Shown: positions 1 through 32,608 of the stretch, one piece after another
Numbering within the stretch: position 1 is the first letter of the stretch
How the letters are laid out: each line of letters starts with the position of its first letter
DNA from: Planctomycetota bacterium
GTDB lineage: Bacteria; Planctomycetota; Phycisphaerae; WQYP01
Direction of reading: 5' to 3'
Length of the DNA: 32,608 bases
Assembly: GCA_021805985.1 (NCBI GenBank)
Contig: JAJZDN010000049.1
Coordinates: 1-32,608 of the forward strand
The notes under the pieces: generated by a model
Databases searched by the model: none
What the model saw: only the letters and a program-made list of their open reading frames with translations
What the model was told of the DNA's origin: nothing
Position numbers and translations under genes: made by a program

Positions 1-2
1 CT

Positions 3-1355
3 ATGGCGATGGCGGGGCGAAGCGCCATTGGTGTAGCGGCGGATGGCGCCGTGCCCGCCGTCCCACAGCGCGGTAATGAATTGCCTGTGTCGCCGTTTGC
101 CCGTAATGTGCTGGAGTTTGGCGCTCAGGGAAATGCCAAGGCTGATAACACGGCGGCTTTCCAAAAGGCCTTGGATGCCATGCACTCTGTCGGCGGGGGT
201 ACCGTGCATGTGCCGGCTGGAAAATACCTGTTTAAGGGGCATTTAACCATGCCCCCTAATACGGCCTTGGTGGGCGAGTTCGCGGGGCCGCCGGGTGGGT
301 TTTTTGGCAAGCTGGGGAAAGGCACGGTACTATTGCCGACGGAAGGCCGCGGCAAGCCCGACGGCTCGGCGTTTATCGGCGTGCGCGGCGTGAACTGCAC
401 AATTTGCGGCGTTGCTATCTATTATCCGGAACAGCACGGCGACGCTCCCGCGCCGACTCCGTATCCATGGACCATCCAGAATATAGGCCAACCGTCCGCA
501 GGGGACCAGCCCCAGGGCGGCGACGGCTCGGCGGGCCTGTCGGTCATGGATGTAAACATCAGTAATGCCTATCAGGGCATCGACCTGACACTTGCCCGGA
601 GGCATTATATCGCCCGCGTTTACGGACGGCCGATTCTCACCGGAGTTTACGTTGATCAGTGCTATGACGTCAGCCGCATTGAGAATGTTCATTTCGTCTG
701 GCCGTTCTGGCCGTGCGGCAACCCTATTGCCGAATGGATACAAAATCACGGCACCGCTTTCCGCTTCGGTCGTACCGATTGGCAATGTGTTCTTAACACC
801 TTTTCCTTCCAATATCATATTGGGTATCATTTTGTCGAAACACCCAGTGGCACATGCTACGGTACTTTTTCGGGTATTTCAGCGGATTCGGCGCAGCGCG
901 CGGTCGTGGTGGATGCCGCCGAAGCCTTTAACGGCGGCCTGCATATCACCGACGGCGGGTTTTCGGCATTCACGGGGCCGGATCCGCAGGGGTTCATTAT
1001 CAGTCCCAAAAACACAGCCCAGGTTTGCTTCACCAATTGCGGCTTCTGGGGTCCTTCGCCAAATCGCATCGGAACGGTACAAGGGACCGGGCCGGTAAGC
1101 CTCGTCGGATGCTGTTTCAACAACTGGAACGCCAAACGCGGCGAACCGGAAATCCTATGCGACGGAGGCTCGGTCACCGTCAACAGTTGCTTGTTTATGT
1201 GCGGTGGCAAGCGCAAAGTAATTGGCATTACAAAACGATGTCGGGGCGCGGTAATCACAAACAATACCTGCCAAGGTGACGCATTTGTTGTCGTCCAGCC
1301 AGGCGCGTTGCCACGCGCCAGGTTTCAAATTCATTCCAACATTGCCGTTGGATAG
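3..1355 (+). CDS. Pectate-lyase-like beta-helix protein, 5' partial
   Basis: Probably an exported right-handed parallel beta-helix protein of the Pectate_lyase_3 type. Near the N-terminus the sequence reads NVLEFGAQGNAKADNTAAF, then GGGTVHVPAGKY, which is the typical opening of this family (a G-A-x-G-x-x-x-D-N-T motif before the first helix turn). The remaining ~350 residues are rich in Gly, Asn and Cys with short beta-strand repeats (VSLVGCCFNN, VTVNSCLFMC, AVITNNTCQG), as expected for stacked coils. An ATG lies at the very edge, but the residues after it look like the end of a signal peptide without its hydrophobic core, so the true start is probably upstream of the window. It is the first of several glycan-active genes on the same strand. 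Substrate and catalytic residues cannot be assigned; beta-helix proteins include lyases, hydrolases and epimerases. Confidence 0.75.
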   Translation: MAMAGRSAIGVAADGAVPAVPQRGNELPVSPFARNVLEFGAQGNAKADNTAAFQKALDAMHSVGGGTVHVPAGKYLFKGHLTMPPNTALVGEFAGPPGGFFGKLGKGTVLLPTEGRGKPDGSAFIGVRGVNCTICGVAIYYPEQHGDAPAPTPYPWTIQNIGQPSAGDQPQGGDGSAGLSVMDVNISNAYQGIDLTLARRHYIARVYGRPILTGVYVDQCYDVSRIENVHFVWPFWPCGNPIAEWIQNHGTAFRFGRTDWQCVLNTFSFQYHIGYHFVETPSGTCYGTFSGISADSAQRAVVVDAAEAFNGGLHITDGGFSAFTGPDPQGFIISPKNTAQVCFTNCGFWGPSPNRIGTVQGTGPVSLVGCCFNNWNAKRGEPEILCDGGSVTVNSCLFMCGGKRKVIGITKRCRGAVITNNTCQGDAFVVVQPGALPRARFQIHSNIAVG

Positions 1356-1506
1356 CACATGCGTGACGGCGGAGTGTCTCTGTATCCGTATCGGTATTCT
1401 ACGGGTGATACGTTCCAGTTTGGGCCTTATTATGATGATGATTTTCTAATGTGGCTTGAAAAGTAGCGAGAAAGTGACCACTAAGCAAATTATGGAACGG
1501 GCAATT

Positions 1507-4098
1507 ATGAAACGTAATTTGAAGTTGCGACGATTTTTAAAGTGTCGGCTTGGCCGGCGGCTGGTTTGGGCTGCGACTTTATTGCCGTGCTTGATGTTGC
1601 TGGCGATAAGTTCGAACGCGATGGCTATAGGAGGAACGTCTTCCGCTCGTATCGGACCGTTTTATCCGGAGGCTCCGAACGGTATTGCCTTTATTGTGGA
1701 CCACAAGGCTGCGTTTCTTTTGCGTGTCGGCTGGATGCAACATGGGCATCTGGAGGATGGCTATCACGCTTTCGTGGCGGATATGAAAGGGTACGGTCCG
1801 TCCGCGGCCAGCGGCTGGTATAACCGTCTGGCCTGGTACGTGGGTAATACGCGGGTGGAACTTCGGTGGAGCCGGACGGGGCAATCCATTGTGGGCCAAC
1901 TAAAGTCCTCCAAGGCGATTCGAATCGCATTGGAAACCACGCCGTCGTGGCCAGAGTTTCCGGCTCGATATTCCATAACTCGCCAAGGCATCCAAGGCGC
2001 TGGAATGCGGGACAATAAAGTTGTCGCCCGGTGGCGAGTGATCACGGCATCAGCTCCGGCGAACGAGATTACCGCGTCCAGTCATGCCGCATTGGCGAAA
2101 TATATACAGAGTGGTACATCCAACGCCGTCCGCACAGGAACGTATGGCGCGTTGGTATTTAATCTCAAGCCCGGTGCAAGCGTGTATTTTGCCGTCGGAA
2201 CGACGGGGTTGGGCAATCTGAAACATGCAGGCCAAATTCTTGCCCGCGCGCGCCGCCGGTATGACGCTTCGCGCGTTGCCGCCGACGGAACCTGGGGGAA
2301 TTTTCTCAAGCCGATCAACCGGGATTTGAGTTTCGCCCGCGTCTACGGCCCGGCCACCAACATCACCGGCTATCTGGCCATGCGAGGATGGAGTTTGCCG
2401 GCCCGTCAAAATGTGTTCGAATGGGACAGTTTTTTCGCGGCGCTGCAAGGCTCCCTCGCCCATCCGTATCGGAGTCGGCAAACCATTCACCTGGTATTCG
2501 CCGGTCAACGCCGGGACGGCATGCTGCAAAATTATTTGGGAACGCCGAATCGGGCTCAGCCTCCGATCGCGGCGCTGGGCGTGTGGAAACTTTATCAGCG
2601 CGATCCGGATATTGGTTTTCTGCGGCGGATTTACCCCCAGTTGGTAAAATGGCACAACTGGTGGTTTGCCACCAATCCGGCCACCGGACTGCCCTTTCGT
2701 GATGTCAATAAGGATGGCCTGCTGGAATACCGCAACGGGCCGGAAAGCGGCATGGACGACAGCCCGATGTACGACAACGTGCGCGTAGATTCCAAAACAC
2801 AAACCATGGAACTCGATGACGTCGGCCTCAATAGCTTGTGGGCCGCTGATGCCGGATATCTGGCACGCATCGCGCAGGTGATCGGAAAGCCCATGGCCGC
2901 AGCGCATTATTTACATCAGAAAGAAGTGATGGTCCGCCGCATCAACCGTTGGCTGTGGAATCCCAAAGCGGGCATGTACGAAAACCGCTTTTTCAAGCCG
3001 CAGGCGGCGGACCTTCCCATTCCCTGCCGGGCTTACAGTATGGCCGATGGAAAACCCGGTATTCAGGGTCGATACTATCGAGGAGCCGATTTCAATCACT
3101 TGGTATTGACGCGCGTGGATCAGGCGGTGGATTTCAGCTGGTTTTCGTTTCCCCCCGCGCCGGCGTTTGGGGGTCAAATGGCGCTGTCACCCATGAGCGT
3201 GCTCTGGCGGGGATTTCTTACACCGCACCAGAGCGGGGATTACCGATTGGTGCTTAATCTCACGTACCCCTTTGTTCCACACGATCCGCCAGGCTTTCTG
3301 CCTTCGGTCGCGGGTGCCAGATTGTCTGTGAATGGCAAACTGCTCATCAACCATTGGAAAGTTAAGCCGGTAACACGTTATATCAGCCCGGCCATCCATC
3401 TGGCGGCCGGCCATCGCTACGGCATTAAGCTGGAATACCGCCGGCAAAGCGGCGGGGCCATGGTGCAACTGCGCTGGCGGCGCGTCCGAGCGCCCAAACG
3501 CATTTTTTCCACGCAGATTTCGCCCACCAATTTCTACCCCATGATCATCGATGCGCCCACCAAAGTGATGGCGGCCAAGATGCTGGCGCTGCTGCAAAAC
3601 CGGCATACATTTTGGGGGCGTTACGTCATCCCCAGCATACCCCGTGACAACCCGACGTTTCAGCAGCAGGGTTACTGGCGCGGAAAAATATGGCCGGCTA
3701 CCAATTACCTCCTGTTCCAGGGGCTTAAGCGCTACGCCTCGGCCAGCCTTCTGAATCGTTTTGCCGCTAAAAGCGTCGCGCTTTTCATGCGTAACTGGCG
3801 TGCCTCCCATAGTTGGAATGAGAATTACTTTTTTACCGGCCAGGGTTCGGGCGTGCCACATACAACATGGGGGCCGCTGCTTTGCCTGATCGGCCTGGAG
3901 GATATTTGTGACATCCAGCCCGATGGAAAAATTGCCCTCAACGGAACGCTGCAATTTACAGAATGGATTCACCATATCCCCATTGCCGGCCATTTCTATG
4001 ACCTCCACGTCGCGCCGGGGTGTACGCTGCTGTTGCGGCACGGGAAAACCATTCTGGAGGCGAGAAACAAGGTGCTCGTGGGACGTTTCCCCATGTAA
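1507..4098 (+). CDS. GH63/MGH1-like glycoside hydrolase with inserted PA14-like domain
   Basis: Predicted exported (alpha/alpha)6-barrel hydrolase. The ATG at 1507 is chosen over an upstream TTG at 1456: it has GGAACGG 6 nt before it and starts a signal peptide of basic residues, a hydrophobic stretch (ATLLPCLMLLAIS) and an A-M-A cleavage region. An N-terminal beta-rich domain is followed from about residue 270 by a barrel with hallmarks of GH63 and trehalase-like enzymes: FEWDSFF near 303, ESGMDDSPMYDN near 415 (acid region), YWRGKIWPATNYL and WNENYF near 770 (base region). Between about residues 541 and 664 a block resembling PA14 (GFLTPHQSGDYRL, LSVNGKLLINHW, YGIKLEYRRQ) interrupts the barrel; PA14 domains usually bind carbohydrate. 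Substrate is unknown; relatives act on alpha-glucosides, glucosylglycerate or mannosylglycerate. The GH78 gene follows 71 bp downstream, suggesting co-transcription. Confidence 0.8.
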   Translation: MKRNLKLRRFLKCRLGRRLVWAATLLPCLMLLAISSNAMAIGGTSSARIGPFYPEAPNGIAFIVDHKAAFLLRVGWMQHGHLEDGYHAFVADMKGYGPSAASGWYNRLAWYVGNTRVELRWSRTGQSIVGQLKSSKAIRIALETTPSWPEFPARYSITRQGIQGAGMRDNKVVARWRVITASAPANEITASSHAALAKYIQSGTSNAVRTGTYGALVFNLKPGASVYFAVGTTGLGNLKHAGQILARARRRYDASRVAADGTWGNFLKPINRDLSFARVYGPATNITGYLAMRGWSLPARQNVFEWDSFFAALQGSLAHPYRSRQTIHLVFAGQRRDGMLQNYLGTPNRAQPPIAALGVWKLYQRDPDIGFLRRIYPQLVKWHNWWFATNPATGLPFRDVNKDGLLEYRNGPESGMDDSPMYDNVRVDSKTQTMELDDVGLNSLWAADAGYLARIAQVIGKPMAAAHYLHQKEVMVRRINRWLWNPKAGMYENRFFKPQAADLPIPCRAYSMADGKPGIQGRYYRGADFNHLVLTRVDQAVDFSWFSFPPAPAFGGQMALSPMSVLWRGFLTPHQSGDYRLVLNLTYPFVPHDPPGFLPSVAGARLSVNGKLLINHWKVKPVTRYISPAIHLAAGHRYGIKLEYRRQSGGAMVQLRWRRVRAPKRIFSTQISPTNFYPMIIDAPTKVMAAKMLALLQNRHTFWGRYVIPSIPRDNPTFQQQGYWRGKIWPATNYLLFQGLKRYASASLLNRFAAKSVALFMRNWRASHSWNENYFFTGQGSGVPHTTWGPLLCLIGLEDICDIQPDGKIALNGTLQFTEWIHHIPIAGHFYDLHVAPGCTLLLRHGKTILEARNKVLVGRFPM

Positions 4099-4169
4099 GG
4101 CTGGGCCTGTTTGCGGGCGAGCACTGCGGTTTGTATTCCGCTTGGCACATAGCTCAATGGAGTAATCAA

Positions 4170-7094
4170 ATGGGACCGACTCAAACTTATTATAAAAAAA
4201 GAACGTCGAAAACCTGTCTTGGGATGCTGGTTGGCGTGTTAATGTTTCACGATGGGGCCGCAACAGCTGTGGCACCGCAGTCTGCGTTCTTGGCCAGGAT
4301 TCCGCTGAGGGATCGCGTCAAGTCGGTGTCGCCGATCCATAAAGGGTTAATCAACGCCCCGAGCCAACTGCATTGCCAATGGCTGCGCGATCCGTTGGGC
4401 GTGCAGCAATCGCATCCGCGTTTGACGTGGATGCCGCCGCAACGGGATACATTGCGGCACGCAGCGGCCTATCAGATTCATGTGGCCAAATCGCCATCGG
4501 ACCTTGGCGGCGGGCATGATCTGATCTGGGATTCCGGCAAGGTTGCGGAGAATCCCGATTTTCTTCCGGAATATCAAGGTCCCGCCCTTCAGCCGTTCAC
4601 GCATTATTACTGGCGGGTGCGGGTATGGAGTCGTTCGGGTTGGCAATCACAATGGAGCCGTGTGGCTACTTGGATGACCGGACCGTTGAAGGTCGGCGAT
4701 TGGCGGGGAAGTTGGATCAGTTATCAGCATAAAATTAGCAATTCTTTCTACACCACGCCGCATAACGCCTATTACGGCTTGCCGTTGCCGAAGAAGATTT
4801 CCCGTAAAAGTTGGATTCAAAAGGAGCCGTGTCCGATTTTCCGCAAGGTGTTTCGCGCCCCCGCCCGTTTGCGGCATGCTTATATGTATATTGCCGGATT
4901 AGGTTATTGGAAGGTGCTGGTCAATGGCCATAAGGTGGGGCTGGGCGTGCTTTATTCCACGATGTACGATTATTCCAGGACGGTGCCGTATCAGAGCTTT
5001 GATATTACACCGCTGTTGCACAAAGGCCGCCGAAATGTCATTACAATTGCCTTGGGCAACGGCTGGTACAACATCATGGAACGCGATGTGTGGCAATGGC
5101 AAAAGGCCGCATGGCGGGCTTGGCCACGGGCGCGGATGAATTTGTTGCTGCAAACGCCCGGCGGAAAAACAAAGTGGATCGCCACCAACAGCACCTGGCA
5201 GGCTGCGGCCGGCCCACGTCTGGCCGATGGTGTATATAACGGTGAGGTTTATGATGCAGCATTGAAAATTCATGGTTGGAATAATCCGGATCGGGCAATG
5301 CCAACCCTCGCCCATGCCAAAATCGTGGCCGCTCCGACCGGCCGGCTTACATCGCAACTCATGCCGCCCTGTGAAGTGGCGGAACGCCTCGCCCCGGTGT
5401 CCGTCACCGAACCGGAACCGCATGTATTCGTGGTTAAATTTCCACAGAATATGTCGGGGTGGGTTACGCTTACGGCAAAAGGGAAAACAGGTGTTCCGGT
5501 GGTACTCAAGTATGGTGAACGCCTGTTTGCCAATGGCTTGGTCAACCGTAATTCAATATCGGGCTATACATATACCGGTTCATTCCAGGCGGACACCATT
5601 ATCCCGGCCGATGACAAGCCGTTCACCTATCATCCGAATTTTGCGTACAACGGTTTTCAGTATGTGCAGATTAATGGATTGGCGTCGCGCCACGATATTA
5701 TCAGCATTGAGGCGGAGTTTATACATACGGCTTTTCATCGGTCTGGAGCCTTCTGGTGCGGCAATGCGCTCCTGAATGCCATCGCGGACGCTACCAACCG
5801 CAGCTACTGTTCCAACTTCATGGGGTATCCTACGGATTGTCCCACGCGCGAGAAAAACGGTTGGACAGGTGATGCCTGGCTGGCATCCGCTCAGGGCATG
5901 ATGACCTACAACAATCAACTGGGCTATGCCAAGTGGCTCAATGATTTTAAGGACCAAGAGCAACCCGGCGGGCAGCTTTATGATATCATTCCATCGCCGG
6001 GCTGGGGTAATGTCAATATTCCGAACTGGGAGTGCGCTTATGAGTTTGTTACATGGAACCAATATCTGTATCAGGGTGACGGAGAAATTTTGCGTGAGCA
6101 TTATCCGGGCATAAAAAAATACTTCCTCTATACGCTGGCCATGTATAACACGCTGGCCATGTATAACCACTCCCAGGGGAATCGGTGGCTGCTGGGCGAC
6201 TGGGTCACCAGCAGCTGCAGGCCGTCCTCGGTTTTCTTTACTTCCTCCTGCACCCTGTACCATGAGGCGGTATTGTTGTCCCGCATGGCCGGCGTGCTGG
6301 GCCAAGCCGCTGATGCGCGTACCTTTTCCGCCGATGCCGCAGCCATTCGAAAGACTTTTAACGCCAGATACGATAAGGGAAACGGCCTCTACGGCAACGG
6401 CGGCCAAATCGCCCAAGCCATGCCGCTTTATTATGGTCTAGTGCCGGCCAGCCAGCAGGCTGCGGTGGTTCGCCGTCTGGTGGCGGACGTTCATGCCCAT
6501 CACAATCACCTGGACGTTGGCATACTGGGAGCCAAATGCCTGTTTCGCGTTTTAAGCACCTATGGGCATATCGCCTTGGCCTACCGCGTTGCCACGCAGA
6601 CAACCTATCCCAGTTATGGCCAATGGATACTGCATGGAGCGACCACATTGTGGGAAGCATGGGGTTTAGATCCGGAGTCCATGAATCACATTATGTTCGG
6701 TGACATTCTGGGTTGGATGTACAATGATCTGGTGGGGATTCGGCCTGATTGGCGGTCACCGGGTTTTCGCACCATTCTTATTAAGCCGCATCCAGTACGG
6801 GCATTGCCATGGGCTGGGGCCACATACAACAGCCGATTCGGTACCATCCAAAGCCAATGGCGCTGGCATGGCAAGCAACTGCATATCAACATCATAGTTC
6901 CAGCGGCCAGCTCGGCTGTCGTCACCTTACCGAGAGTTGGGGACGCAAAGGTCATCTGCAACGGCGATCCGTTGCACGCACCGCTTTCCAATGCCGTTGG
7001 CGTCAATGGTATGAAATGGCGTGATGGACAAGCCGTTGTAAGTGTTGGCCCGGGCCATTATCGCTTTATTTACACACCGCATAACCTGCGATAA
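4170..7094 (+). CDS. Alpha-L-rhamnosidase, GH78
   Basis: Inverting exo-hydrolase removing terminal alpha-L-rhamnose from glycans or glycosides, probably exported. The open frame extends upstream into the previous gene, but ATG 4170 has GGAG 7 nt before it and begins a signal peptide (LGMLVGVLMF), giving 974 aa. The N-terminus has the fibronectin-like opening of the family (LHCQWLRDPLGVQQSHPRLTW, AAYQIHVA, IWDSGKV, YYWRVRVWSRSG). The catalytic core has DCPTREKNGWTGDA, in which D, E and D fall at offsets 0, +5 and +12, as in characterised GH78 enzymes, and GATTLWEAW, which supplies the general-base Glu. A C-terminal beta-sandwich follows. A perfect 18-bp tandem duplication at 6132-6167 adds six residues. 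A strong hairpin overlaps the stop codon. Confidence 0.93.
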   Translation: MGPTQTYYKKRTSKTCLGMLVGVLMFHDGAATAVAPQSAFLARIPLRDRVKSVSPIHKGLINAPSQLHCQWLRDPLGVQQSHPRLTWMPPQRDTLRHAAAYQIHVAKSPSDLGGGHDLIWDSGKVAENPDFLPEYQGPALQPFTHYYWRVRVWSRSGWQSQWSRVATWMTGPLKVGDWRGSWISYQHKISNSFYTTPHNAYYGLPLPKKISRKSWIQKEPCPIFRKVFRAPARLRHAYMYIAGLGYWKVLVNGHKVGLGVLYSTMYDYSRTVPYQSFDITPLLHKGRRNVITIALGNGWYNIMERDVWQWQKAAWRAWPRARMNLLLQTPGGKTKWIATNSTWQAAAGPRLADGVYNGEVYDAALKIHGWNNPDRAMPTLAHAKIVAAPTGRLTSQLMPPCEVAERLAPVSVTEPEPHVFVVKFPQNMSGWVTLTAKGKTGVPVVLKYGERLFANGLVNRNSISGYTYTGSFQADTIIPADDKPFTYHPNFAYNGFQYVQINGLASRHDIISIEAEFIHTAFHRSGAFWCGNALLNAIADATNRSYCSNFMGYPTDCPTREKNGWTGDAWLASAQGMMTYNNQLGYAKWLNDFKDQEQPGGQLYDIIPSPGWGNVNIPNWECAYEFVTWNQYLYQGDGEILREHYPGIKKYFLYTLAMYNTLAMYNHSQGNRWLLGDWVTSSCRPSSVFFTSSCTLYHEAVLLSRMAGVLGQAADARTFSADAAAIRKTFNARYDKGNGLYGNGGQIAQAMPLYYGLVPASQQAAVVRRLVADVHAHHNHLDVGILGAKCLFRVLSTYGHIALAYRVATQTTYPSYGQWILHGATTLWEAWGLDPESMNHIMFGDILGWMYNDLVGIRPDWRSPGFRTILIKPHPVRALPWAGATYNSRFGTIQSQWRWHGKQLHINIIVPAASSAVVTLPRVGDAKVICNGDPLHAPLSNAVGVNGMKWRDGQAVVSVGPGHYRFIYTPHNLR
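6132..6167 (+). repeat. Perfect 18-bp tandem duplication inside the GH78 gene
   Basis: ACGCTGGCCATGTATAAC occurs twice with no spacer, in frame, giving TLAMYN-TLAMYN. The identity of both copies suggests recent slippage or an assembly artefact. It lies in the catalytic domain between the acid motif and the general-base motif, near the start of a predicted barrel helix. Confidence 0.95.
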
Positions 7095-7111
7095 AACCAA
7101 GGTTATGCGGT
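7076..7111 (+). terminator. 12-bp-stem hairpin at the end of the GH78 gene
   Basis: ACCGCATAACCT (7076-7087) and AGGTTATGCGGT (7100-7111) form a perfect 12-bp stem with a 12-nt loop containing the GH78 stop codon. The downstream tract (tgttaccat) is only weakly T-rich, so it may be an imperfect intrinsic terminator or a 3'-end stabilising or processing structure. The next 190 nt before the mutarotase gene contain no convincing gene. Confidence 0.6.
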
Positions 7112-7303
7112 TGTTACCATGATGGCTTACCGACGGGTTGGCGACAGCACCTCTTTTTCGTAAGGATAATATTAAATGAGATATTCAGTTGTCAAAAGCA
7201 TGATGTGTGTTGCGGCTCGCCGCGGAGTCATAACAAGGTTTATGGATTGAAATCGGCTGGTGTTGGATCTGGTGGAATCGGGATGAAATAAATGGAGCCA
7301 GTT

Positions 7304-8500
7304 ATGATCAAAACAAAATCATCGCTCGTGACCTGCTTGGGGCAGCCCTCATGGCGTATTTCTAACCGTAACGTTGAGGCCTATGTGACACAGTTCGGCG
7401 GCCATCTCGGCCCGGTCACTTTCCGGTTGGGTGAACGTGATATTAAGCCATTGTCAGTTGCCCCATGGACAACCGAACGTCACGCGCATGGCGTGCCGGT
7501 GGTATTGCGGGCATTACGGGGCGATTTTTTCTGCCTCCCCTTCGGAGGTAATCAAACGCCCTACCACGGAGAGCGCCATCCCGTCCATGGCGAAACCGCC
7601 AACGCCCGGTGGCAGTATGCCGGCATGACCGGTGACAACGGCCGACAGGCGCTTCACCTTCGCCTGTCCACCCGAATCCGTCCGGGACATCTGGACAAAC
7701 TTATCACGCTCATTGACGGGCAGACGGTGGTTTATCAGAAGCACATTATCAGCGGTATGCGTGGACGTATGAACTATGGCCATCACGCCATGCTCCGTTT
7801 CCCCGAACAGGAAGGAAGCGGCATCATTTCCACCAGTCGCTTCACGTATGGCCATGTCTTTACCGAACCGCTTGAGCGCCCGGAAAACCGGGGCTATTCG
7901 ATTCTTGACCCTGGGGCATGCTTTGATCGCCTTGACCGCGTCCCGATGACAACCGGACGGATGACGGACTTAAGCCGTTATCCGGCGCGCCGCGGTTATG
8001 AAGATCTGGTACTTCTGGCGGCGGATACCACACTGTCGCTGGCGTGGTCCGCGGTGACATTTCCGCGTCAGCGGTACGCATGGTTTGCGCTAAAAAATCC
8101 AAGGCAAGTGCCGCAAACGATACTATGGCTGTCCAATGGCGGACGGCATTATGCGCCGTGGAACGGCCGGCATGTCAATGTCCTGGGCCTTGAGGAGGTT
8201 TGCGGTTATTTTCATCTGGGTCTGGCGGAGTCGGCCCGCCGAAATCCACTTTCGTCGCGCGGGATAACCACGTCGCTCGAACTGCATCCGGATCGGCCTC
8301 ACAGTGTTCTCTACGCTTTTGGGGTAGCGCGAATTCCTGTGGGATTTGATCAGGTCACAGACATTGTCGCGGGCGCGGATCGCCATAGCGTGCTGCTGCG
8401 ATCAAAAAATGGGAAGTCCGTAAGCGTCGCCATGGATGGCGCGTTCCTACGGGAGATGATGTCCGGAGCGGCGGAGAGTCCCCCTGCTTCGTGCGGGTAG
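7304..8500 (+). CDS. Aldose-1-epimerase/mutarotase-like protein
   Basis: Beta-sandwich protein resembling galactose mutarotases and related sugar-binding families, 398 aa, with no signal peptide, so probably cytoplasmic. Visible hints are GDFFCLPFGGN near residue 73, HPVHGETAN near 92 (an HG motif of the kind carrying the first catalytic His in mutarotases), NYGHHAMLRFPE further on, and a C-terminal strand pattern. Two starts exist: ATG 7292 and ATG 7304. The second is preferred because GGAG lies exactly 6 nt before it. The likely role is interconversion of anomers of the sugar released by the neighbouring glycosidases, but catalysis is not proven and a purely structural or DUF4432-like role is possible. 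It sits between two glycosidase genes on the same strand. Confidence 0.65.
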   Translation: MIKTKSSLVTCLGQPSWRISNRNVEAYVTQFGGHLGPVTFRLGERDIKPLSVAPWTTERHAHGVPVVLRALRGDFFCLPFGGNQTPYHGERHPVHGETANARWQYAGMTGDNGRQALHLRLSTRIRPGHLDKLITLIDGQTVVYQKHIISGMRGRMNYGHHAMLRFPEQEGSGIISTSRFTYGHVFTEPLERPENRGYSILDPGACFDRLDRVPMTTGRMTDLSRYPARRGYEDLVLLAADTTLSLAWSAVTFPRQRYAWFALKNPRQVPQTILWLSNGGRHYAPWNGRHVNVLGLEEVCGYFHLGLAESARRNPLSSRGITTSLELHPDRPHSVLYAFGVARIPVGFDQVTDIVAGADRHSVLLRSKNGKSVSVAMDGAFLREMMSGAAESPPASCG

Positions 8501-8572
8501 GCCGGTTGCTCCAGACGGGACATATTGTTTTGGGATATGTATCGCGCACGATGAGCTATAACGAGGATTAAA

Positions 8573-10903
8573 ATGTTTGTTCGCAGAGTTAAGACCGTTG
8601 CCATGAAATCGTTAAATTCATGGTTGTTCGCATGGGGCCTGATTGTTTTCGGATTCGCCACCATGGCGGTGGCCGCGCAAAATCCCGTGCAATATGTCAA
8701 TCCCCGTTGGGGCGCCGGTATGGATCGGTTCGCGCATGGCGAGAATCTCGCGGGCCATCAACCGATGCAACCCGGTCTGCATTCGGTTGGAGATATGTAC
8801 CCGGAAATCGCCCTGCCTCGGCCCATGGCCATCTGGGCACCGCAAACCCACACTGGATATTGGTTTTACAATAACCTTGATCCAACCTTTCAGGGCTTTC
8901 GTTGTACGCATGAGGCCCATCCGTGGGCCGGGGATTATGGTCAATTTAACATTATGCCGGAAGTGGGGCCGGTGCAGACCAGCCCGGTCAAGTGGGCCTC
9001 GCCATTTACGCATAAGCGGGAGGTTGCCCATCCCTACAGCTATCGTGTGTATTTGCCGCGCTATCATACCTTGGCGGAATTGGCCCCCACCAAACGCTGC
9101 GCCATTTTCAAATTCACCTTTCCCAAAACCAAGTTGGCGCGAATTGTCATATCGGCCAGGGATGCGACGGTGAAGATTGGACGCCTGGACCATCACCTGG
9201 TAATCATTGGCCATGTCTGGCGGAATTTTGGCGAGGTTCCAAAGAATTTTGCGTGTCGGTTTGTGGCTCAGTTCAGCGGTCGACCGTCCGCGACGAAACT
9301 TTTCAATACCAAAGGCAAACTTATTGGTGTGGTATTGACCTTCAACACCAATCAATCGCGAACGCTGCATATGCGCATTGGCACAAGCTTCATGAGCGTG
9401 CGGCAGGCCGGGATCAGCTTAGGCCGCGAAATTCCCGGCTGGAGCGTCAGAACCGTGGCCGATCAAGCCAAGGCGATATGGAATCGGCAGCTTGGAAAAA
9501 TAGATATTGGTGGGGCGACGGCGAGTCAAAAGGAAATTTTCTATACCAGCCTCTACTGGGTGCTTTTGTATCCGCACAGCTTTTATGAAATCAACGGTCT
9601 CAATCGGCACGTTCATTACAATCCGACCAACGGTAAAGTGTATCCCGGACGGTTTTATACCGGCACCGGATTCTGGGATGTGTATCGCAGCGCATTTCCC
9701 CTGATGACACTGGTATATCGCCATGAGGATGGCCGCATCATCCGCGGCTTCCTGCGGTTTTACAAAGAAGGCGGATGGCTGCCCGAATGGCCCAACCCCG
9801 GCTATTGGAATTGCATGGCCGTAACCGACGCGGATGCGGTCATTGCCGAAGCCTATCTGCAGGGGATTCACGGCTTTAGCCCGTCATTGGCATACGACGC
9901 CATACGCAAGGACGGCACGGTTGAGCCGCCCGGTCCGGGCCACGGGATCCCGCATCTGAAAGATTATTTGCGGCTGGGTTATCTGCCGGCCAACGTCATG
10001 AGCGAGTCGACTTCCACCACGCTGGAAGAGGCGTATGATGATTATGCCATTGCGGAAATGGCCAAGGCCATGGGCAAAACTGCGGATTACAAAAAGTTCC
10101 GCAAGTTGGCGTTTAATTATCGCAATGTGTTTAATCCCGCGACGAAATTCCCCTGGGGCCGGGAGGCCAACGGCTCCTGGCAACCGCACTTTGATCCCAT
10201 TTGGTGGGGCAGTCCCTTTACGGAAGACGATGCCTGGGTCTACCAGTGGATGGTCATGCAGGACCCGTATGGCCTGATTCAGTTGCTCGGCGGGCGTGAA
10301 GCCGCCATCAAGCGGCTGGATACCTATTTCACAACCAACTCAGATTTTCACCTGGGCGGCTATGCAAGTTGGGGCCACCCCATTCCCGAGGAGAACGAGT
10401 CCAAGATATTGGGGATGGGCCAGTATGGCCCCAACAATGAACCCAGCAGCCATGATGCGTCCTTTTATGATTATGTCCGGGAACCATGGAAGACGCAATA
10501 TTGGGCGCGCCAAACCATGGCGCGGGTTTACAGCACCACCGGCATGGTGGGGGATGACGACGAGGGGCAGATGGGGGCATGGTACGTATTTAACACGGCG
10601 GGAATATATCCGTTCTCCCCGATAAAATCGTTTTATCTGCTGGGAAGCCCCTCGGTGGGGCGTGTAGTGCTGCACTTAAAGCAGGGAAAAACGTTCACCA
10701 TTCGGAGCATCGGCAACGGCCCAAAGGATTATTACATTCAGTCCGCGAGACTAAATGGTAAAGCATTTAATCAGCTTTGGATCAAGCAGCGCACGATTTT
10801 ACGTGGCGGCACGCTCGTGTTCCACATGGGGCCGACGCCCAATAAAAAGTGGGCAAGTGACCGTGCCGCAATGCCGCCCGCCGGCGATATGACGCAACCT
10901 TAA
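8573..10903 (+). CDS. Glycoside hydrolase family 92 alpha-mannosidase
   Basis: Exported Ca-dependent inverting exo-alpha-mannosidase, 776 aa. ATG 8573 has GAGGA 5 nt before it and starts a signal peptide (LFAWGLIVFGFATM, cleavage after AVAA). Family motifs appear in order: DMYPEIALPRPMAIWAPQT near residue 74, GFRCTHEAHPWAGDYGQF near 108, GTGFWDVYRSAFPL near 363, WLPEWPNPGYWN, then NNEPSSHD near 620 (equivalent of the GNEP motif around the catalytic acid), PWKTQYWARQ and GDDDEGQMGAWYVF (acidic cluster of the base and metal site). The first motif matches the subgroup with a YPxIALP signature rather than the FPGAxxPFGM form. The linkage is unknown; the family covers alpha-1,2, -1,3, -1,4 and -1,6 mannosides. 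Context suggests it feeds mannose to the downstream porter and isomerase. Confidence 0.92.
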   Translation: MFVRRVKTVAMKSLNSWLFAWGLIVFGFATMAVAAQNPVQYVNPRWGAGMDRFAHGENLAGHQPMQPGLHSVGDMYPEIALPRPMAIWAPQTHTGYWFYNNLDPTFQGFRCTHEAHPWAGDYGQFNIMPEVGPVQTSPVKWASPFTHKREVAHPYSYRVYLPRYHTLAELAPTKRCAIFKFTFPKTKLARIVISARDATVKIGRLDHHLVIIGHVWRNFGEVPKNFACRFVAQFSGRPSATKLFNTKGKLIGVVLTFNTNQSRTLHMRIGTSFMSVRQAGISLGREIPGWSVRTVADQAKAIWNRQLGKIDIGGATASQKEIFYTSLYWVLLYPHSFYEINGLNRHVHYNPTNGKVYPGRFYTGTGFWDVYRSAFPLMTLVYRHEDGRIIRGFLRFYKEGGWLPEWPNPGYWNCMAVTDADAVIAEAYLQGIHGFSPSLAYDAIRKDGTVEPPGPGHGIPHLKDYLRLGYLPANVMSESTSTTLEEAYDDYAIAEMAKAMGKTADYKKFRKLAFNYRNVFNPATKFPWGREANGSWQPHFDPIWWGSPFTEDDAWVYQWMVMQDPYGLIQLLGGREAAIKRLDTYFTTNSDFHLGGYASWGHPIPEENESKILGMGQYGPNNEPSSHDASFYDYVREPWKTQYWARQTMARVYSTTGMVGDDDEGQMGAWYVFNTAGIYPFSPIKSFYLLGSPSVGRVVLHLKQGKTFTIRSIGNGPKDYYIQSARLNGKAFNQLWIKQRTILRGGTLVFHMGPTPNKKWASDRAAMPPAGDMTQP

Positions 10904-11063
10904 ACAGGCCATGTTTGGGTAGGGAAATACTATGGTTTCACGGGACATTGCGGAGTCCAGGCGCGACGGGATTCATTTCATTTGTCCCGCCACAAACATG
11001 CTGCAGCTTGCGGCTGCGGCCACGGTCGTGTTGCCGAACTGACCTGTTTAGGAGAATGTTTTT

Positions 11064-12629
11064 ATGTCCACCGTGTCTGAAAATTCAGTTACCGCGCCAT
11101 CCGATGAGCCTATTCCGGGCCTTGGGCCGATTGTCTTTGCGGTGTTCGCCGTCGCCATGGCCGGATTGCTTTTTGGGTACGATACCGGTGTGGCGTCCGG
11201 TATTCAGGGCTATCTGCAAAGCTATTTTCATTTAAGCAATACGCAATTGGGCTTTGCCATTGCGAGCCTTGATTTGGGGTGCATCGCCGGTGCCATGATG
11301 GCCGGTACGCTGGCGGATCGCTTTGGCCGTAAAAAAATTCTGATCCTCTGCGCCATTTTGTTTGCCGTTTCCGGCATTCTTTCCGCCATACCGCGCGATA
11401 TAACCGAGTTGGTGCTGGCCCGAGTTCTCGGCGGTCTGGCCGTTGGTGCCTCGTCCATGATCGCACCGGTTTACATTGCGGAAATTTCTCCGGAAAAACA
11501 TCGCGGACGATTTGGTTCGCTTTTCCAACTTGGTATTGTTGTCGGCATCGCGGTGGTCTATTGGGTAAATTACTTCATTCTCAACGCCGGCCACCATATC
11601 AATGCCGGCCACCATCTGGCCGGTATGGATTGGAACCAGACCACGGACTGGCGCTGGATGCTGGGGTCGGAGACCCTGCCGGCTCTCGTGTTTCTTGCCA
11701 TGCTGCTGACCATCAAAGAAAGCCCGCGCTGGCTGATCATCAATGATCGCGAAGCGGAGGCTCGGACCATCCTGACATGTTTTTTCGGCACGGCGCGGGC
11801 GGAAAGGGAAATTTCGGCGGTAAAGGAAGTGGCACAGCAGGAAGAGGGCCGCCTGCGGGAACTATTTACGAGGACCTTTCGATTTCCCTTGCTCATTGCC
11901 CTGTTTCTGGCGGTATTTTCCCAGTTCAGCGGCATCAACTCCATTATTTACTATGCGCCGCGCGTATTCGGCGCGGCGGGCATGAACACCTCCAGTGCCT
12001 TCGGGTCCACGGCCCTTATTCGCATGGTGCTGGTGCTATTCACGTTTATTGCCGTGGCATACGTAGACCGCGCGGGCCGAAAACTGCTGTTAACCATTGG
12101 CACCGCGATTCAAGTGGTGGCGCTGGCATCGGTGGGTCTGTTTTTTGCCGTGGCCCCGAAGGTGCGGGCAATTCATATTCACGATTCGCTCCAATTTCAA
12201 GGAACGCTTTCCAATGCGCGGTTCACCGCCATGGCCCGGTTGTCGCACAGCCCGATCATCATGGCACCGCATTTTACTTCCCTCCAGATTGATATACTGC
12301 TCATAAGCATCTTGGTATTTATCGCCGCGTTCTCCATGGCGATGGGACCGATGCCGTGGATCATCATTTCCGAAATTTTCCCGGCGCGGATTCGCGGTCG
12401 CGCCGCGTCCGTTGGCGTGTTGACCCTTTGGGCGGCAATTTTTGTGGTCGCGCTGACATTTCCCATGCTTAAGGCCAGTGTCGGTCTGACGGTGACTTAT
12501 TTTATTTATTCCGGATGTTCTTTTATTAGCTTCCTTTTTGCGGTGCTGGTGTTGCCGGAAACCAAGGGAAAAACGCTTGAACAAATTGAAACATACTGGC
12601 ATCATAGGTTTGACATTAAGATGTCTTAG
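11064..12629 (+). CDS. MFS sugar porter (sugar:H+ symporter type)
   Basis: Inner-membrane monosaccharide transporter of the major facilitator superfamily, 521 aa, about 12 helices. Sugar-porter signatures are clear: GYDTGVASGIQGYLQ in helix 1, ADRFGRKKIL in the 2-3 loop, GGLAVGASSMIAPVYIAEIS then PEKHRG, KESPRWL after helix 6, FSQFSGINSIIYYAPRVF in helix 7, YVDRAGRKLLL and the C-terminal LPETKGKTLEQIE. An AGGAGA ends 8 nt before the ATG. Two loops are longer than usual: a His-rich duplication NAGHHINAGHHLAG between helices 5 and 6, and about 50 residues with a second His-containing stretch after helix 9. Relatives carry xylose, galactose, glucose or arabinose; the position between GH92 and a D-lyxose/mannose isomerase points to mannose or a related sugar, but substrate cannot be read from sequence. 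Confidence 0.92.
   Translation: MSTVSENSVTAPSDEPIPGLGPIVFAVFAVAMAGLLFGYDTGVASGIQGYLQSYFHLSNTQLGFAIASLDLGCIAGAMMAGTLADRFGRKKILILCAILFAVSGILSAIPRDITELVLARVLGGLAVGASSMIAPVYIAEISPEKHRGRFGSLFQLGIVVGIAVVYWVNYFILNAGHHINAGHHLAGMDWNQTTDWRWMLGSETLPALVFLAMLLTIKESPRWLIINDREAEARTILTCFFGTARAEREISAVKEVAQQEEGRLRELFTRTFRFPLLIALFLAVFSQFSGINSIIYYAPRVFGAAGMNTSSAFGSTALIRMVLVLFTFIAVAYVDRAGRKLLLTIGTAIQVVALASVGLFFAVAPKVRAIHIHDSLQFQGTLSNARFTAMARLSHSPIIMAPHFTSLQIDILLISILVFIAAFSMAMGPMPWIIISEIFPARIRGRAASVGVLTLWAAIFVVALTFPMLKASVGLTVTYFIYSGCSFISFLFAVLVLPETKGKTLEQIETYWHHRFDIKMS
11583..11618 (+). repeat. Imperfect 18-bp tandem duplication in the porter gene
   Basis: Two adjacent 18-mers (11583-11600 and 11601-11618) match at 15 of 18 positions and encode NAGHHI and NAGHHL. 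They form a His-rich loop between predicted helices 5 and 6. Confidence 0.9.
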
Positions 12630-12642
12630 ACATGGAGCAGCG

Positions 12643-13314
12643 ATGCAACGTTCTGAAGTAAACAGCTACCTGAAAGAGGCGATGGTTTTTTTCAAGGCCC
12701 ACGGGTTTTCTCTGCCGCCATTTGCCTGCTGGTCGCCGGAACACTGGGCCACGCTCGGTGCGGCCGGGGATTACATGCGTCAACGCGGTCTGGGGTGGGA
12801 TGTGACAGACCTGGGATCGGGAAAATTTGAACAGATCGGTCTGGTTTTATTTACCCTGCGGAACGGTTTGATCGGCGATCCATCCAAAATGTTTGCCGAG
12901 AAGATCATGATGGTTCGTAAAGACCAGCGTACGCCTTTTCACTTTCACTTCCAGAAAACCGAAGACATTATTAACCGCGGCGGTGGCCATCTGGTCATAG
13001 AACTCTACAATTCCGATCCGCAGGAGAAGTTTGCCTCAACGGATGTAGTGGTGCGCTGCGACGGCCGGGAACGAACGGTTTCCCCCGGCGGCAGTGTGAT
13101 TCTAGAACCGGGGGAAAGTATCACCTTGGTTCCGGGCCTTTACCACTCGTTTTTTGCCACCCATTCGCATACCATGGTGGGTGAAGTATCAAGTGTCAAC
13201 GATGACACAAAGGACAACCGTTTTTACGAACCCTTGCCCCGATTTACGCACATTGACGAAAATCAGCGGCCCTTGTTTTTACTGTGCAGCGATTACAAAA
13301 CGTATTTACCGTGA
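12643..13314 (+). CDS. D-lyxose isomerase family protein (also D-mannose isomerase)
   Basis: Cupin-fold metal-dependent ketol-isomerase of 223 aa, close to the ~228 aa of the enterobacterial D-lyxose isomerase group. Characterised members interconvert D-lyxose/D-xylulose and D-mannose/D-fructose. The diagnostic block FHFHFQKTEDIINRGGGHL (residues 99-117) supplies two metal-binding His (100, 102) and Glu 107; the fourth ligand is probably His 168 in GLYHSFF. ATG 12643 has GGAG 5 nt upstream and lies 13 bp after the porter stop; an upstream in-frame start would run into the porter gene. The stop codon lies 11 nt before the start of the aldolase-like gene, indicating translational coupling. Given the alpha-mannosidase upstream, D-mannose to D-fructose is the most economical role, but D-lyxose or L-ribose activity is equally compatible with the fold. 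Confidence 0.88.
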   Translation: MQRSEVNSYLKEAMVFFKAHGFSLPPFACWSPEHWATLGAAGDYMRQRGLGWDVTDLGSGKFEQIGLVLFTLRNGLIGDPSKMFAEKIMMVRKDQRTPFHFHFQKTEDIINRGGGHLVIELYNSDPQEKFASTDVVVRCDGRERTVSPGGSVILEPGESITLVPGLYHSFFATHSHTMVGEVSSVNDDTKDNRFYEPLPRFTHIDENQRPLFLLCSDYKTYLP

Positions 13315-13325
13315 AGGATTCATTC

Positions 13326-14378
13326 GTGCAAAAAATACTTGATCAGAAACTCGCCGCTCTGGCCACTGACCGATTCGGCAAGCATTTTATTATCGCCGAT
13401 GCTAAAGATGCGGACATGGCCCTGGGAATCGCGGCACCGGGTTTGAATCCCGGCGCGGGGAAAACGGATTTTCCATTTCGTACGCTGGATCAATACCGTC
13501 AGACCATCCGGCAGGTCCTCGAGCAGGGGCTGGTGGATATTATGCTCATGAGTTGCTCCACCAGCGATCAACTGACTATTAGGGAACGACTGTTTGATAA
13601 CAGTATGGTTACCCCCGCGGTTCGGGCAAATGATACTACAGATATACATGTTTGCCGCGGAAGCTCTTACGGAAGCAATCCGTCGCAGCCGTTTGCCTCC
13701 GCGCCCATTGATCATATTCAGGCTGGAAAATCGCCTTGTACCGCTGCGGATCGGCAAAGGGGAGCGAATCTGGGCTTGTATTCGGTGACGTTTAACAATC
13801 TCGCAGAGCCGGATCGGCGCACGCTGGAGGCCTACCGGGATTTTCGCCTGGAGGCCGAGGGTAAAGGCTTTCGGCATTTTCTGGAAGTGTTTGATCCCAA
13901 TGTCTCTCCCCAAACCCACAAACTACCGCCTGACCAGATGGGCGGCTTTATCAATGACCATATCTGCCGGATGCTTGCGGGCGTGCCGCGTGCTTCCCGA
14001 CCGGTATTTTTGAAGATTGTTTACCATGGCCCCCGGTATATGGAAGAACTTTGTCGCTACGACGAGTCGATTATTGTCGGGGTTCTCGGTGGAAGTTCCG
14101 GCACAACGTATGATGCGTTCAAATTACTGGCTGATGCCAAAAAATATGGCGCCCGGGCGGCGCTGTTCGGGCGGAAAATAAATCAGGCCGAGGATCAACT
14201 CACGTTTATCAGCATGTTACGCAACATCGCCAATGACGATATAACTCCCGAAGAAGCCGTGCGGGCTTACCATGGCAAATTAAGCGATGCCGGCATTAAA
14301 CCGCATCGGTGTCTGGCGCACGATCTGCGGCTTACGCAGGGAGTTATGCACTATGCCGCCGGCGGCACGGCGAATTAG
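13326..14378 (+). CDS. Class I aldolase-like TIM-barrel protein, function unassigned
   Basis: A 350-aa protein not assignable to a characterised enzyme. It begins with GTG 13326, which has AAGGA 7 nt before it; a GTG at 13311 overlapping the previous stop lacks this. Features resembling DeoC/LacD-type Schiff-base aldolases are HFIIADAKDADM (residues 20-31), FRHFLEVFDPNVS (182-194), PVFLKIVYHGPRYMEEL (226-242), whose Lys 230 is the candidate Schiff-base residue, IIVGVLGGSSGTTYDAF (249-265), resembling a phosphate-binding loop, and AALFGRKINQAEDQLTF. It sits between a ketol-isomerase and a PfkB kinase, the place expected for an aldolase splitting a phosphorylated ketose into triose units. The aldolase assignment is inference from the motif pattern and context; a non-aldolase TIM-barrel role is possible. 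Confidence 0.6.
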   Translation: MQKILDQKLAALATDRFGKHFIIADAKDADMALGIAAPGLNPGAGKTDFPFRTLDQYRQTIRQVLEQGLVDIMLMSCSTSDQLTIRERLFDNSMVTPAVRANDTTDIHVCRGSSYGSNPSQPFASAPIDHIQAGKSPCTAADRQRGANLGLYSVTFNNLAEPDRRTLEAYRDFRLEAEGKGFRHFLEVFDPNVSPQTHKLPPDQMGGFINDHICRMLAGVPRASRPVFLKIVYHGPRYMEELCRYDESIIVGVLGGSSGTTYDAFKLLADAKKYGARAALFGRKINQAEDQLTFISMLRNIANDDITPEEAVRAYHGKLSDAGIKPHRCLAHDLRLTQGVMHYAAGGTAN

Positions 14379-14414
14379 TCAGGGATGTTTAATAAACAGC
14401 GGGAAATTAAAGCT

Positions 14415-15449
14415 ATGGCCACAACCCCATTCGTCTATGATGTGCTTGGTATCGGGATTTCGGCGGTCGATGATACATTGACCGTGGAACGTTATCCGCT
14501 CTCTGGAGCAAAAGTCCCGGTGCACTCATCGGCCCGGCATGGCGGAGGGTTGGCGTGCACCGCGGTCGCCGCAGTCGCGGCTCTTGGCGGAAAGACTGCG
14601 TTTATGGCGCGTTTCGGAGACGATGAGCTTTCCGAATATATACGTTCCAGCTTATCCAAGCGTGGAGCCGATGTATCACATATTATTTCCGATGCCCTGG
14701 GCCAACCCTATCACAGCCGGATTATCATAGATCGCACTACCGGTGAACGCACCATATTTTATGATCTTAGCCGCTACCAACCCGTGCAGGCTGCGGATGT
14801 GTCTACCGAGCTTTTAGCGTCCGCCCGTGTACTGCTGGTGGATTTCCTCAGTGCCCCCGGCCCGCTGGATCTCATACTCAAGGCCCGCCGAGCCAAAGTG
14901 CCGGTCGTATTGGATATTGAAGGCCAATGCGCAGAGTCTGCAGCGGTGCTGGAACATGTGGACCATCTGGTAGTTCCGGAGGAATTTGCGCGGTGGTCAA
15001 CCGGGCAGCAGGATTTGTGCGCAGCCTGTGCGGCACTGGCGGCCATACCGCGTGCTGGAACCGTCGTAACGGCGGGGGCGGAGGGCTGTTGGTGGACCAA
15101 TTCACCGCAGCGCCCACCGGTGCACTTCCCGGCATTTGCGGTCAAGGCGGTCAATACCAATGGCTGCGGCGATACATTCCACGGTGCCTACGCGCTGGCC
15201 ATTGCGAACAACTTTCCCATCAGGGAAGCCGTATGCTTTGCCAGTGCCAGTGCTGCGATCAAGGCCGCCGGATCCAGCGGCGGTTGGGATGCATTGCCCA
15301 GTGCCGCGCAAGTAACCGGCTTACTAAACCAGCATTTGCAGGCGGATAATCCCTTGCGCAATGTGCTTGGAAGAATTGAACAGTTAAATCTTACGGACGC
15401 AACTTCTGTCCGGGGCCATAGTGGCGTGAATCTGCGTGCGAGCCTGTAA
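14415..15449 (+). CDS. PfkB-family sugar kinase
   Basis: Ribokinase-fold kinase, 344 aa from ATG 14415 (an ATG at 14385 lacks space for a ribosome site). Signature 1 is seen as GGGLACTAVAAVAALGGKTA followed by FMARFGDDELSEY. Signature 2 is VNTNGCGDTFHGAYALAIA, with the catalytic Asp in GCGD and the anion hole before it. A TAGAEGCWW strand precedes it. The NGCGDTFHGAYA variant differs from the usual DTTGAGD of ribo- and fructokinases and is reminiscent of kinases acting on unusual ketoses, such as sulfofructose kinase; this is a resemblance, not an assignment. The gene follows the aldolase-like gene by 36 bp and probably phosphorylates the ketose made by the isomerase (fructose if mannose is the input). 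The last ~35 residues extend beyond the conserved fold. Confidence 0.85.
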   Translation: MATTPFVYDVLGIGISAVDDTLTVERYPLSGAKVPVHSSARHGGGLACTAVAAVAALGGKTAFMARFGDDELSEYIRSSLSKRGADVSHIISDALGQPYHSRIIIDRTTGERTIFYDLSRYQPVQAADVSTELLASARVLLVDFLSAPGPLDLILKARRAKVPVVLDIEGQCAESAAVLEHVDHLVVPEEFARWSTGQQDLCAACAALAAIPRAGTVVTAGAEGCWWTNSPQRPPVHFPAFAVKAVNTNGCGDTFHGAYALAIANNFPIREAVCFASASAAIKAAGSSGGWDALPSAAQVTGLLNQHLQADNPLRNVLGRIEQLNLTDATSVRGHSGVNLRASL

Positions 15450-15487
15450 GTGTCCGACGCATTAACTCATGCCATCTCATTGCTTTA

Positions 15488-15516
15488 TTGGCATTGGCGC
15501 AGCGGGCGCGTAAACT
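15488..15516 (+). promoter_or_regulatory. Candidate sigma70 promoter of ilvD
   Basis: TTGGCA (15488-15493) and TAAACT (15511-15516) are separated by 17 nt, in the 161-bp gap after the kinase gene. A leader of about 85 nt would follow, containing a small hairpin (CCCGC at 15540, GCGGG at 15554). It implies ilvD can be transcribed independently of the sugar genes. Confidence 0.4.
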
Positions 15517-15610
15517 ATACCCCTTGAGCTTTTGCCCGGCCCGCAGGGTTTCAGCGGGATCGGTCGTGACGTTGTTGGCTCATCGGATATTTTGCTCAGG
15601 AGTGTTTTGA

Positions 15611-17278
15611 ATGGTTAATCGTCCCCGCAGCCCGGAAGTGACGGAAGGTTTTGATCGTGCACCGCAACGGGCGTTTTTTCGGGCCATGGGCCTTACCGAC
15701 GCGGATATTCATCAGCCGTGGGTGGGCGTGGCCAGTACCTGGAATCAAGCTACTCCGTGCAACATTACCCTGGACCGGCAGGCCCGGGCGGCTGCCAGTG
15801 GGGTAAAATCCTCCGGGGGTACCCCGCGTGAATTTGTGACCATCGCGGTATCGGATGGCATTGCCATGGGGCATGAAGGCATGAAGGCCTCGCTGATTTC
15901 GCGAGAAGTCATTGCCGACTCCATTGAATTAATGATGCACGCCCACCGCTATGACGCACTCGTGGGTTTGGCCGGGTGCGATAAATCCCTGCCGGGAACA
16001 CTCATGGCCCTGGCCCGATTAAATTTGCCCGGGATATTTATCTACGGCGGCACCATTCTTCCGGGAAAATTCAAGGGCAAGGACGTAACGATTGTAGATG
16101 TCTATGAGGGTGTCGGTGCCCATGCCGCCGGCAAAATGACCGATGCGGAATTATACGAACTTGAATGCAATGCCTGTCCCTCGGCGGGATCCTGCGGTGG
16201 TCAATTTACGGCCAATACCATGGCCTGTGTGGCCGAGGCGATGGGCATGGCCTTACCGGGGTCGGGCTCTCCGCCGGCAGTGGACCTTTCGCGCGATGAC
16301 TTTTGCCAAGCGGCGGGGCGGCAGGTTATGCAGCTGCTGGAAAAAAACATCCGCCCCAGCGACATCATGACGCGCGAAGCTCTGGAAAACGCCGTGGCCA
16401 TCGGCGCTGCCACCGGCGGCAGCACCAATATCTGCCTGCATCTGCCGGCCATAGCGCATGAAGCGGGTCTAAAACTCACATTGGATGATATTGAACGCAT
16501 CAGCCGGCGCACGCCCACGGTGGCCGATCTGAAGCCCGGCGGTAAGTATGTGGCTCTTGATGTTTTCCGCGTAGGCGGAATTCCTGTGATTCTCAAAGTC
16601 CTCCTGGATGCGGGTCTTATTCACGGCGACTGCATGACCGTCACGGGTAAAACCATGCGGGAAAATCTCAAAGATGTTGTTCTGCCCGGCGGCCAGGATG
16701 TGGTTGTCCCGGTGGAAAAGGCCATCAGTCCCAATGGCGGTCTGAGAATTCTCAAGGGTAATCTGGCCGCGGAAGGGTGCGTCATAAAAATCACGGGCGT
16801 GAAGAAATTACAACACCGCGGCCCGGCAAGGTGTTTTGATTCTGAACAGGAGGCCATGAAGGCTGTACAAAGCCTGCAAATTAAAAAGGGGGACGTAGTC
16901 ATTATCCGCTATGAAGGCCCCAAAGGTGGCCCGGGCATGCGGGAAATGCTGGCCGTAACGGCGGCCATTGTCGGTCAGGGGCTGGGTTATGATACCTGCC
17001 TGATTACCGATGGGCGCTTCAGCGGCGGCACGCGCGGTTTATGCATTGGGCATGTAGGCCCAGAGGCCCAGGTGGGCGGAAATATCGCCCTGGTGCGCGA
17101 TGGAGATATCGTTGATGTGGACGCTGAAAAAGGGACCATAAACGTCGAACTCTCCGAGGCGGAACTCGCCCTGCGTCGCAAAAGTTGGAAACCCAAAGCG
17201 CCCATGTATACCCGCGGTGCTTTGGCGAAATATGCCAAAATGGTGGGGCCAGCGTGTGATGGCGCAGTGACCCATTGA
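15611..17278 (+). CDS. ilvD: Dihydroxy-acid dehydratase
   Basis: Iron-sulfur dehydratase of valine, leucine and isoleucine synthesis, converting 2,3-dihydroxy-isovalerate or -methylvalerate to the 2-keto acid; 555 aa, normal for the short type. AGGAG ends 8 nt before ATG 15611. The three cluster cysteines are Cys50 (TPCNITL), Cys123 (GCDKSLPGT) and Cys195 (SAGSCGGQFTANTM); SDGIAMGHEGM supplies metal ligands, and GAATGGSTNICLHL and GRFSGGTRGLCIGHVGPEA are family signatures. The spacing of three cysteines suits an IlvD/Edd family cluster, and the substrate-loop motif is that of DHAD. Because it lies beside a sugar locus, a sugar-acid dehydratase function is possible but less likely. It converges on the diguanylate cyclase gene with 13 bp between stops. 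Confidence 0.93.
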   Translation: MVNRPRSPEVTEGFDRAPQRAFFRAMGLTDADIHQPWVGVASTWNQATPCNITLDRQARAAASGVKSSGGTPREFVTIAVSDGIAMGHEGMKASLISREVIADSIELMMHAHRYDALVGLAGCDKSLPGTLMALARLNLPGIFIYGGTILPGKFKGKDVTIVDVYEGVGAHAAGKMTDAELYELECNACPSAGSCGGQFTANTMACVAEAMGMALPGSGSPPAVDLSRDDFCQAAGRQVMQLLEKNIRPSDIMTREALENAVAIGAATGGSTNICLHLPAIAHEAGLKLTLDDIERISRRTPTVADLKPGGKYVALDVFRVGGIPVILKVLLDAGLIHGDCMTVTGKTMRENLKDVVLPGGQDVVVPVEKAISPNGGLRILKGNLAAEGCVIKITGVKKLQHRGPARCFDSEQEAMKAVQSLQIKKGDVVIIRYEGPKGGPGMREMLAVTAAIVGQGLGYDTCLITDGRFSGGTRGLCIGHVGPEAQVGGNIALVRDGDIVDVDAEKGTINVELSEAELALRRKSWKPKAPMYTRGALAKYAKMVGPACDGAVTH

Positions 17279-17291
17279 TCGGGCCGGATTA

Positions 17292-19454
17292 TTACTCGGA
17301 TAGGTTCGCAGGTTGCCATCGCGTCCGTCCGGTCTTACAGGCTTTCAAACGGTATAACGCGCTATCGGCTTGCCGCAACAGGGCGCTGGAATTGACGGAA
17401 TCGTCGGGAAACATGCAGTAGCCAATGCTGGTAGATACGTTGATGCGTCGGTTGCCCGGCAGGGAGAACGGCTCATCCAGAGCCGCCGCAAGGCGTGTGA
17501 AGTAGGCCTCTGCATCCTTACTATGGTGCAAGTCCTCCAGGAGAATGACAAACTCATCACCGCCCAGCCGCAGGGCTGAATCGGTTTTACGCAGGGCATT
17601 TTTAATTCGTCCCGCCAGGGCACGCAAAAAAGCATCACCGGATGCGTGTCCATACGTGTCATTTATAAGCTTGAAGTCATTAACATCCAGCATCGCCACT
17701 GCCAGCAGGGTCTTGTGCCGCAAGGCCCGCCCAACCGCTTTTTCGATATAGTCGTCCAACGCCGCGCGATTGGGCAGCCCGGTAAGCGTATCATGGCTGG
17801 CCAGCCATGCCTGCTGAGTTAGCTCTTCGTCCAGGCGTGTGCGGAGGTCAAGTTCATCCAGTGCATGGCCCAGCAGTTGAGTCACACGCGCCACCAGAGC
17901 ACGCATTTCAAGATCAAATAGATTCTGATGAATTGAAATAAGCCCCAAGACCGCCCAAATATGTCCTTTTCGAATAATGGGTGCCGCCGCCGCCGACTTG
18001 CCTCCAATCATCGTTATCACCTGGTGGTTGTTGGCAAAGGCAGAATCGGCCTGATAATCGTTGGACCAGCAGAGCTTATTTTCGCGCCACGCTTGGGCCA
18101 CGAGGCTTTTACCGTCCCCGGTCAAAAGTGAAACACGATGCTTTCCGATTTGCTCACTTCCCGGACCGGCCGTGGCAACAAATTCAAAAACACCACTCGC
18201 CTTGGGTCGGCCCACCGTTACAGTGATAAATAATCCCCCCCGCGCCAACTGGTCAACCGTTTGAGTAAGAAGGGTATTTTCGTCGGGGGCTTCAAGAATG
18301 ATTTCTCCCTGAACACTTAATGATTTATACAAGCTGCTCAGGCGTTCAAGCCGGGACCTCATGTCCATCGAATCCAGCGCCCGCCCCAGCATTTGCGCGC
18401 AACTTGCCAGGAGATTCAACATGTCTGGATCAAAAAATTCCTTATGGCTGGAAACCACCGAAAGCAGACCCCATATGGTCCCGCCGCGAAATATTGGTGC
18501 CGTAGCCAGAGACTGTATATGCCGCGCCGCAAGCTGTGCGTGGAAGGCCGCGGCCTGGGGATCATGCGGATAGTCGTTGCTATATTGCAACTTCCCGCTT
18601 TGCCATGCGCTGGCCGACAGCGTCGCTGTGCCGTCGGCAATGGAAAATGCGAACCCCTGCATAATTTCATCACTGCCCGTTCCCGCCCCATAGTGATACC
18701 GCAAAATTCCCGTGTCATCGGGATAGCCGATGCCGACGAGCAGAAAAGTTCCTTTAGTTACCAGCGTTTCACACGTACCGCGCAACAGTTCGCTCTCATC
18801 GCGAGCACTTAGAATAAATTTTGATTCTTCCAGCATGGCATGATACAAACTGTTAAGCCGCTCGAGCGCAATTTTTCTGTCCTCCAGCCGCTCGAAGATA
18901 TTGCGCCGTTCCAGTGCCCGCCCGATCAGCATGGCGCTGGTGGAAAGCAACTGCAGCATATCCTCATCAAAAAAATCTTCCCGGTGGCTGATAATGCCCA
19001 AAACGCCCCACGTTGTCTTATCTACGACAATGGGAATCGCTGCCCACGCCCTGATGTTCATTTTCCGAGCTTTGGTCTGAAACGCTGACGTCCGAGAATC
19101 ATTGAGATAATGGTTGCTGACCTGCATTTTCCCTGTGCTTATGGCTTCACCAGAGAGCGTGCCGGCACCCACCTTTATCGCTGTGCTAAACGTTTGCATT
19201 AATTCCATAGCCTGTTTGCCCGCAGCATGATGATAGCGCACCAAACCGTCGGTATCAGGCGAGCCAATGCCTACGATATCAAAAAAACCAGTGGCAATAA
19301 GCCGCGCGCAAATGCTGTTTAGCAACCCGGGATGATCGGTCGCCTCTACCAGCAGTTGTTCCTGTTCCAGAAGCGCACGATAAATGCAATTCATGCGGTA
19401 TAAAGCCGAAGGAAGCGGCTCGATAGTGGTCGTCGCTGCAAGATTGTCTGCCAT
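17292..19454 (-). CDS. Triple-GAF diguanylate cyclase
   Basis: Cytoplasmic signalling enzyme, 720 aa, expected to make cyclic di-GMP from two GTP. Three GAF-like units repeat at about residues 33-182, 213-362 and 383-532. Each contains a version of VGIGxPDxxGxxRYHxxAG and a W-G-V/L-L-G-I-I-S-H end, so they arose by internal duplication. The GGDEF domain spans about 555-710 with DTLTGLPNR, LDVNDFKLINDTYGHASGD, a canonical GGDEF at 631-635 and an inhibitory-site RxxD (R622-D625) five residues earlier, so it should be active and product-inhibited. There is no membrane segment. No cysteine or histidine pattern betrays the GAF ligand. It is transcribed alone, divergent from the phosphatase gene at 19681 with a 226-bp gap. 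Confidence 0.93.
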   Translation of the reverse strand: MADNLAATTTIEPLPSALYRMNCIYRALLEQEQLLVEATDHPGLLNSICARLIATGFFDIVGIGSPDTDGLVRYHHAAGKQAMELMQTFSTAIKVGAGTLSGEAISTGKMQVSNHYLNDSRTSAFQTKARKMNIRAWAAIPIVVDKTTWGVLGIISHREDFFDEDMLQLLSTSAMLIGRALERRNIFERLEDRKIALERLNSLYHAMLEESKFILSARDESELLRGTCETLVTKGTFLLVGIGYPDDTGILRYHYGAGTGSDEIMQGFAFSIADGTATLSASAWQSGKLQYSNDYPHDPQAAAFHAQLAARHIQSLATAPIFRGGTIWGLLSVVSSHKEFFDPDMLNLLASCAQMLGRALDSMDMRSRLERLSSLYKSLSVQGEIILEAPDENTLLTQTVDQLARGGLFITVTVGRPKASGVFEFVATAGPGSEQIGKHRVSLLTGDGKSLVAQAWRENKLCWSNDYQADSAFANNHQVITMIGGKSAAAAPIIRKGHIWAVLGLISIHQNLFDLEMRALVARVTQLLGHALDELDLRTRLDEELTQQAWLASHDTLTGLPNRAALDDYIEKAVGRALRHKTLLAVAMLDVNDFKLINDTYGHASGDAFLRALAGRIKNALRKTDSALRLGGDEFVILLEDLHHSKDAEAYFTRLAAALDEPFSLPGNRRINVSTSIGYCMFPDDSVNSSALLRQADSALYRLKACKTGRTRWQPANLSE

Positions 19455-19680
19455 CGTGAAACTCGTGTCTAATCTTATTGTAGTATCGGTAAGAAAGGTG
19501 CGGGAGAATCAGTAGATTGGTCCATTATGGGCACCAGAAAAAGTTCCTGCGGCTTTTCGCAGGTAAGTATAACATTCGGTAAGCCAGCCAGAAGAGTAAA
19601 TATTCATATTTCTGTCAAATTAGTTGACGTTTCGGCGGGTCTCGGCGACAGTAAAGTGTTATGGGCTGTGAGGATTGTTA

Positions 19681-20718
19681 ATGACCTTATTACCGCGTGA
19701 GGACGCTTATTTTATCCAACGTTTGTCTGACCTGGGGAGGCAGCTTCGCGGTGCCGCGATGGCCGCCCGCCGATCCCGTCATCCGCTTGGCAACCAGCCC
19801 CTGTCGCAGGTGGCCCGCGAAACTGCCGCCGACACTATTTATGAGTTGGACACCCATACCGAACCCGTGCTGGAAGAATTTTGCCAACAGTGGGGGCGGG
19901 AACTTCCCTTGGTCCTGATTGCCGAAGGTATTGTCGATGAACATGGTGTCGAAGGCGTGAAATGCTTCCCGCAGGGAACCCAACCGGCAAATGCGGCGTT
20001 TTGCCTGATTGTCGACCCCATTGATGGCACACGGGGGTTGATGTATGACAAACGCTCCGGCTGGTTCCTGGCGGGCGTTGCTGCCAATAACGGTCCCACC
20101 ACACGAATATCTGATATTGCCGTCGCAGTTCAGGTGGAAATCCCCACCAGCAAACAAAATCAATCCGACGTGCTGTGGGCCGCGCGGGGCCGTGGCGCTG
20201 CGGCACAGCGGGAAGATTTGTTCTCCGGCCACACCACCCCGTTGACATTGCGCCCCAGCAGTGCCGCCGATCTGGCGCATGGATTCGGGTCTGTGGTGAG
20301 TTTTTTTCCCGGCACAAAAGTGCTCGCAGCTGAATTAATGGAAGCCATTTCCCTGCATTGCGGCGGGGGCATTGACCCGGGCAGGCCGCTGGTATTTGAT
20401 GATCAATATATCTCCACCGGTGGCCAACTGTATGAGGTCATGATCGGCCATGACCGGTTTGTGGCCGACGTGCGTCCCTATTTTTACCGCATGACACAGC
20501 AACCTGGGCTGTGCGCCCACGCCTATGATTTATGCGCCATCCTGATAGCGCAGGAAGCCGGTGTGGCAGTGTCAAACGCCTTGGGCCAACCGGTGGATGG
20601 GGTCCTGGATGTTATTACCCCGGTAGCGTGGGCCGCGTATGCTAATATGGATCTGCGCAGCCGCATTGAACCGGTGATTGCTAAGTTTTTTGCAGACCAT
20701 GGCGTATCGCCAGACTGA
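19681..20718 (+). CDS. Inositol-monophosphatase-fold (FIG) phosphatase
   Basis: Li-sensitive-type metal-dependent phosphatase superfamily member, 345 aa. ATG 19681 is preferred to TTG 19675 because GAGGA ends 6 nt before it. The metal-binding motifs are present: AEG (Glu 82), VDPIDGTRGL (Asp112, Asp115, Gly116, Thr117) and a C-terminal AHAYDLCAILIAQEAG with Asp283 in the position of the family's WDxAA motif (W replaced). It is longer than the ~265 aa of typical IMPases, with extra sequence between the metal motif and the C-terminal half. The substrate is unknown: inositol phosphates, PAP/PAPS or sugar bisphosphates are all possible. A short-chain dehydrogenase gene starts 14 bp downstream, so the pair is almost certainly co-transcribed. 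Confidence 0.82.
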   Translation: MTLLPREDAYFIQRLSDLGRQLRGAAMAARRSRHPLGNQPLSQVARETAADTIYELDTHTEPVLEEFCQQWGRELPLVLIAEGIVDEHGVEGVKCFPQGTQPANAAFCLIVDPIDGTRGLMYDKRSGWFLAGVAANNGPTTRISDIAVAVQVEIPTSKQNQSDVLWAARGRGAAAQREDLFSGHTTPLTLRPSSAADLAHGFGSVVSFFPGTKVLAAELMEAISLHCGGGIDPGRPLVFDDQYISTGGQLYEVMIGHDRFVADVRPYFYRMTQQPGLCAHAYDLCAILIAQEAGVAVSNALGQPVDGVLDVITPVAWAAYANMDLRSRIEPVIAKFFADHGVSPD

Positions 20719-20732
20719 TAACGGGAGCTTCT

Positions 20733-21482
20733 ATGAAAGTTGTTATTATTACCGGTGGCGGCAGCGGCATTGGCGCAGCTACCGCACAAAAACTTCTGGC
20801 CCGCGGCGACTGTGTGTTAATCGCCGGGCGTGATGGCGCAAAATTAAACGCCTTGGCCAGCGCACACACAGCGTCGCCAGGAGACATTTCCTGCTGCCCG
20901 GCGGATGTCAGTAAACCGGAAGATGCCATGCGGATTATCAACAGTGCCTTGCAATGGAAGGGACGCATCGACGCAGTTATCAATGGTGCGGGTGTAGCTC
21001 CCATGCTGCCAACCTGTGACCTGACCCCTGAACAATGGCGCGAAATCATCGATACCAATTTGTCCTCGGTATTTTATATGACCCGGGCGATCTGGCCCGT
21101 ATTTCGGAAACAGTTTGCCGCATTAAAAGAAAGCGGAAAGCCCCCGGAAGAAGCCGGTGTCATTATCAACATATCATCCCAGGCAGCGCGGGATCCGTTT
21201 GCCGGTTTGGGAGCCTACGGTGCGGCCAAAGCAGGCGTTAATTTATTAACCCAAGCCACTGCGCGGGAAGGCCGGGAGATCGGCGTACGCGTGATTGCTA
21301 TCGCCCCGGGCGCAGTGGATACGCTCATGTTTCATTCCTTGCCCATTGCGTCAAAGGTTCCGGCGCGGGATATTCTCAATCCAACTTCTGTCGCGGATAC
21401 GATCGTTGCCGCCATCGACGGGGCCTTGCGGCACGCCAGCGGAGAGACCCTATACATTCGTCGCAATGGTTTTCCGGATTAG
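20733..21482 (+). CDS. Short-chain dehydrogenase/reductase
   Basis: Classical SDR oxidoreductase, 249 aa, single Rossmann domain. It carries the cofactor loop TGGGSGIG (residues 7-14), a DV at 58-59 adjacent to the adenine, a NGAG motif (84-87), Ser148 or Ser149 in INISSQAA, and the active-site pair Tyr162-x3-Lys166 (YGAAK). AGRD after the second beta strand places Arg33 where NADP-preferring enzymes bind the 2'-phosphate, so NADP is likely. CGGGAG lies 5 nt before the ATG. It is the second gene of a two-gene operon with the FIG phosphatase. Together they could dephosphorylate and then oxidise or reduce the same polyol or sugar, but the substrate cannot be named. Confidence 0.88.
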   Translation: MKVVIITGGGSGIGAATAQKLLARGDCVLIAGRDGAKLNALASAHTASPGDISCCPADVSKPEDAMRIINSALQWKGRIDAVINGAGVAPMLPTCDLTPEQWREIIDTNLSSVFYMTRAIWPVFRKQFAALKESGKPPEEAGVIINISSQAARDPFAGLGAYGAAKAGVNLLTQATAREGREIGVRVIAIAPGAVDTLMFHSLPIASKVPARDILNPTSVADTIVAAIDGALRHASGETLYIRRNGFPD

Positions 21483-21631
21483 TTCCATGAAGTTCTACCT
21501 CATCCGGAAGCGCATTGCCCAAGACGCCGGCGAAAATTTTCAAACGGCTAGCGGCCTCTGACGCGCGCGGGCGTTATCAGGCAGATGGCCCGATAGCATA
21601 TAAACCTGAACTTCGATTACAATTCGCAGCT

Positions 21632-23623
21632 ATGAAACGCTTCTATTCTATCGTGCTGAAATTGCTTCCGGTAATTGCACTGGCAGGGCCTCTGCTGGCG
21701 GTGTTGACCGTGGCGCATGGGCGGGCGGGCGGCGGTGAGGGTTTTGGCGGCGGCGGTGGCTTTGGCGGTGGTGATAACGGCGGCGGCGGTGGCGGTGGCG
21801 GCGGTGGGGGAGTCATTATCTGGTGGATCGTTGAATATCTGGTGCTGGAGCATCCAATTGTAGGGATACCCGTCCTGATTGTGGCGGGAGTTTTGTATTA
21901 TAAAACGCACAGTTCCGTTGCTGGCTATGTCCGCGATCAACGCACGCAGGCCGGCCTGACAGCGGTGGATGAAAACGCCGAAGCACAAGCGGTGCAGGCG
22001 CTGCAGCAATCCGATCCAGCTTTTGATCTGCAGGCGTTCTATGGCCGTGTCAATACAGCTTTTCTGAAAATTCAGGATGCCTGGTGCGCCCAGAATCTCC
22101 AGACCATCCGCCCTTTTATTTCAGACGGAACCCATGAACGCTTCGGTCTGCAATTTGCTGAACAGAAACTGGATTCTCTACGCGACAGAATGAAAGACAT
22201 CACGGTACAGGAAGTACAGATGGTGCAATTGATACATGACAATGTATTTGATTCCGCAACCGTCCGCATTACCGCTTCGGCGGTGGATCAAACGCTTTCC
22301 ACGCAGACCGGTGCCGTTGTGTCTGGCTCCGGTGATGCGGAAGTATTTACCGAATATTGGACTTTTCTCCGCCGGCGCGGTGCCAAAACCCCCAATGGCG
22401 TGGGCCTCATTGAAGGCAACTGTCCCAATTGCGGCGCGGCCATTGCACTTAATGCCTCCGCCCAATGCCAAGCCTGCCACGCGCTGTTGCGCAGCGGCCA
22501 GTATGATTGGGTGCTGGCAGAAATAACCCAGGATTCCCAATGGCAATCGGAAACATCACACAATACGCCAGGCGTGTCAGACTTGCAGACTCGTGATCCA
22601 AATTTCACACTCGCCGGTCTGGAAGACCGCGTATCAGTGATTTTCTGGCGCAAAGTCATGGCAGATCGGCTGGGCCAGGTTGCCCCGCTGCAGACGGTTT
22701 CCGCTCCGTCATTTGCGCAACGCTACGGACCTCTTTTAGCGGCCCAACCCAACGGCGTGCGGGCGTTCTGGGGTGATTGCGCCGTCGGTGCGGTGCAGAC
22801 CATGGGAATAATTGCTGGTTCGCCGATGGATCGGGCCTTGGTGGAAGTGCGATGGTCCAGCCGCCGGTATCAGACCGGCGCATCGGGCAAAGCGCAAAAA
22901 ACGCCTCAAAGCAATATGGCCCAGCATGTGATGGTTCTGGAGCGCCAAGCGGGCGTAAAGACCGATCCGGATAAAGGCATTTCATCCGCCCATTGCCCCA
23001 ACTGCGGCGCCCCTGTCGCGGATGATACAGCAAATGCCTGTAGCTTTTGCGGCACTGTGCTCAACGATGGCTCAAATAACTGGGTACTTCTGGATATGCT
23101 GCCGGTAAACGGGCAGGCGTCACAGGATTTGCTTCTGGAACTGGCGCAGAAAAATGCGATGATCACCGACCCGGCGCAAACGCGCCAGCAGGTAGCCGCG
23201 ATGCTCAATGTGCCACCGCCCCCGCCCAGTGGCCTGCTGGCCTGGATGGTCAAATGTATGGTGGATAACGGGAATATTGACGGCGGTGAAGAGCGGATGT
23301 TGCGACATACCGCCGACCGCCGCGGCGTAACCGATGAGCAATTGCACCGCATGATGGATTCTGCCAAACGCGGCGAATTGCAGATTACGGAACCCAAAAC
23401 TCCCGATGAGATTCACCGCTGGCTTGGCACGATGGTAGCCGCCGCAGTAGCCGATGGCGAAATAACCCCTACCGAACAGCAACTGATCGCCACCGTCGGA
23501 CAAAAGTACGGCTTAGGCGCGTATGACATCAAACTGCTGATCCGCCAGCAGCAAGAACAACTCTACGCTACGGCCCGGCAAGCCCTGACCGACCGCCGCC
23601 AACGCGCGGCGGCCAACAATTAG
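21632..23623 (+). CDS. Membrane protein: two Tim44-like/zinc-ribbon units plus TerB-like domain
   Basis: A 663-aa protein with an unusual architecture. Residues 8-28 form a signal or first membrane segment, followed by a Gly-rich tract to about 60, a second membrane segment (61-90), then Tim44-like domain 1 (about 126-250, QAFYGRVNTAFLKIQDAW). A zinc ribbon follows (Cys264, 267, 279, 282: CPNCGAAI, CQACHALL). A second related unit occupies about 320-440 (FTLAGLEDRVSVIFWRKVM), with another ribbon (Cys455, 458, 470, 473: CPNCGAPV, CSFCGTVL). A helical TerB-like domain (535-645, DNGNIDGGEERML and ADGEITPTEQQL, acidic metal-site type) ends the protein. ATG 21632 is chosen because it begins the hydrophobic segment, though no clear ribosome site precedes it; an in-frame TTG at 21515 is the alternative. 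Function is unknown; Tim44-like domains bind membranes and partner proteins. Confidence 0.8.
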   Translation: MKRFYSIVLKLLPVIALAGPLLAVLTVAHGRAGGGEGFGGGGGFGGGDNGGGGGGGGGGGVIIWWIVEYLVLEHPIVGIPVLIVAGVLYYKTHSSVAGYVRDQRTQAGLTAVDENAEAQAVQALQQSDPAFDLQAFYGRVNTAFLKIQDAWCAQNLQTIRPFISDGTHERFGLQFAEQKLDSLRDRMKDITVQEVQMVQLIHDNVFDSATVRITASAVDQTLSTQTGAVVSGSGDAEVFTEYWTFLRRRGAKTPNGVGLIEGNCPNCGAAIALNASAQCQACHALLRSGQYDWVLAEITQDSQWQSETSHNTPGVSDLQTRDPNFTLAGLEDRVSVIFWRKVMADRLGQVAPLQTVSAPSFAQRYGPLLAAQPNGVRAFWGDCAVGAVQTMGIIAGSPMDRALVEVRWSSRRYQTGASGKAQKTPQSNMAQHVMVLERQAGVKTDPDKGISSAHCPNCGAPVADDTANACSFCGTVLNDGSNNWVLLDMLPVNGQASQDLLLELAQKNAMITDPAQTRQQVAAMLNVPPPPPSGLLAWMVKCMVDNGNIDGGEERMLRHTADRRGVTDEQLHRMMDSAKRGELQITEPKTPDEIHRWLGTMVAAAVADGEITPTEQQLIATVGQKYGLGAYDIKLLIRQQQEQLYATARQALTDRRQRAAANN

Positions 23624-23749
23624 GAACCGGAGTTTTACAAGCCTAGAGGAGTAGAAGGCGGAGCAGAAACTTTTGAAGCGCATCGCTTTGGCAACATGCG
23701 GGGCGGTATTTCCCATGCCAAGCCGTGTTGCCGCGTGGTTGAGGAGTCG

Positions 23750-23786
23750 AAAAAGACGCGCCGCTTCATGACGAAATGGCGCGTCT
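23750..23786 (-). terminator. Intrinsic terminator of the small gene at 23820
   Basis: A perfect 9-bp inverted repeat (AGACGCGCC at 23754-23762, GGCGCGTCT at 23778-23786) has a 15-nt loop. Read on the minus strand it is followed by TTTTT, and it lies about 33 nt past the stop codon of the small gene. There is no T run on the plus strand, so it is directional. Confidence 0.75.
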
Positions 23787-23819
23787 GAAAACAAAGTGTA
23801 TTAAGTAAAGCATTCTTGC

Positions 23820-24056
23820 CTAAATTCCCGATGGACGATGCCCCTGCGCGGGATTAAATGAACCGCGATTGCCCGAAACACGTCCGGAGTCACGCACACT
23901 CTGTTGAGTTCCAGAACGGGGCGATTGCCTTTCTATAAACGGTTCTTTTTCCCCGGCCTCTTCCCGTTCGTCCACGGTACCTTTTTGCTGGTCGCCCTGG
24001 CTCTGTGGGCCACTGTGATGCCCCTGGTTAACCGACTTGGCTTTTGACTGTGACAT
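23820..24056 (-). CDS. Small hydrophilic, probably disordered protein
   Basis: A 78-aa open frame, not assignable to a family. Expression signals are strong: GAGGTGAT, a near-perfect Shine-Dalgarno, ends 4 nt before the ATG, and a terminator lies just past the stop. The product has no hydrophobic core. It is rich in Gln, Ser, Gly, Lys, Glu and Arg (QGHHSGPQSQGDQQKGTVDE; REEAGEKEPFIERQSPR) and is predicted to be disordered. Composition resembles stress- or desiccation-associated hydrophilins, but this is only a compositional analogy. The gene lies downstream of, and on the same strand as, the sigma54-type regulator, with 329 bp between them containing several palindromes. Confidence 0.65.
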   Translation of the reverse strand: MSQSKAKSVNQGHHSGPQSQGDQQKGTVDEREEAGEKEPFIERQSPRSGTQQSVRDSGRVSGNRGSFNPAQGHRPSGI

Positions 24057-24385
24057 GAGATCACCTCAATAAAAATTACCCGCAGTGATCACCGTTGGGA
24101 ACGTCCCAAGCCGGGCCGTGGTGCGACTTTTTTACCGGAGTCGCACGGACACGTCTTTTTTCGGCGGTCACCGCGCTAACAAAGTGTTATGCAATGACCG
24201 TGCCAGCGCACATATTTATTTGGGCGTGGGCTATCCGTGATTCAATGCCATCGGAGCATGCAGGCGGTGCAAGGTGTCCGGCCAAGATGTCCTCCGCGCG
24301 CCATTTTTTTTTCCGAATTGGCACCGGCTTCAAACACCGCCCCCGGGCGTGGCCACGGCGCACTGCCGGACCCAGCGGAAGTGCA
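24057..24385 (-). promoter_or_regulatory. Palindrome-rich region upstream of the small gene
   Basis: No convincing gene lies in these 329 bp. Upstream of the small minus-strand gene are four perfect inverted repeats: GTGATCAC (24085-24092), TTGGGAACGTCCCAA (24095-24109, 6-3-6), GTGCGACT/AGTCGCAC (24121-24128 and 24139-24146, 10-nt loop) and GCGGTCACCGC (24164-24174). The 15-bp palindrome starts 39 bp before the start codon, a position typical of an operator. The rest, 24175-24385, shows only a run of nine or more T near 24304 and no recognisable feature. Confidence 0.5.
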
Positions 24386-25801
24386 CTATGCCGATCCCGG
24401 GCGGAATAATACCAGTTCGGGTGATCGCTGCTCGGAAAGTTTGCGCTGCAGCGTCCGCACGCTTATACCGATGGCGTGCGCAGCTTGTGTGCGGTTGTTG
24501 GAATAACGCGCCATCGCGGATTTAATAGCCTGCTGTTCAAGCTGGGCCAGCGTCAACAGCGGCTGGGTGTTGCCGACAGGATTCGTGGCATTCACGGGAT
24601 TCGGCACCGCTGGTGCTGCGTATGCTTTGCTGATCTCCGCGGGCAGATCTCCAATAAAGAGGGAAGTTTTAGCCTCATCCGCCAGAACCATAGCACGCTC
24701 GATGACGTTCAGAAGTTCCCGGACATTTCCGGGCCACTGGTACCGTTGCAGGGCTTCCAAGGCAGGCACGTCAATAGAGTCGATGAAGCATTGATTTTGC
24801 GCGTTCACCCGTTCGATAAAAGCCCGCACCAGCAGCGGAATGTCCTCCGCACGCTCCCGCAGCGGCGGCATGCAAAGGGTGATGATATTGAGGCGATAGT
24901 ACAAATCTTCCCGGAATTTGCCCTTGGCCACCATCGCCGGCAGATTCCGGCTCGTGGCCACCACCACGCGCGTATCGACTTTAATATCACGATGGCCGCC
25001 CAGCGGGGTCACAATGCGGTTTTCCAGAACCCGTAGCAACTTGGCTTGCAGCGGCAGTGAACAATCGCCGATTTCATCAATAAACAAGGTGCCCCCGCTG
25101 GCGGCTTCGAAACGGCCCACACGCGTGCCAGCGGCACCGGTAAATGCACCTTTTTCATAGCCAAATAATTCGCTTTCGATCAGGGATTCAGGCATGGCCG
25201 CACAGTTCAGGGCGATAAACGGTCCGCCTTTGCGCGGAGAATTTCGGTGAATGGCCTGGGCCGCAAGGTCTTTGCCGGTTCCGGATTCGCCCAGAATCAG
25301 CACGGTGCTGAAGGCCTGGCTGGATCGGGCAATCAAACTGAAAACCTCCATCATCGCTGGCGAGTGACCGATCATGCCGTCCGGGGAGCCATCCAATTCC
25401 TGCACGTCGTTGGCGTTTGCATTCCGCTGGCAGGCCTGAACCACTCCCATGAGTCGCGAGAGCATGACTTTGGCCTCCTCAAGATTATGCAGGCCGGGAT
25501 GTTCACCGATCCCCAGGGTTGCAACCAGCGAGGCGGCGGATTGCGTTTCATGAATTAGGGGTAGCGGCGTTTCGGGAAAATAAGTTTTCCAATGGGTGAT
25601 AAGATCCATGCGTGAAATCTCGTCCGAGATCACCCCGGCAACGACGCAGTCGATCCCCGCATGCACAAACCTTAACGCAGTGTCTGTTGAATCCGCAATT
25701 TTAACATTGTAGCCCGCGTCCATCAGCAGGCGTGCCAGCGCCGTGCGATGTGCTAAATCATCTTCAATAACAAGAATGTCGAATTGGGCAGACGTCTTCA
25801 T
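24386..25801 (-). CDS. Sigma54-dependent NtrC-type activator with degenerate receiver
   Basis: Transcription activator of 471 aa built like NtrC: receiver-like domain (about 6-120), AAA+ domain (about 143-372) and Fis-type helix-turn-helix (about 418-456, NNRTQAAHAIGISVRTLQRKL). The AAA+ domain is intact: Walker A GESGTGKD (171-178), GAFTGA loop contacting sigma54 (218-223), Walker B GGTLFIDEIGD (236-246) and FREDLYYRLN with the sensor/finger Arg. In the receiver, the acidic pair is present (ILVIEDD) but the phosphoacceptor position, five residues after the D of DCVVAG, is Gly56 rather than Asp, and no KP motif is visible. It is therefore unlikely to be switched by a histidine kinase in the usual way. 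No sensor kinase gene adjoins it. It is divergent from ispG. Confidence 0.93.
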   Translation of the reverse strand: MKTSAQFDILVIEDDLAHRTALARLLMDAGYNVKIADSTDTALRFVHAGIDCVVAGVISDEISRMDLITHWKTYFPETPLPLIHETQSAASLVATLGIGEHPGLHNLEEAKVMLSRLMGVVQACQRNANANDVQELDGSPDGMIGHSPAMMEVFSLIARSSQAFSTVLILGESGTGKDLAAQAIHRNSPRKGGPFIALNCAAMPESLIESELFGYEKGAFTGAAGTRVGRFEAASGGTLFIDEIGDCSLPLQAKLLRVLENRIVTPLGGHRDIKVDTRVVVATSRNLPAMVAKGKFREDLYYRLNIITLCMPPLRERAEDIPLLVRAFIERVNAQNQCFIDSIDVPALEALQRYQWPGNVRELLNVIERAMVLADEAKTSLFIGDLPAEISKAYAAPAVPNPVNATNPVGNTQPLLTLAQLEQQAIKSAMARYSNNRTQAAHAIGISVRTLQRKLSEQRSPELVLFRPGSA

Positions 25802-25959
25802 GCCAGTAGCTCCCGAAATATCCGCGAAAGCCTGCCCCTCCCAATAGCTTGACGGACGTTCCCGTTCCCGGTGTGTGATGCCTCTGGGGCACCCGATTCG
25901 GTAGAACTTAACTAACTTGAACTTACACTATAGACTTTAGTATGCCCCGACACAAACGA

Positions 25960-26038
25960 GCGTCAGATTTGAGTGCGTCAGATTTATGTGCTGGTTAGCG
26001 ATGAGGATCCGGCCTGTCCCCCCGTTTGTCCCCCCGTT
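25960..26038 (+). repeat. Two short tandem repeats upstream of ispG
   Basis: An imperfect 15-bp tandem pair (GCGTCAGATTTGAGT at 25960-25974 and GCGTCAGATTTATGT at 25975-25989) is followed by a perfect 12-bp tandem pair TGTCCCCCCGTT (26015-26026 and 26027-26038). The second pair ends directly before the predicted ispG promoter. A 7-bp direct repeat GAACTTA (25904 and 25919) lies further upstream. Confidence 0.85.
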
Positions 26039-26039
26039 C

Positions 26040-26068
26040 TTTCCCGATGCATCGTTAAGCATTATAAT
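26040..26068 (+). promoter_or_regulatory. Candidate promoter of ispG
   Basis: A perfect -10 hexamer TATAAT (26063-26068) has a weak -35 (TTTCCC, 26040-26045) 17 nt upstream. The predicted leader of about 60 nt ends with AGGAG 7 nt before the ispG ATG. Confidence 0.5.
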
Positions 26069-26135
26069 AAAGCGTTTATACGGCAACGTGGATTTGCTGT
26101 GGTTTCGGGCTGTAACGGCCCGCAGGAGTATAATG

Positions 26136-27383
26136 ATGATTTCCCGGCGGAAAACCCGACAGGTAATGGTTGGAAATGTTCCCATCGGCGGCGATGCCCC
26201 GGTGGTGGTGCAGTCCATGACCAGTGGCTATACCCATGATATTGATAACTGCGTCCGCGAGATCAACAAGCTCGCGGCCGCCGGAGCGGACATTGTCCGC
26301 GTGGCCGTGCCGGAGCGCAAAGACACGGAAGCTTTAAAAGAAATTATGAAACAGGTGCATGTGCCGATCGTGGCCGATGTGCACTTTCATTTTCAGCGGG
26401 CCTTGGAAGCCATTGAAGCGGGCGTCAGCAAAATTCGCCTCAATCCGGGCAACATCAATGATCGCCAGCAGGTCGAACGCGTCATTGATGCCTGCAAAGA
26501 GCGTCACTTGCCGATTCGCGTTGGAGTCAATGAAGGCTCTATTGTGGAACGAAAAGACAAACAAAAACGCATGCGCGAACTCGGCGGCGTATTTAGTGAT
26601 AACCGTCATGGCCACATTCTGGCGATCATGATCACCAAACTGGAAGAATATCTCGACATATTCTATGAACGCAATTTTTATGACATTGTTATTTCCGCCA
26701 AATCCATCGACCCGCTTTTAGTCATGGATGCCTACCGCGAAATTTCCAAACGCTTTGATCATCCCCTGCATCTGGGCGTTACCCATGCCGGCCCCAAGGA
26801 AACCGGCACCATCCGCAGCGTCGTGCCGCTGGGAACTCTGTTGGCCGGCGGCATTGGTGATACCATCCGTATCAGCTATGCCAATGATCCGATCTATGAA
26901 GTACAAGATGGCTTGGAATTGCTGTATGTTCTGGGCCTGCGGCAACGCAAAGGTGCAGAACTGATCGCGTGCCCCACCTGCGGGCGAATTCAGGTGGATC
27001 TTTTCACGCTGGTGCAGCACGTCAACCGCAAGCTCAAAGAAGAAATTACCGTACCCATTAAAGTCGCGGTAATGGGGTGCGTGGTCAACGGCCCCGGCGA
27101 ATGCGAAGGTGCCGACGTAGCCATATTTGCCGGTGATAAGCGCGGCATTATTTATGTGCAGGGTGAAAAAGTCGCCAACGTGCCGGAAGAAAATATTCTC
27201 GATGCCCTGCTGGAAGAATGTAAAAAATTCCAGGCCAAAGTGCTGCGGGGCGAAGCGAAACTCGGTGAGAAAGTGGTTGATATTCTGCCCCCGGATCCCA
27301 TTGGCGAACTGGGCTCCGGCTATGCCAAAATCTTGGCATCCAAAGCCGAAAGCGACAGGGCGTTGCCGATATTAAATCAATAA
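26136..27383 (+). CDS. ispG: 4-hydroxy-3-methylbut-2-en-1-yl diphosphate synthase
   Basis: Iron-sulfur enzyme of the MEP isoprenoid pathway, reductively converting MEcPP to HMBPP; cytoplasmic. The open frame runs far upstream, but AGGAG at 26124 sits 7 nt before ATG 26136, and the protein from there (415 aa) begins just before the conserved VGNVPIGGDAPVVVQSMTS. TIM-barrel motifs include VPIVADVHFHFQRALEA and KIRLNPGNI. The cluster ligands are Cys279 and Cys282 (ACPTCGR), Cys315 and Glu322 (MGCVVNGPGECEG), matching the CxxC, C, E pattern of the E. coli enzyme. The single-domain form lacks the plant-type insertion; the C-terminus runs about 30 residues past the usual end (KVVDILPPDP onward). 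The gene upstream is divergent, and ffh follows after 103 bp. Confidence 0.95.
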   Translation: MISRRKTRQVMVGNVPIGGDAPVVVQSMTSGYTHDIDNCVREINKLAAAGADIVRVAVPERKDTEALKEIMKQVHVPIVADVHFHFQRALEAIEAGVSKIRLNPGNINDRQQVERVIDACKERHLPIRVGVNEGSIVERKDKQKRMRELGGVFSDNRHGHILAIMITKLEEYLDIFYERNFYDIVISAKSIDPLLVMDAYREISKRFDHPLHLGVTHAGPKETGTIRSVVPLGTLLAGGIGDTIRISYANDPIYEVQDGLELLYVLGLRQRKGAELIACPTCGRIQVDLFTLVQHVNRKLKEEITVPIKVAVMGCVVNGPGECEGADVAIFAGDKRGIIYVQGEKVANVPEENILDALLEECKKFQAKVLRGEAKLGEKVVDILPPDPIGELGSGYAKILASKAESDRALPILNQ

Positions 27384-27486
27384 ATACCAACGCATGACGC
27401 TTGCCGCGCTAGGATAGGGGCATAGGCCCGTTAGTAAGGCCGGCCCGATTACCGGTAAAAAAAATTGCAGCTTGTGGATGACGTAA

Positions 27487-28932
27487 ATGTTTGATCAGCT
27501 CTCTGAAAAATTTTCCACCATGTTCCGGAATTTATCCGGTCGTGGACGCATCACTGAAAGCAATGTTCGCCAATCCATGGACATGGTGCGTACCGCGCTA
27601 TTGGAAGCGGACGTTCAATTTACGGTTGTTGAGGAATTCATCAACCGTGTGCTGCAAAAGGCCATTGGCACGGAAGTGCTTAATTCTGTCGAGCCCGGCC
27701 AGCAGATGGTCAAAATTGTCTTCGACGAACTGGTCGCTTTGATGGGACCGGTGGATACGCGGATCATGCTGGTTGACCCGCCGCCCACGATCATCATGAT
27801 GTGCGGTTTGCAGGGTTCCGGCAAAACCACGACCTGCGGCAAACTTGGGTTGTATTTAAAAGGCAAGGGGAAAAATCCGCTGCTGGTCGCCGCGGACACG
27901 CAGCGCCCTGCGGCCATGGAACAGTTGGCCACGCTGGGGCAGCAGACGGATATTGCGGTATATCGTGAAGACCCCGGTGCCAATCCCGTGGCGATTTGTC
28001 GCCGCTCCATTGATTTCGCACGGCAAAATGGCCGCGATGTGGTCATTCTCGATACCGCCGGCCGCCTGCATATTGACGATCAACTCATGGCGGAATTGCA
28101 GCAGATCGGGCAGGTTGTCAAACCGCACCAGGTATTTCTGGTGGTCGATGCCATGGTCGGGCAGGACGCCGTCAATTCGGCCAAAGTATTTAACGAAAAG
28201 CTGGAACTTGATGGCATTATCCTTACCAAGTTTGATTCTGACACCCGCGGTGGGGCAGCGATTTCGGTTAAAGCTGTTACGGGCAAACCGATTAAATTCC
28301 TTGGCGTCGGCGAGAAACTCCAGGCCCTGGAGGAATTTCATCCTGACCGCATCGCCCAGCGCATTTTGGGTATGGGCGATATTTTAACGCTCGTCGAAAA
28401 AGCCCAGATGCATGTCGATGAAGCCAAAGCCGCGGAAATGCAGGATAAACTCGCCAAGGACACCTTCACCCTGGATGATTTTCTGGATCAGATGCGGTCC
28501 ATACGGAAAATGGGGCCGCTGAAACAACTTCTGGGAATGCTGCCCGGCATCGGTGGCGCTTTGAAAGATGTGGAGTTGCCGGAAGAGGAACTCAACCGCG
28601 TGGAAGCCATTATTCAAAGTATGACCGCCAAAGAGCGTCAGGCACCGGATCACGTGGATGCCTCCCGTCGCCGCCGCATCTCCCGCGGCTCAGGCACTAT
28701 GCCCGATGAAGTATCCCGCTTAATCAAGAGCTTTTCGCAGGCCCGCGATATGTTCAAAAAGATGAACAACATGTCCTTAAAAGGCCGGTATAAAGCGATG
28801 AAGGATCTGCAGGATATCAGCCCCGGCACGCTGGCGTCGGGAAATATGGGCAGCCTGGTGCGGGCGCTTCCATCGCGCCTGTCGCCGGAGCAGAAGCGTC
28901 GTGCCCGTGAAAAACGCCGCCGCGGAAAATAA
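27487..28932 (+). CDS. ffh: Signal recognition particle protein Ffh
   Basis: GTPase that binds signal sequences and 4.5S/SRP RNA and delivers ribosomes to FtsY at the membrane; 481 aa, in the usual size range. The N domain occupies about 1-95, followed by the G domain with P-loop GLQGSGKTTT near 105, DTAGRLHIDDQLM near 188 and TKFDSDTRGGAA near 246 (the guanine-specificity TKxD, with Phe in place of the common Leu). The Met-rich M domain from about 300 contains MRSIRKMGPLKQLLGMLPGI and the RNA-binding SRRRRISRGSGTMPDEV. The C-terminus is very basic (KRRAREKRRRGK). GGATGA precedes the ATG. tmk follows 18 bp downstream, so the two are probably co-transcribed. No SRP RNA was recognised nearby. 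Confidence 0.96.
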   Translation: MFDQLSEKFSTMFRNLSGRGRITESNVRQSMDMVRTALLEADVQFTVVEEFINRVLQKAIGTEVLNSVEPGQQMVKIVFDELVALMGPVDTRIMLVDPPPTIIMMCGLQGSGKTTTCGKLGLYLKGKGKNPLLVAADTQRPAAMEQLATLGQQTDIAVYREDPGANPVAICRRSIDFARQNGRDVVILDTAGRLHIDDQLMAELQQIGQVVKPHQVFLVVDAMVGQDAVNSAKVFNEKLELDGIILTKFDSDTRGGAAISVKAVTGKPIKFLGVGEKLQALEEFHPDRIAQRILGMGDILTLVEKAQMHVDEAKAAEMQDKLAKDTFTLDDFLDQMRSIRKMGPLKQLLGMLPGIGGALKDVELPEEELNRVEAIIQSMTAKERQAPDHVDASRRRRISRGSGTMPDEVSRLIKSFSQARDMFKKMNNMSLKGRYKAMKDLQDISPGTLASGNMGSLVRALPSRLSPEQKRRAREKRRRGK

Positions 28933-28950
28933 ACGATTTGTGGAGACGCC

Positions 28951-29628
28951 ATGCCTGCCAGTCTGAAATCGTTAGCGGGAAAATTCATTGTCTTTGACGG
29001 TCTGGACGGCTGTGGAAAAACCACGCAGATGGACCGCCTTGAAAAAAAACTCGCCCAGCAAAATGTCCCCGCCGTGCGGGTACGTGAACCGGGCAGCACG
29101 CCGGTGGGGGAGCACATTCGGGAGCTGCTGCTGACCAGCCGCGGGGAAGGCCTGCACATCCGCGCGGAAATGCTTTTGTATATGGCCAGCCGAGCGCAGT
29201 TGGTCTATGAGGAAATCCGGCCTGCGTTATGCAAAGGTATTGCCGTCCTGGCGGACCGTTACACCAGCAGCACGCTGGCTTATCAGGGCTTTGCCGGCGG
29301 AATCCCTGAACAGAGCATTTTAGATGTCGCCCGTGCCGCCACGGAAAATCTCTGGCCGGACCTGACCATTATTTTAGATCTGCCGCTGGAAGTCGCCGTT
29401 AAACGCATCCATAGCGGAGCCAAGCGCGGTCCTGAACAAATGGGATTATTTCAGGATCGCATTGAAAACCGGGTTGCCGAATTTCATCAAAAAGTCCGTG
29501 ACGGCTTCCTGCATCAGTCCCAAACCTTCCCTGACCGCTATCGCGTAATCAGCGCCAAAGGTACCCGGGAAGATATGGAAGCAAAAATCGAAGACGCGCT
29601 GGTAACCTTCTTCACCGACGGCCGTTAG
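28951..29628 (+). CDS. tmk: Thymidylate kinase
   Basis: P-loop kinase converting dTMP to dTDP, 225 aa. Motifs: FIVFDGLDGCGKTTQ (P-loop, residues 12-26), REPGSTPVGEHIRELLL (dTMP-binding segment), ADRYTSSTLAYQGFA (the DR(Y/F) motif with catalytic Arg) and PDLTIILDLPLEVAVKR before the lid. The phosphate loop has Cys where Ser or Ala is usual. A GGAG is positioned 5 nt before the ATG. The gene is second in a pair with ffh and is followed by the first copy of an 80-bp intergenic repeat. Confidence 0.95.
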   Translation: MPASLKSLAGKFIVFDGLDGCGKTTQMDRLEKKLAQQNVPAVRVREPGSTPVGEHIRELLLTSRGEGLHIRAEMLLYMASRAQLVYEEIRPALCKGIAVLADRYTSSTLAYQGFAGGIPEQSILDVARAATENLWPDLTIILDLPLEVAVKRIHSGAKRGPEQMGLFQDRIENRVAEFHQKVRDGFLHQSQTFPDRYRVISAKGTREDMEAKIEDALVTFFTDGR

Positions 29629-29640
29629 GACAAGGATCCC

Positions 29641-29720
29641 GAACACGGCACCCTTCCGTTTAGCGGGCGAGGCTGCCTCGCCGTGGCACATGGGCCGGAG
29701 CCCGGAAAATTCCAGATTCC
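29641..29720 (+). repeat. 80-bp intergenic repeat, copy 1
   Basis: It matches copy 2 at 30291-30370 at 76 of 80 positions in direct orientation. The core is a perfect hairpin GGCGAGG-CTG-CCTCGCC (29666-29682) followed by GTGGCAC. Similar hairpin repeats are often dispersed between genes in bacterial genomes. Confidence 0.95.
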
Positions 29721-29752
29721 ACACTCCATGCCATAATCCGGCTTTCCTGTAC

Positions 29753-29781
29753 TTTACCAGGATACCCTTAAAGGGTAATAT
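29753..29781 (+). promoter_or_regulatory. mqsA promoter with MqsA-type operator
   Basis: A -35-like TTTACC (29753-29758) and a -10-like TAATAT (29776-29781) are separated by exactly 17 nt. Between them lies the perfect palindrome TACCCTTAAAGGGTA (29763-29777), arms TACCCT and AGGGTA around TAA. The 6-3-6 layout and the ACC...GGT arms resemble the ACCT-N-AGGT palindromes bound by E. coli MqsA. Binding there would block the promoter, giving autorepression. Confidence 0.7.
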
Positions 29782-29804
29782 ATAGCAATGGAAAAAGAGA
29801 AATA

Positions 29805-30209
29805 ATGATGAAAACCTCTTGTGTATCTTGTAAATCTGACAAGGCGATGACGCGATTTCATGACCAGACACATTCGGTGGAATATGACGGCATCCGTGTG
29901 GCCGTGAAGGGACTTGCGGGCTGGCGTTGCGCGCAATGCGGTGAGATTGTGTTTGACGCCCCCAGCGCGCAACGTTACGCCGCCGCGGGGGACGAGTTGG
30001 TATTGCGGGCGCGAAAAAAGCAGAGCCGCGAACTGCGGCGGATTCGGCACAAGTTGCATCTGACCCAAGCCCAGGCCGCACGGCTCACAGGGGGCGGCCA
30101 CAATGCTTTTTCACGCTACGAGCGCGGCCAGGCCGTTCCTTTGCCAGCGACCACAAACCTGTTTAAGTTATTGGATCGGCACCCGGATTTGATTAAAGAG
30201 CTGGCCTGA
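29805..30209 (+). CDS. MqsA-family antitoxin/regulator, no adjacent toxin
   Basis: A 134-aa DNA-binding protein closely resembling the MqsA antitoxin. The N-terminal zinc module (YgiT type) has Cys6/Cys9 (CVSC) and Cys42/Cys45 (CAQC) with the intervening VAVKGLAGWRC. The C-terminal XRE-type helix-turn-helix (about 78-132) contains LTQAQAARLTGGGHNAFSRYE, in which the Asn and Arg that contact the operator in E. coli MqsA are conserved. In typical systems the MqsR toxin gene lies directly upstream; here the upstream neighbour is tmk and an 80-bp repeat, and nothing toxin-like is seen on either side. It may be a solitary regulator or a relic of a toxin-antitoxin pair. Two ATG codons, 29805 and 29808, are possible starts. 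Confidence 0.87.
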   Translation: MMKTSCVSCKSDKAMTRFHDQTHSVEYDGIRVAVKGLAGWRCAQCGEIVFDAPSAQRYAAAGDELVLRARKKQSRELRRIRHKLHLTQAQAARLTGGGHNAFSRYERGQAVPLPATTNLFKLLDRHPDLIKELA

Positions 30210-30290
30210 TCGCTCTCGCCCGCGAAAGCCAAGGGCCGGAGCAGTGACGGGACGATATTTCAATGAATGGTATGCAAAAATAAAGAGTCC

Positions 30291-30370
30291 GAACACGGCA
30301 CCCTTCTGTTTAGCGGGCGAGGCTGCCTCGCCGTGGCACAGGGGACGGAGTCCGGAAAATTCCAGATTCC
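30291..30370 (+). repeat. 80-bp intergenic repeat, copy 2
   Basis: A direct copy of 29641-29720 with four substitutions and the same central hairpin (30316-30332). It lies downstream of the MqsA-like gene, so the two copies bracket that gene. The surrounding stretch 30210-30479 holds no other recognisable feature. Confidence 0.95.
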
Positions 30371-30479
30371 AGATTCCTTGAAGGCGCCTTGCTCCCAAAT
30401 ATCGCCAGCCCCTCCTGCAGATTGGCAAAAATTTGGATAAATCGGTATAAAAGCGGTTTGTAGCCGCGCTCAATGATGA

Positions 30480-30956
30480 ATGTCGTGGCGGATTTTGGAG
30501 CGGTGCTTGGCTTCCTCAACTGAAGATAATGGCTCAGGGGCGATAAGTTATTTCGCGCTGGTGGCAGGGTGGATTGTCCCCGGGCTGGGCCATTGGATGG
30601 TGGGACGCAGAAAGCACGCCAAGATTTTTGCTCTGGGTATTCATGGCTTATTCTTTCTGGGTCTGCTGCTGGGCGGTTTGCCGGCGCTGAATCGTCCGCG
30701 CCAACAGTTATGGGATTATGCCCAGTATATGACCGGTTGGCCCGCTATCGTGGGGGATATGGTCAAGCCCCATTATTACCCGCCGAAATCGCATCACCCG
30801 CCCGGTTTTGCACCGCTGATTCAGGAAGTGGCCACCGCCTACTGCGGTTTGGCAGGCATGTTGAATCTGCTGGTACTGGTGGATTTATTTTTGCGCATCA
30901 GTGATCCGGCTCCGCAAACGCCGCTCCCCGGTAAGCCGGCGGAGGGTCAACTATGA
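30480..30956 (+). CDS. Small membrane protein resembling DUF6677
   Basis: A 158-aa protein with about three membrane segments (residues 24-40, 48-66, 118-138). The PGLGHWMVGRR motif at 34-44 is characteristic of a group of planctomycete membrane proteins of unknown role (DUF6677-like; assigned from memory of the motif, not by search). The loop after segment 2 is hydrophilic and rich in Pro and His (KPHYYPPKSHHPPGF). ATG 30480 has no ribosome site; TTG 30507, with GGAG 6 nt before it, is a credible alternative giving 149 aa. The last codons overlap the next gene (ATGA), so the two are translationally coupled. Confidence 0.7.
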   Translation: MSWRILERCLASSTEDNGSGAISYFALVAGWIVPGLGHWMVGRRKHAKIFALGIHGLFFLGLLLGGLPALNRPRQQLWDYAQYMTGWPAIVGDMVKPHYYPPKSHHPPGFAPLIQEVATAYCGLAGMLNLLVLVDLFLRISDPAPQTPLPGKPAEGQL

Positions 30957-31228
30957 CAACCGCTTTGCCATTGGCCTGGATTCCATTTATAAACCCGCTT
31001 TATTCTCAGGTTCCCCACCTGACCGCCATTTGGCTGCTGCTGATTATTCCTCTGGTGGTCGCCATTTCAGTGGTGTACCAAACGGTGCGGCGAAATGATC
31101 TGGCAGGTTTGGCTCTGGGCACGTTGTGGTTTTCCATCAAAGTATTGCTTTTCATGGCCCTGATCGCGGTAGTTATCCAACTTGTTTTCTTTTTCAGCAT
31201 TCATTACCTCGCCGGCCCATTAAATTAG
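30953..31228 (+). CDS. Small two-helix membrane protein
   Basis: A 91-aa hydrophobic protein, family not recognised. Two membrane helices are predicted at about 24-43 (IWLLLIIPLVVAISVVY) and 58-84 (LWFSIKVLLFMALIAVVIQL), joined by a short basic loop QTVRRNDLAG. Its ATG overlaps the stop of the DUF6677-like gene by four bases (ATGA), suggesting the two proteins are made in step and may form a complex. The phosphodiesterase gene follows after 31 bp, so all three are likely in one transcript. Confidence 0.75.
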   Translation: MTTALPLAWIPFINPLYSQVPHLTAIWLLLIIPLVVAISVVYQTVRRNDLAGLALGTLWFSIKVLLFMALIAVVIQLVFFFSIHYLAGPLN

Positions 31229-31259
31229 CCGCCATCATCGGAAAGGATCGGCCAGCACC

Positions 31260-32108
31260 ATGTCGATTAACATTTTATGCCTCGGTGATATTATTGGCCG
31301 GCCGGGCCGCCAAGTGATCATGGAACTGCTGCCGGACTTCATCAAATCCCGCAACGTGGACATGGTCGTCGCCAATGCCGAAAATTCCGCGGGGGGGTCA
31401 GGCCTTACCCCAGCAATTTTTGATAAACTTCTGGCCGCGGGCGTCAACGTATGCACCATGGGAGATCACACCTACCGCCGGCGCGAAGTTATTAAATTAT
31501 TGGAGACATCCAGTCAGTTGATTCGGCCCGGAAATTTCCCCAGGGAAAGTATCGGCAAAGGCTGGACGCTGGCTAAAACCACCAGCGGCGTGAGCGTGGC
31601 AGTTTTGCAGGTCATGGGGCGCGTCTACATGGATCCCATTGACAGCCCGTATCCGGTTATTGACCGCATGTTGGAAGAAATCCCGCGCGATGTACTGGTA
31701 CGCGTGGTGGATTTTCATGCTGAAGCCAGCAGCGAAAAAGTGGGCATGGGCTGGTATCTCGATGGCCGGGTCTCCATTTGCTTTGGCACCCATACCCACA
31801 CGCCCACCGCCGACGCCCGCGTGCTGCCCGGGGGAACCGCTTTTATTTCCGATGTCGGAATGACCGGCCCCTATGCCAGCGTGCTGGGCCGCCGCACAGA
31901 GCGCGTGCTGAAGTTTTTTACCACCGGTATGCCGCAGATGTTTGACGTGGCCACCGGCGATCCGCGTATGAGCGGTATTCTGGCCGCGATTGATGAAAAA
32001 ACCGGCAAAGCCCTTTCCATTCAACGCGTGGAACTCCACGGCACCGAACAAACCACCGCCTACGACGCCGACGACAACCGCCCCGGCTACCGCAAAGCAG
32101 AGTATTAG
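31260..32108 (+). CDS. YmdB-family metallophosphoesterase (2',3'-cyclic nucleotide phosphodiesterase)
   Basis: A 282-aa calcineurin-like phosphoesterase of the YmdB/TIGR00282 family, whose Bacillus member hydrolyses 2',3'-cyclic nucleotides and affects biofilm and motility decisions. Motifs: ILCLGDIIGRPGR (Asp10), VVANAENSAGGSGLTP (Glu41, Asn42), CTMGDHTYRR (Asp69, His70), VVDFHAEASSEK and FGTHTHTPTAD (metal His residues). In most characterised members the fourth motif reads GNH with a metal-bridging Asn; here it is GDH. The C-terminal ~25 residues are polar and not part of the fold. Metal ligands are otherwise complete, so activity is likely. It is last in a probable three-gene operon. Confidence 0.9.
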   Translation: MSINILCLGDIIGRPGRQVIMELLPDFIKSRNVDMVVANAENSAGGSGLTPAIFDKLLAAGVNVCTMGDHTYRRREVIKLLETSSQLIRPGNFPRESIGKGWTLAKTTSGVSVAVLQVMGRVYMDPIDSPYPVIDRMLEEIPRDVLVRVVDFHAEASSEKVGMGWYLDGRVSICFGTHTHTPTADARVLPGGTAFISDVGMTGPYASVLGRRTERVLKFFTTGMPQMFDVATGDPRMSGILAAIDEKTGKALSIQRVELHGTEQTTAYDADDNRPGYRKAEY

Positions 32109-32110
32109 AA

Positions 32111-32138
32111 AAAACGGGCACGAATCTCCGCCCGTTTG
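32111..32138 (+). terminator. Probable terminator of the YmdB-family gene
   Basis: AAACGGGC (32112-32119) and GCCCGTTT (32130-32137) form a perfect 8-bp stem with a 10-nt loop, three bases past the stop codon. The only T tract is the TTT at the end of the stem, so termination may be modest. Confidence 0.55.
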
Positions 32139-32154
32139 TCAGTAGACGTGCCAA

Positions 32155-32177
32155 CAATCCGCCAGGGCGGCTCCTAC
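32155..32177 (-). repeat. REP-like hairpin element
   Basis: Read on the minus strand it is GTAG-GAG followed by the hairpin CCGCC-CT-GGCGG. A GTAG tetranucleotide at the 5' side of a short imperfect palindrome is the layout of repetitive extragenic palindromes mobilised by RAYT transposases. Only one copy is in the window and no transposase is seen. Confidence 0.4.
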
Positions 32178-32289
32178 CGCGACGCCTGAGAAACCACCCC
32201 ATTAAATTAAACGGCATTTCCGCGTCACCCAAGTGCGCTGGCGAATTTTATCCCTTACGGGCCAGGAGCCTGTCCGCTTAATCGCCGGG

Positions 32290-32532
32290 CTACGACGGTG
32301 TGAAGTTTGGCTTCTCGGGGAGCATCGCGCCATAGAGCACCGTGGCGATAACCCGGTGGCCAATTGGCGGCACTGAACCAGCCACCGGACCCGCCATCCG
32401 GTGCCAAGGCAACGCGGGGGCGGTTGGGTGCAAAACCCGGTATTCGCCGATCGCGGAATCCATTAAGCCCGTGAGGGGTTTACAAGATGTTTTCTGGTTT
32501 GTAAAGCCCGATTTTCTATTTTTTTGCTTCAT
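32290..32532 (-). CDS. Hypothetical small protein
   Basis: An 80-aa open frame of unknown family. Support comes from a well-placed GGAG 7 nt before the ATG on the minus strand and an AT-rich, Lys-rich start (MKQKNRKSGFTNQK). The rest is Pro-rich and lacks membrane segments or motifs (PTAPALPWHRMAGPVAG). Coding character is uncertain because no homologue or clear periodic codon bias was judged; it could be a chance frame. Confidence 0.35.
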   Translation of the reverse strand: MKQKNRKSGFTNQKTSCKPLTGLMDSAIGEYRVLHPTAPALPWHRMAGPVAGSVPPIGHRVIATVLYGAMLPEKPNFTPS

Positions 32533-32560
32533 AGTGTTACTCCATAAGAAGCTGACGTTT

Positions 32561-32608
32561 TTAAGTCGCTGTCGCGGTGGCCTTCGTGGCCGGGGCGGGG
32601 GCCATCAT
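32561..32608 (-). CDS. Possible C-terminus of a gene entering from the right edge
   Basis: The minus strand ends an open frame with the Ala/Pro/Thr-rich tail APAPATKATATAT and a TAA at 32561-32563, 28 bp before the small gene at 32532. Such tails are common at protein ends, but only 15 codons are visible, so the call is tentative. Confidence 0.2.
   Translation of the reverse strand: MMAPAPATKATATAT

Follow-up and report, generated by a model that had tools for sequence, protein, structure and literature searches.

A conserved isomerase-aldolase-kinase cassette in Planctomycetota and a proposed route from mannose through fructose 1-phosphate

Introduction

Which sugar is broken down, and by what chemistry, when a porter, a cupin isomerase, an aldolase-like protein, and a PfkB kinase are encoded side by side? 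The question is raised by a 32,608-nt stretch of DNA (the window) from a Planctomycetota bacterium (GCA_021805985.1, contig JAJZDN010000049.1), in which four such genes occupy positions 11064 to 15449 of the forward strand. A sequence-only reading had described this four-gene row beside GH92 and GH78 glycoside hydrolases, taken mannose as the simplest sugar and a fructose phosphate as its product, and matched the set of families to no named pathway. Profile searches bore out the families and their close spacing, and Pfam profiles place both the GH92 and GH78 genes upstream of the cassette.

We propose, with a probability of roughly 0.55 for the model as a whole, that the cassette is one catabolic operon that converts mannose to fructose 1-phosphate, which is cleaved to dihydroxyacetone phosphate (DHAP) and glyceraldehyde, the latter leaving through glycerate and 2-phosphoglycerate to phosphoenolpyruvate (PEP). 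The protein families, the aldolase fold, the position of its lysine, the gene linkage, and the enrichment of mannosidase, aldehyde dehydrogenase (ALDH), and enolase were established computationally; from these we infer every substrate and product, phosphorylation at C1, and the glycerate kinase role of the APH-fold protein.

Results and Discussion

Layout of the locus

The genes of the cassette and its upstream neighbors are as follows.

1456..4098, forward strand: GH63/MGH1-like glycoside hydrolase with a PA14 domain (PF22422, 165.6 bits; PF03200, 59 bits; PF07691, 47.9 bits)
4020..7094, forward strand: GH78 alpha-L-rhamnosidase of the same CAZyme cluster (PF17389, 291 bits; PF08531, 135 bits)
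7292..8500, forward strand: 402-residue protein, possibly aldose epimerase- or DUF4432-like, judging from sequence only (no Pfam match)
8573..10903, forward strand: GH92 alpha-mannosidase with an apparent signal peptide (PF07971, 487 bits; TIGR01180, 505 bits, above cutoff)
11064..12629, forward strand: MFS sugar porter of the XylE-like sugar porter family (PF00083, 346 bits; NCBIfam TIGR00879, 338.7 bits, cutoff 237.8)
12643..13314, forward strand, ATG start: cupin D-lyxose/D-mannose isomerase (PF07385)
13326..14378, forward strand, GTG start: class I aldolase, DhnA/LacD superfamily, unnamed family (assigned by fold and hhalign)
14385 or 14415..15449, forward strand, ATG start: PfkB-family sugar kinase (PF00294, 113.7 bits)

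Within the cassette, 13 bp separate porter and isomerase, 11 bp separate isomerase and aldolase, and 6 or 36 bp separate aldolase and kinase, depending on the kinase start. Longer starts offered by the ORF finder for the isomerase (12538) and aldolase (13284) overlap the upstream genes, and homologs favor 12643 and 13326. Translation of GH78 probably begins farther downstream than the GTG listed at 4020. Scans of the locus for promoters and terminators returned no more matches than shuffled sequence did.

Isomerase, kinase, and porter

The isomerase matches PF07385 over its full length (residues 1 to 222 of 222; 298 bits against a curated cutoff of 20.8) and scores below the NCBIfam equivalog cutoff (NF051472, 258.5 versus 350 bits), a shortfall that counts against the model. 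Its closest solved relative is D-lyxose isomerase (3kmh/3mpb; full length, E = 1e-61), and the family itself is named for D-lyxose; both count toward D-lyxose, a rival substrate weighed below with the linked genes. In the preferred model, D-mannose released by the neighboring secreted GH92 alpha-mannosidase would be imported by the porter, for which we propose uptake of free sugar, and isomerized to D-fructose. The porter also adjoins the cassette in loci L001/L172 and L134.

For the PfkB kinase, the nearest named solved relatives are the sulfofructose kinase YihV (102 bits), ribokinases, and ketohexokinase (56 bits). The GxGD catalytic motif is present (NTNGCGDTF, with GCGD) and aligns with those of YihV and 2rbc. 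We propose that the protein is a ketose 1-kinase, which would convert D-fructose to fructose 1-phosphate. The presence of two ketose 1-kinases, ketohexokinase and YihV, among its solved relatives was counted in favor of the model, and phosphorylation at C1 is suggested by the linked ALDH, APH-fold kinase, and enolase genes.

A divergent class I aldolase

A Pfam scan of the aldolase retrieved no family even at an E value of 10, PF01791 (DeoC/LacD) included, whereas 60.5 bits were obtained for a known DhnA relative. NCBIfam gave weak C-terminal matches only, to PRK07226/FBPA, and searches of PDB sequences with the single protein and with its profile gave no match, so only fold comparison related the aldolase to solved structures. 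Its AlphaFold model is an eight-stranded TIM barrel (pLDDT 89.2, pTM 0.88), which Foldseek matches to LsrF, tagatose-bisphosphate aldolase, ADH synthase, archaeal FBPA, and YihT (E = 4e-9 to 1e-7 against superfamily members). A lysine, K230, is invariant in 88 sequences, is also found in A1, and sits on strand 6 of the model (residues 229 to 231). When aligned with a DhnA aldolase by hhalign (E = 2.5e-4), K230 falls on the lysine of the AIKT motif and GRK falls on GRN. By its predicted fold, the protein belongs to a divergent class I aldolase family within the DhnA/LacD superfamily, outside PF01791, and alignment and model together make K230 the candidate Schiff-base lysine. The "unassigned aldolase-like" protein of the sequence-only reading remains outside Pfam and an aldolase by fold, and can now be placed more precisely. 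We propose that it is a ketose-1-phosphate aldolase, in which K230 would form the Schiff base during cleavage of fructose 1-phosphate, with DHAP and D-glyceraldehyde as products. The family has at least 538 relatives in several phyla and has no entry in Pfam, NCBIfam, or PDB sequences; a single assay would therefore reveal what a large unnamed family does.

Fructose- and tagatose-bisphosphate aldolases are among the fold relatives, and C6 of fructose is the target of many PfkB kinases. Both observations are consistent with a kinase that yields fructose 6-phosphate, or with formation of a bisphosphate, and with a fructose-bisphosphate (or fructose-6-phosphate) aldolase that releases glyceraldehyde 3-phosphate. 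We consider this distinctly unlikely: a canonical class II fructose-bisphosphate aldolase is already present in genome G000 and in most cassette genomes tested, the cassette holds no second kinase, and the linked ALDH and APH kinase would be left without a role. Because ALDH, kinase, and enolase travel with the cassette and a bisphosphate route needs none of them, fructose 1-phosphate is the most likely intermediate, which narrows the fructose phosphate suggested earlier.

Conserved linkage and the case for mannose

A gene neighborhood survey had been suggested by the sequence-only reading, against which a lack of conserved linkage would have counted. In the survey, the isomerase-aldolase-PfkB block turned up in Acidobacteriota as well as in several genera within family f1, a recurrence that argues against chance as the origin of the layout. 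Among the ten genomes matched in a phylum-wide isomerase search, no cassette occurred outside f1, and those isomerases have other neighbors.

In 8 of 11 loci, against an expected 0.37 (P about 1e-10; G065 left out of the GH92 count), the aldolase has a GH92 or GH38 alpha-mannosidase no farther than 10 kb away; the other 3 loci have no near mannosidase. This figure, like those for the other linkage tests, should be read in light of post hoc test choice, related genomes, and the general clustering of CAZyme genes. GH92 adjoins the cassette in L001/L172 as well. This linkage points to mannose, as had been supposed from the window. GH78 is a clear neighbor in the window only.

Linked oxidation and kinase genes

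In six f1 loci, an ALDH gene directly follows pfkB, and a close form of the enzyme (at least 73% identity) is present in 9/17 f1 genomes with the cassette versus 0/11 without it (p = 0.0035). The full operon order in L023 is aldolase-pfkB-isomerase-FAD oxidase-ALDH-APH kinase-enolase. Parts of it recur as ALDH-APH kinase-enolase in G062, APH kinase-enolase in G064 and G002, and cassette-enolase in G012. The enolase variant occurs in 7/26 genomes with the cassette versus 0/26 without it (p = 0.005). In these relatives, the ALDH would oxidize D-glyceraldehyde to D-glycerate, the APH-fold kinase would form 2-phosphoglycerate, and the enolase would dehydrate it to PEP. The diverged enolase carries E168D and H373A; with these changes, ordinary 2-phosphoglycerate may not be its substrate. 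For the window, ALDH, APH kinase, and enolase lie outside the operon: its own genome has the enolase variant (69% to that of G012; contig C16) and the family ALDH (60%; contig C95). No close APH kinase ortholog was found in G000, where the enolase runs into a contig end. Should the model hold, it would give all three linked proteins a role and would also put a name to an unannotated component of PVM microcompartment loci, which are described below.

A GlcD-type FAD oxidase stands between isomerase and ALDH in L023 and G065. Such an oxidase would suit glycolate or lactate more than glycerate and counts against the mannose model; with the ALDH, it forms the exit that glycolaldehyde or D-lactaldehyde would call for. 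The sequence-only reading had also allowed for a rare 2,3-cis sugar. The same chemistry would then serve a different 2,3-cis aldose, with D-lyxose the foremost candidate, by way of D-xylulose and xylulose 1-phosphate to DHAP and glycolaldehyde, followed by glycolate and, with the FAD oxidase, glyoxylate. In a mixed form, a promiscuous cassette would take mannose together with lyxose (or 6-deoxy-D-mannose). However, the oxidase is found in these two loci only, the GH92/GH38 linkage indicates mannose, and APH kinase and enolase require an acid with a C3 hydroxyl, which glycolate and lactate lack. On balance, we regard D-lyxose as unlikely.

Microcompartment homologs and the rhamnose alternative

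Homologs of the aldolase (approximately 60% identity) close PVM-type loci that also encode acetate kinase, ALDH, EutN/CcmL, a class II aldolase, and lactate/malate dehydrogenase. Most homologs outside the cassette clade have an encapsulation-peptide-like tail, and many stand last in PVM loci. In contrast, the cassette has none of the PVM genes, and its aldolases lack the C-terminal encapsulation-peptide-like helix and fall in clades of the aldolase tree without any microcompartment homolog. Among the window proteins scanned, none matched shell proteins or class II aldolase, and the EutN/CcmL triplet of the same genome is on another contig. PVM bacterial microcompartment loci belong to Planctomycetes/Verrucomicrobia (PMC4207490, PMC8217296), and PVM-type microcompartments have been tied experimentally to L-fucose and L-rhamnose (PMC4207490).

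These homologs, the GH78 rhamnosidase upstream in the window, and a RhaT-like transporter adjoining one acidobacterial cassette would suit a cassette that turns L-rhamnose or L-fucose into DHAP and L-lactaldehyde. Yet the cupin isomerase family takes 2,3-cis sugars of the configuration opposite to that of L-rhamnose and L-fucose, lactaldehyde needs neither APH kinase nor enolase, and a clear GH78 neighbor is confined to the window. The cassette-bearing genome G026 has a separate locus with LutABC-like proteins, ALDH, a class II aldolase, and a RhaI-type rhamnose isomerase (492 bits, just below the cutoff of 531), and a search for RhaA (PF06134) in 8 genomes, of cassette carriers or relatives, found none although its positive controls were matched. 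Given that separate rhamnose-type locus and the missing RhaA, L-rhamnose was marked down, and we consider this alternative very unlikely.

Returning to mannose, an extended form of the model is tentative and somewhat doubtful. It envisages a complete bacterial mannose-to-PEP branch by way of fructose 1-phosphate, built from new or repurposed families. The unnamed class I aldolase would be specific for fructose 1-phosphate, the APH-fold protein would be a glycerate 2-kinase, and a dedicated E168D/H373A enolase would handle the product, with encapsulated versions of the aldolase inside PVM microcompartments.

Comparison with known systems

The view that no named pathway uses these families holds, as the cassette is unlike those for sulfoquinovose (sulfo-EMP), rhamnose, fucose, and tagatose. 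The sulfo-EMP pathway (YihS, YihV, YihT) shares with the proposed reactions an isomerase, a PfkB C1 kinase, and a DhnA/LacD-type class I aldolase that releases DHAP and an unphosphorylated aldehyde; the cassette kinase is related to YihV, and the fold of the aldolase model matches that of YihT. However, the cassette isomerase is a PF07385 cupin rather than YihS, no relation between the aldolase and YihT can be detected in sequence, and the neighbors are mannosidases, ALDH, and enolase. No sulfoquinovosidase, sulfo-sugar isomerase, or sulfolactaldehyde enzyme was found among the annotated neighbors. The kinase has Y and L where YihV has N109 and R138, presumably the sulfonate-binding residues.

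A literature search of incomplete coverage found no direct bacterial pathway of fructose 1-phosphate cleavage linked to a glycerate 2-kinase. In Haloarcula hispanica, a PfkB-type ketohexokinase, termed the first physiological ketohexokinase in prokaryotes, makes fructose 1-phosphate, which 1-PFK phosphorylates again for cleavage as fructose bisphosphate (PMC11519228). The cassette would share the PfkB-type step to fructose 1-phosphate, whereas no 1-PFK is linked to it and direct cleavage is proposed. In animal liver, the Hers pathway (ketohexokinase, aldolase B) runs, as proposed here, from fructose through fructose 1-phosphate to DHAP and glyceraldehyde, and its ketohexokinase is a PfkB relative of the cassette kinase. 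The cassette differs in starting at mannose, in its unrelated DhnA-type aldolase, and in the proposed exit of glyceraldehyde through glycerate and 2-phosphoglycerate. If the model is correct, direct cleavage of fructose 1-phosphate here would give bacteria an equivalent of the fructose pathway of the liver, and prokaryotes would be putting ketohexokinase chemistry to a second use.

Gene layout and protein families

The sequence-only reading had placed a sugar porter, a D-lyxose/D-mannose isomerase, an unassigned aldolase-like protein and a PfkB kinase in a row, and that arrangement holds:

11064-12629, porter
12643-13314, isomerase
13326-14378, aldolase-like protein
14385/14415-15449 (two possible starts), PfkB kinase

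The intergenic gaps are 13, 11, and then 6 or 36 bp. A GH92 gene lies 160 bp upstream and a GH78 gene farther upstream; an ordinary ilvD (PF00920/PF24877; 856 bits to PRK00911) follows after 161 bp. Between GH78 and GH92, window positions 7292-8500 encode a 402-residue protein with no match in Pfam or NCBIfam. The window is contig C21 of its genome, G000 (4.68 Mb in 197 contigs); among the collected genomes, those most closely related to it are planctomycete MAGs.

The aldolase-like protein matched nothing in Pfam, even at an E value of 10, and nothing above chance among PDB sequences; its NCBIfam matches (ADH synthase, archaeal FBP aldolase) were weak and C-terminal. Genome contigs hold at least 538 relatives, and 93 positions are conserved at ≥97% among 88 aldolase sequences, including K230 (the proposed Schiff-base lysine) and GG/GT and GRK stretches. 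AlphaFold predicted a confident barrel (pLDDT 89.2; pTM 0.88), for which the top solved Foldseek matches were LsrF, tagatose-1,6-bisphosphate aldolase, ADH synthase, archaeal FBP aldolase, and YihT (11 to 17% identity). In hhalign comparison with the DhnA-type aldolase of a relative, K230 fell on the AIKT lysine and GRK on GRN. On the model, the fold matches, and the placement of K230, we file the protein as a putative divergent class I aldolase of the DhnA-type superfamily.

The isomerase gave a full-length PF07385 match and retrieved the solved D-lyxose isomerase 3kmh (E = 1e-61), but scored below the D-lyxose/D-mannose isomerase equivalog cutoff; thus, the sugar is not certified. The best named solved relatives of the PfkB kinase are 2rbc (a sugar kinase without a stated substrate), the sulfofructose kinase YihV, ribokinases, and ketohexokinase. 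Two sulfonate-binding residues of YihV are not retained in the window kinase, a lead only.

Conservation of the cassette

Linkage of the aldolase to the isomerase and kinase, proposed earlier as a test of the cassette, recurs in the window's genus, in further genera of its family (f1), and among Acidobacteriota. In other parts of the phylum, isomerase homologues lacked such partners in a neighbor comparison. In the aldolase tree, all 25 kinase-linked rows (18 also isomerase-linked) fell outside a 63-row clade (SH-aLRT, 99) of microcompartment-linked or otherwise placed rows; f1 cassettes form one clade (99) and Acidobacteriota cassettes another group. The four genes form a genuine catabolic operon, conserved across these groups, whose aldolase represents a class I family that has no name.

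A protein of ∼1,500 residues without a Pfam match adjoins the cassette in several f1 loci (L132:2024-6529, L133:2723-7231, L137:12836-17350, and L138:1-3150).

Substrate of the pathway

Genes for GH92 or GH38 alpha-mannosidases were found no more than 10 kb from the aldolase gene in G000, G006, G012, G063, G065 (two loci), G123, and G204, and were not found within that distance in G008, G017, and G112. These 8 of 11 loci compare with 0.37 expected from per-genome counts (P = 1e-10, an overstatement because the test was picked after data inspection, CAZyme genes occur in clusters, the mannosidase gene of G063 lies 9.8 kb off, and the G065 count omits GH92). The direction of the enrichment is clear. 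Other glycoside hydrolases near cassettes (GH2, GH3, GH5, GH28, GH42, and GH78) differ between loci.

The best-supported model is the version of the initial proposal (mannose to fructose to a fructose phosphate to trioses) that runs through fructose 1-phosphate, with the mannosidase linkage in its favor and each catalytic step predicted; we give it a probability of roughly 55%. A role in plain glycolysis is argued against by the canonical class II FBP aldolase already present in G000 and most cassette genomes tested. Catabolism of L-rhamnose or L-fucose is likewise disfavored: RhaA was absent from the eight genomes tested, and one cassette carrier, G026, has a separate rhamnose-type locus (LutB-type lactate oxidation genes, ALDH, class II aldolase, and RhaI-type isomerase), whose ALDH belongs to a different clade.

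Linked ALDH, APH kinase, and enolase genes

An ALDH gene directly follows the kinase in six loci (L132, L133, and L135 to L138), and an enolase gene follows it in L134. Locus L023 carries, on a single strand, aldolase, kinase, isomerase, GlcD-like FAD oxidase, ALDH, APH-family kinase, and enolase genes, with the ALDH, APH kinase, and enolase reading frames overlapping at their junctions. Other cassette genomes have a separate ALDH-APH kinase-enolase set (G062) or an APH kinase-enolase pair (G064 and G002). The enolase form (≥55% to that of L134) occurred in 7/26 genomes with the aldolase and 0/26 without (P = 0.005), and the close ALDH form in 9/17 f1 genomes with the cassette and 0/11 without (P = 0.0035), with related genomes taken as independent in both tests. 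Tight operons of these genes were seen at L170:7205-11110, L023:16267-20053, L169:9343-11681, and L171:1708-4150.

Together, the three enzymes would convert glyceraldehyde to glycerate, 2-phosphoglycerate, and PEP. The linked set fits a glyceraldehyde route; lactate and glycolate lack the C3 hydroxyl that enolase requires. The GlcD-like oxidase better suits glycolate or D-lactate and leaves D-lyxose or a deoxy sugar as a less probable alternative substrate.

The APH kinases retain the HGDxxxxN...LDxE motif and are candidates for a new family of glycerate 2-kinases that is served by its own enolase. In six aligned enolases, E168 is replaced by D and H373 by A (yeast numbering), with the remaining catalytic residues retained. 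This clade, which includes L134:3294-4643, L143:9878-11155, and L023:18752-20053, was confined to cassette genomes among those tested. The variant may act on a different substrate, such as L-2-phosphoglycerate or a tetronate. In G000, the enolase form is located at a contig end; a close APH kinase was sought in this genome and not found, which may reflect an assembly gap.

Comparison with microcompartment and rhamnose-type loci

A rhamnose-type locus without microcompartment genes (L201:434-7312) encodes LutAB-like proteins, ALDH, class II aldolase, and RhaI-type isomerase. G000 itself has three consecutive EutN/CcmL vertex genes (C116:29753-30652; L113) with no PVM enzymes nearby. Beyond the cassette clade, most aldolase homologues (L063:9983-11278, L079:9995-11359, L032:9803-11260, and the 63 tree rows were considered) have a C-terminal linker and amphipathic helix (e.g., PDFSKMTxAEK..NLxRWKRILG). 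This helix, missing from 25/25 cassette aldolases, looks in sequence like an encapsulation peptide. Many of the noncassette homologues terminate PVM microcompartment loci, beside acetate kinase, ALDH, EutN/CcmL, class II aldolase, and LDH genes.
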